Shown here in pieces: positions 1-64,000 of a stretch of 64,000 nt of DNA (the first letter of the stretch is position 1; each line of letters begins with the position of its first letter). The DNA comes from an uncultured Pseudothermotoga sp. Lineage in GTDB: Bacteria > Thermotogota > Thermotogae > Thermotogales > DSM-5069. Below the pieces are notes generated by a model that was not told where the DNA came from, searched no databases, and saw nothing but the letters and a program-made list of their open reading frames with translations. Position numbers and translations under genes: made by a program. The stretch covers positions 186,001 through 250,000 of the forward strand of contig CALKJI010000004.1 of the NCBI GenBank assembly GCA_937995655.1, given 5' to 3'.

Positions 1-1
1 C

Positions 2-40
2 TTGTCAAGATTCATAGTGGATGTTACAATAGCTTGGTGA
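2..40 (+). CDS. possible 3' end of the gene upstream of murE
   Basis: Frame 2 is open from the window edge to a TGA at 38-40 and would give the tail LSRFIVDVTIAW. The stop lies 12 nt before the murE ATG with only the murE ribosome site between, which is normal operon spacing. Frame 1 is also open here (to a stop at 85-87) but would run through the murE start. Twelve codons cannot identify a product. Confidence 0.25.
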   Translation: MSRFIVDVTIAW

Positions 41-52
41 AGAGGTGGTACG

Positions 53-1534
53 ATGCTCCTAAGGGAACTTTTGAAGGTGGTCAATGACATTTGTCTGAGT
101 TTTTCTTTGAATGGCAAGGGTGATTTAGAAATCCTTGGAATGACAAACAAGTCGACAGAGGCGGGAAAAGGTTATCTTTTCGTTTGTCATAAGGGTAGTA
201 AATTTGACTCACACGGCATCGTACCTGAGATAATTAAAAAAGGCGTCTCATTCTTAGTAGTTGAACGCCCGATCCAGTTGGATTTCCCACACGTTGTGGT
301 AAGTGATAGTAGGCTGGCTGAAGCATTGTTGGCTGCATGTTTTTACGAATATCCCTTCAGAGATCTTATCACCATAGGTATTACAGGTACAAACGGCAAG
401 ACAACCTCTGTGCACTTATTCCATCACGTTCTGAACCTACTTGGAAGCCGAGGAAGTATGCTTGGTACTGTCTACTACGACATACTGGGTGAAGCCAGAT
501 TTCACCATGACAACACGACCCCTGGTGCCATAGAAATCCTGAGAGCTATGAAAACTACAGTTAATAGGAGTGGTACGCATTTTGCAATGGAAGTTTCGTC
601 TCACTCATTAGCTATGAAAAGAGTGGAAGGAATCAGGTTTGACATAGCAGCCCTGACGAATATCACACGCGATCATCTGGATTTTCACCAAAGTTTTGAG
701 GATTATGCCAGAACAAAACTTCACATCTTTGATCTTTTAAAAGACTCTGGCATAGCTTTGATAAGTGATGAATATGAGCATCTTCTGACCAAGAAAGTGA
801 AGAAGGTTGTCTATGGAATTTCTCCAAGGAGTCATTATCGAATAACCAATGTAGATATCCAAAGGTACGGTACAAAGTTTTCACTTGAATCGAAACATGG
901 AACTTTTGACTGTCAAATAAATGTTCCTGGTTTACATAACGCTTACAATGCAACGCTTGTCATAGCGGGGCTTGTCGAACTTGGATACGATATGAACTCG
1001 GTGGTAGAAGCAGTGAAGACTTTCGAAGGTGTAGATGGAAGGTTTCAATTCGTCAGGGAAGGTGGTCTGCTTGGAATCGATGTTGTTGTCGATTTCGCCC
1101 ACAGCCCAGATGCACTCGAGAAAACCTTACTGACGGCCAGAAAATTAACATCTGGTAGGATAATAACGGTTTTCGGTGCGGGTGGTCAAGCAGACAAAGG
1201 TAAGAGACCAATGATGGCTGCTGTTGTTTGTAGATATTCCGATGTGAGTATAATAACAACCGACGATCCAAGAGGTGAAGATGCGGAAGAAATTCTTTTG
1301 GAAGTTGAAAAAGGTGTACCTGCAGGGGCACCGTATTTAGTAATACCTGACAGGCGAGAAGCAATTGAAACGGCATTAACACTGGCTAATCGTGGAGACA
1401 TGGTCATAGTGGCGGGTAGAGGACATGAAGAATATCAAATATTCAGCGATGAAAGAAAGATTCCATTCAAAGATGCAGAGGAAATTAAGAAAATAATTTT
1501 GAGAGAGTACGAAAAGGATAAGAAGCATGTATGA
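53..1534 (+). CDS. murE: UDP-N-acetylmuramyl-tripeptide synthetase MurE
   Basis: Cytoplasmic ligase that adds the third stem-peptide residue to UDP-MurNAc-L-Ala-D-Glu in peptidoglycan synthesis. At 493 aa it has the usual length. The three Mur-ligase domains are visible: an N-terminal UDP-binding part, the ATP loop TGTNGKT at about residues 111-117 in the central domain, and a C-terminal domain. At about 404-407 the specificity motif reads DDPR, where diaminopimelate-adding enzymes have DNPR. From memory, the Thermotoga maritima enzyme, which adds L- and D-lysine, also has DDPR, so lysine addition is plausible but inferred. The ATG at 53 follows GAGGTGG. The last 8 nt overlap murF, so the two are co-transcribed. 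Confidence 0.96.
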   Translation: MLLRELLKVVNDICLSFSLNGKGDLEILGMTNKSTEAGKGYLFVCHKGSKFDSHGIVPEIIKKGVSFLVVERPIQLDFPHVVVSDSRLAEALLAACFYEYPFRDLITIGITGTNGKTTSVHLFHHVLNLLGSRGSMLGTVYYDILGEARFHHDNTTPGAIEILRAMKTTVNRSGTHFAMEVSSHSLAMKRVEGIRFDIAALTNITRDHLDFHQSFEDYARTKLHIFDLLKDSGIALISDEYEHLLTKKVKKVVYGISPRSHYRITNVDIQRYGTKFSLESKHGTFDCQINVPGLHNAYNATLVIAGLVELGYDMNSVVEAVKTFEGVDGRFQFVREGGLLGIDVVVDFAHSPDALEKTLLTARKLTSGRIITVFGAGGQADKGKRPMMAAVVCRYSDVSIITTDDPRGEDAEEILLEVEKGVPAGAPYLVIPDRREAIETALTLANRGDMVIVAGRGHEEYQIFSDERKIPFKDAEEIKKIILREYEKDKKHV

Positions 1535-2789
1535 TGGATATCATTTTGTTATAGATTCTCGAAAAGTTACACCTGGCTGTGTTTTTGTCGCAATCAAGGG
1601 CGAGAAGACCGACGGACATCTCTATGTCAATGATGCGCTATCCAAAGGTGCTAAGTACGTTGTTGTAGAAAAAGACGTTCAAGCACCAGAAAACTGCTTA
1701 ATAAGAGTCGACAGTACTGTTGATTTCCTTATAAATTCAGCGAGAGAAAAGATTCAAAGGTATAACCCCTTCGTTATAGGTATAACTGGTTCTAATGGTA
1801 AGACGACGACCAAAGAACTACTTTCCTACTTAATCGGAAGGGAACGTAGTTTTTCTAATCCTGGCAATTTGAATACTGAGATCGGTCTGCCCTTATCAAT
1901 TCTGAACTATTACAAAGGAGAGAGGTACTTGGTTCTCGAAATGGCAATGAATAAGTTTGGAGACATCGCAAAGTTGTGCCAGATAGCCCGACCTGATATT
2001 TCTGTACTTCTGAACGTTGGAACAGCTCACCGTGGTGTTGCAGGGAGCGATCAAGCAATCTTAGAGGGTAAACTTCAGATAGTCCAGATGATGAATCCAA
2101 ACGGCACTGCTGTTGTCATCAAAGATGAAAGAATTCTGCAAAAACTTTCTTTGAAATCTTTAGTTACCTTTGGTTATCGTCAGGGGGATTATCAAATCTT
2201 GGATTATTTTTATGATGATCTATCGACGATTGCAACCTACAAAACAAGAGGCGAGATCGTAGAACTTCACTTCAAATCTCCCTGGAATATAGGTCAACTG
2301 ACTAATATTGGGGCGGTTCTTGCTGTTCTTGATCTGATCAAGGTCGGATACGACAAGAGTCTACTAGAGAACTTTTCTCCCATACAGGATAGATTCAAAG
2401 TCTCAAAGCATAAGGATATCATCGTGATCAACGATTGTTACAATGCCAGCCTTGAGTCCTTCAAAGTAGCTGTGGATGCCCTCACAAAACTTGGCAAACG
2501 TTCATTTGCAGTGGTTGGCTCCATTAAAGAACAGGGAATTTATTCAACGCAAACTCATCGGGAACTTGGTAAGATTCTCGAATCTGTTGATGGTGTAATC
2601 GTCTACAATCTTGATCATGAAATCGATAGTATGGTCTGTTCAAAGGAAGTTCTCAGAACAGATGATGAAAAAGAAATAGTTTCTTTCTTGAGGAGAACAC
2701 TTAAACCTGAAGATGCAGTTTTGTTTAAAGCCTCAAGAGCGGTTCAGATGGAAAGGGTTCTCGCGAAATATTTGGAGGGAAGCGAATGA
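1527..2789 (+). CDS. murF: UDP-N-acetylmuramoyl-tripeptide--D-alanyl-D-alanine ligase MurF
   Basis: Adds the D-Ala-D-Ala dipeptide to the UDP-MurNAc tripeptide, the last cytoplasmic step before transfer to the lipid carrier. The protein has 420 aa. The N-terminal region (VIDSRKVTPGCVFVAIKG) is the Mur-ligase UDP-binding domain; the ATP loop GSNGKTT lies at about 88-94; NPGNLNTEIGLPLSIL and the INDCYNAS segment are MurF-typical. The ATG start lies inside the murE 3' end (8-nt overlap) and the stop overlaps the mraY ATG (ATGA), so translation of the three genes is probably coupled. It is slightly shorter than the E. coli enzyme, as is common in thermophiles. Confidence 0.95.
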   Translation: MYDGYHFVIDSRKVTPGCVFVAIKGEKTDGHLYVNDALSKGAKYVVVEKDVQAPENCLIRVDSTVDFLINSAREKIQRYNPFVIGITGSNGKTTTKELLSYLIGRERSFSNPGNLNTEIGLPLSILNYYKGERYLVLEMAMNKFGDIAKLCQIARPDISVLLNVGTAHRGVAGSDQAILEGKLQIVQMMNPNGTAVVIKDERILQKLSLKSLVTFGYRQGDYQILDYFYDDLSTIATYKTRGEIVELHFKSPWNIGQLTNIGAVLAVLDLIKVGYDKSLLENFSPIQDRFKVSKHKDIIVINDCYNASLESFKVAVDALTKLGKRSFAVVGSIKEQGIYSTQTHRELGKILESVDGVIVYNLDHEIDSMVCSKEVLRTDDEKEIVSFLRRTLKPEDAVLFKASRAVQMERVLAKYLEGSE

Positions 2790-3697
2790 TGATTTTGTAT
2801 GCAGTTATGAGTTTTGTGATCTGTCTTTTGCTATATCCCTTCTTTATTAATTTTCTCAGAGCAAAAAAAGTTGGAAAATTTATCCGTGAAGACGGGCCTG
2901 ATCTTCACGGTTACAAAGCCGGGACACCAACGATGGGTGGCATTCTTTTTGTCTTGGTGGCTGCTACCTTTGCGTTGCTGTCGAATGAGATAGTAGAGAT
3001 GCTGAGTATGATTTTTTTTGGTCTTATAGGTTTTTTGGATGATTACGCAGGACTCAGGTGGAGAAAGTCTCTTGGTCTACGCGCGTGGCAGAAATTTTCT
3101 CTACAGGTGATCTGTTCTGTTTTATTACTCGCTCTGATGGGTGCTCATCAAAGCCGTGTTTTATTACCGTTTTCACATATCTCTATTGATTTGGGCTATC
3201 TATATCCTGTCTTTGCTGTCCTGATTATGGTCGGTTTTAGTAATGCTGCTAACTTGACAGATGGATTGGATGGTCTTTTAGGTAGTGTTTTTCTCACGGC
3301 CTCGTTACCCTATTGGTTTTTTCTTAATAGAACGAATTCATTGCTTTATCTATCTGTCGCGGTGATAGCTTTCCTTTTCTACAATATAAAACCTGCCAAA
3401 GTTTTTATGGGTGATACAGGTTCTCTCGCCCTAGGGGGTTTGCTTGGAACTGTTGCTGTAAAGACCTCGACCGAGTTATTCTTGATATGCTTTGCACCAA
3501 TTCTTGTTTTGGAAGCTCTGAGTGTCATGTTGCAAGTCAGCAGTTTTAAATTGTTCAAGAAGAGAATCTTCAAGATGTCACCGATTCATCATCATTTTGA
3601 GCTACTCGGTTGGAAAGAGGAAAGGATCGTTCAAATCTTTTCTTTAGTTAATCTCACGCTTGCATTGTTTACTCTGCTGGGGGTTCAGTCGATGTGA
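2786..3697 (+). CDS. mraY: phospho-N-acetylmuramoyl-pentapeptide transferase MraY
   Basis: Integral membrane enzyme that transfers phospho-MurNAc-pentapeptide to undecaprenyl phosphate, making lipid I. Family signatures are present in order: GYKAGTPTMGG near the N-terminus, the aspartate pair in FLDDYAG, NAANLTDGLDGL, MGDTGSLALGG and the histidine loop PIHHHFELLGW before the last helix. About ten hydrophobic segments fit the known fold. The 303 aa length is on the short side of the family. ATGA overlap with murF and GTGA overlap with the next gene. In many bacteria murD, ftsW, murG and murC follow; here they do not. Confidence 0.96.
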   Translation: MMILYAVMSFVICLLLYPFFINFLRAKKVGKFIREDGPDLHGYKAGTPTMGGILFVLVAATFALLSNEIVEMLSMIFFGLIGFLDDYAGLRWRKSLGLRAWQKFSLQVICSVLLLALMGAHQSRVLLPFSHISIDLGYLYPVFAVLIMVGFSNAANLTDGLDGLLGSVFLTASLPYWFFLNRTNSLLYLSVAVIAFLFYNIKPAKVFMGDTGSLALGGLLGTVAVKTSTELFLICFAPILVLEALSVMLQVSSFKLFKKRIFKMSPIHHHFELLGWKEERIVQIFSLVNLTLALFTLLGVQSM

Positions 3698-4704
3698 AAA
3701 AAATCTGGATAAATTTGTTGTTCCTCTTGTTGATTGGTTTCACCTTTTATGCCTATGAAACAAAAAGTATCTATGTGGGTCTTGGATATTCAAGAATCTC
3801 TTTCAATGATGGCATAATTTGTGTTGTTAGATCAAAACCGGCTTCTGTGATTGTTTTGACGTCAGATGGTAGATTCATCAGCGAAATAGCTATTGGCTTA
3901 TCATACCCAATAAACGCCATACATCGATCGGGCATGGTCTTTGTTTCGGATTATTACAAAGCTTCAGTGTTAGTATATACAATCTTTGGTAGACTGATCA
4001 AAAAGATTAACGTTGGGACATACCCAACAACCATCAAATTGGATAAAAACAAAATCTATGTGGCATGTTCGGGAGACAGATCTGTCTACAAAATAGATAC
4101 CAATTCTTTAGATGTAGAGAATCAATACAACTTTGATTCGGCCTCGCTATATTTTGAGATCTTCCATGACAAACTGGTTTTTCTCTACTATTTTGATACT
4201 GATAAAACTTACGAAGTGATCACGACAGATCAGAAACGTACGCAGCTTAGAATCAACAACTTGAGGACGCCTATTCGTTATTTTGAGAAAAACAATCATG
4301 CTTATATCCTTGGTTATACCGATGGTATCGTAGTGTGCCTAAAAGATGGCAAAGAGATATGGCGAGTGAATTCATCAGATTTTGCAAAAGACATGATTTT
4401 GACTGACGACTACATAGTCGTTACGAGTTTACTTGAGTCCGTAGCAACGATGATTTCTTATGATGGCAGGATTGCAAAAAAGATACCTTTGCCCCATCCC
4501 ACACACAGAATCTGCCGAGTCAAAGACAAATTGGTCTTTCTGAATCATCTTCCAGGTCAAGTCTATGTTTATGACCCCAAGAACAGTGTCGTTAAAGATC
4601 TCGATGTTGGAACCTATGCTATAGATATGGTACAAATATCAGATTATGAGATTGCCGTTCTTTGTTCTGATTCCGGTGAGCTTTATATACTCAATTTGAT
4701 GTAA
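3694..4704 (+). CDS. exported beta-propeller protein (YncE/NHL-like), function unknown
   Basis: A 336 aa protein with an N-terminal signal or anchor segment (NLLFLLLIGFTFYAY) followed by repeating blades such as SVIVLTSDGRFISEIAIG, SVLVYTIFGRLIKKINVG and QVYVYDPKNSVVKDLDVG. The spacing of about 40-45 residues suggests six or seven blades of an NHL/YncE-type propeller outside the membrane. No catalytic motif is visible. The GTG start overlaps the mraY stop by 4 nt, so it is translated from the mur operon mRNA. A role in envelope assembly or sensing is an inference from position only. No clear terminator follows. Confidence 0.8.
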   Translation: MKKIWINLLFLLLIGFTFYAYETKSIYVGLGYSRISFNDGIICVVRSKPASVIVLTSDGRFISEIAIGLSYPINAIHRSGMVFVSDYYKASVLVYTIFGRLIKKINVGTYPTTIKLDKNKIYVACSGDRSVYKIDTNSLDVENQYNFDSASLYFEIFHDKLVFLYYFDTDKTYEVITTDQKRTQLRINNLRTPIRYFEKNNHAYILGYTDGIVVCLKDGKEIWRVNSSDFAKDMILTDDYIVVTSLLESVATMISYDGRIAKKIPLPHPTHRICRVKDKLVFLNHLPGQVYVYDPKNSVVKDLDVGTYAIDMVQISDYEIAVLCSDSGELYILNLM

Positions 4705-4946
4705 AGTCCTTGCCAATTTTCGTTCAAGATAGCTATGGGCACCCTTCTGTTAAACAAAATACCCTAATTGTATGATGAGCTGAAAGATTTGACTGGACTT
4801 TTAACCAGTACGTAGAGCAATCCCATTACGAGCTGAGAAAGGTCCTGAAATGAAGAATTGTTCCATGTGGGCGAATTTTTTTGTACTTTTGGGTAAATCG
4901 CAGGAAAAAGTTCGTCGTCGCAACTTTGGTAATCCTTGAGGACTAA

Positions 4947-4970
4947 CCTCAGGGGCAAGGAGCCCCGAGG
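4947..4970 (-). terminator. hairpin just downstream of acpP
   Basis: An inverted repeat CCTC-A-GGGGC / GCCCC-GAGG with a 5-nt loop begins 3 nt past the acpP stop. On the minus strand it is not followed by a T-run, so it is a weak intrinsic terminator or an mRNA-stabilising 3' stem. A second, mutually exclusive pairing (CTTGAGG with CCTCAGG at about 4934-4952) shares the same CCTC arm. Confidence 0.5.
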
Positions 4971-4973
4971 CAA

Positions 4974-5213
4974 TCATGACTTTGAAACGATGTAGTCCAC
5001 AACGTCTTTCACCGTGGAGATCTTCTCAAGATCAGAATCATCGATTTTGACACCAAGCTCTTCTTCCAAAGCCATTACTAGATCTACAAGATCGAGTGAA
5101 TCTGCCTTTAAGTCATCTACAAGCTTACTTGTCTCAGTGATTTCTTTTTCACTCACACCAAGTTTTTCAGATATGATTTTGGTTACTTTGTTTAATACTG
5201 TTGTTCTGTCCAT
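4974..5213 (-). CDS. acpP: acyl carrier protein
   Basis: Small acidic carrier of acyl chains for fatty acid synthesis; the chains are bound to 4'-phosphopantetheine on a serine. The 79 aa protein has the canonical motif ADSLDLVDLVMALEEELG with Ser39 as the attachment site, and the four-helix length is normal. The ATG is preceded by GGGAGGT at good spacing. It is monocistronic here, away from any fab genes, with its own strong promoter at 5248-5276 and a hairpin just after the stop. The product could also serve the phospholipid acyltransferases; the PlsY-like gene is elsewhere in the window. Confidence 0.95.
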   Translation of the reverse strand: MDRTTVLNKVTKIISEKLGVSEKEITETSKLVDDLKADSLDLVDLVMALEEELGVKIDDSDLEKISTVKDVVDYIVSKS

Positions 5214-5247
5214 GCTTTTACCTCCCTTTTTTCATAACTCGAAAAGA

Positions 5248-5276
5248 ATTATACAAAGCAAAGTTAGTTGCGTCAA
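5248..5276 (-). promoter_or_regulatory. sigma70-type promoter of acpP
   Basis: On the minus strand TTGACG (5276-5271) and a perfect TATAAT (5253-5248) are separated by exactly 17 nt. The start of acpP lies 35 nt downstream of the -10 box. This is the clearest minus-strand promoter in the window. Confidence 0.75.
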
Positions 5277-5382
5277 ATTGATCTTTTTCTTTCTTTGTAT
5301 TTATAAAGGAAGCAATCGAAGGTGGATAAGACAGCGAATCACAGTCGTTTTGCATTCCTTGTTGTCAATTTTATTTGTAAAA

Positions 5383-6174
5383 TCAACTTCCTAAATTGAA
5401 GCTTTGCAAGATAGATCGTAGAGTTAAGGCATTTTGCAGGGCTTTACCACGGTAACAATTATTGAAAAAGACGAATGAATCTTCTGATTCTTTCGCCATT
5501 TTAATTATGTCTTGTGATAAGTTCTTGAGTTCCTCTTCAGAATAATCATAGTTGTATCTTTCCGCAGCCGAAGTGAACCATTTATCATTCTTGCCGTGAA
5601 ACCTGAAATAGGAAATCTGTGATGTTCTCACTGGTTTGTATGGAAAAAGATCTTTTATCTGTGGTTCGTCCACAATTACCGTTGTCAGGCCACAAGACCT
5701 CAAAAAATCATAGACCTGCTCTTTATCCCATGAACGGTGTCTGAATTCAATGGCTAATGGTTGAGTGATATGATTCTTGAGTCTTTGAATGTACTGCAAA
5801 TTCTCTTTAGAAAACTGGAAGGAATACGGAAATTGTGCAAGTAATATCTTGAGCCTACCCTCTGAGATCATTGGTTCTAGCGCAGTTAAAGTCTTTTTTA
5901 TGTCATCTTGTGCCACTGTGAGTGTTTTCCACCCTTCATGGGTCACAGAACGTGGCATTTTCACAGAAAAAACGAACATTTGTGGCGTTTTTCTGAGCAT
6001 CGTTACTATTGTCTTGTAATTGGGAATCTTGTAGTATGTGAAGTTGAGTTCAACGGCGTTGAATTTCCAAACGGATGCGTAATATTTAAGTAACTGTGTC
6101 TTAGATAAAGTTTCTGGGTATACCGTGCCTATCCAGTCTGAAAAATAATAACCGCTGGTTCCTATATACAACAA
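5383..6174 (-). CDS. DUF72 (YecE-like) family protein
   Basis: Conserved TIM-barrel-like family of unknown reaction. Typical features are the opening YIGTSGYYFSDW, KFNAVELNFTYY, an FSVKMPRSVTHE strand, LAQFPYSF, AIEFRHRSW and YFRFHGKN, and the C-terminal VFFNNCYRGKALQNA. I place the start at a TTG at 6174 because AGGGG sits 6 nt upstream and the protein then begins at the conserved LYIGTSG (263 aa). A longer frame from an ATG at 6240 would overlap the divergent nfo gene and adds residues unlike the family. Function unknown; structural similarity of the family to sugar-phosphate-handling barrels does not define a substrate. Confidence 0.85.
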   Translation of the reverse strand: MLYIGTSGYYFSDWIGTVYPETLSKTQLLKYYASVWKFNAVELNFTYYKIPNYKTIVTMLRKTPQMFVFSVKMPRSVTHEGWKTLTVAQDDIKKTLTALEPMISEGRLKILLAQFPYSFQFSKENLQYIQRLKNHITQPLAIEFRHRSWDKEQVYDFLRSCGLTTVIVDEPQIKDLFPYKPVRTSQISYFRFHGKNDKWFTSAAERYNYDYSEEELKNLSQDIIKMAKESEDSFVFFNNCYRGKALQNALTLRSILQSFNLGS

Positions 6175-6217
6175 GCGCAATCCCCTGAATATGTTATCAT
6201 TCTTTTTGGTGATATTG

Positions 6218-7066
6218 ATGATAAAAATAGGTGCACACATGCCAATCTCGTATGGTTTTGAAAAGGTCCCACAGATGACAGTTGATTCTGGAGGGAATAC
6301 CTTCCAGATCTTTCCTCACAGTCCAAGAACATGGAGAGCGTCGTTACCTTCGAAGAAGGTTGCTGAAGAATTTCAAGTTCAGATGAAAAAATATGAAATT
6401 CCGTTTGAAGCTGTGTTCTGTCATTGTGGATATTTGATCAATCTTGCAAGTCCAAAAGATGATATCTGGCACAAATCAGTAGAGCTTTTGATCACTGAAG
6501 GAAAGATATGCCACTTGCTTGGTATACCTTATTTGAATGTTCATCCTGGTAGCCATACCGGGGCAGGTGAGGAGGAAGGAATGAATAGGATCGTCAAAGC
6601 CCTCAATGAATTTCTCAAGACTGTTCCCACTGTCACGGTCTTACTTGAAAATGTTTCACCCAAAGGGGGCAACATTGGGTATACAATGGAGCAATTGGCC
6701 CAAATAATCAACGTGGTTGACCAGCCAAGTCGAATAGCTGTGACCTATGATACGTGCCATGGTTTTGACGCAGGTTACGATATTACTTCCAAAGAGGGCG
6801 TGGAGAGACTACTCGATGAAATGGAAAAGTCCTTTGGGCTTTGGAGGGTAAAGATGATTCATCTGAATGATTCAAAAGCCCCGCTTGGTAAACCTCTCGA
6901 TAGGCATGAAAATATAGGTAAGGGGTACATAGGGGATAAAGGCTTTCGCAATTTTTTAAGTTTTGAACAGATACAAAATATACCTTGGGTCTTAGAGACG
7001 CCAAACGAAGAGGATCTATATACCAAGGAAATTGCTCACGTCAAGTCCTTAATCGGGCTGATATGA
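6218..7066 (+). CDS. nfo: endonuclease IV (AP endonuclease)
   Basis: Zinc-dependent nuclease that cleaves 5' of abasic sites during base excision repair. The metal-ligand motifs of the family appear in order: GAHMPIS at the N-terminus, NVHPGSHTGAG, LLENVSPKG, TYDTCHGFDAGYD, IHLNDSKAPLG, DRHENIGKGYIG and the terminal VLETPNE. Starting at ATG 6218 gives 282 aa beginning MIKIGAHMPIS, which matches family starts; an upstream ATG at 6191 only adds a hydrophobic stretch. Its stop overlaps the rqcH start (ATGA), and it is divergent from the DUF72 gene with only about 43 bp between the chosen starts. Confidence 0.95.
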   Translation: MIKIGAHMPISYGFEKVPQMTVDSGGNTFQIFPHSPRTWRASLPSKKVAEEFQVQMKKYEIPFEAVFCHCGYLINLASPKDDIWHKSVELLITEGKICHLLGIPYLNVHPGSHTGAGEEEGMNRIVKALNEFLKTVPTVTVLLENVSPKGGNIGYTMEQLAQIINVVDQPSRIAVTYDTCHGFDAGYDITSKEGVERLLDEMEKSFGLWRVKMIHLNDSKAPLGKPLDRHENIGKGYIGDKGFRNFLSFEQIQNIPWVLETPNEEDLYTKEIAHVKSLIGLI

Positions 7067-8730
7067 TGCTGATCGATAGTTTTATTCTCAAGAAAATTGT
7101 TGAAGAATTTCAAAGACTCAAAGAAAGCAGTTTGAGGCAAGTATACCAGTTTGACAGGTCAACGATTTATCTTTATTTTCAAGATCAAGTTGTAAGAGTA
7201 TGCCTTGACCCTGTTTTTGCACACATCTGTACGACCCAAAAGGAGGATTTTTCAGATCACCACCCTTCAAATTTCGTTATGCTTATGCGTGCAAGATTAA
7301 GAAACGCCCGGCTCAAGAGAATCGAGCAAATAGGTTTTGATAGAATCGTGTTTTTTGAATTTGACAAAATCGACGAGGTAGGCGACAGGCATCTGTACAG
7401 ATTGTATATCGAATTTCTTGCCACTCATTGCAACGCCCTGTTGGTTGAAAATAATCTTGTGGTTGACTCCTTCAGATACTTTTCTACTTCTTCGCGTATC
7501 GTTCAAAAAGATCATCCTTACGAGCTCCCAGAACAGAGAATTGATCCCTTTGAAATTTCTTACGACTTTTTCAACCTTCTGGACGAGAAACAGATCATAT
7601 CTCAATTTATATCAAGAACTATTGCAGGTTTTTCAAAGTTATTGGTGACTGAGCTACTCACAAGGGCAAAACTGGATGACAAAGTAATTTGCAATCTCAA
7701 TCCTTTTGAAAGAAATTCTTTAAAACATGCCTTTTTTTCAATTATTAACGATTTTCAAAAGAACTGTATCTACGTTTACGATGAAAACGGCCGTTTTGTG
7801 TTGAGTGCAGTGCCGCTCACTCATCTTACGCAAAATGCCTTAGTATTCGAGTCAGCTTCTAAAGCCGTTGACTATGTCCACGGGATAATGTACAAACACC
7901 AGCTTTTTAAACAAATGCAAACAAATCTCATGAAGATTGTCAAGGAATATGTGAGAAAGGAGAGCAAAACACTTGATGCGATCGAGGATGAACTGAGCGA
8001 ATGTGGAAGGTCCGATAGATTTCTCAAATACGGTGAATTGCTAAAGTATGTACCAGATCAAAACCAAACAGGTAACGTAGTTGATATCTTTGATTACACT
8101 ACTGGGAAGGTTTTCTCTGTGCCATTGGTAAAAGGAAAAAATGTCAAACAAAGCTCCCAATATTATTTTGGCTTGTATAAGAAATTGAAAGAAAAATGGC
8201 AAGTTCTACAAACAAGAGTTACACAATCAAGGCAGTTATTGGCTTATCTTGAACAACTCTTGCACACCATCGAGTCTGCAGATGATCTTGAGACACTTGA
8301 GGAAATAAAACAAGAAATGGCACAGCAGGGCATGCTGAAGAGGGGAAGGCAACAAATTCAAAAAGAGAGTGATTTCAAAAAGGTTGAATATCAAGGGTTT
8401 CTGATAATGATCGGAAAGAACAACAGGCAAAATGAAAAACTCGTAAGGCAGGTAAATGATAGAGATTTATGGTTACACGTCCATGAAATGCCAGGTGCTC
8501 ATGTTGTCATAAAGACCGAAGGAAGAGTAGTTCCACAGAAGGTTTTAGAGTATGCCGCTGCTCTGGCTGCTTATCATTCAAAAGCACGTTTTTCTTCTAA
8601 GGTACCCGTTGACTATACCTTTATCAAGAATGTCCACAAACCAAAAGGCTCACCACCAGGTTTTGTAGTATATACAAATTACGAGACACTTTTCGTAAAC
8701 CCACAAATTGTCGAATCATACCCACAGTAG
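7063..8730 (+). CDS. rqcH: NFACT-family ribosome quality control factor RqcH (fibronectin-binding-like)
   Basis: Homologue of bacterial RqcH, eukaryotic NEMF and the Fbp/FbpA proteins. The family binds stalled 50S-peptidyl-tRNA complexes and directs alanine tailing of the nascent chain. The 555 aa protein has an N-terminal NFACT-N part with SLRQVYQFDRSTIYLYF, a charged helical middle (about 290-420, coiled coil) and a C-terminal NFACT-R domain with DLWLHVHEMPGAHVVIK and DYTFIKNVHKPKGSPPGFV. The ATG at 7063 is chosen because ATGA overlaps the nfo stop. The neighbouring repair gene suggests a shared maintenance operon. An older label, fibronectin-binding protein, probably does not reflect its role. 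Confidence 0.9.
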   Translation: MMLIDSFILKKIVEEFQRLKESSLRQVYQFDRSTIYLYFQDQVVRVCLDPVFAHICTTQKEDFSDHHPSNFVMLMRARLRNARLKRIEQIGFDRIVFFEFDKIDEVGDRHLYRLYIEFLATHCNALLVENNLVVDSFRYFSTSSRIVQKDHPYELPEQRIDPFEISYDFFNLLDEKQIISQFISRTIAGFSKLLVTELLTRAKLDDKVICNLNPFERNSLKHAFFSIINDFQKNCIYVYDENGRFVLSAVPLTHLTQNALVFESASKAVDYVHGIMYKHQLFKQMQTNLMKIVKEYVRKESKTLDAIEDELSECGRSDRFLKYGELLKYVPDQNQTGNVVDIFDYTTGKVFSVPLVKGKNVKQSSQYYFGLYKKLKEKWQVLQTRVTQSRQLLAYLEQLLHTIESADDLETLEEIKQEMAQQGMLKRGRQQIQKESDFKKVEYQGFLIMIGKNNRQNEKLVRQVNDRDLWLHVHEMPGAHVVIKTEGRVVPQKVLEYAAALAAYHSKARFSSKVPVDYTFIKNVHKPKGSPPGFVVYTNYETLFVNPQIVESYPQ

Positions 8731-8846
8731 CATTTCACCCATGTTCATTGTGACCTAAGGTACTACCAGCAACCCATTCAAAGGTTTCTGGCTTATGGTG
8801 ACAGTCCGTTATGCCACTATTCATTTTCACTTTTTGTAGTTTCCAC

Positions 8847-8875
8847 TTGACATTTACTGAAGTTTTATCTAAAAT
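8847..8875 (+). promoter_or_regulatory. sigma70-type promoter of the ABC-2 exporter operon
   Basis: Perfect TTGACA (8847-8852) and TAAAAT (8870-8875) are separated by 17 nt. The start codon of the permease follows 28 nt after the -10 box, with GGGGGGTG as ribosome site. Confidence 0.75.
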
Positions 8876-8903
8876 ATTTTTAACAGATGCGGGGGGTGTT
8901 TAA

Positions 8904-9671
8904 ATGCTTAATGCTTTTCTTGCAAATTTTAAAAAATCCTGGATAGAATTTAAAAGGTATTACTTCAACACGGTTTCAAATCTTGCAACCTTCTTGATAT
9001 TTTTCTATTTGATCTTTTTCGGGGTAAAAGCCATTGGAGGTTCCACCGTTAACTTTACTGACACTCTTGAGGGTATCATTGTTGGATATTTCATGTGGAT
9101 GATGTTCATATTCTCTTTTCAGGGCGTTGCTTGGGGTATCATAGACGAAGCTCAGAGAGGTACTTTGGAACAAGTATTTGCTTCTCCCATCGGTTTTGAA
9201 TATCAAATGCTTTTTAGAATGATCAGTGATTTTGTTTTCAACGTTTTATTTGCAGTACCTTTGATGTACTTTGTTGCTTATACAACCGGTAAGAGATTGA
9301 GTTTTGACCTTGGAACTCTTTTATATCTTCTTGTTGTAGGAACTCTTTCTGCTTTGGGCATCGGGATGATACTGGGTGGTATTGCACTTGTTTTTAAGAG
9401 GATTTCTTCTTTCATTCAGATAGTCACGATAGGTTCTCTTGGATTCACCATGTTTGATCTTTCTAAACTCTGGTACAGGTTTCTCCCCATGTCACAAGCT
9501 GCACATCTGATGAGAAGGTTAGCTTTGGAGGGTTTTAGATTTCGCCAATTCACGATCTCTGATCATTTGATTTTGTGGCTAGTGGCACTGGTCTATCTAA
9601 TAGCTGGTGTCGTCGTCTTTCGTGGTTTTGAAAAGAGAGCAATGACATCAGGCACACTCGGACAATATTGA
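8904..9671 (+). CDS. ABC-2 type exporter permease
   Basis: Membrane subunit of an ABC-2 exporter, 255 aa with six predicted helices. After a short cytoplasmic N-terminus (FKKSWIEFKRYYFN) come helices around 25-45 and 62-80, the conserved cytoplasmic motif GTLEQVFASPIG, and further helices to the end. ATG 8904 follows GGGGGGTG. The ATPase gene starts 10 nt after the stop, so the two form one transporter. The substrate cannot be told; related pairs export drugs, lipids or capsule-type molecules. Gene order is permease first, ATPase second. Confidence 0.88.
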   Translation: MLNAFLANFKKSWIEFKRYYFNTVSNLATFLIFFYLIFFGVKAIGGSTVNFTDTLEGIIVGYFMWMMFIFSFQGVAWGIIDEAQRGTLEQVFASPIGFEYQMLFRMISDFVFNVLFAVPLMYFVAYTTGKRLSFDLGTLLYLLVVGTLSALGIGMILGGIALVFKRISSFIQIVTIGSLGFTMFDLSKLWYRFLPMSQAAHLMRRLALEGFRFRQFTISDHLILWLVALVYLIAGVVVFRGFEKRAMTSGTLGQY

Positions 9672-9681
9672 GGTGGTTGAG

Positions 9682-10617
9682 ATGATTAGAGTGAAAAATC
9701 TTGTCAAAACTTATCCAAAGCGAGGTTCAAAGGAACGGCTTAGCGCTGTGGATGATGTATCTCTCGAACTCAAGTCAGAAGAGATCTTTGCCCTTCTTGG
9801 ACCAAACGGTGCTGGGAAAACAACTACGATAAAATCGATCTGCGGTTTGATAGTACCTGACTCAGGTGAAATTGAAATAAAGGGGATAAGCGTTCTGAAA
9901 AATCGTACTAAGGCTCTTGCCCATATCAGCGTAGTACTCGAGGGAAATAGAAATCTATACTGGAGAATGACACCCATGGAAAATATAGCATACTTCTGTG
10001 GTATCAGAGGAAAGAGTATAAAGAAGTCAGAAGCAGTCGAAATACTGGAAAAATTGGGGCTTTCTGAAAAGAAAAATGAACTTGTACATAAACTGTCAAG
10101 GGGAATGCAACAAAAAGCTGCGATAGCGGTTTGTCTTGCAGCCGACACAGAGATTCTTCTTCTCGATGAGCCCACTTTGGGTTTGGATGTGAATTCAGCC
10201 GTCGAGTTCCGTACACTTTTGAAAGATCTTCAAAGACAAGGTAAAACGATACTGCTTTCAACGCACGATATGAACTTAGTCGAAGCGGTAGCTGACAGAG
10301 TTGCCATAATGAGCAATGGAAAAATAGTCGTGTGTGAAGAGAAGAGAAAGTTGCTCGATCTTTTTAAGGCACGTGGATATAGGATAAAACTTCTTTCAAA
10401 CGGAACAACCGGGGAGAAGCTCACACAACTTGGTTTATCGGGGTGGAAAAAAGATGGAAATATTATTGAGATTCATTTGAATTTATCCTCAGCAAAGGAA
10501 CTGTACAAAATTATAGAAGATTTCAGACTGAATCAAATAGAAATAGAGAGTATAGAAAAGGAATTGGTCAACTTTGAAAAGATATTCATATCCTACACCA
10601 ACAGTGGCTCCCCATGA
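9682..10617 (+). CDS. ABC-2 type exporter ATP-binding protein
   Basis: ATPase partner of the preceding permease (311 aa). Walker A GPNGAGKTT lies near residue 43, the signature is LSRGMQQK, Walker B is ILLLDEPTLGLD, and the H-loop is STHD. The C-terminal 90 residues after the nucleotide-binding domain are typical of CcmA/NatA/DrrA-type ATPases. I use ATG 9682, 5 nt after AGGTGG; a GTG at 9673 lies inside that ribosome site. It is co-transcribed with the permease from the promoter at 8847-8875. Substrate unknown. Confidence 0.9.
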   Translation: MIRVKNLVKTYPKRGSKERLSAVDDVSLELKSEEIFALLGPNGAGKTTTIKSICGLIVPDSGEIEIKGISVLKNRTKALAHISVVLEGNRNLYWRMTPMENIAYFCGIRGKSIKKSEAVEILEKLGLSEKKNELVHKLSRGMQQKAAIAVCLAADTEILLLDEPTLGLDVNSAVEFRTLLKDLQRQGKTILLSTHDMNLVEAVADRVAIMSNGKIVVCEEKRKLLDLFKARGYRIKLLSNGTTGEKLTQLGLSGWKKDGNIIEIHLNLSSAKELYKIIEDFRLNQIEIESIEKELVNFEKIFISYTNSGSP

Positions 10618-10711
10618 TACAACGTCCAATGTGAAATTTGACTCATTCCGTGATTTCCAACTATTGAAAGCATCATGGACCAATATTCGTTGTCTGAGTA
10701 TTTATACTGCC

Positions 10712-10738
10712 TTGGCAGTGGCAAAAATATAGTATAAT
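10712..10738 (+). promoter_or_regulatory. probable promoter of the frr-uppS-cdsA-alaS operon
   Basis: TTGGCA (10712-10717) and perfect TATAAT (10733-10738) with a short 15-nt spacer, 38 nt before the frr start. The short spacer makes the -35 assignment uncertain; the -10 box is convincing. Confidence 0.55.
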
Positions 10739-10776
10739 CAACAGCGTACAAGAAAACTGATCGGGGAGGGAGCCAT

Positions 10777-11334
10777 ATGAAGCATCCTCTTGTGAAAAAT
10801 GCAGAAGACAGGATGAACAAAGCGATTGAAAAAATAGGCGAAGAACTCAGGAAAATGAGAACTGGTAGACCTTCACCAGCAATTCTTGAGGAAATAAAGG
10901 TTGATTATTATGGTGCACTGACACCCATTAACCAACTTGCCACAGTCAGTATCTCAGAAGACAGGGCTCTGATAATAAAACCATGGGACAAATCGGTCCT
11001 CACCGCCATTGAAAAGGCGATTTTTGCTTCTGATATTGGTTTGACGCCACAGAATGATGGCAATGTGATAAAACTTAGTTTTCCAACCCCAACCACTGAG
11101 CAAAAGCAGAAATGGGTTAAGAAGGCAAAGGAACTGGTTGAACAAGGAAAGGTTGCCATAAGAAATGTCAGAAGGGATATACTAAAAGATCTCAAGGACA
11201 TGCAAAAGGAAGGGAAGATCTCTGAAGATGATGAAAAGAGACTTGAAAAAGAGGTTCAAGATTTAACAGATAAGAAGATTGAAGAAATGGAAAAACTCTT
11301 TCAGAAGAAGGAAAAGGAGATAATGGAAGTTTGA
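10777..11334 (+). CDS. frr: ribosome recycling factor
   Basis: Splits post-termination ribosomes together with EF-G. At 185 aa it has the family length and features: an N-terminal helix with [22 protein letters not shown], the conserved [29 protein letters not shown], then the long C-terminal helix pair. ATG follows GGGAGGGA. It heads a four-gene operon in which uppS and cdsA follow as in many bacteria, and its stop overlaps the uppS start by 4 nt (TTGA). Confidence 0.97.
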
Positions 11335-12008
11335 TTTTGACACATCTTGCAGTAATAATGGATGGAAATGGTAGATGGGCTCAAAAAAGAGGGCTCCCCA
11401 GAATTGAAGGGCATCGACGTGGTGCGCATAAGGCTGAGAAGATAATCGAGTGGTGTGCTGAAATTGGTATAAAGTACGTCACACTCTATACCTTTTCAAC
11501 AGAAAATTGGAAAAGACCTGAAAAAGAGGTGGAGTATCTATTTTCTCTGTTGGTTGAGATGCTCAACAAGAAATTCACAAGAATGATGGAACAAGGAGTG
11601 AGAATAAGATTTTGTGGACTTATAGATCAACTTCCAAAACAAGTTCTGGAAGTGTGTAGGGATTTTGAAGCAAAAACAAAGGACAATCAAAGAATCCAAG
11701 CAATACTGGCCCTGAACTACGGTGGACGTCGAGAGATAATTGATGCTATCAATAGAGCGATTCAAGATGGAATAAGTCAGTTTGACGAGGATAAACTACG
11801 CAGATATCTCTATCTTCCTGATGTCCCAGATCCAGACTTTGTCATAAGAACTTCTGGAGAAGAGAGGATCAGCAATTTCTTGTTGTGGCAAATAGCTTAT
11901 AGTGAGCTCTATTTTACAAAGGTTCTTTGGCCTGATTTTTCAAAGGAAGATTTTCTGAGAGCCATCAAGGATTTTGAAAATCGTCATAGAAGATTTGGGG
12001 GATTGTGA
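11331..12008 (+). CDS. uppS: undecaprenyl diphosphate synthase (cis-prenyltransferase)
   Basis: Condenses isopentenyl diphosphate onto farnesyl diphosphate to make the C55 carrier used for peptidoglycan and other envelope glycans. Motifs are [11 protein letters not shown] (catalytic Asp), [23 protein letters not shown], and the C-terminal [34 protein letters not shown], given here only as landmarks of the family. At 225 aa it has the usual length. The start is a TTG overlapping the frr stop, with AAGGAG about 11 nt upstream. Its carrier product feeds MraY, encoded earlier in the window. Confidence 0.95.
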
Positions 12009-12823
12009 TGTCAGAAACAAGAACAAGGGCGATAACCGCATCTATAGTTGCTCCTTTTGTTGTTTTGTGTTTCATAAATTACAAAAGTCTCATTGGTTTA
12101 GTTGCTATGGTTGTGCTGCTTGCATCGTATGAACTCTTGAATATGACGATAAAAGATTACGTTCAAAGGATCTTTCTGTATTTTGGTGTAGCCTTAAGTG
12201 TTGGATTTACGATAGCTTACGGAATAATGAAAGCTACCAACGGGATGCTTTTGTTGAGCCTTGCCTTCGTTATCAATGGAATTGTGTTCATTATCTCACT
12301 CAAAGAAACTGCCAATGTTTTTAATACTGTACTTGCCATGGTTTTATCACTATTGTATATCGCTGGTTGCCTTTCATTTTTCTTCCCAATCTATCTTGAA
12401 TACGGAGCAGCCAACGCGCTTTTGAACCTTACAGCGGTGTGGTTGTATGATACGGGTGCCTACTTTGTAGGTATGAGATACGGTAAGACAAAGATTGCTA
12501 AACATATAAGCCCTTCAAAGAGTTTCGAAGGCATAGTAGGAGGTTTTGCCACAGCTTTAGCTTTTTGCCTTGTCTACAAAATAGCTTTTGAATGGCTTTT
12601 CAAAGCAAGAGTAATGTCTTTTAAATCGCTCATTATTTTTTCCTTGGTTATAGCGATTTTTGATACCTTTGGAGATCTTTTTGAGTCTGCCTTGAAGAGG
12701 CATTTTAGTTTAAAGGATTCTGGGAATGTTCTTCCAGGTCACGGTGGTATGTTAGATAGGATCGACGGACTGCTCTTTGTGACCCCTGTGACGTATTTTC
12801 TATTCTCAATCGGTGTCTTATGA
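12008..12823 (+). CDS. cdsA: phosphatidate cytidylyltransferase
   Basis: Membrane enzyme making CDP-diacylglycerol from phosphatidic acid and CTP, the branch point to bacterial phospholipids. The protein is about 271 aa with roughly eight helices. The family signature occurs near the C-terminus as FGDLFESALKRHFSLKDSG followed by LPGHGGMLDRIDGL. ATG 12008 lies 6 nt after GGGGG and touches the last base of the uppS stop; a GTG at 12005 is too close to that site. The uppS-cdsA pairing is widespread in bacteria. Confidence 0.95.
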   Translation: MSETRTRAITASIVAPFVVLCFINYKSLIGLVAMVVLLASYELLNMTIKDYVQRIFLYFGVALSVGFTIAYGIMKATNGMLLLSLAFVINGIVFIISLKETANVFNTVLAMVLSLLYIAGCLSFFFPIYLEYGAANALLNLTAVWLYDTGAYFVGMRYGKTKIAKHISPSKSFEGIVGGFATALAFCLVYKIAFEWLFKARVMSFKSLIIFSLVIAIFDTFGDLFESALKRHFSLKDSGNVLPGHGGMLDRIDGLLFVTPVTYFLFSIGVL

Positions 12824-12835
12824 GGAGGTCAAGGG

Positions 12836-15415
12836 ATGACTGGTGATGAATTGAGAGAAGAATTTTTGAAATTTTTCGAATCTAAGGGTCATAAGGTATT
12901 GCCAAGCGCATCTTTGATACCAAATGACCCACAGCTCTTATTCACCGTCGCGGGTATGGTACCCTTTAAACCCATCTTTTGGGGCAAGGTTGAACCTGTG
13001 TACACAAGAATCGCTACCTGTCAGAAATGCTTGAGAACAAATGACATAGATAACGTAGGAAGAACACCAAGGCATCAAACCTTTTTCGAGATGCTTGGCA
13101 ATTTCTCTTTTGGAGATTATTTCAAAAAGGAAGCGATTACCTGGGCATGGGAGTTTGTCACCAGGGTTCTTAATCTTCCTGAAGAAAAGTTATGGGTGAC
13201 CATATATAAGGATGACGAAGAAGCTTTTAAAATATGGAGAGATTTAGTTGGAGTCCCTGAAAAGAAAATAGTTCGTATGGGGAAGGATACGAATTTCTGG
13301 GGCCCCGCGGGCCCAACAGGCCCGTGTGGTCCATGTTCAGAGATTCATTATGATACTGGTGTCTTGGATGATTGTCCCAAAGATGGAGAGTGTACTCCAG
13401 CCAATTCAGATAAACGCTTTTTGGAAATATGGAACTTGGTCTTCACGGAGTTCAATCAAGATGAAAAGGGAAATCTCAGTCCTCTCCCGAAAAAGAATAT
13501 AGATACTGGCGCTGGCTTAGAAAGAATCGCTTCTGTAATTCAAAAAGTAGCCGGAAACTTTGAAACAGATCTCTTCACGCCGATAATAAATCGTATAGAG
13601 AATGTTTTGAATGTAAAGTACAAGCAAGTTGATTCAAGGGACATATCTATAAGGGTTATTGCAGATCACTCGAGAGCTGTTAGTTTTTTGATAGCTGATG
13701 GTGTCTTTCCATCCAACGAAGAACGGGGGTATGTGCTTAGAAGGATACTCAGAAGAGCAGTCAGACACGGCGTATTGCTTGGTGCCAAGAAACCGTTCCT
13801 TCATCTCATCAATGATGCGGTCATAGAAAGAATGGGAAAGGTTTATCCAGAACTTGTTGAAAGAAAAAGATTGATTCTTGAGGTTACCCAAGCAGAAGAA
13901 GAAAGATTTTTTAAGACAATAACCCAAGGCAATGAAATGCTCAACGAGATCATCGCTAAATCACATAAAAAGATCGGTGGTGAGGATGTTTTTAAACTGT
14001 ATGATACATATGGCTTCCCACCAGACATAGTGGTTGATGTTGCTAAAGAACATGGTCTTGAAGTTGATTTAGATGAATTTGAAAGGCTCATGGAACTGCA
14101 AAGGGAAAAAGCAAGGAGTGCAAGGGTTGATGTTGAATTCGCTAAATCTTCGCAGGATTATGACAAACTCGCAAAGACAGTCAAAACGATCTTTGTTGGA
14201 TATGAAACTCTCACCTGCGATGCGACTGTCGTTTATACAAAGAGACAAGACTCTAAATTGGAGGTCGTTTTTGACAAAACTTGTTTCTACGCTGAGCGAG
14301 GAGGACAGCTATCCGACACAGGTAAGGTTTTCTGGGACAACGGTTCAGCTACCGTTGAACATGTTTATGTTCCTATCGAAGGTATAATTGCTCATGTAAT
14401 CAAAGTCGAAAGTGGAAAACTGGATCAAGGAATGAGAGTAAAACTTCAAGTCGATAAAGAAAAGAGAGATGCTACGGCAAGAAATCATACTGCAACACAC
14501 CTTTTACACGCCGCTTTGAGAAAGATTCTTGGAGATCATGTAAAACAGTCAGGTTCACTCGTTGCATCAGACAGACTCAGGTTCGATTTTACTCATTATC
14601 AGGCATTAACACAAGGTGAAATTGAACAAATAGAAAACCTTGTCAATAGCGTAATTTTTGAAGCATTACCTGTCCTTGTACAAGAAAAATCCTATAGGGA
14701 AGCTGTATCAGAAGGGGCAATTGCTTTGTTCGGAGAGAAATATGGTGATTTAGTTAGGGTTGTGACAGTACCCAGTTTTAGCGAGGAATTGTGTGGTGGG
14801 ACTCATGTGAAAAACACTGGAAACATAGGTTTGTTCAAGATAATCTCCGAATCGGCTATCTCTGCTGGCACAAGGCGCATAGAGGCAGTGACAGGTTTAA
14901 ATGTGCTAATCTACTTAAGAAAAAAAGAACATTTGATAAAAAACATTTGCGAAATATTCGATACTTCCCAAGAAGATCTTTTATCAAAGATTGAAAACCT
15001 TATTGAGAAACACCATGGTTTGCAAAAAGAAATTGAACAGCTCAGATTGAGGTTGCTCATCTCTCAACTCAAACAGGCTCCTGTTGAACAAGTAAAGAAT
15101 ATCAAATTTTTGCACACCATCTTTGATGGTATCGAATCGAATGATTTGCGCAATCTTTCAGATGTAGCAGTGTCTGGCCAAGGTTCTATGGTGGCTCTTT
15201 TGTTCTCTGTCAGCGAAAACAAAGTGAATTTAATAGTTCGGGTCACCTCTGATCTAACAAAAAAGATTAAGGCAGGAGATATAGCAAAACAGGCTGCTCA
15301 AATTTTAGAGGGTGGCGGTGGCGGAAGGCCAGACTTTGCTCAAGCTGGAGGTAAGGGTCCAGAAAAGATTAAAAGTGTTATAGAGTGCACAAGAAAAGTT
15401 CTTGAACAAATTTAA
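12836..15415 (+). CDS. alaS: alanyl-tRNA synthetase
   Basis: Charges tRNA-Ala and edits mischarged Ser or Gly. The 859 aa enzyme has the class II catalytic core at the N-terminus (GHKVLPSASLIP; RTNDIDNVGRT; GPAGPTGPCGPCSEI), the tRNA-recognition region, an editing domain with the zinc ligands HTATHLLHAAL and CGGTHVKNTG, and the C-Ala tail ending GGGGGRPDFAQAGG. The ATG follows GAGGAGG, 12 nt after the cdsA stop, so it is the last gene of the frr operon. RqcH in this window depends on Ala-tRNA, a link of function but not of operon. Confidence 0.97.
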   Translation: MTGDELREEFLKFFESKGHKVLPSASLIPNDPQLLFTVAGMVPFKPIFWGKVEPVYTRIATCQKCLRTNDIDNVGRTPRHQTFFEMLGNFSFGDYFKKEAITWAWEFVTRVLNLPEEKLWVTIYKDDEEAFKIWRDLVGVPEKKIVRMGKDTNFWGPAGPTGPCGPCSEIHYDTGVLDDCPKDGECTPANSDKRFLEIWNLVFTEFNQDEKGNLSPLPKKNIDTGAGLERIASVIQKVAGNFETDLFTPIINRIENVLNVKYKQVDSRDISIRVIADHSRAVSFLIADGVFPSNEERGYVLRRILRRAVRHGVLLGAKKPFLHLINDAVIERMGKVYPELVERKRLILEVTQAEEERFFKTITQGNEMLNEIIAKSHKKIGGEDVFKLYDTYGFPPDIVVDVAKEHGLEVDLDEFERLMELQREKARSARVDVEFAKSSQDYDKLAKTVKTIFVGYETLTCDATVVYTKRQDSKLEVVFDKTCFYAERGGQLSDTGKVFWDNGSATVEHVYVPIEGIIAHVIKVESGKLDQGMRVKLQVDKEKRDATARNHTATHLLHAALRKILGDHVKQSGSLVASDRLRFDFTHYQALTQGEIEQIENLVNSVIFEALPVLVQEKSYREAVSEGAIALFGEKYGDLVRVVTVPSFSEELCGGTHVKNTGNIGLFKIISESAISAGTRRIEAVTGLNVLIYLRKKEHLIKNICEIFDTSQEDLLSKIENLIEKHHGLQKEIEQLRLRLLISQLKQAPVEQVKNIKFLHTIFDGIESNDLRNLSDVAVSGQGSMVALLFSVSENKVNLIVRVTSDLTKKIKAGDIAKQAAQILEGGGGGRPDFAQAGGKGPEKIKSVIECTRKVLEQI

Positions 15416-15585
15416 AAGGAGACAAAGGCCTGCATTGATTTTCCAATCTAGACTGAGATAATCGAGGTGAAGTTGCAATTTTGAAACTCTCATAGGTATT
15501 AGGCTGAGACAATTTGATTATTCAAAGGCCGGTAGAACTCAGATGGTCGTTTTATAATTTTGAGATGAAGTTGATCAATTAAATA

Positions 15586-16284
15586 TCAGAGAAGATCTTT
15601 TTCCTTCAAACGATACTTCATTTGGTACATCAAAGAATCAGCTTGTCTTATAGTTTCCATAAGACTACCGGTGAAGATCTTCACACCATAGGAAAGAACG
15701 GGTTTGAGAGGGTGCGAATTGTTGAATTCATTAGCTATCCTTTCTATTATCTCAACTGCCTTCTCTTGCGAGCAATCCTTTAGAATGATCATGAATTCAT
15801 CCCCACCCATTCTGACAACGATGTCATTGAACCTGATGTGCGAGCGAATTTTGGAAACCAAAAGTTTCAATATCTCATCACCTATCTCATGACCATATGT
15901 GTCATTTATCTTTTTGAAGTCGTTCAAATCGATGTAAACAAATGTATCTGTTGGTTCAGGTACCAGATCGTTGAGTATGCCTCTGTTGAATGCACCAGTC
16001 AAATTATCGGTTATGCTTCTGGCATGGGCTAACCGTGTCTGCACCAAGAGATTTTTGTAGTCCAAAATAATGTTGTAGGAGGAGACTAAGAAAAGCATTG
16101 GTGCAGAAAAGGATGTGAGATACCTCTGACCCGTGTGTAAAAGTAAAGATAAGGAATCAACAAGAAGCGTCAAGACAAAGAATGAACCAGCAAAGAAAAA
16201 GCCCAGTGAATAACTCTTAATGGCTTTGAAGAAGATGAAGAATGCGTTTACAAAAAGGATGAAATTCAATACCCGCGAGTTCAA
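15586..16284 (-). CDS. C-terminal part of the split sensor: membrane helices plus GGDEF domain
   Basis: Carries the last three helices and a complete GGDEF domain (about residues 90-232), which condenses two GTP into cyclic-di-GMP. Visible are DNLTGAFNRG, FVYIDLNDFKKINDTYGHEIGDE, the active site MGGDEF, and the inhibitory RxxD site (RFND) five residues before it. All catalytic residues are therefore intact. The nominal TTG start at 16284 has no ribosome site and lies in the middle of a hydrophobic helix, so this frame is most likely the 3' part of the gene starting at 17147 and not an independent gene. Confidence 0.65.
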   Translation of the reverse strand: MNSRVLNFILFVNAFFIFFKAIKSYSLGFFFAGSFFVLTLLVDSLSLLLHTGQRYLTSFSAPMLFLVSSYNIILDYKNLLVQTRLAHARSITDNLTGAFNRGILNDLVPEPTDTFVYIDLNDFKKINDTYGHEIGDEILKLLVSKIRSHIRFNDIVVRMGGDEFMIILKDCSQEKAVEIIERIANEFNNSHPLKPVLSYGVKIFTGSLMETIRQADSLMYQMKYRLKEKDLL

Positions 16285-16343
16285 GATAGTAAAACTGTAC
16301 GAATTTGGAGCTAAAAACAGGGCTATAGCTGCACAAATATTTA

Positions 16344-17147
16344 TTATGAACAGAGGTTTATCAAACTTGTGCTAGTCAAGTAATAGAATGCAGAAATGGC
16401 TTGGAAAAGGAAAGCTAACGCAAAAAATGCTGATGCAATGAAGATCTTTCTGAGGACTAGAAATATAGCTTCACTGTGCAATGTTTCAAAGGGAATAAAA
16501 CGGAGTAACCAGATGGTCACAAAGTAATTATCCAGCGCAAAAAGATTGTATTCACGCCTTTTCTCATGCTCTGAATTTCTCGCGAAAATAAACAGTACGA
16601 AACCGTTCATCAAAGACATACCAATCAAAATCGAGATACCTACACCGGTGAGAAAAGACAAGATAGAATATTTGAAAACAGAAGTTGTTATGAAAACAGG
16701 TTCATTGATACCAAGTTCATTTATTCCACTCATATGAAGTGTTATGGTCCGCACATCATTTGGTATAGCAAAGATGAGTGGTTGATACCAGATATAGCCG
16801 ATTCTTTTGTTAGAACATCCAAAGGAACCTATTAGACTGCCATCGGCATATACTTCCAAAAAACTGGCGCTTATTTGTGGTAGATTTAGATAGAGTCTTT
16901 TGTCATGGAATTTTCTTAAGGCACCTTCAGTTATTTGATAACTTAAGACCACATATCCTGGTTTTTTCAACACCTTGTAGAATGTTGCCGGAAGAATCGA
17001 CCGGTCAAAACCTATATTATTTTCAACGACGATCCATTCATTCACACCCAGCTCCATTTCGGAGGGTTTAGAGAGAGTTTCAAGTGCAACAAAGAGCCCA
17101 AAGACAACAAGAACGGATAAGGAAAACACAAGCAAATATCCTTTCAA
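16344..17147 (-). CDS. N-terminal part of the split sensor: exported 7TMR-DISM-like domain and first helices
   Basis: Begins at a TTG 17147 behind GGAGGTG. A signal/anchor helix (about 5-23) is followed by an extracytoplasmic beta-rich domain (about 25-160) and then helices around 160-190, 210-225 and 232-255. This is the layout of 7TMR-DISM sensors, which usually end in a signalling output. The frame ends at TAA just inside the fourth or fifth helix, where the continuing helix is found in the -1 frame (see the spanning entry). The ligand is unknown; DISM extracellular domains often bind carbohydrate-like ligands, an inference here. Confidence 0.65.
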   Translation of the reverse strand: MKGYLLVFSLSVLVVFGLFVALETLSKPSEMELGVNEWIVVENNIGFDRSILPATFYKVLKKPGYVVLSYQITEGALRKFHDKRLYLNLPQISASFLEVYADGSLIGSFGCSNKRIGYIWYQPLIFAIPNDVRTITLHMSGINELGINEPVFITTSVFKYSILSFLTGVGISILIGMSLMNGFVLFIFARNSEHEKRREYNLFALDNYFVTIWLLRFIPFETLHSEAIFLVLRKIFIASAFFALAFLFQAISAFYYLTSTSLINLCS

Positions 17148-17211
17148 CTCTCTTCACCTCCGATGCATTATCACTTCAGTGATCTTTGTATGAAGTTATC
17201 ATGAATTTATT

Positions 17212-17240
17212 TTATCACCAAATTTAAGAACATAGGTCAA
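17212..17240 (-). promoter_or_regulatory. probable promoter of the split diguanylate cyclase gene
   Basis: On the minus strand TTGACC (17240-17235) and TGATAA (17217-17212) are 17 nt apart, about 65 nt before the TTG start at 17147. The -10 match is imperfect. Confidence 0.45.
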
Positions 17241-17623
17241 CCGAACTGTGGCAAATTGAGAATACGTATCAACTGAGTCGTAAGTGATAGCATTTCAGGA
17301 AACATTGTTTTAGCGCTGTAATAATAATTCGTCAATGCCCGAAGGATAAAGGACAAAGCCAGTACACATTGAAGGATTCTTAATCAAGATTGAGAATTTT
17401 GAAGTGATGCAGAGGGCAAATGAATCTGCGCAGGCTAATAGTTCATCATTAAAAGCGGTTCTCTAATGAAGGTTTTTAACTCGCACTCAATCTTGGATGG
17501 TTCTTAATATTTATCAAAGAAACAAATCAAATGTTCTTTGAAAATAATTTCTTGTGCAGGCTCTTGATCTTTACAAATGTTATAATTTCAGTAACTTTCA
17601 AGATCGCGTGGGGGTGGTTTCAA
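17241..17623. other. intergenic stretch without a recognised gene
   Basis: About 380 nt between the divergent diguanylate cyclase and methyltransferase genes. All frames are broken often. A TATAAT at 17581-17586, 38 nt before the methyltransferase ATG, may be its -10 box, but no -35 box lies at proper spacing. I see no RNA gene or repeat. Confidence 0.4.
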
Positions 17624-18352
17624 ATGGAGTGGTTCACCGACGAAAGTTTTTGGAAGGACATGTATGACTGGCTCTTTCCACCAGAACGTTTTCAGGCTGC
17701 AAAAGAGCAAATCGAGAAGGTAGCGAGTATAACAGGCATCTACAACGGTACTGCACTCGATCTTTGTTGTGGCCCAGGCAGACATACTTATGAGCTTGCA
17801 AAACTTGGTTTTGAAGTTACAGCAGTTGACGCTTCAGAGTTTCTTTTGAACAGGGCGAGAGAACTATGTTCAGGTTTTTCCAATGTGCGTTTTGTTCATG
17901 CCGATATGAAGGACTTCGTTGAACCAGATCGTTTTGATCTTGTCATCAACATGTTCACTTCATTTGGCTATTTCAAGGATAATGAAGATAATTTAAAGGT
18001 CTTGAGAAATATGAGGAAGAGTTTGAAAAATGGTGGCAAGTTATTGATGGAGATGTCCTCCAAAGAGGTTGTTTTGAAAAATTACAAAGATTCTATAGTC
18101 ACAGAACGGGATCAAAAAATGCTGATAGAAAAGCATAGTTTCGAACCAGGTATGGCAAGAATGATAAATGACTGGATTGTACTTGAAAAGGGTGTTTACA
18201 AAACTTACAGACTGGAACATTATGTATATTCTGCACTGGAACTGAAGATGATGCTTCAAGCGTCTGGTTTTGATAATGTTCATTGTTATGGTTCACTTGA
18301 CAAAGATCCTTACGATCTAAATGCTAGAAGACTTGTTGTTCTGGCTTACTGA
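17624..18352 (+). CDS. class I SAM-dependent methyltransferase
   Basis: Soluble Rossmann-fold methyltransferase of 242 aa with unknown substrate. Motif I is ALDLCCGPGRHTYELAK, followed by an acidic end of strand 2 (VTAVDAS), the ADMKDF turn, and DLVINMFTSFGYF in the motif IV region. The start is ATG 17624 after GGGGGTGG; an upstream in-frame ATG at 17531 would add a hydrophobic leader that does not belong to the family. It stands alone with no obvious partner. The fold does not separate small-molecule from rRNA or protein substrates. Confidence 0.85.
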   Translation: MEWFTDESFWKDMYDWLFPPERFQAAKEQIEKVASITGIYNGTALDLCCGPGRHTYELAKLGFEVTAVDASEFLLNRARELCSGFSNVRFVHADMKDFVEPDRFDLVINMFTSFGYFKDNEDNLKVLRNMRKSLKNGGKLLMEMSSKEVVLKNYKDSIVTERDQKMLIEKHSFEPGMARMINDWIVLEKGVYKTYRLEHYVYSALELKMMLQASGFDNVHCYGSLDKDPYDLNARRLVVLAY

Positions 18353-18537
18353 TAAATTATAGCTTTGATCGAGCACATTTGCAAAAAATAAGCATCAGGT
18401 ATGAATATCTTCCTCGTGAAGACGGACATCAACTAAGATAGCAGCGAAAAGGAAATTTTTGGTTCTAGGGCTGTTCTCGTTCGTATGTCCTTCAAGAGAT
18501 GAAAATTAATTAAAGAATGCACGAAATACGGTTTTTC

Positions 18538-18562
18538 GTAGATTTTTTAGGTTATAATCTAC
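18538..18562 (+). promoter_or_regulatory. inverted repeat overlapping the -10 box of the esterase gene
   Basis: GTAGATT and AATCTAC form a perfect 7-bp inverted repeat with an 11-nt gap. The right arm overlaps a perfect TATAAT (18553-18558), 24 nt before the start codon. The placement is that of a repressor operator, but no regulator gene is adjacent. A good -35 box is not seen. Confidence 0.45.
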
Positions 18563-18582
18563 AAAAGGGGTGAATTTGGCTT

Positions 18583-19350
18583 ATGAAACTAGATATATAC
18601 AACCAGAACTTTTGTTTGATTGACCCTATATGCTTTCCCGTTTTTAAGACGAAGAGTGATCGAGGTGTCCTTCTGATTCATGGCTTCACAGGGAGTCCTC
18701 ACGATATGGCTTATCTTGCACAAAGACTTTTCGATGAAGGGTTCACTGTATCTGTACCTCGACTTCCAGGGCACGGTACCAACCATAGAGACTTTTTGAA
18801 TTCAACATGGCAAGATTGGGTTAGAAGATCGATAGATGCTTATCTTGATCTGACAAGTGTTTGTGACAAAATAAGTATCGTTGGGCTCTCTATGGGTGCA
18901 CTGCTTGCTACCATTGTGGCATCAAGGTTGAAAGCAGAAAAGGTCGTTTTGGCGGCACCTGCTTTCAAGGTGAGAGATTGGAGGCTCAAATTCACTCCTT
19001 TTATGGGTTTGTTTGTACAATATAAAGAAAAAGAAGCACCAACTTTTGAAGACCCTTCACTCAACAAATTAGCCCAAGAATATTGGAACAAGGTGTTTAT
19101 AAAACCTGCAGCACAATTGTATAAACTTCAAAAGATCGCTACAAAAAGTCTTGAGATGGTTGATTCGCCAACATTAGTTATAGTTACACAAAAAGATAAC
19201 ACAGTTCCCATGTCTGTTCTTGATGTAATTAGAGAACATCTAAAATCTGAGTTCAAGACAGTTGTACTTGAAAAGAGTGCACATCCCGTGACGAATGATA
19301 TAGAGAAGGAACTTGTTGCTGAGAAAATAGCTGAGTTTCTATCTAACTAA
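18583..19350 (+). CDS. alpha/beta-hydrolase carboxylesterase / monoacylglycerol lipase-like
   Basis: Serine hydrolase of 255 aa. The oxyanion region is LLIHGFTGSPHDM, the nucleophile is Ser103 in GLSMGA, the acid is probably Asp in VTQKDNTVP, and the catalytic His is in KSAHPVTND near the C-terminus, so the triad is complete. No signal peptide, so it is cytoplasmic. The family (EstD/Est30-type) hydrolyses short- to medium-chain esters or monoacylglycerols; the true substrate is unknown. ATG 18583 follows AAAGGGGTG. The next gene starts 13 nt downstream. Confidence 0.88.
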   Translation: MKLDIYNQNFCLIDPICFPVFKTKSDRGVLLIHGFTGSPHDMAYLAQRLFDEGFTVSVPRLPGHGTNHRDFLNSTWQDWVRRSIDAYLDLTSVCDKISIVGLSMGALLATIVASRLKAEKVVLAAPAFKVRDWRLKFTPFMGLFVQYKEKEAPTFEDPSLNKLAQEYWNKVFIKPAAQLYKLQKIATKSLEMVDSPTLVIVTQKDNTVPMSVLDVIREHLKSEFKTVVLEKSAHPVTNDIEKELVAEKIAEFLSN

Positions 19351-19363
19351 GGAGGAATCAGGA

Positions 19364-20362
19364 TTGATAACACTTCAAGATGTGAGAAACGCGAAGAAAA
19401 GAATTGCACAGTTTGCCCACGCAACACCCACCTTTTCATCTCAGACTCTAAACATGATTTCCGGGAATTCTGTGTTTCTGAAAGCGGAGAACCTTCAAAA
19501 GAGTGGTTCTTTCAAATTTAGAGGCGCAATGAATTTTTTACTTTCTCTGAATGAAAAAGATCTAAAAAACGGCGTTGTAACTGGATCATCTGGTAATCAT
19601 GGGCAAGCCCTTGCCTGTGCTGGAAAGCTAATGAATACTGCTGTGACAGTTGTAGTACCAGAAGATGTTTCAATAGCAAAATTGTCAGCAATGGAAAGTT
19701 ATGGTGCAAAGATCGAAAAATGTGGTAGAACATCAACAGAAAGATTGAACAGAGCTTATGAGATATCAAAGAAAGACGGTGCTATCTTTGTACCACCTTT
19801 TGATCATCCATGGATAATGGCAGGTCAAGGAACAATAGGTTTAGAATTGATTGAACAGCTTGGTGATTTTGACGCTGTTTTAGTTCCATGTGGTGGTTGT
19901 GGATTGATTTCAGGTATTTCCGTAGCAGTTAAGGAAACTCTCAAAGACGTTAAAGTCTACGGAGTTGAGCCAGAGCAGAGTAACAGTACCTATCTTTCCT
20001 TCAAGGCAGGTTACCTTATGGAGCTAAAGAACATAAGCACAATTGCAGATGGACTGAGAACTGCAATGCCAGGTAAACTCACCTTTCCCGTTGTTCAAAA
20101 ATATGTAGATGACATACTTCTTGTTACAGAAGAAGAGATAAAGAGAGCTGTTGTTTTTCTGCTAGAGAGGATGAAATTGCTCGTAGAACCATCAGGCGCT
20201 GTTACAGTAGCTGCGCTCATCTGTGGTAAATTCCCGTTGAAGGGCAAGAAGGTCGTTGCTATTCTTTCAGGCGGAAATGTTGATCTTTTTGCACTTTCTG
20301 AATGGATCAAAGAAGTTAAACAGAGGGATAAAGATGAATCAAAAAGCTTTAGATCTGTTTGA
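19364..20362 (+). CDS. threonine dehydratase / serine racemase-type PLP enzyme
   Basis: Fold-type II PLP enzyme of 332 aa, probably deaminating threonine or serine to the 2-oxo acid. The PLP lysine is Lys51 in [10 protein letters not shown], the [10 protein letters not shown] loop binds substrate, and the phosphate loop is CGGCGLISG. It ends without the ACT regulatory domain of biosynthetic IlvA, so it resembles catabolic TdcB or serine racemase. The TTG start lies 8 nt after GGAGG. It overlaps the next gene by 29 nt, suggesting coupled expression; what links the two is not clear. Confidence 0.85.
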
Positions 20363-20759
20363 AAAGGGTCTCAGTTGTTCACAATCTGTTTTTGCGTCTT
20401 ATGCTCCAATTTTTGGAGTTGACGAAAGAACCGCTTTGAAGATTTCATCTGTCTTTGGTGGTGGAATAGCAAGGCTTGGACAGGTTTGTGGTGCCGTTTC
20501 TGGTGCTTTCATGATCATTGGATTGAAGGTGGGTGGTGAAGACAGAGAGAGTAAAGAACATACATATCTTCTTGCAAGAGAGTTTATTAGGCGATTTGAG
20601 TCGATGAACGGTTCTATATTGTGTAAAGACCTTCTTGGGTACGACATAAGTACTAGCGATGGTTTACAAAAGGCAAGAGAGGGTAATCTGTTCAAAACAC
20701 TCTGTCCAAAGTATGTGAAGGATTCTTGCGAGATATTGGAAAAGTTAATAGATTTATGA
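20334..20759 (+). CDS. C_GCAxxG_C_C family redox-type protein
   Basis: Small cysteine-rich protein of 141 aa in a family named after its conserved pattern. Seen here: KGLSCSQSVFASYAP, GGGIARLGQVCGAVSGAFMIIG, CKDLLGYD, CPKYVKDSCEILE, giving five spaced cysteines. The family is thought to bind a metal or cofactor, but no activity is established. ATG 20334 follows GAGGGA and lies inside the end of the dehydratase gene. Its own stop overlaps the GNAT start (ATGA). Confidence 0.8.
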   Translation: MNQKALDLFEKGLSCSQSVFASYAPIFGVDERTALKISSVFGGGIARLGQVCGAVSGAFMIIGLKVGGEDRESKEHTYLLAREFIRRFESMNGSILCKDLLGYDISTSDGLQKAREGNLFKTLCPKYVKDSCEILEKLIDL

Positions 20760-21319
20760 ATGGGAAGGTATTTTATATAGTCGAATTAGATAAAGAACTA
20801 TGGAAAGACTTTATGCTTCATTTTAGATGGTCAAGTAACGGCTTTTACAAAGTGAGTATCTCACAGACAGAAAATGGATGGACCGTTGAACTAAAACTCA
20901 AAAGGAGTGAAAGACCCGTATTTAAGGATTACCAAAAGCCATTGTGGCAAAAATGGATGGATGAAGAGAGCGATGATGGAGCAAGGATATTCGGTGTAGA
21001 AATTGATGGCAGGATTGTTGGTTGGATGACGATTGGTATGGAAAGTTGGAACAACAGACTGAGAGTTCATGAATTACTTGTTCTTGAGCGATACCGTGGA
21101 ATGGGTTTAGGGACGATGCTTTTAGATAAGGCAAAACAAGTTGCAAGGCGGAACAGATGCCGTGTGATCGTACTTGAAACACAGAGCAACAATGTTGGTG
21201 CCATTGAGTTTTACAGAAAACAGGGTTTTGAACTAGGCGGTTTTGACACAACTGCCTATCATGACGACGACATCGAAAGAAACGAAGTTAGGATCGAAAT
21301 GGTTTGCAAAGACTTTTAG
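20756..21319 (+). CDS. GNAT-family N-acetyltransferase
   Basis: Acetyl-CoA-dependent acetyltransferase of 187 aa with unknown acceptor. The first 70 residues are a non-GNAT extension; the GNAT core follows, with VHELLVLERYRGMGLGTMLLDKA as the acetyl-CoA loop (Q/RxxGxG/A form) and NVGAIEFYRKQGFELGGFD as the last conserved motif. ATG 20756 overlaps the stop of the previous gene by 4 nt. It is the last gene of the three-gene run that starts with the dehydratase. Confidence 0.85.
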   Translation: MNGKVFYIVELDKELWKDFMLHFRWSSNGFYKVSISQTENGWTVELKLKRSERPVFKDYQKPLWQKWMDEESDDGARIFGVEIDGRIVGWMTIGMESWNNRLRVHELLVLERYRGMGLGTMLLDKAKQVARRNRCRVIVLETQSNNVGAIEFYRKQGFELGGFDTTAYHDDDIERNEVRIEMVCKDF

Positions 21320-21551
21320 AGATCTCTACCTGGGATGGTCAATTTGCACAAGATTTAAGAACTGATTTGATCTTTCAAAACTTCAAGGAATAACTTCAAA
21401 TTCATCGATTTCAAAGGATCGTTTGCCATACCACATTTTCTCATATGCAAGTCCATTATGTGTGAAAGTTCTATTGTTGATATTCTTTAATCTTCGTTCA
21501 ATGTTACCTTTCGCTGGTTGCTATATCATTGATTAAAGCAGAGGTGATGGA

Positions 21552-22160
21552 GTGTTTGACACCATTGTTTTCGACTTGGGCAGAGTTTTGATCTCTTGGG
21601 ACCCAGAGGGTTACATGGAAAGGGTTTTTGGCGAAGAAGTATCTGAATTCTTACAGAGAAATGTCTTCCAATCACGTGAGTGGGATCTGATGGACAAGGG
21701 GGATATAGAGGAAGAAAAACTGTGGGGAATGATGGTCCAAAGGTATCCTGAATACGAAAGATATATCCTTCATATGAAACAGAGGATTAGAGAACTGCTA
21801 AAGCCTATCGATGAGAATGTACAGTTGTTGCCCTTTCTAAAGCAGAGAGGATATAGACTGTTCGTGCTATCTAATTTTGGAAAGAATGGTTTTGATCATG
21901 TTAGCAAAGAGTACAATTTTTTCGAGTACTTTGACGGTATCGTGATATCTAGTCACGTGAATCAGATCAAGCCGGACGAAGAGATTTTCAAAATACTGAT
22001 TCAAAGATATAACCTAAGACCTGAACGATCAATCTTTATCGATGATAAATTTGAAAATGTGAAAACAGCAATAAGATTAGGTTTTACCGTTATTCACCTG
22101 ACCGATCACAGGCGATTAAGGGAGCAGTTAATACGGGTGCTGGGACAAAGGTTTGATTGA
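21552..22160 (+). CDS. HAD-superfamily hydrolase (subfamily IA)
   Basis: 202 aa phosphatase-like protein. The nucleophile motif is VFDLGRVLISWDP (Asp8); the second acidic residue usual for phosphatases is replaced by glycine, as in many YihX/haloacid-dehalogenase-type members. Motif II is LFVLSNFG, motif III the Lys in NQIKPDEEIF, and motif IV IFIDDKFENVKTA. A helical cap lies between motifs I and II. It starts at GTG 21552 after GAGGTGA. The missing second Asp makes a standard phosphatase role less certain. Substrate unknown. Confidence 0.82.
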   Translation: MFDTIVFDLGRVLISWDPEGYMERVFGEEVSEFLQRNVFQSREWDLMDKGDIEEEKLWGMMVQRYPEYERYILHMKQRIRELLKPIDENVQLLPFLKQRGYRLFVLSNFGKNGFDHVSKEYNFFEYFDGIVISSHVNQIKPDEEIFKILIQRYNLRPERSIFIDDKFENVKTAIRLGFTVIHLTDHRRLREQLIRVLGQRFD

Positions 22161-22225
22161 GTTTTCAAACAAGGTATGTACACAATATGATTCAGTGGTA
22201 TCTCGATCATCTAAAGATTCGCCCC

Positions 22226-24760
22226 CTATTGTGCTGTTCTAAACATTACCATAGCAGAAATTGGCGGGATTTTTATCGTTCCTTGTACTGTGTATAGAAT
22301 TTCCGTACCTGCTTTGTTTTTGTCCACCACGACAGACCATTCACCTTCTGGTAGAGAGATCTGGTGATAATCAATGTCTCCATTATAGATCACGACTATC
22401 TCTTCCCATGGATCGTTGTTTGCATATCCTCTTATAATGAAGCCAACGGTTTTCTTAGGTGTTTCAAGAAACTGAATGTGCTCTCTTATTTCTTGGGATG
22501 TTCTCATTCTAAAGGCAGGATGGCTCTTTCTGAGCTCTATCAAACCTTTATGGTATTCAAAAACATCTATGAACTGCGCCTTTCTTTCATAATCGAGTGC
22601 GTTCAATGATAGAGGTGCGTTGTAGGAATTATCGTTGAAGTTCTTAGTTCTACAGAAATCTTGGCCTGCATGAAAAAACGGAACACCTTGAGAAGTCAAC
22701 AATATTGCTGCAGCGAGTTTCTGGGCATCCTTGAGTTCTTCTTTTGTCCAGACTCTCTTATCTGCCTTTGCCGCAAGGGTATTTTTATCCCACAGGGTGT
22801 GATTGTCATGGCAAGCGGCGTAATTTATCGTCTGTTCCGGGCTTTGTGCAAAATCAACAATTTGTTTGTTGTCATAGTTGATGCTTCCGACTATACCTCG
22901 TTTAATTCTGATTTCCCTACTTGGTGCACCCATTACAAAGCCCTTCGTTTTTGCGTCGAAAACAGAACCCCTTATGGCATCCCTTATGCCATCGTTGAAG
23001 ACACCTATCCTCAAGTCGAGCAGCTGGGCTTTGCCAAATCGTGGTTGTGTTCCCCATCCACCCCATGGTTCTCCATAAATTATTGTGCTCGGATTGATTT
23101 CTCTGAGGTTTTTTTCCACAAGAATCATCGTTTGTCGATCGATCAATCCCATTTGATCGAATCTAAAACCATCAACGTGATACTCCTTCACCCAGTATGA
23201 GACTGTATCCAATATGTACCTTCTCATCATTAATCTCTCACTGTTGATGGTGTTTCCACATCCACTTTCGTTGGAATGCTGTCCCAGTCTTCCTAACCTG
23301 TAATAGTAATATGGTACAGCTTGGTCAAAGACGGAGAGTTCTCCTACACCATAGGTGTGTGGAAAGACTATATCGATGATGACTCCTATATTGTTTTCAT
23401 GGAAAGTTTGTACCATCTTCTTAACTTCGTAGATTCTTGCTTTTGGATCCGAGGGGTTGAGACTGTAACAACCTTCTGGCACCATGAAGTGATAGGGGTC
23501 ATAACCCCAGTTGTAGTGTTTTTCGAAATCTCTCTTTAGTTCGTCACCAGTGTAGAAGTCATATATGGGCAATATATGAACGTGTGTAACGCCCAGTTCT
23601 CTAATGTGATCTAATCCTGTTGTTACACCATTGGGACCTCTCGTTTCTCTTTCCGTCAGACCAAGATAGGATGATTTATTTTTCACGTTACTCGTTGGTG
23701 AACCGGTCATATCTGCTATGTGTATTTCATAGATTATTGCATCAACGTAAGAATCAAGTTTTACAAAGCTGTCTTGGTTCCACCCCTCTGGATTGGTTTT
23801 TTCCATGTCCATTATTACACCAAACCTACCTTGCAGTGAAAGCGCTCTGGCATATGGGTCTACCCCTTCTCTTGTTTTGCCGTAGCTGTGATATCTATAT
23901 CTGTAGAACCAATCTTCTAAGTCCTCTTCTACCTTCAGATACCAAACACCTTTTTCTCTCCTCTCCATCTGGAGAACTCGGGTTGGCTGATCTTGTTCTT
24001 GTGATTGATAGAGCAACAGTTCAACATTTTTACTGACAGGTGACCAAACGTAGAATTCTGTAAGCTGTGGTGTATAAAAACAGCCAAGTGGACCTTCATA
24101 ATAAAGTTGATCTAAGACCTCTATTGCAAAAACCCTTGATTCTTTAAATCCTTCGACGTGTATGAAAATATCCTTGGAAAGGTCTTCTTGACTTAAGGGT
24201 TCTCCAAGTTTTGCCCTAAAGTAGTTGGTCTTAGTTATATCAGTTGGATCGGCTTTTTCGAGTGAGGCAACAGTTCTTTCTTGCCCTTGAAGGGTTACTT
24301 TGATTTGGCCAAGCGCTTTTTGAAGGTCTATAGGGCTTGTAGTGTAAATTTCTATCGTTGAAAAATCGATCAATTTTGCAAAAAGAATTCTTGGACTTGT
24401 GTCAGGTTTTGTAGTGTATATTTCTTCGATGTTCTGAAGGATCCACACCTCTGACTTGCCATCCTTTATTTCTATAAATCTATCTATGGCCACATCTTTT
24501 TCCTCCCATTCTCTCAGCCTTACAATTATACCCACCTTCGTCAAATCAAAAGGTAGAATAACCAATGCTTTCACACCAAAATCATCTTTTTCTGTGAACT
24601 GGTATGGTTTACCCTCCTGTGCAATTGGTTCAACAGGCCAGATCCACAGATTCCATCCATCGTATTTGTCGTCAAACCTATGATAGTGAACGATGATTTG
24701 CGTTGATGCAAGCATAACGACGCCTAAGAAAAGCAATGAGAATACCAACGATTTTTTCAT
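22226..24760 (-). CDS. pulA: secreted type I pullulanase
   Basis: Debranching enzyme cutting alpha-1,6 links in pullulan and related glucans. 844 aa: signal peptide ([20 protein letters not shown]), an N-terminal CBM41-like starch-binding domain beginning [21 protein letters not shown], linker beta domains, a CBM48-like domain ([17 protein letters not shown] region) and the GH13 catalytic barrel. The type I signature YNWGYDP is present, with nucleophile Asp in DGFRFDQMG, acid Glu in YGEPWGG, and HDN late in the barrel. The ATG at 24760 follows AAAGGAGGTG; a longer frame reaching 25012 is not needed. Probably anchored at or released from the cell surface. Monocistronic. Confidence 0.95.
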
Positions 24761-25070
24761 ACTAACACCTCCTTTATGTCTTTTTGTAAAACAAATGGAA
24801 GCTAAGCGAATCTGGTTTGGTAGGTTTAGACATGCGGAATAAATGATCAATAAAATGATACCATGAATCTGTGTGTTCAAAGGAGTAAAACACGGAAACT
24901 GCTCTGAGAGGATCTTAAATATTCTCCACTCGCTGTTCTTTTTTACTTCACTAAAGAATTTGCCTATATCTTTCAAACAACCTAAAAAATTAAACTGACC
25001 TTCTAAAAACAAGCAGGTACATCTACCTGAACCTGATTGTTTGTTATCTAGTACTCAAAGCTTTTCTCTC

Positions 25071-25255
25071 TCACTGCAAGTTTCCATTGCTGTCTAATTT
25101 GATTATGTAAACATCAAATAAACCGGGGCCAAGTGATTTTGTACCTGCAGCAACGATGTTTTCTCAATCGGTAGTTTGTTAAATTGAATGAGCTCTATCG
25201 TACTGAGAATCATTAACACTGCCAAATACCATGACCTCTAGCCACCATCTTCATC
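25071..25255 (-). pseudogene. decayed beta-propeller repeat remnant (copy A)
   Basis: On the minus strand the three frames spell parts of one repeat unit: FGSVNDSQYDRAHSI, then QQTTD, then VAAGTKSLGPG and DVYIIKLDSNGN ending in a stop at 25071. Two frameshifts and one internal stop separate them. The pattern (T-D-x-x-x-I-V-A-G ... D-x-Y-x-I-K-L-D-x-x-G-N) is that of a widespread secreted propeller repeat. Only about one blade is left. A related remnant lies on the other side of the GntP gene. Confidence 0.6.
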
Positions 25256-25757
25256 TCCTTTCCCGCTGCTGTTACGAAAATTGCTCAACAGTGGTAATAT
25301 GCATGGATTATTCACAGGCCGCGATTGTGTTTGCTGAACTTGGCATGAATGGAAACAAATAAACTTTCTACAAAGGAAAAAATTCTTAAACTATACCATT
25401 TCTATCAAACCATAATGTCACCACTTTGGTTGCTTACATGACTTTTTCAGATCAATCAACATATTTTGATTTTTCTGCTGATGTTATAAAAGGGTTGTAT
25501 TATTTAATTCGGTCACATGAAAAATTGGATGGGTAATTAATACAATGTGTTTATTGACTATATGGATTCTACATTGACGATCTTGAATGAGAAAGCACCT
25601 TGAGATTACGATCGTGGATATTTTTTCATTCTTGGCCTTTTTAATAAAAAATTCTGTCTCATGTTAGATGATCGATGTTCTATTCTTTGGATTTTTCATT
25701 AGGAGTCCTTTAACTTGGAAAACTCTCCGTTGTGACTTTGTGTAAAATTGTTTCAAT
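25256..25757. other. intergenic stretch with no recognised gene
   Basis: About 500 nt of AT-rich DNA upstream of the GntP promoter, broken in all frames. The first tens of bases may still belong to the decayed repeat copy A. Nothing else is recognised. Confidence 0.4.
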
Positions 25758-25790
25758 GAAAGATTTGAAAGATTGTATATTATAATCTTT
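25758..25790 (+). promoter_or_regulatory. promoter -10 and candidate operator of the GntP gene
   Basis: A perfect TATAAT (25781-25786) is embedded in repeated half sites: GAAAGATT at 25758-25765 and again at 25767-25774, and the inverted AATCTTT at 25784-25790 overlapping the -10 box. Such an arrangement fits a repressor binding site. No convincing -35 box and no adjacent regulator. Confidence 0.45.
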
Positions 25791-25836
25791 TACAAGGCAG
25801 AAAGCCTTCGGAAGCACTTTGAGAGGAGGTATTGTG

Positions 25837-27180
25837 ATGGTTTTGTGGTCGACAGTTTTACTGGTACTGAGTATCCTTTTCATCATCATCTCGACAGTCA
25901 GATGGAGACTGCATCCTTTTTTAGCGCTGATCTTCGCTGCTTTTATCTTTGGCATCTTTTCGGGAATGAAACTGTCAGACATCATTAGTGCAGTGACTGG
26001 AGGTTTTGGAGGTACTGTCAGTTCCATCGGTATCGTTATAGTTGCTGGAACAATAATAGGTGTTTTCCTGGAACGTTCCGGCGGAGCTTTTACAATGGCT
26101 GAAAGTGTTCTCAAATTAACGGGCAAGAAAAATGTCCCCTTGGCTATGTCTGTAACAGGTTACATCGTTTCTATTCCTGTTTTCTGTGATTCGGGTTTTG
26201 TCATTCTCAACCCACTAAATAAGGCTTTGACTAAAAGAGCAGGTCTCAGTTTGTCAACTACTGCCATTGCTTTGAGTTTGGGTCTATATGCGACGCATAC
26301 TATGGTGCCGCCTACACCTGGGCCAATAGCAGCTGCTGGAAATCTTGGTGCAGATCTGGGTTTGGTCATTCTAGTTGGTTTGATCGTTGCCATTCCGGCT
26401 ATGCTGGCTGGCTGGTTTTTCTCCATTAAATATGCTTCAAAAACTTTCATTGACCCACAGCCCGAGCTGACAGAAGAGGAGATAGCCAAAAAGAGCAAAG
26501 AAGCTCCAAGAGCCCTGGCAGCCTTTTTACCCATTGTAGTTCCTCTATTGTTGATATTGTTGAAATCCATCTCTGATTTTCCAACTAAACCCTTTGGGAA
26601 TGGTGCTTTCAGAAACTTCATAGGTTTCTTAGGTAACCCCGTTACCGCTTTGCTCATAGGTGTTCTCATAGCCTTCGCTCTGCCAAAGAAACTAACCAAG
26701 GATATGGTTTCCATGAATGGTTGGATTGGGCAAGCGGTGCTGAGCGCTGGCGTAATTATACTTATAACGGCTGCAGGTGGCGCTTTCGGAAGAGTTTTAC
26801 AGAATTCTGGAGTTGCGAAAATTTTGGGCGAGCAACTTGCCAAGACCAGACTTGGTATATGGCTTCCTTTCATAATTGCTGCTGCCATAAAGACAGCCCA
26901 AGGTTCTTCAACAGTTTCATTGATCACAACCTCTGCCTTGTTGGCACCACTCCTTGGATCACTCGGTTTTACCTCTAACTTAGCCAAAGCTTTAGTAACA
27001 GTTGCAATTGGAGCAGGCTCTATGGTTGTTTCTCATGCAAACGATAGCTATTTTTGGGTCGTTACGCAATTTTCGAACATGGATGTTAAAACAGGATACA
27101 AACTTCAAACGTTGGGTTCACTGGTACAAGGTTTGGTATCTATCGTGACAATCTGGATAATCAGTTTAGTAGTTCTTTAG
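25837..27180 (+). CDS. GntP-family gluconate/organic acid permease
   Basis: Polytopic inner-membrane proton symporter of 447 aa with about twelve helices. Family landmarks are GGFGGTVSSIGIVIVAGTIIG, SIPVFCDSGFVILNPL, ATHTMVPPTPGP, KTAQGSSTVSLITTSALL and the C-terminal GAGSMVVSHANDSYFWVV. Members carry gluconate, ketogluconates, glycerate or related acids; the substrate here cannot be told. Start ATG 25837 after GAGGAGGT (GTG 25834 also possible). No kinase or dehydratase gene is next to it. A strong terminator follows, so it is a single-gene unit. A uronate isomerase gene is 5 kb away on the other strand. Confidence 0.9.
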   Translation: MVLWSTVLLVLSILFIIISTVRWRLHPFLALIFAAFIFGIFSGMKLSDIISAVTGGFGGTVSSIGIVIVAGTIIGVFLERSGGAFTMAESVLKLTGKKNVPLAMSVTGYIVSIPVFCDSGFVILNPLNKALTKRAGLSLSTTAIALSLGLYATHTMVPPTPGPIAAAGNLGADLGLVILVGLIVAIPAMLAGWFFSIKYASKTFIDPQPELTEEEIAKKSKEAPRALAAFLPIVVPLLLILLKSISDFPTKPFGNGAFRNFIGFLGNPVTALLIGVLIAFALPKKLTKDMVSMNGWIGQAVLSAGVIILITAAGGAFGRVLQNSGVAKILGEQLAKTRLGIWLPFIIAAAIKTAQGSSTVSLITTSALLAPLLGSLGFTSNLAKALVTVAIGAGSMVVSHANDSYFWVVTQFSNMDVKTGYKLQTLGSLVQGLVSIVTIWIISLVVL

Positions 27181-27217
27181 AAAGTTCAAAGATATTTTCG
27201 ATTGGACAGTAGCAAGG

Positions 27218-27247
27218 GGTGTGGCGGTGGAAGGCCACACCTTTTTT
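27218..27247 (+). terminator. intrinsic terminator of the GntP gene
   Basis: Perfect 8-bp stem GGTGTGGC / GCCACACC with an 8-nt loop, directly followed by TTTTTT. It lies 37 nt after the stop codon. Confidence 0.85.
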
Positions 27248-27618
27248 AAGGTGCCTTGTGTTGACAAAAGTCTTTGGATAATTATCGTATGTTCTGATGT
27301 ATCAAGAGCAATTTATTTTCAACCATGGTCCCATTTGTGAAAGGGGATTCTCGAAAAACTGTTTTGAGTCATTTCAGCCTAATGGTGGAAACCTTTCATT
27401 CGATCTTAGCTGAGCGTTACTACAAAGCTAGAAATTTCTAATCTTCGTGCAAAAACCGTTGGTGATATTTTCAGCAAATGGCCTTACATCTTCAACTCAA
27501 CTTAGTTATAAGGGAAAATAATCAATCAGCATAGCTTTGCAGATGAAATATAGTGGAATCTCTACAAGCAAAGAAAGTTGAAACAAGAGATTGCTAATTA
27601 AAAACCTTCTGAGAATAC
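27248..27618. other. intergenic stretch with no supported gene
   Basis: About 370 nt. A short plus-strand frame at 27325-27441 (MVPFVKGDSRKT... ending KARNF) reads protein-like but has no ribosome site and no family I recognise; it may be another gene fragment. A TTGACA occurs at about 27260 without a good -10 box. Confidence 0.3.
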
Positions 27619-27807
27619 TCATTTTTCACCGGCACTAAACGATTTTGTATAGGTGCAACAATATATTTTTCATCGGTTGTTTGTTCAAGACCTATCTGCC
27701 AGGAACTATATGAGACTCTGCCATTTTATGTTCTCATTGTTATGTAACTTGATAGAATCATGATAGGAATTAAAGTTGACGCGGCCAGAGCCTGATAAGT
27801 CGGCAAA
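27619..27807 (-). pseudogene. decayed beta-propeller repeat remnant (copy B)
   Basis: Minus-strand frames contain FADLSGSGRVNFNSYHDS, then IKLHNNENIKWQ, then SSWQIGLEQTTDEKYIVA and TKSFSAGEK before a stop at 27619, interrupted by at least two frameshifts. The order and wording match copy A at 25071-25255 (TTD-x-IVA ... TKS ... IKLDSNGN), so both derive from the same repeat family. Confidence 0.6.
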
Positions 27808-28189
27808 GTTTACTGGTAAGTGTGACAACCTTCGAAGTTTTTCTCTCATAGTGCAATACCACTATCATATTTTGCTAGGTATGTGTATATTGAGTGATTG
27901 CACTGTTTGTGTGGAGCAATATAATGTATCTTATATTGCACCAATTGAGGTGTGACGACCCCATTTTCCTTAGATCTATTTTTGCTGCTAGAGAAATCAT
28001 TATTTTAAATTGGCTCTTTGGTAATCTTAGTGGCCGTGGATTTCGCAGATCCAACAAAGTTCACCATGCGGGGTAAATGGTTCGAATGGTGAGTTTGAGC
28101 CCGTAGCATCAACTAAGTTTGCTACTTTTTTTGAGATCTGTGTGGTTATTGAGTGTATTAAAACCGTAAAATTCAAAAACCTTGTTAAG

Positions 28190-28240
28190 AAGCTTTGTCC
28201 AAGGATTTCAAACTTTGTCGAGCTTGTCGAGAATGTCGAA
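28190..28240. repeat. upstream copy of a direct repeat with 9-bp iterons
   Basis: The 22 nt at 28209-28230 are identical to 29471-29492, and similarity extends leftward to 28190 (about 42 nt in all). The core is a tandem of 9-mers: TTTGTCGAG (28214-28222), CTTGTCGAG (28223-28231), AATGTCGAA (28232-28240). The copy ends 37 nt before the ATPase start. Confidence 0.75.
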
Positions 28241-28277
28241 CAATTTTGTGATATAAAAAAACTATGGGGGGAGTTCA

Positions 28278-29438
28278 ATGAAGGATGAAAGATTGCTCAA
28301 GAGATTGGTCGATAAGCCGCTGAATAGGAACGAAACAGAGCTTTTTGTAGACAGGGGCGAGGAACTTTCGGCACTGGAAAAGATCCTCAAGTATTACGCT
28401 TTTGGAATCTTTGGCTTATGTGGTAGAACTGGTTCTGGGAAGACCACTTTGTTGAACATGTTGACTGAAGAGACACAAAAAATAGTTCGTATATCCATAA
28501 TTTATAGGGATAATTCAGATGCAATACTCTACAATTTACTCTATTCGCTTGCAGAACACTTTTTAAAAGACGATAGTAAAGAGATTCAAAAAATCTCGCA
28601 AAACGTAAAAGAATGGCTCTTTGAGGAAGTTTCTATAGTGAGAGGTTTTAGCTTGGGCCTATCTATGATGGCATCGGCGGACTTGAAGAGTAGTAAGGCA
28701 CGTGCGCCACGTTTCAACGTTTTCAAGGCACACGATTATCTTCAAAAGATGCTCGATGCTGCAAAGAAACATTACGGCAAGGTAAGTCTTTTGATAGATG
28801 AACTGGACAAAGAAAAAAAGGAGGATGTCATAAAGATTCTTGACTCGCTGAAACTTGAGCTTCAGCAAGAGGATGTTTTGACAATCGTCACGCTTCCACA
28901 AAGTATCTACAAAGAATACATCCATGATAGACTGAGGATGAACGGCTTTGGCAATCTGGAAAACATCATCAAAGACGTGGTATTCATAAGAGATCTTGAA
29001 AATCATCATGTCAAAGAAATGTTGATCAAAAGATTCAGCGAGAGTCTGGACTGGTTTGAAGATCTTTCAATACTGGATATGCTGGCTGACTTTTCAGATG
29101 GTAATCCTCGCGATGCCATCTGGATAGCTCAAAAGGTTGTTTTGGAAAATATATCAAAGAACCAACTTACAGTAAAAGATGCTATTCAGAGTATCCAAAA
29201 AATCTCCAAAGAACTGATTCGAACTATATCATTGACCGATCTTCAAACAAAGGCTTTGAAAATCCTGAGAGGGTTAACTGGATCCAGAGAACAATTTCTA
29301 ATCAAACTTGTAGAAAATAGTTTCGCTCGTACAACTGCTTACAGCATCTTCGATAAATTCCTTGAAATTGGTTTCATCGTTCCCAAAGAGAGCGGTTTCA
29401 AATTTAGTGGTAAGTTGTCATTTGTAGAAGAGTTGTGA
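28278..29438 (+). CDS. AAA+ ATPase with C-terminal winged helix, Orc1/Cdc6-like
   Basis: 386 aa. After FVDRGEELSALEKIL (the initial motif common to Orc1/Cdc6 and archaeal-type ATPases) comes Walker A GRTGSGKT at 49-56, Walker B SLLIDELDKE near 170-178, sensor 1 TIVTLPQS, and sensor 2 DGNPRDA near 274-280. The last 80 residues look like a winged helix (LTDLQTKALKILRGL ... FDKFLEIGFIVPK). The role is unknown: initiator-like, or a STAND/DExx ATPase of mobile DNA. ATG follows GGGGGGAG. The gene is flanked by matching iteron repeats, has no operon partner, and stands in a region of gene decay, all suggestive of transferred DNA. Confidence 0.75.
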   Translation: MKDERLLKRLVDKPLNRNETELFVDRGEELSALEKILKYYAFGIFGLCGRTGSGKTTLLNMLTEETQKIVRISIIYRDNSDAILYNLLYSLAEHFLKDDSKEIQKISQNVKEWLFEEVSIVRGFSLGLSMMASADLKSSKARAPRFNVFKAHDYLQKMLDAAKKHYGKVSLLIDELDKEKKEDVIKILDSLKLELQQEDVLTIVTLPQSIYKEYIHDRLRMNGFGNLENIIKDVVFIRDLENHHVKEMLIKRFSESLDWFEDLSILDMLADFSDGNPRDAIWIAQKVVLENISKNQLTVKDAIQSIQKISKELIRTISLTDLQTKALKILRGLTGSREQFLIKLVENSFARTTAYSIFDKFLEIGFIVPKESGFKFSGKLSFVEEL

Positions 29439-29450
29439 AGTAAAGTCATA

Positions 29451-29493
29451 AAGCTCTTGTTGAATCATCCCAAACTTTGTCGAGCTTGTCGAC
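29451..29493. repeat. downstream copy of the iteron-containing direct repeat
   Basis: Second copy, starting 12 nt after the ATPase stop. 29471-29492 is identical to 28209-28230; the left 20 nt are partly conserved (AAGCT, TTGT, AT at matching places). It holds two good 9-mers, TTTGTCGAG and CTTGTCGAC, and a degenerate third. Confidence 0.75.
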
Positions 29494-29624
29494 CAAGTCT
29501 GTTAGCAAAAATATAGAGCTGAGAGAATCACACGGGCAGGATAGTATCTGTTCACCAAAGCGATGCTAGGTTTATATGTGTACCTGACAGCTATTGATGG
29601 AATCGTTGCATGACCAAGGTGGCT

Positions 29625-29646
29625 TTTTGCACGTGTTAGTGCAAAA
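29625..29646. other. perfect inverted repeat
   Basis: TTTTGCAC and GTGCAAAA form an 8-bp stem with a 6-nt loop in the 287-nt gap between the ATPase and YkgJ-like genes. No T-run follows on either strand beyond the arm itself, so it may be an operator or a weak bidirectional terminator. Confidence 0.35.
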
Positions 29647-29725
29647 CATCGTTCAAAACAGGTTTTACTCAATTCTTAGAACTCTGAAAAGTGCGATTAA
29701 CAAATATCTGTCATGAATAAATACG

Positions 29726-30301
29726 ATGCACTTGATGACAGAAAGAATCGAACTCCTCAGAAAGAAGGTTTTAGAATTATACAGATATTTAGATCAGGAT
29801 CAGAAAAATCTTATTGCCTGTACCGCAGGATGTAGAGTTTGCTGCGATACAGAGGCCTTCAATATCGAAGCAACGGTTCTTGAGTTCTTGCCTTTGGCAA
29901 CACATCTGATAAAGACTAACCAGCTGGAATGGATTGATCTTATAGAGAGAGCTACAGATGATGATCGCTGTGTACTGTTTCAACCAAATGCTGAGCTTAA
30001 ACCAGAAGGCGGCTGTTTGTTTCACGAATTTCGTCCCCTTGTTTGCAGATTATTTGGGGCAAGCTTTACATTTAGAAAGAATCAAAGACAAATTCTTGCC
30101 TGCCGCCTGTTGCGTAATAGAATTCAAGGGTTTGTAGATTTACTGCCAAATGCCGAGCAATACCATACAAGGCTCTTGAGTATCGATTTCTTCCTTTCTC
30201 GGGATGTCTATGGTGTTAACACGGCTTTGAGGAAAGCCATAGAGTATGTAGGCCTGTACTACACCCCAAAGTACCCAACCCTGGGAACAAAGTCTGCATG
30301 A
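29726..30301 (+). CDS. YkgJ-family cysteine cluster protein
   Basis: 191 aa protein with the family's metal-binding cysteines: CTAGCRVCCDT near residue 32, CLFHEFRPLVCRLFGASF near 96 and CRLL near 124. YkgJ proteins are thought to bind zinc or an Fe-S centre; no reaction is known. The C-terminal 50 residues (FLSRDVYGVNTALRKAIEYVGLYY) are helical. The start is either the ATG at 29726 or the one at 29735; neither has a good ribosome site. It stands alone. A short palindrome followed by a T-run at about 30310-30333 may terminate it. Confidence 0.75.
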   Translation: MHLMTERIELLRKKVLELYRYLDQDQKNLIACTAGCRVCCDTEAFNIEATVLEFLPLATHLIKTNQLEWIDLIERATDDDRCVLFQPNAELKPEGGCLFHEFRPLVCRLFGASFTFRKNQRQILACRLLRNRIQGFVDLLPNAEQYHTRLLSIDFFLSRDVYGVNTALRKAIEYVGLYYTPKYPTLGTKSA

Positions 30302-30509
30302 CGATTTTGGATGATATAACATCTTTTTTTATTATGTGTTTTCTGTGTTTTTTTCAAGTATTTAGAATTTTACAAATCATATATAATTTGCAAATAAAAA
30401 AGAATTATGTGGTCAAATAATTTTTGCATTATCTTTTATGATTTAAGAAATACGAAAGAACTTTTCAAAAATTCAAGCCTATCGTATACAATCTTTGTGG
30501 GGTGATACC

Positions 30510-31076
30510 ATGGTCTTGTTCAAAGAAAAAGGTGAGGTGAATACCCAAGAAACATTGAAGATCGCTCTCGAAGAGCTTAAGAAGGCTAACTTGAGTAAGT
30601 TGGTTATTTCATCAACAAGGGGCTATAGCGCAAAAGAAGCCTTAGAAGTTATTCCCGAGGGTGTCAAACTGATCGTTATCACTCATCACGTTGGTTTCAA
30701 AGAGCCAGATCAAGACGAGTTTTCATTGCAAATCAAAGATGAACTACTCAGACGAGGACATATCGTCCATAGTGCAACACATGCCCTTTCAGGTGTGGAA
30801 AGAGCATTTCGAAGAGAATATCATGGCATACACACAGCTGAAATAGTCGCGAACACCTTGAGATTGTTTAGTCAAGGTGTGAAGGTGTGCGTAGAGATCG
30901 CACTCATGGCTGCAGACGCGGGACTTGTACGATCCGACGAATGGATTGTGGTATGTGGAGGCTCAAGCAAAGGTCTTGACACGGCAATGGTTATAAAACC
31001 TGCTAATTCATCCAGAATGTTAGACCTCAAAATTGGGAAAATTCTCTGTATGCCATCGGAGTATCAAGATTCATAA
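30510..31076 (+). CDS. stand-alone pyruvate kinase C-terminal (alpha/beta) domain protein
   Basis: 188 aa. It matches only the C-terminal allosteric-site domain of pyruvate kinase: TLKIALEELKKANLSKLVISSTRGYSA, VIPEGVKLIVITHHVGF near the nucleotide-like site, HALSGVERAFRREY, and DEWIVVCGGSSKGLDTAMVIKP. The catalytic barrel is absent, so it is not a kinase; a phosphate- or effector-binding role is possible but unproven. Such proteins occur in archaea and thermophilic bacteria. ATG 30510 follows GGGGTGAT. The 3' end overlaps the convergent PlsY-like gene by 6 nt. Confidence 0.8.
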   Translation: MVLFKEKGEVNTQETLKIALEELKKANLSKLVISSTRGYSAKEALEVIPEGVKLIVITHHVGFKEPDQDEFSLQIKDELLRRGHIVHSATHALSGVERAFRREYHGIHTAEIVANTLRLFSQGVKVCVEIALMAADAGLVRSDEWIVVCGGSSKGLDTAMVIKPANSSRMLDLKIGKILCMPSEYQDS

Positions 31077-32249
31077 AAGTTTCCATAAACTCATCACCAG
31101 TGCAGAAAAAAATGGAACAGAGAGATTATCATTCACACCCATGGGCAACAGTTCAGTTATCGTTGCCGCCAAAGCTCCCGCAACGCCAATAGGAAAATCC
31201 ACTAGATTGAGACAGCTCACTAAATAAGCACTATAAAAACAAACGACGAAGTGGGCTAATGAACCTTCGATAGTTTTTTCAAAGAGTTTCTTCTTGCCAA
31301 AGGAAATCCCTACAACTTTTGCTGCCAGATCGCCAAAGGCTAGAAATACTGTTGATAAAAAGGCGATCCTTTTCTCGAAAAGCAAAAAAGTCACAAAAAC
31401 ACCAAGCAAGAAGAGTGACATGGATGAAATTTTGCTTTTCTCTTCATCTTTGTAGATCTTGAAAGTGACCCTCTTGTGAAAAAATCTTTGAACTTTTTCG
31501 CTGGTCAGTCGTATAACGTCAGGGATGACAAAGATCAGAAGAAGGGTTCCAGTCAATGTTAAAAAACCACTGCGAGACATGAAAAAACTCAAGCAAAACA
31601 GGGCTAAGGAAACAGGTCTTATATAGATCCTCCAAGCACATACATCTTCTTTGAACTTGAAAAGTCTCAGCTCTGAAATATTTTTCAAATTGATCAAAAG
31701 CAATATACTTATCAGGATGTCCATAAACCAAACCTTGGAAAACTCAATCCTCACTGCCATCAACAATGCCAATGCTGGCAAGACAAAGATTCCAATGACG
31801 TCACCTTTTCTTGCGGTGTAAAGAAGCACCAAAACTAGTAAGAGTAGAACAAGAATATCCACAAGTAGATCTCTGAGTAAGATCCATCTGCCTAATTTCC
31901 ACAATGACATAAGGAGCAATCCGACCGTTGTAGCAGCACCCTTTCCACCACGAAAGCTCAGATAGAACGGAAAGACGTGCCCAAGGATGGCACACAGACC
32001 ACTCAAATAAGATACCCATTCAGGATATCCTAAAGAGTTTGAAATAAAAACCGCGAGAATGCCTTTGAGTAAATCATAAACGGCAGTCACCATGGCAGGC
32101 GCAAACCCTGCCACTCTATAAACATTTGTTGTGCCTGCATGATGTGTTCCAACGGTTCTCACATCTACACCTGTGATCCACTTTGTGAGAAAATACGCCG
32201 GAAGAAAAGAACCAAGTAGATAGCCCAATGCCAGAGGAAGCCAAATCAT
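31071..32249 (-). CDS. PlsY-like acyltransferase fused to a SEC59/phytol-kinase-like domain
   Basis: 392 aa, about ten helices. Residues 1-190 resemble PlsY, which makes 1-acylglycerol-3-phosphate from acyl phosphate: LGSFLPAYFLTKW, then GTHHAGTTNVYRVAG where classic PlsY has GSGNPGATN, and GHVFPFYLSFRGGKGAATTVG. Residues about 200-392 resemble CTP-dependent dolichol/phytol/diacylglycerol kinases: FGDLAAKVVGISFGKKK, KTIEGSLAHF and TITELLPMGVNDNLSVPFF. The fusion suggests two steps of lipid-phosphate metabolism in one membrane protein (inferred). It is the last gene of the ten-gene minus run, and its start overlaps the stop of the small gene. Divergence in motif 2 may mean an altered substrate. 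Confidence 0.78.
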   Translation of the reverse strand: MIWLPLALGYLLGSFLPAYFLTKWITGVDVRTVGTHHAGTTNVYRVAGFAPAMVTAVYDLLKGILAVFISNSLGYPEWVSYLSGLCAILGHVFPFYLSFRGGKGAATTVGLLLMSLWKLGRWILLRDLLVDILVLLLLVLVLLYTARKGDVIGIFVLPALALLMAVRIEFSKVWFMDILISILLLINLKNISELRLFKFKEDVCAWRIYIRPVSLALFCLSFFMSRSGFLTLTGTLLLIFVIPDVIRLTSEKVQRFFHKRVTFKIYKDEEKSKISSMSLFLLGVFVTFLLFEKRIAFLSTVFLAFGDLAAKVVGISFGKKKLFEKTIEGSLAHFVVCFYSAYLVSCLNLVDFPIGVAGALAATITELLPMGVNDNLSVPFFSALVMSLWKLL

Positions 32250-32407
32250 TCTTGCTTCTTCTTTGAGAGTTTCACAGCTATATACTCTTCGTTCTTTTGC
32301 AAAATTGCATACCTATCTTTTTTCTTGACCACGATCTCAACTAGTTCATAGCCTTGAGAAATTTTCTTTTCAATCTTCTTCTTGTCAGATTCTGTATATT
32401 CTTCCAT
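32246..32407 (-). CDS. small conserved-type charged protein, function unknown
   Basis: 53 aa, MEEYTESDKKKIEKKISQGY at the N-terminus, rich in Lys and Glu, with a predicted helix followed by two or three strands (YELVEIVVKKKDRYAILQ, EEYIAVKLS). ATG 32407 sits close behind a GGGGGGGG ribosome site, 13 nt after the uxaC stop, and its stop overlaps the PlsY-like start. Tight coupling on both sides argues it is a real gene. No family recognised; a small cytoplasmic beta protein is all that can be said. Confidence 0.65.
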   Translation of the reverse strand: MEEYTESDKKKIEKKISQGYELVEIVVKKKDRYAILQKNEEYIAVKLSKKKQE

Positions 32408-32420
32408 ACATTTCCCCCCC

Positions 32421-33785
32421 TTATCGTCCAAAGAAGAACTCCTTGGGTCTTGTGTAAGATAATTCAACACACAACTCAATTGCTTCTTTGAAGGGTATTT
32501 GTCCTCTCTGGACCATTTCACCTACAACGGAAGATAAAACCCTTCTGAACATCTCTGTGCGAGATCCATAGGACATCAGTTTTCTTGAATCGGTGACCAT
32601 GCCAACCATGTTACTCAAAAGATCTACAGATGCGATATACTGTAGTTGTAACTGCATACCATATGGGCTGTCGTTGAACCACCATGGTGCACCCAAAAAG
32701 ACGTTTTCAAATGCTCTTGCTATGGTCGTCATAACCGAGAGGTAGGTTGTGTCAAGACAGTATAAGACTATTTCAGTCTTTCCGTCAAAGGTATTGAAGA
32801 AATCCCTCATACCAGTCGCTATATCCAGGTAACCAGCCGAGATGTCACCACCACTGTCTGGCCCCAATTTTTCAAATAACTTGTCTCTATAATCTCTCAA
32901 TGCACCGATATGAAGTTGCATTTTCCATTTCTTTTCATAGTTCATCTGTGCAAAGACATAGAACATATATGATTGAAAGTCAAGAAACTCTTCTATAGAT
33001 ACATTTTGGTTCAGAGCTTTATCGAAGATTTCTTGAGCTCTTTGGCTTGGAATAGATCTTAGCACAGGGTAAAGTAAAGCATGATCACTACAGACGCATC
33101 CAGTTTGATCAAAATAATCGTGTGTCTTTTTCAGTGCATCTAAAAAGCCATTGAAAGTCGTTGCGTCTATCTTTGCGACCTGGGAAAGTTTTTGAAGATA
33201 TTGTTTCCAGTCCGCTTTATCTATTCTAAAAGCTTTATCAGGACGCCAAGTTGGCAATATCTTTATACCTTCAATTGATTGTTGAGCCACTTTATGGTAT
33301 TGTAGATCTGAAGTGGGATCATCCGTTGTACACATTATTTCAACATTCATCTGTCTCAGCAACTCCTGTGGTTTCATCTTTTGATCTTTCAATATCTGCT
33401 TTGTTTTGAACCAAATGGAATCGGCCGTTTCCTTTGAGATTATCTCGTCTATTCCAAAACGTCGCTTCAAGTCAAGATGAACCCATTCGTAGGTCGGATT
33501 GCCAGCAAATTTCGGAAAGACTTGCGCCAAGGCAAGCCATTTCTCGTAGTTTGTGGCATCTCCTGTTATCTTGTCTTCCGGTACTCCTCTTCGCCTCATC
33601 AATTCCCATACATAGTGATCTGTTGCTGCCTCGACTTCCCATATATCATTCCATCCTTTATTTTGAACGATCTCTTTCACATCGCCGTGGTTATGAGCAT
33701 CAACTATTGGAAGATCTTTCACCGCTTCGTACAGTTTCACGGCAGCTTCGTTGGTGAGTAAATATCTCTCACCTAAGAATTTCAT
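32421..33785 (-). CDS. uxaC: uronate isomerase
   Basis: Amidohydrolase-fold enzyme that interconverts glucuronate/fructuronate or galacturonate/tagaturonate at the head of uronate catabolism. 454 aa; the metal site begins with LPIVDAHNHGDVKEI, followed by VEIMCTTDDPTSDL, LPTWRPDKAF, HIGALRDYRD and LYCLDTTYLSVMTTIARAF, and TDSRKLMSYGSRTEMFRRVLS typical of UxaC. ATG 33785 is preferred, with GGGGGTG 5-6 nt upstream; a GTG at 33791 would overlap the racemase stop (GTGA) but lies in that site. No other uronate genes are in the window. Confidence 0.9.
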   Translation of the reverse strand: MKFLGERYLLTNEAAVKLYEAVKDLPIVDAHNHGDVKEIVQNKGWNDIWEVEAATDHYVWELMRRRGVPEDKITGDATNYEKWLALAQVFPKFAGNPTYEWVHLDLKRRFGIDEIISKETADSIWFKTKQILKDQKMKPQELLRQMNVEIMCTTDDPTSDLQYHKVAQQSIEGIKILPTWRPDKAFRIDKADWKQYLQKLSQVAKIDATTFNGFLDALKKTHDYFDQTGCVCSDHALLYPVLRSIPSQRAQEIFDKALNQNVSIEEFLDFQSYMFYVFAQMNYEKKWKMQLHIGALRDYRDKLFEKLGPDSGGDISAGYLDIATGMRDFFNTFDGKTEIVLYCLDTTYLSVMTTIARAFENVFLGAPWWFNDSPYGMQLQLQYIASVDLLSNMVGMVTDSRKLMSYGSRTEMFRRVLSSVVGEMVQRGQIPFKEAIELCVELSYTRPKEFFFGR

Positions 33786-33787
33786 CT

Positions 33788-34861
33788 TCACACCCCCTGC
33801 GTGTAAATTTTTTCAACGTGAGGACAGGTCATGGCCCTCAGCAGAGCGCCGTAAGACAGTTTAAATCTCATGGTGTCGCCAACCTCGATCTTTCTTTCTG
33901 CATCGGTAACATCGATTATGGTGTGATCACTTGATGAATGTATCACTTGAGCACCTTTATCCAGCGGTTTGAGCCCCGAAGGAGTGATATCTTGTTCTCC
34001 AAGTGCAATTATGGCACGTTTACGCATACCTTTATCGATGAAAATAGGTTTTCTTCCAAAGGCATCCTGACCTGTCTCACCCTCAGGAAAGGAAGGTTTC
34101 ATTTTCACTTCAATCACCGGTGCTTCTAGGATAATTGCTTCCTGATTTAGCCAATCGATTTGCCTATTGTTTGTGACATCGGTGCCCAGAAAGATCGCCT
34201 CCCCTACTCTGTACTGATTAACACCCGACGGTAATCTTCCCTCTTCAAGCAACTTCAAAGCAGATGTATTTCCCCCGGATACGACAGGCAGCTGGCAAGA
34301 GAGTCTCTTCTCAACCAAATCTCTGATTTCAACAAGCAACCCTAAATTTGTGGTTGATGGCAGTACACCTCCATAACATCCCAGATTCGTTCCAACACCG
34401 ATTATTTTTACTTTCTTTGATATTTTCAAGGCCCTTATGATCTCTTCGGCAGCATCTTTGTACCACACGCCTTCTCTAAGATCACCTACATCGATCATGT
34501 AGATTGCAGATATCGTTTTGTTCATGTCATTGGCGATTTCTTCCATCCATTCAACTGTCTTGAGTTCTGAAACAAGTACATAATCACACCAGCGTATTAT
34601 CTTAACTAAGTCGTCTTTTGGGGGTATGCGAATCATCATAAAAGGACCTTCTACGCCATTCTCAATCATTCTCAAGATATTCTGGACCCTTGATTCACCA
34701 ATGATCTTTATTCCAGCTCTTTTCAATGCCTGAGCAATCTTGGGGTCTCCCAGACTCACCTTTGTTACTCCAACAACTTCAACATTAAACTTAGAACATT
34801 TTTCCAAAACTTTGTATGCGTTTTCTTCTATTAGTCTAAGGTTTATATGCAACTGCGGCAT
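33788..34861 (-). CDS. fold-type III PLP amino acid racemase (ornithine/lysine racemase-like)
   Basis: 357 aa, alanine-racemase-type barrel. The PLP lysine is in VVGVTKVSLGDP near residue 36; other features are IIGESRVQNI, GVGTNLGCYGG, PVVSGGNTSALKLL (phosphate binding) and GVNQYRVGEAIFLG. The family (Orr/YhfX group) includes ornithine racemase, and I recall a lysine racemase in Thermotoga. With the DDPR-type MurE in this window, a role in supplying D-lysine for peptidoglycan is attractive but inferred. ATG 34861 is 5 nt after GGGAGGG. It follows era and precedes uxaC in the same transcript. Confidence 0.82.
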   Translation of the reverse strand: MPQLHINLRLIEENAYKVLEKCSKFNVEVVGVTKVSLGDPKIAQALKRAGIKIIGESRVQNILRMIENGVEGPFMMIRIPPKDDLVKIIRWCDYVLVSELKTVEWMEEIANDMNKTISAIYMIDVGDLREGVWYKDAAEEIIRALKISKKVKIIGVGTNLGCYGGVLPSTTNLGLLVEIRDLVEKRLSCQLPVVSGGNTSALKLLEEGRLPSGVNQYRVGEAIFLGTDVTNNRQIDWLNQEAIILEAPVIEVKMKPSFPEGETGQDAFGRKPIFIDKGMRKRAIIALGEQDITPSGLKPLDKGAQVIHSSSDHTIIDVTDAERKIEVGDTMRFKLSYGALLRAMTCPHVEKIYTQGV

Positions 34862-34872
34862 AACCACCCTCC

Positions 34873-35772
34873 CTACTCTATTTCGTCTTTCATTCCTATC
34901 TCGTTAAGGATAATAAAGTCTTTATCTCTCCAATTTTTTTTCACCTTTACGTGAAGATCTAAATAAACTCGCCTGCCCACAAGTGGTTCTATTTCCATCC
35001 TTGATAATGTACCGATTTGCTTTATCATAGAACCGTCTTTACCAATTAAGATACCCTTTTGAGATTGTCTTTCAACGTATATTGTTGCGGCAATATAGAT
35101 CAGATCATTTTCTTTTTCTACGACTTGGTCCACGATCACTGCCACACAATGAGGAATCTCTTCTCTGGTGAGCAAGAGGACTTTTTCACGTATAAGTTCA
35201 GCCACCTGAAAAGAGAGGGGCCGATCGGTAGTCATTTGCTCTGGAAAGTACATCGGTCCTTCAGGGATAGAGGATTTAATAGCCTGGAACAGCTCTTGAA
35301 TTCCCTGATTTCTGGCAACACTTGTGAAAAACGTCTTCTTGAAACACTGGCACTTTTTTTGTGCAGACTTGGCAATTTCTCCATAACTATCTATTAGATC
35401 GATTTTGTTAACAACCAAAAAGGTCTCGGTCTTTGAAAATCTAACCAGCTGACACATCTCCATCTCTGGTTCACCAAATCCTTTGGAAGCGTCCACAACA
35501 AACAAAATTAAATCGCATCCTTTCACGGCCTGAATTGCCACTTTCACCATGAATTCTCCGAGTCTATGGATAGGTTTGTGTATGCCTGGAGTATCTATAA
35601 ATATTATTTGGTGTTCTTGGTCTGTATAGATACATCTGATTCTGTTGCGTGTAGTCTGTGGTTTGTCCGAAACGATGAGTACTTTTCGACCAAAGAAGGA
35701 ATTCACAAGGCTTGATTTACCCACATTTGGCCTTCCTATCAATGTGACGAAACCAGATTTCAATGCATTCAC
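34873..35772 (-). CDS. era: GTPase Era
   Basis: Essential GTPase acting in 30S assembly through binding the 3' end of 16S rRNA. G1 is [10 protein letters not shown]2 [13 protein letters not shown]3 IDTPGIH, G4 NKID, and the C-terminal KH domain has [20 protein letters not shown] and ends [17 protein letters not shown]. 299 aa from a GTG overlapping the cdd stop (GTGA). A TTG at 35763 lies 5 nt after AGAGGTGA and would give 296 aa beginning [10 protein letters not shown]; this is an equally good start. Together with cdd it forms a pair seen in many bacteria. Confidence 0.95.
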
Positions 35773-36161
35773 CTCTCTAACTTGAAGGCATAGGGTAGTA
35801 ATTCACTGACCCGCGTTTTGATATATTTCCCAGCAAGGTTGGCTAATATCACCTCGAAATCTCCAAACTCGCTCATCACTTGTCTACAGGCGCCACAAGG
35901 GCTTACAGGTTCCGGAGTGTCTGCCACAACGACGAGTTTTTCTATCTCTCTCTCACCCGATGAGATGGCTGAAAAGATTGCAACTCTTTCGGCGCAGATA
36001 GTTAGACCATAGGAGGAATTTTCAATGTTAGATCCTGTGAAAATTTTTCCGCTCTTTGTGATAATCACGGCTCCAACGGGGAAACCTGAATAGGGTGCAT
36101 AAGCTCTTTTCATTGAATCTATAGCTATCTTGATCAAATCTTCATTCTTCAATAGGCTCAC
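35769..36161 (-). CDS. cdd: cytidine deaminase
   Basis: Pyrimidine salvage enzyme, cytidine to uridine, zinc-dependent. 130 aa, the small tetrameric type. [11 protein letters not shown] is the substrate part; the zinc and proton-shuttle motifs are [13 protein letters not shown] (Cys, Glu) and [12 protein letters not shown] (two Cys). GTG 36161 is the longest start; a TTG at 36152 is 5 nt after GAGGTGA and may be the real one. It overlaps corC upstream and era downstream, so it sits within the operon. Confidence 0.95.
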
Positions 36162-37428
36162 CTCTTCTAATTACCATGAGTACTCGTTCGATTCTATTTT
36201 TGGTTGCTGCAACGATTCTGAAATGGAACTGACCGACATCTATTTCCTCACCCACCGAAGGGATTTTCTGAAACAACTCCAGAAGATAACCGGCCAATGT
36301 TTCATGCTCGGTTTCTTCAAAATGAATACCCAGTTCACGTTCAAGATCATTTATCGGTGTAGTGGCGTTTATCAAATAAGTATTTTCGTTGATTTTTTTG
36401 ATTCCACTCATCTCGTCATAGTCATATTCATCCATTATTTCACCGATCAACTCTTCTAAGATATCTTCAAGAGTTACTATACCTGCTGTCCCGCCAAATT
36501 CATCAACAACAATGGCTATATGTACCTTTTTCTCTTTGAAAATCTTCAGCAGTGTACCAACCTTCATGGTTTCGGGAACGAATATAGGTTCTCTCATGAT
36601 CTCTTTTACCTTTCTTTCACCGAGATGTTCCGCTCCATTTTCTTGGATGTATCCCACGACATCCTTCGCGTAACAGACACCTGTGATGTTATCTATGTCC
36701 TCCCGATAAACTGGTATTCTGGAGTAACCTTCACGATTGACAACTTCCATGAGCTCCAACAGGGACACATTTTCTTCTACTGCTACGACATCGACTCGTG
36801 GTGTCATTATTTCCTTGATCGTTGTCTCGTTCATCTGAAAGGTTCTTTCAACGATCATCCCCTCTTGATGATCTATGGTACCCCCCTCTTTCCCAATATT
36901 GACAGCTTCGATGATATCTTCTGAGGTGACAAATGGTGCGTCCTCCATAGCTTGGCCACCGAAGACCTTAACCAATTTGTTGCTCACAAAAAGTAGCGAT
37001 CCAATCACAGGACTGAGCAATTTCTCAAAGAGTGATATAACCTTTTCTGTCGTGCCATAGACTTTTTCAGAATACTCCCTTGCGTAGATCTTTGGCGTAA
37101 TCTCTCCAAATATAAGTACTAGAGTAGTTGTGAAAATCGTACCAATCAGTGCGATTATCCCACTGTTTACATTTTTTAATAACTGTACAAGAAGTAATGT
37201 GGCAACTGAAGAGAGTAGAAGGTTGACAAAATTATTCATAACCAGCGTGGCTGTCAAGAGTCGGTTTACTCTGTGGATACCCTCTTTTTCATCTTTTTTC
37301 AAAAGTTTCAATCTGCTCACTGAAGTGAGCGCCGTTTCAGACGCCGAAAACATGGCGGAAAAGAGTAACAAGATCAATATAAAAAGCACATAAAACAAAA
37401 CCGAGACGCTACTCGCTGGATCATCCAC
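36142..37428 (-). CDS. CNNM/CorC-type membrane protein (hemolysin-like)
   Basis: 428 aa with three parts: a DUF21 transmembrane domain (about 1-190, four helices, FSASETALTSVSR), a CBS pair (about 200-330; IMTPRVDVVAVEE and YSRIPVYREDIDNITGV are the first repeat, VDEFGGTAGIVTLEDILEELIGEI the second) and a C-terminal CorC/HlyC domain. Family members take part in Mg2+ or cation transport and homeostasis; the hemolysin label is historical. The GTG start follows GGAGGTGA. It lies between rlmH and cdd in the operon. Confidence 0.9.
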   Translation of the reverse strand: MDDPASSVSVLFYVLFILILLLFSAMFSASETALTSVSRLKLLKKDEKEGIHRVNRLLTATLVMNNFVNLLLSSVATLLLVQLLKNVNSGIIALIGTIFTTTLVLIFGEITPKIYAREYSEKVYGTTEKVISLFEKLLSPVIGSLLFVSNKLVKVFGGQAMEDAPFVTSEDIIEAVNIGKEGGTIDHQEGMIVERTFQMNETTIKEIMTPRVDVVAVEENVSLLELMEVVNREGYSRIPVYREDIDNITGVCYAKDVVGYIQENGAEHLGERKVKEIMREPIFVPETMKVGTLLKIFKEKKVHIAIVVDEFGGTAGIVTLEDILEELIGEIMDEYDYDEMSGIKKINENTYLINATTPINDLERELGIHFEETEHETLAGYLLELFQKIPSVGEEIDVGQFHFRIVAATKNRIERVLMVIRRGEPIEE

Positions 37429-37443
37429 CTCAATCTCACCTCC

Positions 37444-37902
37444 TCAATAATGATACCTTTGACCGTGGATGATCTTAAAAGCTCTAAAAAGTTGTTCGAG
37501 TAGTACCACAACAGCAAGTTGGTGAGTAAAGGTCATCTTTGAAAGAGAAAATAACTCATTTGCCCTTTTTTTCAAAATGTTGTCAACACCAAAAGGTCCA
37601 CCTATTACAAAAACTATGGATGATCTTTGTAATGCCAAGTCAGATAAATGTTTTGCGAAAGAAATTGAATCATAGTCTTTACCGTTCTGGTCAAGAAGAA
37701 TGACATAGTCTGATTCTTTCAAGTGAGCCAGAACATCCTCTGCTTCCTGTTTGAGAGCAATTTCATTTGGTTCTCTTGTTTTGGCGTGTCTCAACTGTAC
37801 AACCTCTATTTGCGTGAAAGGCTTCAAAAGTTTCATATAGTCCATGCATGCTTTCTGTGCATATTCTTTGAGTTTACCAACCACGATCACTTCAATTTTC
37901 AA
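37444..37902 (-). CDS. rlmH: 23S rRNA pseudouridine-1915 N3-methyltransferase RlmH
   Basis: SPOUT-class methyltransferase acting on m3Psi1915 in helix 69 of 23S rRNA on assembled 70S ribosomes. 152 aa, family length. The knot region is VILLDQNGKDYDSISFAKHL and IVFVIGGPFGVDN, and the C-terminus is SKMTFTHQLAVVVLLEQLFRAFKIIHGQRYHY-like as in all members (YHY ending). TTG 37902 lies about 6 nt after AAGGGGA inside the hutI 3' end (11-nt overlap). Confidence 0.95.
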   Translation of the reverse strand: MKIEVIVVGKLKEYAQKACMDYMKLLKPFTQIEVVQLRHAKTREPNEIALKQEAEDVLAHLKESDYVILLDQNGKDYDSISFAKHLSDLALQRSSIVFVIGGPFGVDNILKKRANELFSLSKMTFTHQLAVVVLLEQLFRAFKIIHGQRYHY

Positions 37903-39088
37903 AAATTTGTCCCCTTTTCACAACGTATTTGGGAATGATTCCTACAAGGTACATGACAGTTTCAAGATCTGCTTCTTTGTAAACGACAAAATCTGCATCC
38001 TTGCCCACCTCAATGGTTCCTGACCTGTCTGCAACACCAAGTACACAAGCAGAATTCAGTGTGTACGCAGTGAGAACCTCTTTTGGCGACATTTTGAGGA
38101 ATCTTACAGCAAGATTCATGACTAAGGAAGGCTCAAGCACAGGGCTCGATCCAGGATTAAAATCGCTTGCCAAGGCCACGGCAACTCCACTGTCTATTAA
38201 CCTTCTGGCTGGTGCATAATTTTCGTTCAAATAAAAACTTGTTGTTGGCATTAAAACTGCAATTGTATCACTCTGTGAAAGAAGTTCTATGTCTTCTTCG
38301 TTGAGTTTCAATAAATGGTCAGCCGAGACGGCCTTCAATTTAACTGCTATTTTTACCGCACCCACGTTGGACAGTTCATTTGCATGGATACGAACCTTAA
38401 AACCTTTTTCTGTGGCTGCTGTGAGATATCTTTCTGCATTGTAAGTATCAAAGGCACCAAGGTCACAAAAAATGTCAACAAAATCACACTTGTCTTTCAC
38501 CAGATCAAGTATCTTTATCAAGTAATCGGTGTAGTCTTGCTGATTAAAACTTTTGGGAATAGCATGGGCGCCCATGAACGTTGGAATCATGTCGATTGGT
38601 GAGATGCTTTTGAGAATTTCAATTGCTCTGAGTTGCTTCAATTCGTTTTGTTCATCAAGACCGTATCCTGTCTTACATTCTATGGTTGTAACGCCTTTTG
38701 TCAAAAGGTTATTGATCAAAGACAGATTAAAACGAATAAGTTCGTCTATAGTTGCTCCCCTGAGCTTGGAAACAGATTCGTAAATACCTCCACCTGATTC
38801 GTGTATTTGCGAATAGGACAAACCAAAAGCCCTTCTCAAGAAGTCTCTTTCTCTGTAACCATAAAAAGGAATATGAGTGTGACAGTCTAAAAAACCAGGT
38901 AGAACAAGATCGCCTTGTAAAAAAAGGTTTGTTGATCGAGGTTTATGATCTAGGATTTCCACGATCTTGCCATCTTCAACACATAGAAAAACATCTTCGT
39001 ATTTTTCAACTACCGACATTTGAGATCCCCTTCTGGGATCTTTACCGATCGGAGTATACAACTTCTTGGCGTGTACTACCAACTTCAT
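37892..39088 (-). CDS. hutI: imidazolonepropionase
   Basis: Third step of histidine degradation: 4-imidazolone-5-propionate to N-formimino-L-glutamate. Amidohydrolase of 398 aa. Metal ligands are in LPGFLDCHTHIPFYG, the later His in VRIHANELSN and the Asp in ALASDFNPGSSP; ECKTGYGLD and TFMGAHAIP are HutI-typical. Its product is the substrate of FtcD, encoded just upstream with a 1-nt overlap. HutH and HutU are not in this window. The 3' end overlaps rlmH. Confidence 0.94.
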   Translation of the reverse strand: MKLVVHAKKLYTPIGKDPRRGSQMSVVEKYEDVFLCVEDGKIVEILDHKPRSTNLFLQGDLVLPGFLDCHTHIPFYGYRERDFLRRAFGLSYSQIHESGGGIYESVSKLRGATIDELIRFNLSLINNLLTKGVTTIECKTGYGLDEQNELKQLRAIEILKSISPIDMIPTFMGAHAIPKSFNQQDYTDYLIKILDLVKDKCDFVDIFCDLGAFDTYNAERYLTAATEKGFKVRIHANELSNVGAVKIAVKLKAVSADHLLKLNEEDIELLSQSDTIAVLMPTTSFYLNENYAPARRLIDSGVAVALASDFNPGSSPVLEPSLVMNLAVRFLKMSPKEVLTAYTLNSACVLGVADRSGTIEVGKDADFVVYKEADLETVMYLVGIIPKYVVKRGQIFEN

Positions 39089-40008
39089 TACTTTTGGGCA
39101 CCTTCTCTTGCCAAAATATCCATGACACGATTTTCTATTATCCTGTTTATTCCAAAATCGTCAAGCTGCAAATAATATTGTGCGACCTCGAGCATTGCTT
39201 GCATTGGAACCATACCTATTATCTCTGTTCCCACCACGGATACGCCGTATCTCTGTGCTTCCCTTCTGATCGTTTCAAAGACTCTGAACAACGGGCTCTT
39301 TTTGTAATTGGTCATGTTCATGGATACTTGAACCAGGTTTTTGTCCTTTAATTCTACAGCTATTGCCTTCACATATCTGTACCCACCACTTATATGTCTT
39401 ACTGCTTTTGCGATCTTTTCAGCTATTTCAATTCTGTTCGTACCTAAATTCACATTGAAAGCTATTAGGTATTCTCTTGCCCCTACGGCCGTGACACCAG
39501 CGGTTGGATGCACTTGCTCTGGACCAAAATCTGGTTTCCACATGGGATCTTTTATTTTTTCAAAGAAACCTTCGAATTGACCTTTTCTTATCTCTGAAAG
39601 GTTTTCTCGATGTATTGCCGTTGCAGATTTTTCATACAGAAATACTGGTATCTGCAACTCTTCACCGATTCTCTTTCCTAAGATTTTCGAGTACTCAACG
39701 CACTCAGACATCTCTGCACCCATAACGGGTACCAGTGGTATGACATCGGTTGCCCCCATCCTCGGATGTTCGCCTTTGTGGTTTCTCATGTCTATAAGTT
39801 CTGTAGCTTTCTTTGTCATGTTAAAGAGAGCTTGCAACAACGGTTCGGGAGTTCCAACGAGTGTAACGACTGACCTGTTATGATCACTATCCATGGACCA
39901 GTCAAGAACCCAGACACCTTTTACATTTTCTGCTTGAGCAACTATCTCCCTTACAATCTCCTCACGTCTACCCTCACTGAAGTTTGGCGCTGATTCTATG
40001 ATTTTCAC
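39088..40008 (-). CDS. ftcD: glutamate formimidoyltransferase
   Basis: Transfers the formimino group of N-formiminoglutamate to tetrahydrofolate, ending histidine degradation and feeding one-carbon metabolism. 306 aa, monofunctional: no cyclodeaminase domain. The N-terminus ESAPNFSEGRR, WSMDSDHNRSVVT, MRNHKGEHPRMGATDVIPLVP and FNVNLGT are conserved. I choose GTG 40008 after GGGGGTGAT. It is the first gene of a ten-gene minus-strand run; a TATAAT (40041-40036) upstream is a likely -10 box, with no clear -35. Confidence 0.94.
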   Translation of the reverse strand: MKIIESAPNFSEGRREEIVREIVAQAENVKGVWVLDWSMDSDHNRSVVTLVGTPEPLLQALFNMTKKATELIDMRNHKGEHPRMGATDVIPLVPVMGAEMSECVEYSKILGKRIGEELQIPVFLYEKSATAIHRENLSEIRKGQFEGFFEKIKDPMWKPDFGPEQVHPTAGVTAVGAREYLIAFNVNLGTNRIEIAEKIAKAVRHISGGYRYVKAIAVELKDKNLVQVSMNMTNYKKSPLFRVFETIRREAQRYGVSVVGTEIIGMVPMQAMLEVAQYYLQLDDFGINRIIENRVMDILAREGAQK

Positions 40009-40069
40009 ATGATCACCCCCTGTTTTCACATGCTGATTATATCATCTATGATTCGATAGAATTTGAAAC

Positions 40070-40121
40070 TTGATTTTGAATGTAAAAAAGATTATAATTA
40101 CTATAAAAATGACTATAATTA
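40070..40121 (+). promoter_or_regulatory. promoter with repeated TATAATTA sites before the antitoxin gene
   Basis: TTGATT (40070-40075) and TATAAT (40093-40098) are 17 nt apart. The octamer TATAATTA occurs at 40093 and again at 40114, 21 bp or two helical turns apart. The second site could be another -10 box or an operator half; self-repression by the antitoxin is common in this family. Confidence 0.6.
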
Positions 40122-40139
40122 TGGTCAGGAGGATTTAGT

Positions 40140-40406
40140 GTGCCAAGGAATAACGAGATATTCTACAGTTTAGCACAAGCGAAAGCGAAACTGTCTGAGG
40201 TTGTGAAGAAAACCCTTCAAAGCGATGTACTGATAACGAAAAATGGAAAACCCTGTGCGGTGTTAATGAATTATGAGAGGTACAAGAGAATGACAAAATT
40301 GCTCGATGACTTGTACGATCTATATCTACTTGAGATAGGTGATCCATCGAAATTTAATCAGTTAAACCAAGGCCAGTTACTTGCTGAAGACATTGAGGAG
40401 GTGTAA
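40140..40406 (+). CDS. Phd/YefM-family antitoxin without a toxin gene
   Basis: 88 aa. The N-terminal half is the Phd/YefM DNA-binding fold: FYSLAQAKAKLSEVVKKTL, then VLITKNGKPCAVLMNYERYKRM. The C-terminal tail (about 58-88) is acidic, as expected for toxin-binding tails. No RelE/ParE, Doc or PIN toxin follows; 2 nt after its stop begins a sugar ABC ATPase gene. GTG 40140 lies behind CAGGAGG. It may have become a plain repressor of the ATPase gene through the repeated sites upstream (inferred), or its toxin may be elsewhere. Confidence 0.8.
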   Translation: MPRNNEIFYSLAQAKAKLSEVVKKTLQSDVLITKNGKPCAVLMNYERYKRMTKLLDDLYDLYLLEIGDPSKFNQLNQGQLLAEDIEEV

Positions 40407-40408
40407 TA

Positions 40409-41512
40409 ATGGCACAGGTAGATCTTGAGAAAGTCACAAAAGTGTATGAGAACAAAGTGGTGGCAGTAAAGGAAGCAACAGTCACAATCAACGACAAGGA
40501 GTTTGTAGTTTTGCTTGGACCCTCTGGTTGTGGAAAGACCACTACTCTTAGAATGATCGCAGGCCTTGAGGAAATTACTTCTGGCACGATCAAGATTGAT
40601 GGTAAGGTTGTTAACGATGTTGAACCAAAAGATAGGGACATCGCAATGGTGTTCCAGAACTATGCACTGTATCCACATATGACTGTTTATGAGAACATGG
40701 CTTTTGGTTTAAAACTCAGGAAATTTCCAAAGGCAGAAATCGATAAAAGGGTTAAGGAAGCTGCAAGAATACTTGGTATCGAAGAACTGCTCGACCGTAA
40801 GCCAAGACAGCTCTCGGGTGGCCAGAGACAGCGTGTTGCTGTCGGAAGAGCGATTGTGAGAAATCCAAAGGTCTTCTTGTTTGATGAACCTCTCTCTAAC
40901 TTGGATGCCAAGTTGAGGGTCCAAATGAGGAGTGAATTGAAAAAATTACATCATCGTCTCGAGGCAACGATAGTTTATGTTACACACGACCAAGTTGAAG
41001 CTATGACGATGGCCGATAAAATCGTTGTAATGAAAGATGGTGTGATACAACAGATAGGGTCACCTTACGAGATTTATAATAAGCCGTCTAATATCTTTGT
41101 TGCGGGATTCATTGGAAGTCCTGCTATGAATTTCATGGATGCGACGATAATAGCAGAGCGCGGTGGTATTTGGATAAAGACTTCAGGATTCAAGGTGAAG
41201 GCTGTTAAAGAACACGAAGCAATTTTAGAAAAATGGATAGAAAAGCAGGTCATTTTCGGTATAAGGCCAGAGAACATCTTTGACAAACTGTTTGCCTTGG
41301 CTCCGCAACCAGAGAACACCATCGAGGGAATAGTTGATGTAGTAGAACCACTTGGTAGCGAAACTTTGTTGCATGTCACCACAGGTGATGATTCTATTGT
41401 TGCGCGTGTTGATCCAAGGACGAAGGCAAAAGACGGCGAAAAGATCGATCTTGTATTTGATATGAACACGATTCACATCTTCGATAAAGAAACTCAGCAA
41501 GCGATCATATAG
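40409..41512 (+). CDS. sugar ABC transporter ATPase (MsmX/UgpC/MalK type)
   Basis: 367 aa ATPase of CUT1-type importers. Walker A GPSGCGKTT near 38, Q-loop VFQNYALYPHMTVYENMAFGL, signature LSGGQRQRVA, Walker B VFLFDEPLSNLDAKLR, H-loop YVTHDQVEAMT, and the regulatory C-terminal beta domain with FGIRPENI and VVEPLGSETLLHV. No permease or binding protein is next to it, so like MsmX it may energise several sugar importers encoded elsewhere. ATG follows GAGGAGGTG, which overlaps the antitoxin stop, so it depends on that transcript. A terminator follows. Confidence 0.93.
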   Translation: MAQVDLEKVTKVYENKVVAVKEATVTINDKEFVVLLGPSGCGKTTTLRMIAGLEEITSGTIKIDGKVVNDVEPKDRDIAMVFQNYALYPHMTVYENMAFGLKLRKFPKAEIDKRVKEAARILGIEELLDRKPRQLSGGQRQRVAVGRAIVRNPKVFLFDEPLSNLDAKLRVQMRSELKKLHHRLEATIVYVTHDQVEAMTMADKIVVMKDGVIQQIGSPYEIYNKPSNIFVAGFIGSPAMNFMDATIIAERGGIWIKTSGFKVKAVKEHEAILEKWIEKQVIFGIRPENIFDKLFALAPQPENTIEGIVDVVEPLGSETLLHVTTGDDSIVARVDPRTKAKDGEKIDLVFDMNTIHIFDKETQQAII

Positions 41513-41531
41513 AGAATTTTTCAAGCAATTG

Positions 41532-41558
41532 TTGGGGGCACAAGCCCCCAATTTCTTT
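41532..41558 (+). terminator. intrinsic terminator of the antitoxin-ATPase unit
   Basis: Perfect 8-bp stem TTGGGGGC / GCCCCCAA with a 4-nt loop (ACAA) and the T-rich tail TTTCTTTT. Confidence 0.85.
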
Positions 41559-41600
41559 TGGTAAAATCTTAGGGTAAATACAGTATAGGGGGTTTGTACT

Positions 41601-42473
41601 CTGAAGCTTTTGAAGTTAATTAGACCAAAACATTGGGTCAAGAATCTTTTTGTCATAGCACCTTTGATATTTTCTGGAAAGTTTACAGACCTGTCATTTA
41701 TATATGCTTCCTTCTTAGCATTCTTGAGTTTCTGTTTTCTGTCGAGCTCGATCTATATAATGAACGATATCAAAGATGCGCCGACGGATAGGTTGCATCC
41801 AGTTAAGAAGGAAAGGCCTATAGCGACCGGCCTTGTAAAGCCAAAACAAGCTTTCTTGCTGGCTTTGGTATTAATTATAGTCTCGCTCTTTTTTGCAATT
41901 TTTTTGAGTTGGCAAGTTCTCATTTGTTTGTTTGTCTACCTAAGTGTGAATCTCTTTTACACCCTTAAAGGCAAAAACCTGATCTTGGTGGATGTTTTTT
42001 GTATCGCTGCTGGTTTTGCAATCAGGGTAATATCTGGTAGTTACGCTGTATCGGCTCCACCTTCAGGTTGGCTTGTCACAAGTACTTTTTTTCTTGCCCT
42101 TTTTCTCGGATTCGGAAAGAGAAGGGGAGAACTTATTCTGTCACAGACAAATGGATCTGAACACAGAAAGATCTTGAAGTACTATGATGTGAATCTACTT
42201 GGTAATATTATGATCTCAACTGGTACGGTTGCCATGGTCATGTATGCCCTTTACACACTTGATGCGAGAACGATTGAACAATTTAAAACAAACAAATTGT
42301 ATTACACGATACCTTTTGTCGTTTATGGAATCTTTAGGTACATGTTTCTACTTCTAAAGAATGGCGATGGTGAACCGACAGATGTCTTGCTAAGAGACAA
42401 AGGGATGATCTTTTCCATACTATTGTGGTTCTTGACAACGATTCTTATCATCTTTCTTGGAGGTAAGGTGTGA
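41601..42473 (+). CDS. UbiA-family prenyltransferase, DPPR-synthase-like
   Basis: Polytopic membrane enzyme of about 290 aa with nine helices. The first Asp-rich site is IYIMNDIKDAPTDRLHPVKKERPIATG, a form typical of decaprenyl-phosphate phosphoribosyltransferase-type members; the second is near DVFCIAAGFAIRV. It likely transfers a group to or from a polyprenyl phosphate. Start is unclear: TTG 41610 gives 287 aa but has no site at proper distance, while a CTG at 41601 lies 7 nt after GGGGGT and gives LKLLKLIRPKHWVKN, closer to family N-termini. First gene of a four-gene unit. Confidence 0.82.
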   Translation: MKLLKLIRPKHWVKNLFVIAPLIFSGKFTDLSFIYASFLAFLSFCFLSSSIYIMNDIKDAPTDRLHPVKKERPIATGLVKPKQAFLLALVLIIVSLFFAIFLSWQVLICLFVYLSVNLFYTLKGKNLILVDVFCIAAGFAIRVISGSYAVSAPPSGWLVTSTFFLALFLGFGKRRGELILSQTNGSEHRKILKYYDVNLLGNIMISTGTVAMVMYALYTLDARTIEQFKTNKLYYTIPFVVYGIFRYMFLLLKNGDGEPTDVLLRDKGMIFSILLWFLTTILIIFLGGKV

Positions 42474-42826
42474 TGAGACAATCTGTAGCATTGATAGTTG
42501 CTATAATCACCAATGCGCTGGCAAATATTTTTGTAAAATTGGGAGCACTTTCCTTAGCCAACAAAAAAACCTTTGAACTTCTCACTTGTTACCTGAAGAA
42601 CATCTACATATGGCTGGGCCTTCTATGCTTTGGAGTTGCCTTTGTTTCGTACAGCATAGTTTTGACCAAGGCAAAATTGAGTGTGGCCTACCCTGTAATG
42701 ACAAGTGCTGGGTTTGTGATAGTCTCAGTGCTATCTTCTGTTCTTTTCAAAGAGCATTTCTCTTTATCTAAGATAGTTGGAATCGTCATAATAGCGATTG
42801 GTATATGGATAGTTTCGGTTCTGTGA
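42473..42826 (+). CDS. small multidrug resistance (SMR/EmrE)-type membrane protein
   Basis: 117 aa with four helices: ALIVAIITNALANIFVKLGA, IYIWLGLLCFGVAFVSYSIVL, KLSVAYPVMTSAGFVIVSVLSSVLF and IVGIVIIAIGIWIVSVL. The YPVMTSAGFV segment is the SMR/ArnE-like motif. The EmrE Glu14 is not at its usual place; the first helix has Asn and Lys instead. Thus a flippase-like role, as for ArnE/ArnF, is more likely than drug efflux (inferred). ATG 42473 touches the stop of the UbiA gene, GGAGG upstream. Confidence 0.78.
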   Translation: MRQSVALIVAIITNALANIFVKLGALSLANKKTFELLTCYLKNIYIWLGLLCFGVAFVSYSIVLTKAKLSVAYPVMTSAGFVIVSVLSSVLFKEHFSLSKIVGIVIIAIGIWIVSVL

Positions 42827-42835
42827 GGTGATAAC

Positions 42836-43918
42836 TTGAAAAAATCAAAGGTTGCCGTTCTCAGGACAGTACCAAATAGTGTTGTTGATGATTATGTTAA
42901 ATTGATTAGAATGGCAGAGGTTGAAAAAGCACTGGATAAAAACAGTGTGACGATCCTCAAAGACAATATTTCATGGCACCTTCCAATGCCTTCAGCGAAT
43001 ACCACGCCATGGCAGCTGGAAGGCACGATTAAGGCTTTGAAAGAATCGGGCTTTGAAAAGATAGTAGCCGTTGAGAATAAAACGGTTGTTACTCGTCCAA
43101 AGCACGGTGAGAAACTTAACAAATTCGATGTTGTCTACTCAAGATACGGTATACCTCTGTTGTACAACTTCGAAGAAAAGGATATGAAATGGATTGAATA
43201 CAAGCCTAAGTCAAAGCTTAGGGTCCTCGATAAGATCTTCCCAGAAGGCATCAAAGTGCCAGACTATTTTTTTGGAAAAAACATAGTTCACCTTCCCACT
43301 ATGAAATGCCATATATATACTACTACGACAGGTGCTATGAAAAACGCTTTTGGTGGACTTTTGAACACGAAAAGACATTACGCACACAGCTGGATTCATG
43401 AGACTCTCGTTGATTTGCTCAAGATACAGAAAGAAATTCATTCTGGTATTTTTGCCGTCATGGATGGTACTACTGCAGGTAATGGACCTGGTCCCAGAAC
43501 GCTTAAACCTGTGCAAACCAATTTGATCCTGGCAAGTAGCGATCAAGTTGCTATAGATGCTGTAGCAGCCAAGATAATGGGTTTTGACCCAATGCAAATC
43601 GAATATATAAGAATTGCGGATGAAGAAGGTTTAGGTCATGGAAAGCTTGAAAACATAGAGGTCCTTGGGTATGATATATCGGATCTGAATTACAAGTTTA
43701 GCGTTGGTGACAATTTGGCAAGTAGAGTTGGCGATCTTTTGTGGTTTGGACCTTTGAAGAGACTGCAGAAGCTGTTTTTCAGGACACCTTTGGTCTATGT
43801 CTTCGTCTTGGCTTCGGAAATATACCATGACAAAGTATGGTGGAACCTGAAAGGCAAGAGGATTTTCCACAAATGGTTAGAAGAAAGTGATTGGGGAAAG
43901 TTGTTCAAAGATTATTAA
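42836..43918 (+). CDS. DUF362 domain protein
   Basis: 360 aa cytoplasmic protein of the DUF362 family, whose members are often joined to ferredoxin domains; none is present here. Family features: KHGEKLNKFDVV, IVHLPTMKCHIYTTTTGAMKNAFGGLL, FAVMDGTTAGNGPGPRT and LILASSDQVAIDAVAAKIMGFD. The TTG start follows GAGGTGA. It is the third gene of the UbiA cluster. Activity unknown. Confidence 0.82.
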   Translation: MKKSKVAVLRTVPNSVVDDYVKLIRMAEVEKALDKNSVTILKDNISWHLPMPSANTTPWQLEGTIKALKESGFEKIVAVENKTVVTRPKHGEKLNKFDVVYSRYGIPLLYNFEEKDMKWIEYKPKSKLRVLDKIFPEGIKVPDYFFGKNIVHLPTMKCHIYTTTTGAMKNAFGGLLNTKRHYAHSWIHETLVDLLKIQKEIHSGIFAVMDGTTAGNGPGPRTLKPVQTNLILASSDQVAIDAVAAKIMGFDPMQIEYIRIADEEGLGHGKLENIEVLGYDISDLNYKFSVGDNLASRVGDLLWFGPLKRLQKLFFRTPLVYVFVLASEIYHDKVWWNLKGKRIFHKWLEESDWGKLFKDY

Positions 43919-43934
43919 AGGACAAGGAGGTTCT

Positions 43935-45203
43935 ATGCGAAAGAAGGTATTCTTAATCCTTACAATTTTGACTCTTTCCATCATTTCTGCTTTGATGAGT
44001 CTCTGGTTAAACGAAGATTCCTTCAGCATTGGAAGCAGACTTTTCATTTACTATTCTCACAAGGACTATCTTAAAGGCATAGGGCCTGCGCCAAATCAAT
44101 ACAGAATTCTGCCATATTTTTTGATTGAGAAGGTCTTCAAGTATATTCCAATAAATTGGCGCAACGATTTTCATAGATTTTTGATTTCGTGGGTTGGAAA
44201 AGACAACGACAAAAGGAGATCACAAGAGGTAAAGAGAAATTACGATGCCTTTCTTCCAGAAAAAAAGCGCTTAGAGATTGCAAACATGATAAAAAGTTAC
44301 TTGAAACAAGCTGTTGCGGGTTCCTTGCAGAACAGGCTTTTAGAGACGATAGTTAACGGTTTCATAGACAATATAAGCTTTGACCCATGGGTGAAGGATC
44401 CAGCGGGATTTTTCAGTATGATAGTTGATCAACTTCCAACAGATTTCAAGGCCCTCTTTGATGATAAAAGTGACGTATCGAAAGTTATAAATGGATATGT
44501 CTCTTTTCGATTCACTTTCACTTTGATATCTTTGATTTTGCTTTTTATTTGGCTGAGGAACTTTCTCAATGATTTTGAAACGATCTTTTGCATCTTTCTC
44601 TTCGGGGTGTTTTACCTTCATTCCATGAGGTATTTTTCTCAACCGGAGGCACCATTGTCGTTGAGCCTTTTCCTGTCAATATTGCTACTGACTTACCGCA
44701 GGAAAAACTGGCTTCTGATAGCTGTTCTCCTAGTTCTGGGCTCTCTTGCTAGGTCAGACCATATGTTATTCGCTGCTCTAATCTATGCCTTGTATAACTT
44801 TGAATTTAACAAAAGAGGATTTTTTTCAAAGCAAACCGTCAAATCCTTGATACTACTTTCTATACCACTTCTCATAACCTATGTATTGGTCAAAATTATG
44901 TTTTCGCATGCTACTTATTACTCAACACTGTGGCAGATACGAGAAAATCTAACAGACCCATGGGCATGGATATTGTTTGGCGCATTCATATCAATACCGT
45001 TTCTTTTTATTGATGGTCTGCGAAAGATGGAATTTCTTCGCAAAACGTATCTATGGATGATACCATTCTTCATCATGAACTTCCTCGTTGGAAGAATTAT
45101 AGAAATAAGAATTTTTCTGCCCATGCTCGTGTACCTTTTGCCTATCGTTGGATTTGGTATGCGTTCGTTGTTAGTTGAAGATTGTGAAGAAAGATCGAAT
45201 TGA
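43935..45203 (+). CDS. polytopic membrane protein, possible GT-C type glycosyltransferase
   Basis: 422 aa. One N-terminal helix (about 5-24) is followed by a long extracytoplasmic or amphipathic part to about residue 190 containing NQYRILPYFLIEK, then eight or so helices. The segment with YFSQPEAPLSLSLFLSIL and LLVLGSLARSDHMLFAALIYAL resembles GT-C proteins that use lipid-linked sugars, but the acidic first-loop motif is not clear, so this is a suggestion only. ATG 43935 follows AAGGAGG. It ends the UbiA cluster; the promoter of the next unit overlaps its stop codon. Confidence 0.7.
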   Translation: MRKKVFLILTILTLSIISALMSLWLNEDSFSIGSRLFIYYSHKDYLKGIGPAPNQYRILPYFLIEKVFKYIPINWRNDFHRFLISWVGKDNDKRRSQEVKRNYDAFLPEKKRLEIANMIKSYLKQAVAGSLQNRLLETIVNGFIDNISFDPWVKDPAGFFSMIVDQLPTDFKALFDDKSDVSKVINGYVSFRFTFTLISLILLFIWLRNFLNDFETIFCIFLFGVFYLHSMRYFSQPEAPLSLSLFLSILLLTYRRKNWLLIAVLLVLGSLARSDHMLFAALIYALYNFEFNKRGFFSKQTVKSLILLSIPLLITYVLVKIMFSHATYYSTLWQIRENLTDPWAWILFGAFISIPFLFIDGLRKMEFLRKTYLWMIPFFIMNFLVGRIIEIRIFLPMLVYLLPIVGFGMRSLLVEDCEERSN

Positions 45204-45228
45204 AGTTGTCGTCTGTTGAGTGTATAAT
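45200..45228 (+). promoter_or_regulatory. promoter of the cobalamin riboswitch-btu unit
   Basis: TTGAAG (45200-45205), 17-nt spacer, perfect TATAAT (45223-45228). It overlaps the stop codon of the previous gene. Transcription should begin near 45235, just before the aptamer. Confidence 0.75.
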
Positions 45229-45249
45229 ATTTCTGAAAGTTAATAGCTG

Positions 45250-45405
45250 GGCGTCAGAGGGTACCAGGAAGGTTTAATAGGGAAGCCGGTGAAAGTCCGG
45301 CACGGGGGCGCCACCGTAACTGGGGACGAAACCCACAAAGACCACTGGCATTGCTGGGAAGGTGTGGGGAGTAGGAAGATCCAGAAGTCGGGAGACCTGC
45401 CCTTT
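45250..45405 (+). ncRNA. cobalamin riboswitch
   Basis: All main conserved segments occur in order: AATAGGGAA (45277-45285), GCCGGTGAAAGTCCGGCACG, the B12-box region GCGCCACCGTAAC (45308-45320), and the closing GAAGTCGGGAGACCTGCC (45384-45401). It lies between a good promoter and a BtuF-like gene, as expected for a switch that shuts down cobalamin uptake when adenosylcobalamin is plentiful. Ends are approximate. Confidence 0.9.
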
Positions 45406-45413
45406 GATCGAAA

Positions 45414-45446
45414 TCACCACTTTCTTCGAAACCAAGAAGGTGGTGA
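45414..45446 (+). terminator. hairpin in the riboswitch expression platform
   Basis: A 13-bp stem (TCACCACTTTCTT / AAGAAGGTGGTGA, one T-G pair) with a 7-nt loop, 29 nt before the start codon. It is followed by AAAAATTTT instead of a clean T-run, so it could be a weak terminator or could control access to the AGGAGG ribosome site 13 nt further on. Confidence 0.55.
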
Positions 45447-45474
45447 AAAATTTTGCTAAAAGGAGGTATCTGGA

Positions 45475-46368
45475 ATGAAAAGGCTCTTGGTCAGTCTTAT
45501 GGTTCTTGCACTATGCATACTTGTTTTGGCATATCCAATCACTATTATCGATGATGTTGGTAGACCAGTTACAATTTTGGCCCAACCGCAGAGAATAGTC
45601 AGCGTAGCGCCTATGGCAACTAAGTTTTTACAGTATCTGGGTTTTCAGGACAGGATAGTTGGAGTGACAAATTGGGATGATTTTGAATCTGAAAGGATAG
45701 GAGACATGGTGCCTTTAAATATGGAAAAGATTCTAAGTCTAAAACCAGATATAGTTTTTGCTTCCGGTGGATTTCAACTACCAGAAGTTGCAAAACTTGA
45801 GGATCAAAAAATTACAACGGTTGTTTTAAACCCAAATACAGTGCAGCAAATACTCAACGATCTTGTTTTAGTTGGCACTGTATTGAACAAAGCTGCCGAA
45901 GCAAGAAAGTTAGCTAGTCAACTGGAAAGTTCTTACGTTTCGGTAGCCAAGAAAGCTTATACGATTCCACTGGAAAATAGAGTGAAGGTAGTGTATTTGT
46001 TGGATGTACCTGGCCCTGAGATTCGCGAAATATGGACATGCGGGCAGGGTTCATATTTGAATGACATCATAACACTTGCAGGTGGCGTAAATATCGCTGC
46101 ACCCTATACGGGAGCCAATGGATGGTTAACTATTTCTATTGAGTTCATAGTTGCTCAAAACCCTGACGTGATTGTTGTTGCAAACTACATTCCAGGTGCT
46201 CAAGAACAGATTAAGGATAAATTGAGGCAACATTCTGCGTTCAGGAATATAAAGGCTGTGAAAAACGGAAGAATTTATGTCTATGATGGTAATCTCCTTT
46301 CATTGGCAGTACCTCAAGTGATAAGTTTTGTGGAAAAATTTTATAACGACTTTTACGGAGTGAAATAG
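45475..46368 (+). CDS. btuF: cobalamin ABC transporter substrate-binding protein (BtuF-like)
   Basis: 297 aa exported binding protein: signal peptide MKRLLVSLMVLALCILVLAY, then the cluster-III fold with ITIIDDVGRPVTILAQPQRIVSVAP, VGVTNWDDF, LSLKPDIVFASGG, and the C-terminal VAQNPDVIVVANYIPG. There is no proper lipobox, so the protein is probably held otherwise or free in the space outside the membrane. Cobalamin as substrate follows from the riboswitch; by sequence alone an iron-siderophore would also fit. ATG after AAAGGAGGT. The permease gene follows 2 nt later. Confidence 0.88.
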   Translation: MKRLLVSLMVLALCILVLAYPITIIDDVGRPVTILAQPQRIVSVAPMATKFLQYLGFQDRIVGVTNWDDFESERIGDMVPLNMEKILSLKPDIVFASGGFQLPEVAKLEDQKITTVVLNPNTVQQILNDLVLVGTVLNKAAEARKLASQLESSYVSVAKKAYTIPLENRVKVVYLLDVPGPEIREIWTCGQGSYLNDIITLAGGVNIAAPYTGANGWLTISIEFIVAQNPDVIVVANYIPGAQEQIKDKLRQHSAFRNIKAVKNGRIYVYDGNLLSLAVPQVISFVEKFYNDFYGVK

Positions 46369-46370
46369 TC

Positions 46371-47357
46371 TTGAGAAAATTGCGCTTCCTCTCGGTGGCT
46401 CTTTTCTTGCTCGTCGCGATAATAATTTGTGTTAGTTTTGGTGGAACAAAGATACCCTTTGCCGAGGTCATGAAGTCTATTTTTCTTAGAAATAGTAGTT
46501 GGAAGGATATCATATGGAATATAAGATTGCCCAGAGTGATCATGTCTGTGATCGCCGGTGCAGGTTTAGCCACCGTGGGAAGCGTCTTTCAAGGACTTCT
46601 TAGAAATCCACTCATCGACCCATACCTTCTTGGTGTATCATCTGGCGCCTCTTTCGGAACAGTTCTTTCTTTATTTTTAGTTGATGCCTTTGGCTTACAT
46701 TTACTACATAGGATGTCCCTACTGAGTTTTACTTTTTCTATCTTGGCAGCTTTTATGACCCTTGTTTTATCCAGAAGAAACGGTATAACTCCCATAACAG
46801 AACTTATACTGAGCGGCGTTTTGGTTAGCATCTTGTTTAGCTCGGCTACTATTCTGGTCATGATGGTTCTGCGGAAGAATATCACTCACGCTTACGTATG
46901 GCTTTTTGGGACTTTATCAGGTATTACGTGGAAAGAAATACCGTTGCCCTTGTTGAGCATTATTGGATTTACTTTGATCTGCTTGGGCTTGGCACAACAA
47001 TTAAACGCTATATCTCTTGGTGAGAATCAAGCAAAAATATCTGGCGTCAATGTTGAGGCTGTGAAGATACTTATTTATACGTTAGGCAGTTTTGTTACGG
47101 CTACCATCGTATCGGTGTGTGGAGTGATCGGCTTTGTTGGATTGGTAACACCACATATGGTTAGACGATTGTTTGGTAATGATCATAGAGTTTTGATTGT
47201 AACAAGTGCTTTGACAGGTGGTATATTGCTTTGTATCTGTGACACTTTGGCGAGAACGGTGATAAGGCCTTCCGAAATACCTATAGGTGTCATAACGGCC
47301 TTCATCGGTGCACCTGTAATGTTTGTACTTATGAAGAGGAGTGATTCCAGTGGCTGA
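46371..47357 (+). CDS. btuC: cobalamin/iron-type ABC transporter permease (BtuC-like)
   Basis: FecCD/BtuC family, 328 aa with about ten helices. Conserved parts are IRLPRVIMSVIAGAGLATVGSVFQGLLRNPLIDPYLLGVSSGASFG, ISLGENQAKISGVNVEAVK, the VVCGVIGFVGLVTPHMVR-like segment (here VSVCGVIGFVGLVTPHMVRR) and the C-terminal PSEIPIGVITAFIGAPVMF. Start is a TTG 2 nt after the btuF stop. It overlaps btuD by 8 nt. Substrate assignment rests on the riboswitch upstream. Confidence 0.9.
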   Translation: MRKLRFLSVALFLLVAIIICVSFGGTKIPFAEVMKSIFLRNSSWKDIIWNIRLPRVIMSVIAGAGLATVGSVFQGLLRNPLIDPYLLGVSSGASFGTVLSLFLVDAFGLHLLHRMSLLSFTFSILAAFMTLVLSRRNGITPITELILSGVLVSILFSSATILVMMVLRKNITHAYVWLFGTLSGITWKEIPLPLLSIIGFTLICLGLAQQLNAISLGENQAKISGVNVEAVKILIYTLGSFVTATIVSVCGVIGFVGLVTPHMVRRLFGNDHRVLIVTSALTGGILLCICDTLARTVIRPSEIPIGVITAFIGAPVMFVLMKRSDSSG

Positions 47358-48126
47358 AATAGTTCTCAAAGACGTGTTTTTTCGCTATAGTCCGAAGAAT
47401 AACTTTGCCATAAGTGGGGTGACTTTGAAGGTAGACAAAGGTGATTTCGTAGCGCTACTTGGACCAAATGGATGCGGCAAAACTACACTCCTTAGGATAA
47501 TGGCTGGACTTCTGCCCGTTTCAAGTGGGCTTGTTAGGATAGATGGAAAAGATCCTGCCAAGATGAAGAGAAAACAGTTTTCAAAGATAATAGGATTTGT
47601 TACGCAGGACTTTGCACCAGTGTACAATTACACGGTGGCTCAAATAGTTCTAACTGGGAGACTGCCCTATTCGAGAGGTTTTTTCTCCACATGGTCAAAA
47701 GACGATATCGATGCTGTCAGGAATGCTCTGGACAAAGTGGACGGTATAAAATTCATGAACAGTTTCTTCTACAATCTCAGCACTGGAGAACAGAAAAGGG
47801 TGGCAATAGCCAGAATATTGTCACAGAACACTCCTATTTTGTTACTGGATGAACCAACGGCACATCTGGACCCAGGCCACGTAATAAAGATAAAGAATCT
47901 CCTCAAGAGTCTAAACGAAGAAGGCAAAACCTTGGTTGCTGCTTTTCATGATATCAACACAGCGCTTGAGTTGTGTAACAAGCTGGCCTTGATGAAAGAA
48001 GGAAAGATACTCTTTTGTGGTACACCGGAACAGGTAATGAATATTGAAAACCTCGAAGCAGTCTACGACGTCCAACTCTCGATAATCAATGATCCGAAAA
48101 TAAAACACCCTATCGTTATTTACTAG
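47350..48126 (+). CDS. btuD: cobalamin/iron-type ABC transporter ATPase (BtuD-like)
   Basis: 258 aa. Walker A GPNGCGKTTLL, Q-loop VTQDFAPVYNYT, a signature LSTGEQKRVAIAR (T in place of the usual G), Walker B ILLLDEPTAHLD, H-loop AAFHDINTA. GTG 47350 is chosen because GAGGAG lies 8 nt upstream; a GTG at 47341 lies within it. It is the last gene of the riboswitch unit. The stop TAG shares a CTAG with the stop of the convergent gene. Confidence 0.9.
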   Translation: MAEIVLKDVFFRYSPKNNFAISGVTLKVDKGDFVALLGPNGCGKTTLLRIMAGLLPVSSGLVRIDGKDPAKMKRKQFSKIIGFVTQDFAPVYNYTVAQIVLTGRLPYSRGFFSTWSKDDIDAVRNALDKVDGIKFMNSFFYNLSTGEQKRVAIARILSQNTPILLLDEPTAHLDPGHVIKIKNLLKSLNEEGKTLVAAFHDINTALELCNKLALMKEGKILFCGTPEQVMNIENLEAVYDVQLSIINDPKIKHPIVIY

Positions 48127-48443
48127 TTTGCTAATCCACCCAACATTTCTCGCTGTAACTTTAAAGCCTTTTCAAGATCTATTTGATTCACAAGTTGTAA
48201 GCGCAACAGAATTTTTCCTATGGTAGCTCTTGTGAGCATACGATTCTGAATAGCGAGTGCTTCGTTTAGTTCATCTTGAGTAATAGCATCTAATTGAACC
48301 AAAATCTCTCCCAACCGCATTGGAGGATAGATCTGTATAACTTTACCACCGCATCTTTGGCAATTTTTGTTCCTTTGGTATTCTAACGGAGCCGCCGAAT
48401 AAGTTATCTCCCCACAGTTCAGACATTTGAATTTATAAGCCAT
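48123..48443 (-). CDS. zinc ribbon protein with MshEN/GspE N-terminal-like domain
   Basis: 106 aa. Residues 1-40 form a zinc ribbon (FKCLNCGEI ... NKNCQRCGGKV, two Cys pairs); residues 48-100 carry a helical repeat twice, PMRLGEILVQLDAITQDELNEALAIQ and IGKILLRLQLVNQIDLEKALKLQ, the pattern of the N-terminal domain of GspE/PilB ATPases, which in some proteins binds cyclic-di-GMP. No ATPase is attached. ATG 48443 follows GGGGGAAGA; an upstream ATG at 48458 is less likely. Function unknown; a small signalling adaptor is possible. Confidence 0.72.
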   Translation of the reverse strand: MAYKFKCLNCGEITYSAAPLEYQRNKNCQRCGGKVIQIYPPMRLGEILVQLDAITQDELNEALAIQNRMLTRATIGKILLRLQLVNQIDLEKALKLQREMLGGLAN

Positions 48444-48504
48444 CGAATCTTCCCCCAAGAATTACGAAATGAGATGCACAATCACAAAACAATTTTGACA
48501 TGCT

Positions 48505-48537
48505 ATCCTGAAAATTTATTTAATAAATCCTGAAAAT
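48505..48537. repeat. perfect 11-bp direct repeats 22 bp apart, candidate SARP binding site
   Basis: ATCCTGAAAAT occurs at 48505-48515 and 48527-48537, exactly 22 bp apart. They lie between the SARP-family gene and the zinc-ribbon gene, about 62 nt upstream of the latter's start. An AT-rich palindrome (AATTTATTTAATAAAT region) lies between. Confidence 0.6.
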
Positions 48538-48555
48538 AAATTGAAAATAACCCTT

Positions 48556-49533
48556 TTAACGTGCTTTTCTCAAATACACTTTAACACCATCAAGGGAGCC
48601 ATCTAAAGCTGCTGTAATTCTTTGATAAATACCCTCAGCGGTTTCCTGAGGGACCTTGTCGATCAACACACCAATTTTGCCATCGGAAAGTACCTGTATC
48701 TGATCCTTTTCTCGAATTACGCGTTTTAGTAATTGTATTATCGCTTCCTTTTTTGAATGGCATTGTTTACTCTCCAGAACGACGATCCATCTATTCTCCA
48801 AATCACCATTGATGATGGCTTCGTAGAGCTGTATCATCTCTTTTGAAGGTTTTATTTGAAGTTCTTTGCTCAGGATCTCAGAGAACCTCCTGTAAACTTT
48901 TACAGCTTCTAAAGGACATCCTTTTTTCAAATATACTTTCATGAGCATGAGAGCTGCCGTTTCATTGAATGAGTCGTTATTCAATGCATTTCTAAGTTTT
49001 TCTATAGCTTCTGTTAGTGTATTTTCATTCATCAGTATTTGAGCCAAGTCCAGTAGAGCCTGTACATACAAGTCTCTGTAGTACTCTCTAAATTGAACTG
49101 TCCAATCTTCATAAAGATTTTCAACCATAAAATCGCCTTTATACAAGATTATTGCTTCTTCAAGGACTGATCTTTTCTTTGCATTGTCTTGTATCGATCT
49201 CGATAACTGGATCAGATTCTCAAAGTTGTCTTCATCGAACTGTACTACTCCAAGAGGATCAAAGCAGTAATTTCCATTTTGAAATCTGATAATATCCTTA
49301 CCAAGAAATGTTCTTAACATGTGAACGGTACTTTGTAGATTCATCTTTGCATATTTTTCATCCATGTCTGACCAGAAGATCTCACAGAGTATATCACTTG
49401 GAACTTGTTTGTGTCTAAACACGACAAAGTACCTGAGCAGATCTCGCGCCTTGCGAGATTTGATATTTGCAAGGTTCAATTGTTTATCTTCAGAATAAAT
49501 TGAGAAAATACCAAAAGTCTTGATTTTCAGCAT
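48556..49533 (-). CDS. SARP/BTAD-family transcriptional regulator
   Basis: 325 aa. Residues 1-95 are an OmpR-like winged helix (LKIKTFGIFSIYSEDKQLN; RKARDLLRYFVVFRHKQVPSDIL; MNLQSTVHMLRTFLG). Residues 95-245 are the bacterial transcriptional activation domain, a TPR-like helical array (FDEDNFENLIQLS ... EAVKVYRRFSEILSKELQIKPSKEM). The last 80 residues are a small alpha/beta domain (WIVVLESKQCHSKKEAI). SARP proteins usually activate from direct repeats near the -35 box; such repeats lie at 48505-48537. Target unknown. ATG 49533 after GTGGTGAT. Confidence 0.85.
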   Translation of the reverse strand: MLKIKTFGIFSIYSEDKQLNLANIKSRKARDLLRYFVVFRHKQVPSDILCEIFWSDMDEKYAKMNLQSTVHMLRTFLGKDIIRFQNGNYCFDPLGVVQFDEDNFENLIQLSRSIQDNAKKRSVLEEAIILYKGDFMVENLYEDWTVQFREYYRDLYVQALLDLAQILMNENTLTEAIEKLRNALNNDSFNETAALMLMKVYLKKGCPLEAVKVYRRFSEILSKELQIKPSKEMIQLYEAIINGDLENRWIVVLESKQCHSKKEAIIQLLKRVIREKDQIQVLSDGKIGVLIDKVPQETAEGIYQRITAALDGSLDGVKVYLRKAR

Positions 49534-49586
49534 ATCACCACTACCAACAAATTATATTACAAAATTGAATTTGATTAAGTACTTAA

Positions 49587-49613
49587 ATTATATCACATAA
49601 TTGAAACTGTCAA
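49587..49613 (-). promoter_or_regulatory. promoter of the SARP gene
   Basis: Perfect TTGACA (49613-49608) and TATAAT (49592-49587) on the minus strand with a short 15-nt spacer, 53 nt before the start codon. Both hexamers match consensus, but the spacing suggests it needs an activator or is weak. Confidence 0.6.
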
Positions 49614-49656
49614 TGAAAATTTTGATGGATCATAAAAAGTTAGAATATGTCACGGT

Positions 49657-49686
49657 TTGCATAGATTGAAACATTTCGTGTATGAT
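49657..49686 (+). promoter_or_regulatory. promoter of the membrane protein/BMP transporter unit
   Basis: TTGCAT (49657-49662) and TATGAT (49681-49686) are 18 nt apart, 32 nt before the start codon at 49719, which has AAGGAGG as ribosome site. TTCGTG occurs at 49675 and again at 49688 around the -10 box. Confidence 0.5.
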
Positions 49687-49718
49687 ATTCGTGATACAGC
49701 AGAACAAGGAGGTTCAAC

Positions 49719-51641
49719 ATGAAAAAGTATGTGCTCGTATCTTTGTTATTATTGGCACTTCAAGTCTTTTCACTGGATATGCATCGGTCTTTAAAGATTT
49801 ATACACAATTGATTGATAGTTACAATCAGAGGGATTTTTCTCATCCTTTCCTGGCGTCTGTGGAAAGAGAACTGAAGAACCTCTCTCTGTACAGATATTA
49901 CAAGTTGTTAATAGCTGGTTCTACCGACAAACGAGAGGCAACGCCCGATGTTGGAGATTACTTAGGAGCGATCTACGATGTGGTCCAAGCTCATGATGAA
50001 AGCGAACAACTTGCATACAGCCTCTTTCTTTCGTACCTGGTAGCGCGTATGAATGGGACCAATTTGACCACAGATATCGTGATGAAAAACAACAGTTTTG
50101 TGAAATTTTTCAGTAATTACAGAGATCTCTTAGGTAAAGAAGCAAGGACTTTCTTTGCTTGGGTTATAAGTTATCAAGTAGGATTATGCGAGGAAAAACC
50201 GCCTGTTGAAATAGAAAAAAGAGCGCAATTGGAAGCTAATTATGTATTCCAGCCGCCAACGAATTTACAACATCTGAAGGACTTGACTTTGTTTTATTCT
50301 GATCCATCAGTTCAACGAACGCTCAAGGAGGCTGTGCAAAGAGCTGTTGATAACATAAAGAAAGATCCATCTCGTGCATCAGCACATATAAACAGAGAGG
50401 CGGCATTTGTAGCCCGAGATATTTCAAAGCCCGTGACAACCTTTCAAGCCCAGATAGCTGAAAAAGCTGTCATTGTTACGCCAAAGAATATTAATCTTTG
50501 GTGGGTAAGATTTGCTATCTACGTTATTGCAATCATGGTTGCATTGAGGTACCGAAAGTTTCTGCTGATTGTAATTTCAATTTTAGCATCACTTGAGATT
50601 GTCTACTTGATGTACTTTTTTGACTTTCTGTCACCAAGTGAATCTTTACTTTATGGGTTATTAGCGGTGCTTGGGTTCTTGTTTGCAATCTTCATTCTGA
50701 TACGAAGAGCTTTCAAGAAAAGAGTGGTTTCAGAATTGGTTGTGTTGTTCATGATCATTATAATCTTTTCGGTACCCTTTGTGTTCAACTGTGGTGCCCT
50801 TTCCATGAATAGCTTTGATCAACTGAAAGAATCTGTTTACTACAGTGTACTTAAAAAAGAGCTCTTTGAAGACGAACTTTCAAAGATTTCTTATTATGCG
50901 CGTTCCATGTCTTCAACACTCTATGTGAGTATGGACGAAACAAAGAGATTGATAACAGAGTTTGCCGACATTTTAAGCAAAGTTCAGGAAAAGAAAGCCA
51001 TAGAAGAAATAACTGTTGTACCAGCATACATTGGCTTTTCATCTTCATTCGATTTTTTCAATGCTGATAATTTCGATCAAAGAATATTGCTATTCGCTCG
51101 TCCTTCGCGGGATCTTCAATCATATCTTTTTGATGAAAAGAGCAGAAAGTCAAGTTTTGAATCTGCATATAGAAAGTTTTCCAGTTATGTAAAAAAGATT
51201 ATGACATATTCAACATGGTACTTAAGAGAGGATTTTTCGTCATATCTAAGAAACCTATTTACAGCCAAGTATCCTATTCTATCGAGTTTACTCAGAAAGA
51301 TCCCATTTGATTCATATGCCAATATGGAAATCGCAAAACCAAATGTGCCTGTCAGCAAGGAAAAGACTTCGGTATCAATAATGCTTGGTATTATGCTTGT
51401 TTTCATGTGTATGATATTTTTGGATAGTAAAATATCAATGTTGCCGTCAATAGTCCTGGCAGGTTCTACAGTTTTTAAATGGTTATCGATGAGAGATCTT
51501 GTAGTTTTTGTAGAACAGGGTATACCAGCTCTAAAGGTCAGTGTATCTGGCTCGGTCAATCCTGGTATATTTATTATTGCGGTGGTACTTTTGCTTTTTA
51601 ATTTGTATAAACTTCTCAGAAAGGGGGAGAGAGTTGTATGA
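49719..51641 (+). CDS. large exported membrane protein of unknown function
   Basis: 640 aa. Signal peptide MKKYVLVSLLLLALQVFSL, then a helical extracytoplasmic part to about 255, four or five helices between about 262 and 360 (WWVRFAIYVIAIMVAL, FLLIVISILASLEIVYLMYFF, LYGLLAVLGFLFAIFILI, LVVLFMIIIIFSVPFVF), a second soluble part to about 545 (many Ser, Tyr, Lys) and two or three more helices at the end. No known family recognised. ATG after AAGGAGG. It heads the BMP transporter unit: the next start overlaps its stop by 4 nt. Function may relate to that transporter but nothing in the sequence shows how. Confidence 0.7.
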   Translation: MKKYVLVSLLLLALQVFSLDMHRSLKIYTQLIDSYNQRDFSHPFLASVERELKNLSLYRYYKLLIAGSTDKREATPDVGDYLGAIYDVVQAHDESEQLAYSLFLSYLVARMNGTNLTTDIVMKNNSFVKFFSNYRDLLGKEARTFFAWVISYQVGLCEEKPPVEIEKRAQLEANYVFQPPTNLQHLKDLTLFYSDPSVQRTLKEAVQRAVDNIKKDPSRASAHINREAAFVARDISKPVTTFQAQIAEKAVIVTPKNINLWWVRFAIYVIAIMVALRYRKFLLIVISILASLEIVYLMYFFDFLSPSESLLYGLLAVLGFLFAIFILIRRAFKKRVVSELVVLFMIIIIFSVPFVFNCGALSMNSFDQLKESVYYSVLKKELFEDELSKISYYARSMSSTLYVSMDETKRLITEFADILSKVQEKKAIEEITVVPAYIGFSSSFDFFNADNFDQRILLFARPSRDLQSYLFDEKSRKSSFESAYRKFSSYVKKIMTYSTWYLREDFSSYLRNLFTAKYPILSSLLRKIPFDSYANMEIAKPNVPVSKEKTSVSIMLGIMLVFMCMIFLDSKISMLPSIVLAGSTVFKWLSMRDLVVFVEQGIPALKVSVSGSVNPGIFIIAVVLLLFNLYKLLRKGERVV

Positions 51642-52720
51642 GAAAGGTATTAGTGGCGATTTTATTAGTGGCGGCTGTTGTTTTCGCACTGGGTTTCAAG
51701 GTAATTATGGTTACCGACGTAGGTGGTTTGGGTGACAAATCCTTCAACGATGGTACCTGGGAGGGTGCGCTGAGAGCTGCAAAGGAAATCGGGGCTGAGG
51801 CACAGGTTATTCAATCTTACGAACAGGCTGATTACATTCCAAACCTTACCAAAGCTGCCCAGCAAGCTGATGTTGTTTTCGCGGTTGGCTTCATGATGAC
51901 AGATGCTCTTTTCAAAGTTGCCAAACAGTTCCCCAACACGTATTTTGTTGGAATAGATATCACACCACCTGAAGGTCAAACATTACCAAATGTTGTTTGT
52001 TACATATTCAAAGAAGAACAAGCAGGTTTCTATGCAGGATATATCGCTGCGGCAATGACCTCAACGGGTAAAATAGGTTTCGTCGGTGGTATTCCCATTC
52101 CCCCAGTTGAGAGATTCCGCTATGGCTTTGAGGTTGGTGCAAGGATCTATTCAACACTACACAAAAAGAAGGTAGAGATACTAAGGGGCTACACCAACGA
52201 CTTCGAAGATCCAAAGAAAGGTAAAGATTTGACATTGGCTCAGTATGCACAAGGTGCAGACATAGTCTTCTTGGCTGCAGGTGCTTGTGGTAATGGTGGA
52301 ATAGAGGCTGCAAAAGAGAAAATGGTTGCCCTTGTTGGTTCCGACAAGCTTGTAGACATAATCGACTATTACACGAAGAACAAGAAAGGTTACTTTGCAA
52401 TCGGTGTTGATGTTGATCAAGATTACATGGCTCCCGGTGTCGTATTATGTAGTGCAACGAAAGGTATCTCTTCAGCAGGATACTATGGTGTGAAAGCAGC
52501 TTGGGAAGGCACCTTTGAAGGTGGATTGAAAATACTAGGTATAAAAGAAGATGGTGCAGGTGTAAGTCCAATGAAGTATACCAAGGGTATGATACCCAAC
52601 ATTGTAATAGCTGAACTTGAGTACCTTACAAAGTTGATCAAAGATGGAAAAATCGTCATACCAGATACTGAAGATAAATTGAAGGCCTTCCAAGTTCCTT
52701 CAATAACTTTCCCGTTCTAA
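51638..52720 (+). CDS. BMP/PnrA-family substrate-binding protein (nucleoside-type ABC importer)
   Basis: 360 aa. Signal peptide MRKVLVAILLVAAVVFALG without a lipobox cysteine, then the BMP fold: VIMVTDVGGLGDKSFNDGTWEGALRA, QADVVFAVGFMMTDALFKVA, FVGIDITPPEG, KIGFVGGIPIPPVERFRYGFEVGA, GADIVFLAAGACGNGGIEAA and IGVDVDQDYMAPGVV. BMP proteins bind purine nucleosides, and some riboflavin; the substrate here is not certain. The ATG overlaps the previous stop (ATGA). A hairpin lies between it and the ATPase gene, probably to keep the binding protein in excess. Confidence 0.88.
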   Translation: MRKVLVAILLVAAVVFALGFKVIMVTDVGGLGDKSFNDGTWEGALRAAKEIGAEAQVIQSYEQADYIPNLTKAAQQADVVFAVGFMMTDALFKVAKQFPNTYFVGIDITPPEGQTLPNVVCYIFKEEQAGFYAGYIAAAMTSTGKIGFVGGIPIPPVERFRYGFEVGARIYSTLHKKKVEILRGYTNDFEDPKKGKDLTLAQYAQGADIVFLAAGACGNGGIEAAKEKMVALVGSDKLVDIIDYYTKNKKGYFAIGVDVDQDYMAPGVVLCSATKGISSAGYYGVKAAWEGTFEGGLKILGIKEDGAGVSPMKYTKGMIPNIVIAELEYLTKLIKDGKIVIPDTEDKLKAFQVPSITFPF

Positions 52721-52725
52721 GACTC

Positions 52726-52747
52726 AAGGGGGCGTGAGAGCCCCCTT
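52726..52747 (+). terminator. hairpin between binding-protein and ATPase genes
   Basis: Perfect 8-bp stem AAGGGGGC / GCCCCCTT with a 6-nt loop, starting 5 nt after the binding-protein stop. Only a short T stretch follows, so it may be a leaky attenuator or a stabiliser of the upstream message. Confidence 0.6.
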
Positions 52748-52766
52748 TGAATTTGGAGGATCTGTT

Positions 52767-54293
52767 GTGGAAAAGGCTGTTGAATTAATCCAAATTGTCA
52801 AGCGATTTCCTGGAGTACTTGCCAACGATCATGTTGACTTAACAGTTTTCAAAGGAGAGATACACTCAATAGTTGGTGAAAATGGTGCTGGTAAGACCAC
52901 TTTGATGAACCAACTGTATGGCTTGTTGAGGCCCGATTCGGGTGAGATAAGGATTTTCGGGCAAAAGGTGAATTTTAAGGGACCACGCGATGCGATAGCA
53001 AAAGGAATAGGCATGGTACATCAACATTTTATGTTAGTCAACACTCTCACTGTGGCTGAGAACGTTGTCCTTGGTTCTGAGACGACTCGTGGAATCATCT
53101 TTGATTTGAAAGAAGCCCAGAGAAAGGTTGAAAAGCTATCAAAATCCTACGGCTTGCAGATCGATCCAACGGCAAAGATAGAAAACTTGCCCGTTGGTAT
53201 GCAACAGAGAGTTGAAATCATCAAAACGTTATATAGAGGTGCTGAAATTCTCATACTGGATGAACCAACGGCTGTTCTCACTCCCCAGGAAACCCAGGAG
53301 TTGTTTTCCATCTTAAGAAAGCTCAAAGAGAGTGGGAAGACAATAATATTCATTTCCCATAAACTGAACGAAGTTATGGATATAAGCGATAGGATAACTG
53401 TTATGAGGCAGGGAAAAGTAACAGGTGTCCTAAACAAGAACGAGACGAATGTAAAGGAAATAGCAAGACTCATGGTGGGAAGAGAGATAGTTTTTACTGT
53501 TCAAAAGCCACAAGCGAAGGCGTCAGACGTTGTACTCAGAGTCGAGAATCTGTGGGTAAAGGATTACAGGAAGCTTGACGCTGTAAAAGGAGTGAGTTTT
53601 GAGGTTAAAAAGGGTGAGATATATGGCATTGCCGGTGTTGCTGGGAACGGACAATCTGAATTGGTAGAAGCTCTAACAGGGCTAAGAAAGCCTGAGAAAG
53701 GGAAGATATTTTTGCTGGGTGAAGATGTAACTGGCAAACCAGTTAAAGAACTACGCGAAAGAGGTATGACTCATATTCCCGAGGATAGACATAAGTATGG
53801 TCTGATTCTTCAGTACCCAGCTTACTACAATATGATCTTGGGAAGGCATTATGTCCCTCCCTTTGCAAGAGGCGATTTTCTTGATCAAAAAAAGATTCAA
53901 GAATTTACTGCACAGGTTTTCTCCCAGTTTGACGTAAGGCCAAATAACATAAAGATGTTGGGAATGAATTTTTCCGGCGGAAATCAGCAAAAATTAGTTG
54001 TTGCTCGTGAAATGAGTGCAAAACCAAAGTTGATAGTAGTCTCTCAACCGACGCGTGGGCTCGATGTTGGTGCAACGGAGTTTATTCATAAAGCACTGAT
54101 AGAGTTGCGAGATACCGGTGTTGCCGTACTACTTATATCCATGGAATTGGACGAAATAATGTCTTTAAGTGACAGAATCGCTGTCATGTACAATGGACAG
54201 ATCATGGGAGAAGTCGATCCCCAGCAGACAACAATTGAGGAAATAGGTTTGATGATGGCTGGTCATAAATTTGAGGAGGTCAGGAGGTTTTAG
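52767..54293 (+). CDS. BMP-type ABC transporter ATPase (two nucleotide-binding domains)
   Basis: 508 aa with tandem ABC domains as in RbsA/MglA-type proteins. Domain 1: GENGAGKTTLMNQLYGL near 36, signature VGMQQRVEI, ILILDEPTAVLTPQE, FISHKLNEV. Domain 2 (from about 255): GVAGNGQSELVEALTG as a degenerate Walker A, FSGGNQQKLVVAREM, IVVSQPTRGLDVGATEF (SQP instead of DEP), SMELDEIMSLSD. So only the first site looks fully competent. GTG 52767 lies 7 nt after GGAGG; a longer frame from 52734 would begin within the hairpin. The permease follows 3 nt later. Confidence 0.9.
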   Translation: MEKAVELIQIVKRFPGVLANDHVDLTVFKGEIHSIVGENGAGKTTLMNQLYGLLRPDSGEIRIFGQKVNFKGPRDAIAKGIGMVHQHFMLVNTLTVAENVVLGSETTRGIIFDLKEAQRKVEKLSKSYGLQIDPTAKIENLPVGMQQRVEIIKTLYRGAEILILDEPTAVLTPQETQELFSILRKLKESGKTIIFISHKLNEVMDISDRITVMRQGKVTGVLNKNETNVKEIARLMVGREIVFTVQKPQAKASDVVLRVENLWVKDYRKLDAVKGVSFEVKKGEIYGIAGVAGNGQSELVEALTGLRKPEKGKIFLLGEDVTGKPVKELRERGMTHIPEDRHKYGLILQYPAYYNMILGRHYVPPFARGDFLDQKKIQEFTAQVFSQFDVRPNNIKMLGMNFSGGNQQKLVVAREMSAKPKLIVVSQPTRGLDVGATEFIHKALIELRDTGVAVLLISMELDEIMSLSDRIAVMYNGQIMGEVDPQQTTIEEIGLMMAGHKFEEVRRF

Positions 54294-54296
54294 AGA

Positions 54297-55337
54297 TTGA
54301 GCAGCAAACTTTGGGCCTTTGTTGTGCCAATTGTTTCCGTGATAATAGCACTGTTGATATCTTCGATTGTCATCGTTCTGATAGGTCAGAACCCAATTGT
54401 TGCCTATACTGCATTATTCAGGGGCGCTTTTGGTTCAAAGTTGGCAATAGCTTCGGTAGTCATCAAGAGTACCCCTCTGATTTTAACAGGTCTCGCCGTC
54501 GGATTTGGTTTCAGAGCGGGTCTCTTCAACATAGGTGCCGAAGGTCAAATGGTTATGGGAGCAATGATTGGAACAGCTTTCGCCATAAACGTAGCTTGGA
54601 TGCCCGCAGTTTTCGCGATTCCTCTGACGATGGTTGTGGGGATGATAGCTGGAGCTGGTTATGCAGCCATAGCCGGTTTCTTGAAGGCTAAAACTGGTGC
54701 TCATGAGGTTGTCACGACGATCATGTTGAACTGGATAGCAGAGTACTTATCGAGTTATGTTGTAACCGTTCCCATGGGAGTGGGCTTTGGAACCCCTAAA
54801 AGCCCAGAGATAGCTAACTCTACAAAGCTTCCACCATTGATAACAGTACAGGCAACAGAGTTAACATCTGGAATCATTGTTGCTATTATTGCTGCAATTG
54901 TGATCTACATAATACTCGAAAAGACAACCAAAGGTTATGAACTCAAAGGGACAGGTTTCAATCCATACGCTGCCGAATACGGTGGCATCAAGATATCACA
55001 GAATATTGTTCTTGCAATGGCAATAAGTGGTGCACTTGCTGGCCTTGCAGGCACGTTGGAAGTGATGGGAGTTCACCATAGGTTTCTTGGAACGCTCTCT
55101 GGTGGAAAGGGATTTGATGGAATTTCAATTGCCTTGATAGGACAGAACCACCCAATAGGAATTATCTTCGCTGCATTGTTGATGGGTTCTTTGAGAACTG
55201 GTTCGAATGAGATGCAATTTGCTGGGGTCCCGAAACATATCATTCTAATTGTTCAGGCAATCATCATATTCTTAGTTGCTGCAGACAGAATTGTAAGAAC
55301 TATGTTTATAAGGAAAAAGAAGGTGAAGGTTTCATGA
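54297..55337 (+). CDS. BMP-type ABC transporter permease 1
   Basis: 346 aa branched-chain/simple-sugar permease family (BPD_transp_2), about ten helices. Landmarks: LTGLAVGFGFRAGLFNIGAEGQMVMGAM, KTGAHEVVTTIMLNWIAEYL, KGYELKGTGFNPYAAEYGGI, AISGALAGLAGTLEVMGVHHRF and GFDGISIALIGQNHPIGI. The start is a TTG 10 nt after GGAGG. The stop overlaps the next permease start (ATGA). It pairs with that permease as the heterodimeric channel. Confidence 0.9.
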   Translation: MSSKLWAFVVPIVSVIIALLISSIVIVLIGQNPIVAYTALFRGAFGSKLAIASVVIKSTPLILTGLAVGFGFRAGLFNIGAEGQMVMGAMIGTAFAINVAWMPAVFAIPLTMVVGMIAGAGYAAIAGFLKAKTGAHEVVTTIMLNWIAEYLSSYVVTVPMGVGFGTPKSPEIANSTKLPPLITVQATELTSGIIVAIIAAIVIYIILEKTTKGYELKGTGFNPYAAEYGGIKISQNIVLAMAISGALAGLAGTLEVMGVHHRFLGTLSGGKGFDGISIALIGQNHPIGIIFAALLMGSLRTGSNEMQFAGVPKHIILIVQAIIIFLVAADRIVRTMFIRKKKVKVS

Positions 55338-56287
55338 GAGTTCTAACAGCAATCTGGGAAATTTTTACAAATCCAGCTTTTTATAAACTCACTTTGACGG
55401 CTGCGACGCCTTTCATCTTTGCTTCGCTTGGTGGTGTCTATAGTGAAATAACGGGCGTTGTCAACATAGCCCTTGAGGGAATTATGCTCATGGGGGCTTT
55501 TGTATCAATTGTTTTTACCGCAATTACAGGAAATCCTTGGATTGGTGTTTTGTTTGCTATCTTTGTTGGGCTTGGTATGGCATGGTTACATGCATGGGCA
55601 AGTATAAAATGGAGAGGAAATCAGATTGTTTCAGGTACTGCACTGATACTTCTTGCTCAAGGTGTTACAGGGTTTCTCATGGAACCTATTTTCGGCAGAC
55701 CAGGTCAGACCGATATCGTTGGCAAGATCCCTGAGTTGCGTATACCTCTACTTATGAAGAATAGATTTCTTGCCCAGTCAATTGGTGAACTCAGCCCAAT
55801 GATATATATTGCTTTTGGATGTGTTGCCTTGGCTTGGTTCATTATATATAAAACAAAGCTCGGCTTGAGGATGAGAGCGGTCGGTGAAAATCCAGAGGCG
55901 GCCGATACGCTTGGTGTGAATGTCTATATGATAAGATACTTTGGTGTTCTGATGAGTGGCATCATGGCATCTCTTGGTGGCGCCTTTTTGAGCGTAGGAG
56001 AAGTCGGTAATTTTAGAGAACTAATGACGGGCGGACGTGGATTCATAGCTTTGGCGGCTATGATTTTGGGTAACTGGAATCCTGTGGGAGCAATGTGGGC
56101 AAGTTTGCTTTTTGGCTTTTCTGAAGCATTTGCCAATCAATTACAGAGTAGTCCCATGTTGCATGTGGCTTCCTCGACAAAGCCTTTGTTCAACATGTTT
56201 CCTTTCATCGTCACGTTGATTGTCATAGCTGGATTCATCGGCAAGACTCGTCCACCGGCTGCTGATGGTGTACCTTATGAAAAATGA
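55334..56287 (+). CDS. BMP-type ABC transporter permease 2
   Basis: 317 aa, same family as the preceding gene. TLTAATPFIFASLGGVYSEITGVVNIALEGIMLMGAF, IKWRGNQIVSGTALILLAQGVT, LGLRMRAVGENPEAADTLGVNVY, GGAFLSVGEVGNFRELMTGGRGFIALAAMILGNWNPVGA are typical. Together with permease 1, the ATPase and the BMP protein it completes one importer. ATG overlaps the stop of permease 1 by 4 nt. The next gene begins 10 nt downstream, so it is probably on the same message. Confidence 0.9.
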   Translation: MRVLTAIWEIFTNPAFYKLTLTAATPFIFASLGGVYSEITGVVNIALEGIMLMGAFVSIVFTAITGNPWIGVLFAIFVGLGMAWLHAWASIKWRGNQIVSGTALILLAQGVTGFLMEPIFGRPGQTDIVGKIPELRIPLLMKNRFLAQSIGELSPMIYIAFGCVALAWFIIYKTKLGLRMRAVGENPEAADTLGVNVYMIRYFGVLMSGIMASLGGAFLSVGEVGNFRELMTGGRGFIALAAMILGNWNPVGAMWASLLFGFSEAFANQLQSSPMLHVASSTKPLFNMFPFIVTLIVIAGFIGKTRPPAADGVPYEK

Positions 56288-56296
56288 GGTGATAGC

Positions 56297-56851
56297 GTGA
56301 GAAAAGCCTTGGTATTATCGTTATCATTTTTCGCCTGTCTATCCCTTGCAACTGATTGGATCATTGGTGGTGGTATGGTTTTTTTGGGTCTAAAAGGGTG
56401 GAATCTGTCGACAGGATTGATTGACAGTACCTACTCTATTGAGTTGGGACTTGATTTCGATGTAGGTAGAACCATAGAAGGTACCGCAACTAATTTGTAC
56501 AATCTTGAGCTAATAGGAAAGGTCCCACTCTATAGGATGTATGATGTGACCTTTGGACCTGCTGTTGCTTTGATGTATGGGAATTTTCCGTCCGGTGCTT
56601 CTACTGATACAAGTTGGAAATTGAACTTTTCGGCAGGAGTCTTCGCTGAGTTCGAGCTGGGAAACCTCCTTTTATCTTTCGGATTTTTGTATCCCTTTGG
56701 CAGCGACTTCGATTTTATGAAAGCAGTCTATAGTTCTGCAAAGTTCTTTGTAAATCCTCCTAATAGAAGTTTCACTGACAAATTGTTCTTAGGTTTGGAT
56801 CTTTTGAATGGCAGAATAAGACTGATGATAGGGCTCATTGAACCTTTCTGA
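56297..56851 (+). CDS. small exported beta-rich protein, possibly outer-membrane barrel
   Basis: 184 aa with signal peptide (MRKALVLSLSFFACLSLAT) followed by alternating amphipathic strands (WIIGGGMVFLGLKG; YSIELGLDFDVG; LNFSAGVFAEFELG; LLLSFGFLYPFG; KLFLGLDLLNGRIRLMIG) and a terminal Phe, which fits a small 8-strand barrel of the toga (outer membrane). No family named. GTG 56297 follows GAGGTGAT. It is at the end of the BMP transporter unit; whether it helps uptake across the toga is a guess. The 3' end overlaps the convergent FtsA-like gene by 17 nt. Confidence 0.65.
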   Translation: MRKALVLSLSFFACLSLATDWIIGGGMVFLGLKGWNLSTGLIDSTYSIELGLDFDVGRTIEGTATNLYNLELIGKVPLYRMYDVTFGPAVALMYGNFPSGASTDTSWKLNFSAGVFAEFELGNLLLSFGFLYPFGSDFDFMKAVYSSAKFFVNPPNRSFTDKLFLGLDLLNGRIRLMIGLIEPF

Positions 56852-58886
56852 AAATTTCAAAACGGATTTTATCGTTGTCACTAACTTTGTCTACAAAGTT
56901 GGCAGGTCTATCGTTCAGAAAAATTCTGTAATCTGCGATTCCGTCCGTTTTCAAATTGATCTTTGCAAGAACATCTGCAACGATAGGTTGCCATCTTGGA
57001 TGTTCTATTGTCATTCCTTCCAACAATTCTGATTCGACAGAGAGGTATTCACCGTTTACAAGAACGATATTGTTCATGGGGGACAAAGTGATTTCTTCAT
57101 CATTGAAGAAAACTTTCACTGGTTCGTATTTCGGTAACACGTCTTTTATTCTTGTCTTGTGCGTTTTGAAGATATATTTCCTTTCTTTCTCATTTTCATC
57201 CTTGATTTCGCTCACTTCAAAAAAAATCTTTTGAACCGTTTTGTTTTCACCATTGATCGAGTAATTAACAAAACCGAACTCTTCGTAGATTATTTTTTTG
57301 ACTTCCTCAACGTCTGGGTATTCAATTAGTACCTTGTCACCGTCTTTGATTGGACGTTCCAAATTTTCTACCAGCTCTCCGTTGATGGAAATCTTTGGCA
57401 AAAGCCTTAAAATTTCTTGTTGATCGACTTCGATAACTATTTGTTTAGCAAAATCTTGAAGCCTTGGAGCAACTTCCTCAACTTTATTGTACTGAATGAT
57501 TATTTCATCACCGTTTCTGATAGTATGATGCAATGGAACTTCTGTACCGTTCAACAGGACTTTCAGACCACCGGTGATTTTTCCAGGTATCAAATGAGTT
57601 TCACCGTTGAGTTCAAAAGTAATTGTTGGTTGAGGTGTACCGAAGATTTCTGTGAACTTAAAGCCCTTTTGAATCAAAAGTTGCAAAACGCTCTGAGCTT
57701 GACCGACTCTGATCAGGCGTATTTTTTCACCATTTAAGCTAACAGTATCATATATGCTGCCAGAATTGTATGCACTTACGTAGGCAATTCCAGCGAGAGT
57801 AACATACTCACTGCCTTTGAAATCCTCCCTCAAACTTTTGACCCTTGGTAACTCCTCGACGGTCCTCAGGGCAACTCGTTCCATGGGTAAATCGAGTGCA
57901 TGTGCCAGTTCGTTTTTGAGGTGTCTCAGCTTGGCTCCGCCACCAACAAGAAACAGGGCACTTGGTTTTGAAAGGTTCAGTTGTTTAATTTTCTCAGCAA
58001 TACTTCTTGCAATCAATTCAACGACGGGTGAGATCACCGTCGAAACAGAAGATCCATTGATTATTACCTTGTTGCCAGTCACATCTATCATTTCAAAGGA
58101 TGCGCCATCGTTGATCATTCTTTTTAGTTTCTCGGCCGAAAGAAAATCAAGTAAATAAGACTGAGCAATGACCTCGGTGATCTCGTCTCCAGCCATTGGA
58201 ACCATATCGTAGCCAACGATAGTTCCACCTCTTGAAACGGCGATGTCACTTGTTCCGGCTCCAATATCAACCAATGCGATGTTGAGTATTCTGAGGTCCT
58301 CAGGCACAGCTATTTCTAAAGCCGCCATAGGTTCAAGCGTCAGAAAGCATGGTCTTAAGCCAGCTTTACGTAGCGCAATGGTCATGGCATCGACGACTTG
58401 TACTGGCAAAAGTGCTGCAACTACACGGGTGTAGAGTTTCCTTCCTCTATGACTAATCAAGTTTTTTATCCATAGACCATCAAGACGATACTCTATCACT
58501 GAATATCCAACGCAATGTAGCTCGGAACCACTATCATCGGTGGGTGGAATCTGGGACAATGCTTTCATTTCAAGTTCTCTTACTGTGATTTCATCAATCA
58601 GATCCCCCGAAAAGTCCATTTCTGCCTCAAGAGTTACCGTTTTGAGGAATCTTCCAGCCACTGCAACAGCAACCTCATGGAGTTCTACTTCGTTTCTCTC
58701 TTCGAGCCTTTTCTTGACAGTTTCGATGACTGTTGCTACACCTTTTATGTCATGAATCTGTCCATCGAGCATATTGCGTGTAGGATGTTCGATAGCTTCG
58801 AAATCTACAACATTGAGAACATCATTTTCAATGTAACCGATTAAACCAGCCACTTTTCTTGTTCCAACATCAAGCGCAAAAATCAA
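56835..58886 (-). CDS. FtsA-like actin-fold ATPase with long C-terminal beta-grasp-like extension
   Basis: 683 aa. Residues 1-380 are an FtsA/PilM-type actin fold: FALDVGTRKVAGLIG (phosphate 1), VAVAGRFLKTVTLEAEM, LNIALVDIGAGTSDIAVSRGG (phosphate 2), FLVGGGAKLRHL (adenosine), EYVTLAGIAY. From about 385 to 683 there are several beta-rich modules with LNGETHLIPGKITGGLKVLLNG, IRNGDEIIIQYN, IKDGDKVLIEYP and DNDKIRFEIF, which look like repeated ubiquitin-like (beta-grasp) domains. It is not classical FtsA: too long and no amphipathic tail. TTG 58886 follows GGAGGTG, 2 nt after mutS2. Role unknown; perhaps cell division or pilus-like assembly. Confidence 0.78.
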   Translation of the reverse strand: MIFALDVGTRKVAGLIGYIENDVLNVVDFEAIEHPTRNMLDGQIHDIKGVATVIETVKKRLEERNEVELHEVAVAVAGRFLKTVTLEAEMDFSGDLIDEITVRELEMKALSQIPPTDDSGSELHCVGYSVIEYRLDGLWIKNLISHRGRKLYTRVVAALLPVQVVDAMTIALRKAGLRPCFLTLEPMAALEIAVPEDLRILNIALVDIGAGTSDIAVSRGGTIVGYDMVPMAGDEITEVIAQSYLLDFLSAEKLKRMINDGASFEMIDVTGNKVIINGSSVSTVISPVVELIARSIAEKIKQLNLSKPSALFLVGGGAKLRHLKNELAHALDLPMERVALRTVEELPRVKSLREDFKGSEYVTLAGIAYVSAYNSGSIYDTVSLNGEKIRLIRVGQAQSVLQLLIQKGFKFTEIFGTPQPTITFELNGETHLIPGKITGGLKVLLNGTEVPLHHTIRNGDEIIIQYNKVEEVAPRLQDFAKQIVIEVDQQEILRLLPKISINGELVENLERPIKDGDKVLIEYPDVEEVKKIIYEEFGFVNYSINGENKTVQKIFFEVSEIKDENEKERKYIFKTHKTRIKDVLPKYEPVKVFFNDEEITLSPMNNIVLVNGEYLSVESELLEGMTIEHPRWQPIVADVLAKINLKTDGIADYRIFLNDRPANFVDKVSDNDKIRFEIFRKVQ

Positions 58887-58888
58887 CT

Positions 58889-61204
58889 TTACACCTCCAC
58901 AACTGTTACCCCTGTACCGCCCTCGCCCGGTGTGCCAAATCGGTATTTCTTAACCCTTCCATCACGTCTGAGTATCTCCCATATTCCAACCGCGAGTCTG
59001 CCCGTTCCTTTTCCATGAATCACATAGCCAATCTTGAAATCGGATAGAATCAATTTGTCAATAAAATCCTCTATTACCGGTTCAGCTTCATCAACCGTTA
59101 GGCCACGCACATCTACCTCTGGCTTGATCAAGTTGCTATGATAACTTTGAAAGTTTATTATCGGTTGTTCCTTGCCCTCCAAAGAGGATTTTACCAAGGT
59201 ATTGAGACGAGCCTCTATTCTTATCCCATTGAAATCAACAATATATTTATCACCTTTCATACCAATGATTTTGCCTACAGCCCTACCATTTTTTAGCCGT
59301 ACCGCATCTCCAATAGAAAGCGGCTGATCTGATGACATTTGCGCTTGGTCCTTCAAAAATTCAAAGTCTTTTACAATTTTTGATTGTTGTTCGAAAAGCT
59401 TGGAAGCCGTTCTAAGAGCTTCAAGGTCTTGGCTTTTCTTTTTAACGTTGCTGATAGCCTCGTCAATTTGCTTTTTCATCTCCTTTATGTGATTATATGT
59501 TTTTTTCAGTTCCTCATCTAGCTCCTCTATCTTTCTTTTCCTTAATTCATCATACTTTGCCTCATACTCTGCTTTAAGTTTCTCGAGTTTGATTTTTTCG
59601 GTTTCTACTTCTTGTATCTTTTCGCGAAGAATCACTGTTTGCTCCTGGTACTTTTCAATGGTTTTTTCAACGTTCATGTATTCCTGGCCTATAAACTTTT
59701 GGGCTTCTTGCAAAACAGCTTCGTCAAGTCCGAGTCTTCTTGCAATTTCAAAGGCATGGGAAGCACCAGGTACGCCCATCAAAATGCGAAAAGTAGGCTC
59801 AAGAGTTTGTGGATCGAATTCAACAGAAGCGCTCACAAGCTTTTCATCACTTGCTGCGTAAATTTTGATTGGTGTCAGGTGAGTTGTAATTATGAATTTG
59901 CATCCACATTCCTTGAGTTTTTGTATTATGGCAAGACCCAAAGCAGCACCTTCTACTGGATCAGTACCAGAGCCAAGTTCATCGAGCAGAACCAGCGTCC
60001 TTGAGTCTGCCACTTCCAGGGCTTTGATGACGTTCACTATGTGAGAGGAGAAAGTACTGAGGTTTTGTTTTATATCCTGTTCGTCTCCAACGTCCACTAC
60101 GATTTTTGAGAAAGCGGGAAGTTTAGAGTTTTCGTCACATGGCACAGGAAAACCGGCCATCATCATGGAACAAAAGAGCCCAGTAGTTTTCAATGAAACC
60201 GTTTTACCACCAGTATTGGGACCAGTGAGTACTAATCCACACTTCTGCCTTGGAAGGATTATATCAACTGGTATCACCCTTTGCTTATCGATCAAGGGAT
60301 GTCTGGCTGCTATAAGTTTTATTTCCAATTCCTGTGAGGGATATATCACATGTGCATTATACTGGCATGCAAAGGCTGCCCTTGCGTACAAGCTATCTAG
60401 ATGTGCCAAGATAAGTATGTCTTGCTCTATCTTTTCTATTTGTTCGTACACAGTGAAAGTAAGATTTCGCAAAATTCTACTGATTTCCTCTTGTTCTTTC
60501 TCTTTGGCTTCTCTCAAATCGTTATTGATAGAAACAAATTCTTCTGGCTCAACAAAGTAAGTCGCGGCAGAAGAAGAAACTGAGTGAACGATCCCTTTGA
60601 TGTAAGATTTGTGTGTTGCCTTCACAGGAAAAACATGCCTACCGTCCCGTAAGGTTGCAATGGGTTCTTGCAGGTATATTCTGTTTGCATTGACAAAACT
60701 TTCCACTCTCTTTCGTATCTGCTCTGAAATTTGCCTGTACTCGATTCTCAACTGTCTCAATCTTTCCGATGCGCTGTCTTTTATTGAGCCATCTTCTGCT
60801 ATGCATTTTTGTATTTGCGAGATTATATCATCGTATTTTCCCAAGGTCTTAATGAGTTCTTTTATCGAAGGAATTTCTTCGATATTTGTTATATTCTTTC
60901 TCACCGCTTTGATGACCAAAAGAGCACTTGAAATCTTGAGTAACTCTTCGGGATCAAGAATCTGGGCTTGCTTCACCTTGTCGGTTATTTCTTGAATATC
61001 GATTGTGGCAAAGTTTGAGGGAAATACTTGCTCTTCTCTCTTGACTATTTTGATCATCTCATCGACCATTTTCAATTCCCAATAGGGGTTGTCGAGAGGC
61101 TTTAAGCTTGCAAGAAATTCCTTTCCTGCTTTACTCAAGGTTAACCTTTTTATCAAATCAATGACGCTATAGAAATCAAGTTTCTCGAGGCTATGTACTT
61201 CTAT
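58889..61204 (-). CDS. mutS2: endonuclease MutS2 with Smr domain
   Basis: About 771 aa. MutS2 core and clamp (SSSAATYFVEPEEF), ATPase site with GPNTGGKTVSLKT, LSTFSSHIVNV, LVLLDELGSGTDPVEGAALG and TTHLTPIKIYA, a coiled coil at about 520-640, a KOW-like segment (SIGDAVRLKNGRAVGKIIG) and the C-terminal Smr domain (VDVRGLTVDEAEP; GYVIHGKGTGRL). The family resolves recombination intermediates and rescues collided ribosomes. The first ATG/GTG/TTG in frame (TTG 61156) is too far in: the conserved SLEKLDFYSVIDLIKRL lies partly upstream. I use an ATA at 61204, 8 nt after GGAGGTG. Confidence 0.88.
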   Translation of the reverse strand: MEVHSLEKLDFYSVIDLIKRLTLSKAGKEFLASLKPLDNPYWELKMVDEMIKIVKREEQVFPSNFATIDIQEITDKVKQAQILDPEELLKISSALLVIKAVRKNITNIEEIPSIKELIKTLGKYDDIISQIQKCIAEDGSIKDSASERLRQLRIEYRQISEQIRKRVESFVNANRIYLQEPIATLRDGRHVFPVKATHKSYIKGIVHSVSSSAATYFVEPEEFVSINNDLREAKEKEQEEISRILRNLTFTVYEQIEKIEQDILILAHLDSLYARAAFACQYNAHVIYPSQELEIKLIAARHPLIDKQRVIPVDIILPRQKCGLVLTGPNTGGKTVSLKTTGLFCSMMMAGFPVPCDENSKLPAFSKIVVDVGDEQDIKQNLSTFSSHIVNVIKALEVADSRTLVLLDELGSGTDPVEGAALGLAIIQKLKECGCKFIITTHLTPIKIYAASDEKLVSASVEFDPQTLEPTFRILMGVPGASHAFEIARRLGLDEAVLQEAQKFIGQEYMNVEKTIEKYQEQTVILREKIQEVETEKIKLEKLKAEYEAKYDELRKRKIEELDEELKKTYNHIKEMKKQIDEAISNVKKKSQDLEALRTASKLFEQQSKIVKDFEFLKDQAQMSSDQPLSIGDAVRLKNGRAVGKIIGMKGDKYIVDFNGIRIEARLNTLVKSSLEGKEQPIINFQSYHSNLIKPEVDVRGLTVDEAEPVIEDFIDKLILSDFKIGYVIHGKGTGRLAVGIWEILRRDGRVKKYRFGTPGEGGTGVTVVEV

Positions 61205-61241
61205 TTTACAAACACCTCCATTATCGTCCTAATGCCATTAA

Positions 61242-62441
61242 TTATTCTACAACCTGTATAGAACTTTCAAAATATTTCGAATCAGAACCGCAAAGTACTT
61301 TAGTTGTGAGTTTATAGATCCCAGGTCTTGTCATCGCTGATGTATTCCATGGTAGGAACTTGAAAATCTCATATTGTGAATAAGGATCAAGCCATACTCT
61401 CACTGAGCGTTTCTGATAATTCAATGTGGATGGTGGCAGTGTTACATTGATCTCATCAAGCATCAAGAAGAGGTCCTTATTCGTTGTGTTCTGCAGGTAA
61501 ACAGAAAAGGCTACTTTTTCTCGCACATTGATCTGTTTTGGAACATCAGAGTAGACCTTTATTTTTTTTAGATCTTTTTCATAATCACGGACACATGATA
61601 CGGGCAAGGAAACAGAAGTAAGAGAATTATTCACAAGGCATTGAACTGTGAGTACATATCGTCCTTCTCTTTCAAAAGAAAATTCAAATTGTTCCAAAAC
61701 CCTTATATCTTTTCCTACACCAACCCCAGACCAGTCAGATTGGATTGAGAACTGCCTTTGCCAAAGGATTTGTTCCATCTCTCTCAGTGTTAGTATCACA
61801 TACTGGACCTGCAGATCTCTTACAGAAGCTGTGTTATTTACTATGTATACTGAACCTTTCATAGTTTCGCCAACCAGATAAAAATCGAGTAACCCATCGA
61901 CCAGTATCTGATATTTTTCAACAGATGTAAAAGATTTTTGGGCAAAGACTTCCTGATCATCCACCTTCACTTTCACCATTATTGTGTATTCACCAGACTG
62001 AAGTGAATTGATTTCAGTTTCTCTTTTAAGATCAAATAGCAAACGACTCGCAAAAGCGTCTAAGGTTGTTTTCACACTGTCTCTTTGGGAGAAACTATAG
62101 ACAGGACCTTCCCTGCCCACAATCTGTAAGTTGAAATCCGATACTAGAACTTCTCTTGATTTATTCTGGTTGTTGTACAGGCGTACTTTCACATCAAGAG
62201 GAATGCCAGAGGAATAAGGAGTTTCGACTTGGATGATGAGTTGATTAATCTCGGATTTCTGTGATGGGAACTGGCCATAGTACATTCGAAGACCAAAAAA
62301 GAATATCAAAACTATAACTATGTTTAGAACCAAAAAGTATATTCCTTGTCTTCGATATCTCCTTGTCTTTTCTTTCTCTCGCTGCAGGAATTGCTGTTCT
62401 TTTTTTTTCAATTCTTCTGGATCTTTTGAAAAATATCTCAT
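61242..62441 (-). CDS. membrane-anchored protein with extracytoplasmic beta-sandwich domains
   Basis: 399 aa. A charged cytoplasmic N-terminus (EELKKKEQQFLQREKEKTRR) precedes one helix (IYFLVLNIVIVLIFFFGL, about 34-51). The rest is beta-rich and outside the membrane, with probable immunoglobulin-like modules (about 65-165, 170-275, 285-399) such as QSGEYTIMVKVKVDDQEVFA and REGRYVLTVQCLVN. No family recognised. The ATG overlaps the stop of the GspE/PilB gene by 4 nt, so it may serve the same pilus or secretion machine, as a scaffold or pilus-base protein (inferred). Confidence 0.72.
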   Translation of the reverse strand: MRYFSKDPEELKKKEQQFLQREKEKTRRYRRQGIYFLVLNIVIVLIFFFGLRMYYGQFPSQKSEINQLIIQVETPYSSGIPLDVKVRLYNNQNKSREVLVSDFNLQIVGREGPVYSFSQRDSVKTTLDAFASRLLFDLKRETEINSLQSGEYTIMVKVKVDDQEVFAQKSFTSVEKYQILVDGLLDFYLVGETMKGSVYIVNNTASVRDLQVQYVILTLREMEQILWQRQFSIQSDWSGVGVGKDIRVLEQFEFSFEREGRYVLTVQCLVNNSLTSVSLPVSCVRDYEKDLKKIKVYSDVPKQINVREKVAFSVYLQNTTNKDLFLMLDEINVTLPPSTLNYQKRSVRVWLDPYSQYEIFKFLPWNTSAMTRPGIYKLTTKVLCGSDSKYFESSIQVVE

Positions 62442-64000
62442 ATACCTGCAGTCACCCTGAGTACCTCGTCAAATGAAGTGATTCCCTTGATCACCTTTTC
62501 AAAACCATCTATAAACATAGGTCTCATGCCCTTTTGTAAGGCCAGATCATAGATCTCTCTTTCACCGCCACCTGAAACTATCAAATCTTTTACATCCCTT
62601 GTTATAACAAGCACTTCTCCGATTGCAACACGGCCTTTATATCCACTACCTCCACATTCAGGGCAACCACTTCCAGCTGTATACTCGACAGGTTCAATCT
62701 CAGGGAAAGCAGATTTCCATAATTCCAGATACTCTTTTCTCAACTCCGCTTTTACTCTGCAGTTATCACAAAGCTTTCTGACGAGCCGTTGACTTATCAC
62801 ACCAATCAATGAAGTACTGATCATGTGTCTGTCTATTCCCATATTCACCATTCTGTCTATAGCAGCTGCAGCACTGTTGGTGTGGAGTGTGCTCAACACC
62901 AAATGACCAGTTAAAGATGCCTCGACGGCAAGGTTCGCCGTTTCTTTATCCCTCATTTCTCCGATCATTATTATGTCTGGGTCCTGTCTTAAAAATGATC
63001 GCAAGTACCGTGCAAAAGTAAGACCAATCTCTGGATTAACCTGGCACTGAGTGATTCCGTCGACGGTATATTCCACGGGATCTTCGGCTGTTATTATGTT
63101 GAGGGTTACGTCCTTGAGTTTGTTTATCATTGCAACGAGTGTAGTCGATTTTCCACTACCTGTTGGCCCTGTGATAAGAATTATTCCATTTGGCCTTCTC
63201 AGCAAATCTGAGATTCTTTTATAATTGAACTCGCTGAAGCCAAGTTCCTCTAACTGTTTGTAAGAACCGGAGACTTTGAGTATCCTCATTACTACTTTTT
63301 CACCGTGTACCGACGGCAAGGTAGAAACACGAAAATCGTATTGCTCACCTTGTATGTTCATATAGAACTTTCCATCCTGTGGCAATCTCTTTTCTGATAT
63401 ATCAAGTCCAGACATAATTTTTATCCTTGTCACAACGGCATTGTGTTGCACTTTGGAATAATCTGTGATTTTTCTGAGAAGTCCATCCACGCGGTAGCGT
63501 ACACGCACATAGTTTCTAAACGGTTCAATGTGGATATCGCTAGCTTCCATCTGAACGGCTTTCTGAATTATTGCGTTGACCATTCTCACAACGGGTGCTT
63601 CTACTTCAGCAAGGGTCTCTTCAACCTCTTCTTCGACAACAGGTTCGATCTGTTCGGTCGGCATCTCTTCTGCCAAAGCCATAGGGGCGCCTTGAATATG
63701 CTGGGCGTACATGAGTGAGAAAATCATGGGTGTTACAAGATAGATTACTGGGTCCTTACCGGTGAGAAATTTGATTTCGCTCGTTATGCGTGATAAATTA
63801 TAGACACTGTCTGTAATAGCAACTAACTTGTCATTCTGTTTATCTACTGGTATAACTCTTAGTTCTTCTATCATTGCTCTTGGGATACTTCTGAGTACTT
63901 CAACTGGCACTGTTTTTGGAGGATCTTTTAACACAGGGACATTGTATTGTTCACTTAGAGCATCCGTAATCTGTTCCCAACTAATCAAACCCATGTCAAC
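62438..64000 (-). CDS. GspE/PilB-type secretion or type IV pilus assembly ATPase (5' end outside window)
   Basis: At least 520 aa, open to the window edge. An N-terminal MshEN domain (GLISWEQITDALSEQYNVPV; RAMIEELRVIPV) is followed by an acidic linker (EPVVEEEVEETLAEVE) and the ATPase: ASDIHIEPF, Walker A GPTGSGKST, Asp box ITAEDPVEY, Walker B DPDIIMIGEMRD, His box LSTLHTNSA, and zinc site CDNC ... CPEC. It powers pilin polymerisation or type II secretion. The in-frame ATG at 63994 begins within the usual LGxxLVxxGLI motif, so the true start is upstream of the window. Overlaps the next gene by 4 nt. Confidence 0.93.
   Translation of the reverse strand, partial: VDMGLISWEQITDALSEQYNVPVLKDPPKTVPVEVLRSIPRAMIEELRVIPVDKQNDKLVAITDSVYNLSRITSEIKFLTGKDPVIYLVTPMIFSLMYAQHIQGAPMALAEEMPTEQIEPVVEEEVEETLAEVEAPVVRMVNAIIQKAVQMEASDIHIEPFRNYVRVRYRVDGLLRKITDYSKVQHNAVVTRIKIMSGLDISEKRLPQDGKFYMNIQGEQYDFRVSTLPSVHGEKVVMRILKVSGSYKQLEELGFSEFNYKRISDLLRRPNGIILITGPTGSGKSTTLVAMINKLKDVTLNIITAEDPVEYTVDGITQCQVNPEIGLTFARYLRSFLRQDPDIIMIGEMRDKETANLAVEASLTGHLVLSTLHTNSAAAAIDRMVNMGIDRHMISTSLIGVISQRLVRKLCDNCRVKAELRKEYLELWKSAFPEIEPVEYTAGSGCPECGGSGYKGRVAIGEVLVITRDVKDLIVSGGGEREIYDLALQKGMRPMFIDGFEKVIKGITSFDEVLRVTAGI

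Follow-up and report, generated by a model that had tools for sequence, protein, structure and literature searches.

An AAA+ winged-helix ATPase gene between direct iteron arrays: a probable one-gene mobile unit of Thermotogota and archaea

A block of about 1.3 kb, consisting of a repeat (R1), one AAA+/winged-helix ATPase gene and a second repeat (R2), spans positions 28195-29504 of the window, that is, of the whole 64,000-nucleotide stretch of DNA from an uncultured Pseudothermotoga sp. that we analysed. R1 and R2 are direct copies of an array of about 45 bp made of five iterons of 9-11 bp. From comparison with relatives, we propose that the block is probably a one-gene mobile unit, whose protein recognises the unit's own terminal direct repeats and which is excised by recombination between R1 and R2. 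What normally identifies a mobile element is its transposase or integrase; here ends, protein and movement would be linked, in bacteria and in archaea, despite the presence of neither.

Repeats and gene in the window

The locus comprises the following features:
28195 to 28242, + strand: R1, upstream iteron array of five units (repeat search, model score)
28252 to 28257, + strand: candidate -10 box TATAAA, just 3' of R1 (from the sequence and the flanks of relatives)
28266 to 28273, + strand: ribosome-binding site GGGGGGAG (sequence)
28278 to 29438, + strand: AAA+ ATPase gene, 386 aa, ATPase_2 (PF01637), C-terminal winged helix (ORF, Pfam, model)
28422 to 28448, + strand: Walker A GRTGSGKTT, residues 49-57 (alignment of the family)
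29238 to 29435, + strand: winged-helix region, residues 321-386 (model; flank comparison)
within the winged-helix region, + strand: recognition helix, residues 351-364 (RTTAYSIF...), covarying with the iteron (comparison)
29457 to 29504, + strand: R2, direct downstream copy of the iteron array, 18 nt 3' of the stop codon (repeat search, model score)

The direct repeat pair 28195-28237 / 29457-29499 covers 43 nt with 79% identity at a spacing of 1262 and includes an exact 22-bp core, CAAACTTTGTCGAGCTTGTCGA; by our own arithmetic, the chance expectation for an exact 22-mer common to two flanks of about 200 nt is about 2e-9. With the repeat model, R1 scored 53.5 and R2 30.9, compared with -18.5 for the best of 40 shuffles of the upstream flank. 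The units of R1 read, in order, TGTCCAAGG-ATTTCAAACTT-TGTCGAGCT-TGTCGAGAA-TGTCGAA, with units 1 and 2 worn, and intact units number three of five in R1 and two of five in R2. The window copy is an older, partly worn member of its family with an intact gene. At the place matching the candidate -10 box, most relatives have TATAAT in the flank comparison.

The initial annotation had reported an exact 22-bp repeat on both sides of one solitary ATPase gene, each copy built of tandem 9-mers. Repeat, core and units proved real, and the + strand has no ORF of at least 80 aa in 27181-28277 and 29439-29725. Its placement of the repeats on either side of the gene also stood, but the exact distances had to be revised: R1, 48 nt long, stops 35 nt short of the start codon, and R2 starts 18 nt after the stop. 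A whole-genome search found the repeat in the window's own genome at the R1 and R2 positions only, and a profile search of 61 genomes placed R near-exclusively next to the gene, with a few solo copies besides; the 42-bp unit is thus not an ordinary scattered repeat.

Further upstream, a 25-bp palindromic stretch with a GCAATATAATGTATCTTATATTGC core lies at 27916-27940. It is 100% conserved upstream of the next gene in two relatives (G001 and G003) and 96% conserved, at an unrelated place, in G006, and is probably an operator.

The ATPase and its relatives

The protein matches ATPase_2 (PF01637) with 37.3 bits against a gathering threshold of 33.2, and all 21 of 21 family members match at E<=0.001. 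Alignment of 21 relatives shows T51, G52, G54, K55 and T57 of Walker A to be invariant, and conservation of Walker A extends to the Walker B residues, a GNPRD motif and a sensor-1-like strand (SLP/TLP). The AlphaFold model (pLDDT 83.6) ends in a C-terminal winged helix, and its best solved-structure matches are archaeal ATPase_2 proteins and Cdc6/ORC (Foldseek, Cdc6 7tjh_I, E 4.5e-10, TM-score 0.48). Of the Orc1/Cdc6-like identity suggested earlier, the AAA+/winged-helix fold therefore holds in model and Foldseek comparison, but family membership does not, the score for TIGR02928 being 15.8 bits against a cut-off of 181.3. Profile and structure searches did find a winged helix, rather than an unrelated family devoid of such a DNA-binding domain, and the Pfam hits included no curated plasmid-Rep family. 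The gene evolves under purifying selection, with dN/dS values of 0.04-0.10 in 6 of 7 computable pairs; the remaining pair, near-identical and carrying little signal, gave 0.29. A label of anti-phage defence was rejected, since PADLOC hits were weak and scattered (best 8e-6) and no model hit more than 8 of the 21 members.

Matches occurred in 46 of 103 Thermotogota genomes, the weakest being fragments or distant ATPases, and strong matches in 2 of 196 related archaeal genomes. Named relatives come from Thermosipho, Pseudothermotoga, Fervidobacterium, Marinitoga, other Thermotogota and one Micrarchaeota bin. No relative was found in 72,556 plasmid records, 50,697 phage records and viral contigs, on which ground a phage or plasmid origin was rejected.

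No genome has more than one intact copy per repeat type, which gives no sign of multiplication inside a genome. Where two copies coexist (G001, G002, G026, G035 and Marinitoga lauensis, whose second gene is broken), there is one of each type; pairs in G283 and G287 match this pattern, and the four paralogues of the Micrarchaeota genome each have their own iteron. One intact copy per type would fit incompatibility and could also reflect small numbers.

Architecture of the repeats

The five units of R place TGTC at offsets 0, 9-10, 20, 29 and 38 in Thermotogota; archaeal R also has five units, at offsets 0, 9, 18-19, 32-33 and 41-42, and different iteron sequences. Of 30 related Thermotogota copies, 23 carry both repeats according to the repeat model, always in direct orientation, with a gap of 23-74 nt between R1 and the start codon and of 1-18 nt between the stop codon and R2. 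Copies found later, outside the definition of the pattern, had both repeats in 8 of 9 cases (the exception being L308), as did all three archaeal copies testable on both sides (L068, with 50 bp exact, L218 and L216). R1 is found at the promoter in bacteria (TATAAT) and in archaea (TTTAAATA) alike.

Several loci depart from the plain arrangement. At L205 (G028:C2:41174-41700) only a C-terminal gene remnant is left between two R copies, as in a decaying unit, and at L042 an insertion of about 6.2 kb near the 3' end of the gene parts it from an R2-like copy further downstream. Additional solo R copies occur near the unit in two sister genomes (L311, L312), one pair at matching sites with flanks 92.7% identical. 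In L199 (2222-5268, reverse-complement coordinates), from a genome without the family gene, two solo R copies flank a stretch of about 3 kb that contains two further genes for AAA-type ATPases. Finally, G001 and G002 have a conserved solo R (L203 2871-2915 / L204 2823-2869) some 130-160 nt before a cmr-like operon (type III-B CRISPR), a possible case of regulatory capture.

Covariation of iterons and recognition helices

The initial annotation had likened the 9-mers to binding sites of the gene's own product, and this idea gains support from covariation between iteron and recognition helix. KRTTAYS and its variants go with TGTCGA iterons, KRQTAYT, KRQTVYT and KRQTIYT helices with TGTCACA iterons, and the KRTTSYS helix with a TGTCGG iteron. 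In archaea, KSRSLIYKYL and KSRSVVYKYL helices go with the iteron TTTCACC: the L068 and L218 proteins are only 42% identical overall, yet have the helix KSRSxxYKYL and this iteron in common. Other archaeal paralogues of one genome have the distinct iterons TTCCC, ATTAAA and TGYCGTAA. We infer from these sequence pairings that the protein recognises its own terminal repeats; within Thermotogota the covariation is confounded with ancestry.

Copies in unlike neighbourhoods

Between copies at different places, similarity spans R1, gene and R2 and stops at or shortly past the repeats; among copies 95-97% identical but set in different flanks, it gives out no more than about 35 nt from the repeats. 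For example, G284 and G050 agree at 96.7% over -117..+1228 between immediate flanks that are unlike, and the G268/G274/G275 copies are 95% identical in shuffled or unlike neighbourhoods. The gene tree is at odds with rpoB: the T1 gene of G002 has 92% DNA identity to copies of another family, where rpoB identity is 69.8%. The gene has thus passed between bacterial families.

The upstream neighbour of the unit is often the gene of a DUF4143-like ATPase (L031, L033, L035). This gene bears TTATCGA palindromes at the 5' end and was apparently transferred jointly with the unit in G002; family names of neighbouring ATPases rest on motif reading. That this neighbour forms a parallel unit was rejected because its 3' side has no repeat, and its presumed empty site (L032) was rejected because the gene end is still there.

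The window's own site is empty in G001 and G003, with 102 and 201 bp between the 25-bp palindrome and the homology of the next gene, a comparison that is coarse rather than base-exact because both genomes are too diverged. R is absent there as well, so for the window copy the comparison does not support insertion at an R already in place.

Loss of the unit and recombination between repeats

A precise comparison comes from a sister pair. G042 has the unit between its flanks as R1, gene and R2, and G012, whose rpoB is 99.2% identical, has both flanks around one R that equals R2 of G042 except for the first base. The pair thus shows direct repeats when the site is occupied and one copy when it is empty. 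Loss in G012 is the simpler reading, because the outgroup G041 (rpoB 84.9%) has the unit at the matching site. G012 is also without most of the adjacent upstream gene, which marks the region as labile. A second case of a solo R is found in G001, at a place where G002 has the unit, next to a matching neighbour ATPase but with a different downstream flank. Together with the near-identical copies in unlike flanks, the single-R site supports the earlier suggestion of a mobile, excisable unit. The empty-site comparison it had called for succeeded at base level for G012 and G042 but only coarsely for the window's own site.

R1 and R2 also recombine and homogenise with each other. Agreement of non-core spacer bases within a locus was 0.86 for the TGTCGA type, compared with 0.53 when R2 was permuted (11 loci; 0/10,000), and 0.87 compared with 0.74 for the TGTCACA type (6 loci; P = 8e-4). 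R1 and R2 of G041 are identical (48/48) at the site it has in common with G042, where they differ, and for this reason an LTR-style insertion clock based on R1/R2 divergence was rejected. In L051, L053 and the G268/G274/G275 group, a promoter relic follows R2 and matches the promoter after R1; the sequence 5' of R1 is not duplicated in that way. Such terminal redundancy suits an inserted or recombined unit better than an operator pair. Excision itself could be incidental recombination of direct repeats.

Proposed mechanism and alternative readings

In the mechanism that we propose, the ORC/Cdc6-like AAA+ winged-helix ATPase, as the sole gene of the unit, would bind the R iterons. At R1, beside or over its own promoter, binding should regulate the gene. 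Recombination between R1 and R2 would remove the gene and leave one R, as observed in the sister species; a 1.3-kb circle of R plus gene should be set free at the same time. Comparison of copies does establish that the unit has reached new sites and genomes. Insertion may occur by recombination of the circle into a solo R; alternatively, the protein may recruit host replication or recombination enzymes. The plasmid records, phage records and viral contigs contained no circle or free form. The ATPase being the only gene between R1 and R2, the unit contains no recombinase gene, whether tyrosine or serine, and no DDE transposase gene; inverted terminal repeats are absent, R1 and R2 having the same orientation wherever both are present.

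A minimal integrative replicon, with R as origin and the protein as initiator, whose circle replicates and reintegrates at R in the manner of an iteron plasmid, is a tentative alternative that we hold to be somewhat unlikely. Its appeal lies in the ORC/Cdc6-like fold, the five-unit iterons adjoining the gene, the existence of solo R sites, and the orthogonal iterons of coexisting paralogues with at most one intact copy per type and genome, as expected of incompatibility. However, the extrachromosomal form is missing from the plasmid, phage and viral collections, the protein does not reach the Orc1/Cdc6 cut-off, and the Pfam hits offer no curated plasmid-Rep family. We regard as rather unlikely the broader proposal of a selfish, domain-spanning one-gene replicon, a circle of about 1.3 kb with origin array and initiator that inserts into, and leaves, chromosomal copies of its own origin with no recombinase involved, its orthogonal iteron types being incompatibility groups.

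Promoter-side R1 in both domains, purifying selection on the gene and the solo R before the cmr-like operon of G001 and G002 are also what an ordinary autoregulated chromosomal regulator could show, with R1 and R2 as operators of a repression loop, solo R as its regulon and plain horizontal transfer. This reading is unlikely: unit boundaries fall at or near the repeats amid unrelated flanks, homogenisation extends to spacer bases rather than core bases alone, promoter relics lie 3' of R2 in three lineages, and the majority of solo R sites share no particular gene neighbourhood. R could also be the end recognised by a recombinase, supplied in trans by the host or another element, that mobilises the unit as a passenger. 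This would agree with the unit's shuffled, variable neighbourhoods and its lack of a recombinase, but is improbable: R changes in step with the winged helix encoded in the unit, making the unit's protein its main reader, and the end repeats are direct, whereas DDE transposons have inverted ones.

Excision and recognition of its own ends by a one-gene mobile unit, the reading we prefer, would widen what minimally counts as a mobile element, point to a travel route for ORC/Cdc6-like initiators and their origins, and account for part of the numerous solo ATPase_2 genes of thermophiles that have had no explanation. For work on winged-helix specificity, the pairs of covarying helix and iteron are a ready system.

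Comparison with known systems

The open-access literature searched, PMC4158269 included, contained no precedent for a repeat-gene-repeat unit of this kind, and as far as that search goes the unit is new. The archaeal AAA+ ATPases of ATPase_2 (PDB 2qen, PAB2304, and 2fna, SSO1545) are alike in sequence family (21/21) and are the best structural matches; compared by description, they are not reported with cognate flanking iteron arrays or mobility in the literature searched. Orc1/Cdc6 with its ORB sites shares AAA+ plus winged helix, a GNPR sensor-2-like motif and, as predicted for the unit, repeat binding beside its own gene; in contrast, the unit's protein falls below the family cut-off, its gene has five 9-bp direct units on either side, and the unit is mobile. 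Iteron plasmids likewise have direct iterons adjoining the gene of a matching protein, whereas the unit has no plasmid form found, no known Rep family and a second array after the stop codon. Insertion sequences, REP-RAYT systems and MITEs resemble it in compactness, in repeats tied to one gene and in solo repeats, but the unit has no transposase, its ends are direct instead of inverted, and intact copies number at most one per type per genome. Integrated elements with att repeats (IME, integrative plasmids) have the same direct end repeats and single copy at the empty site; unlike them, the unit carries no integrase, and its repeat is the predicted binding array of its own cargo protein.
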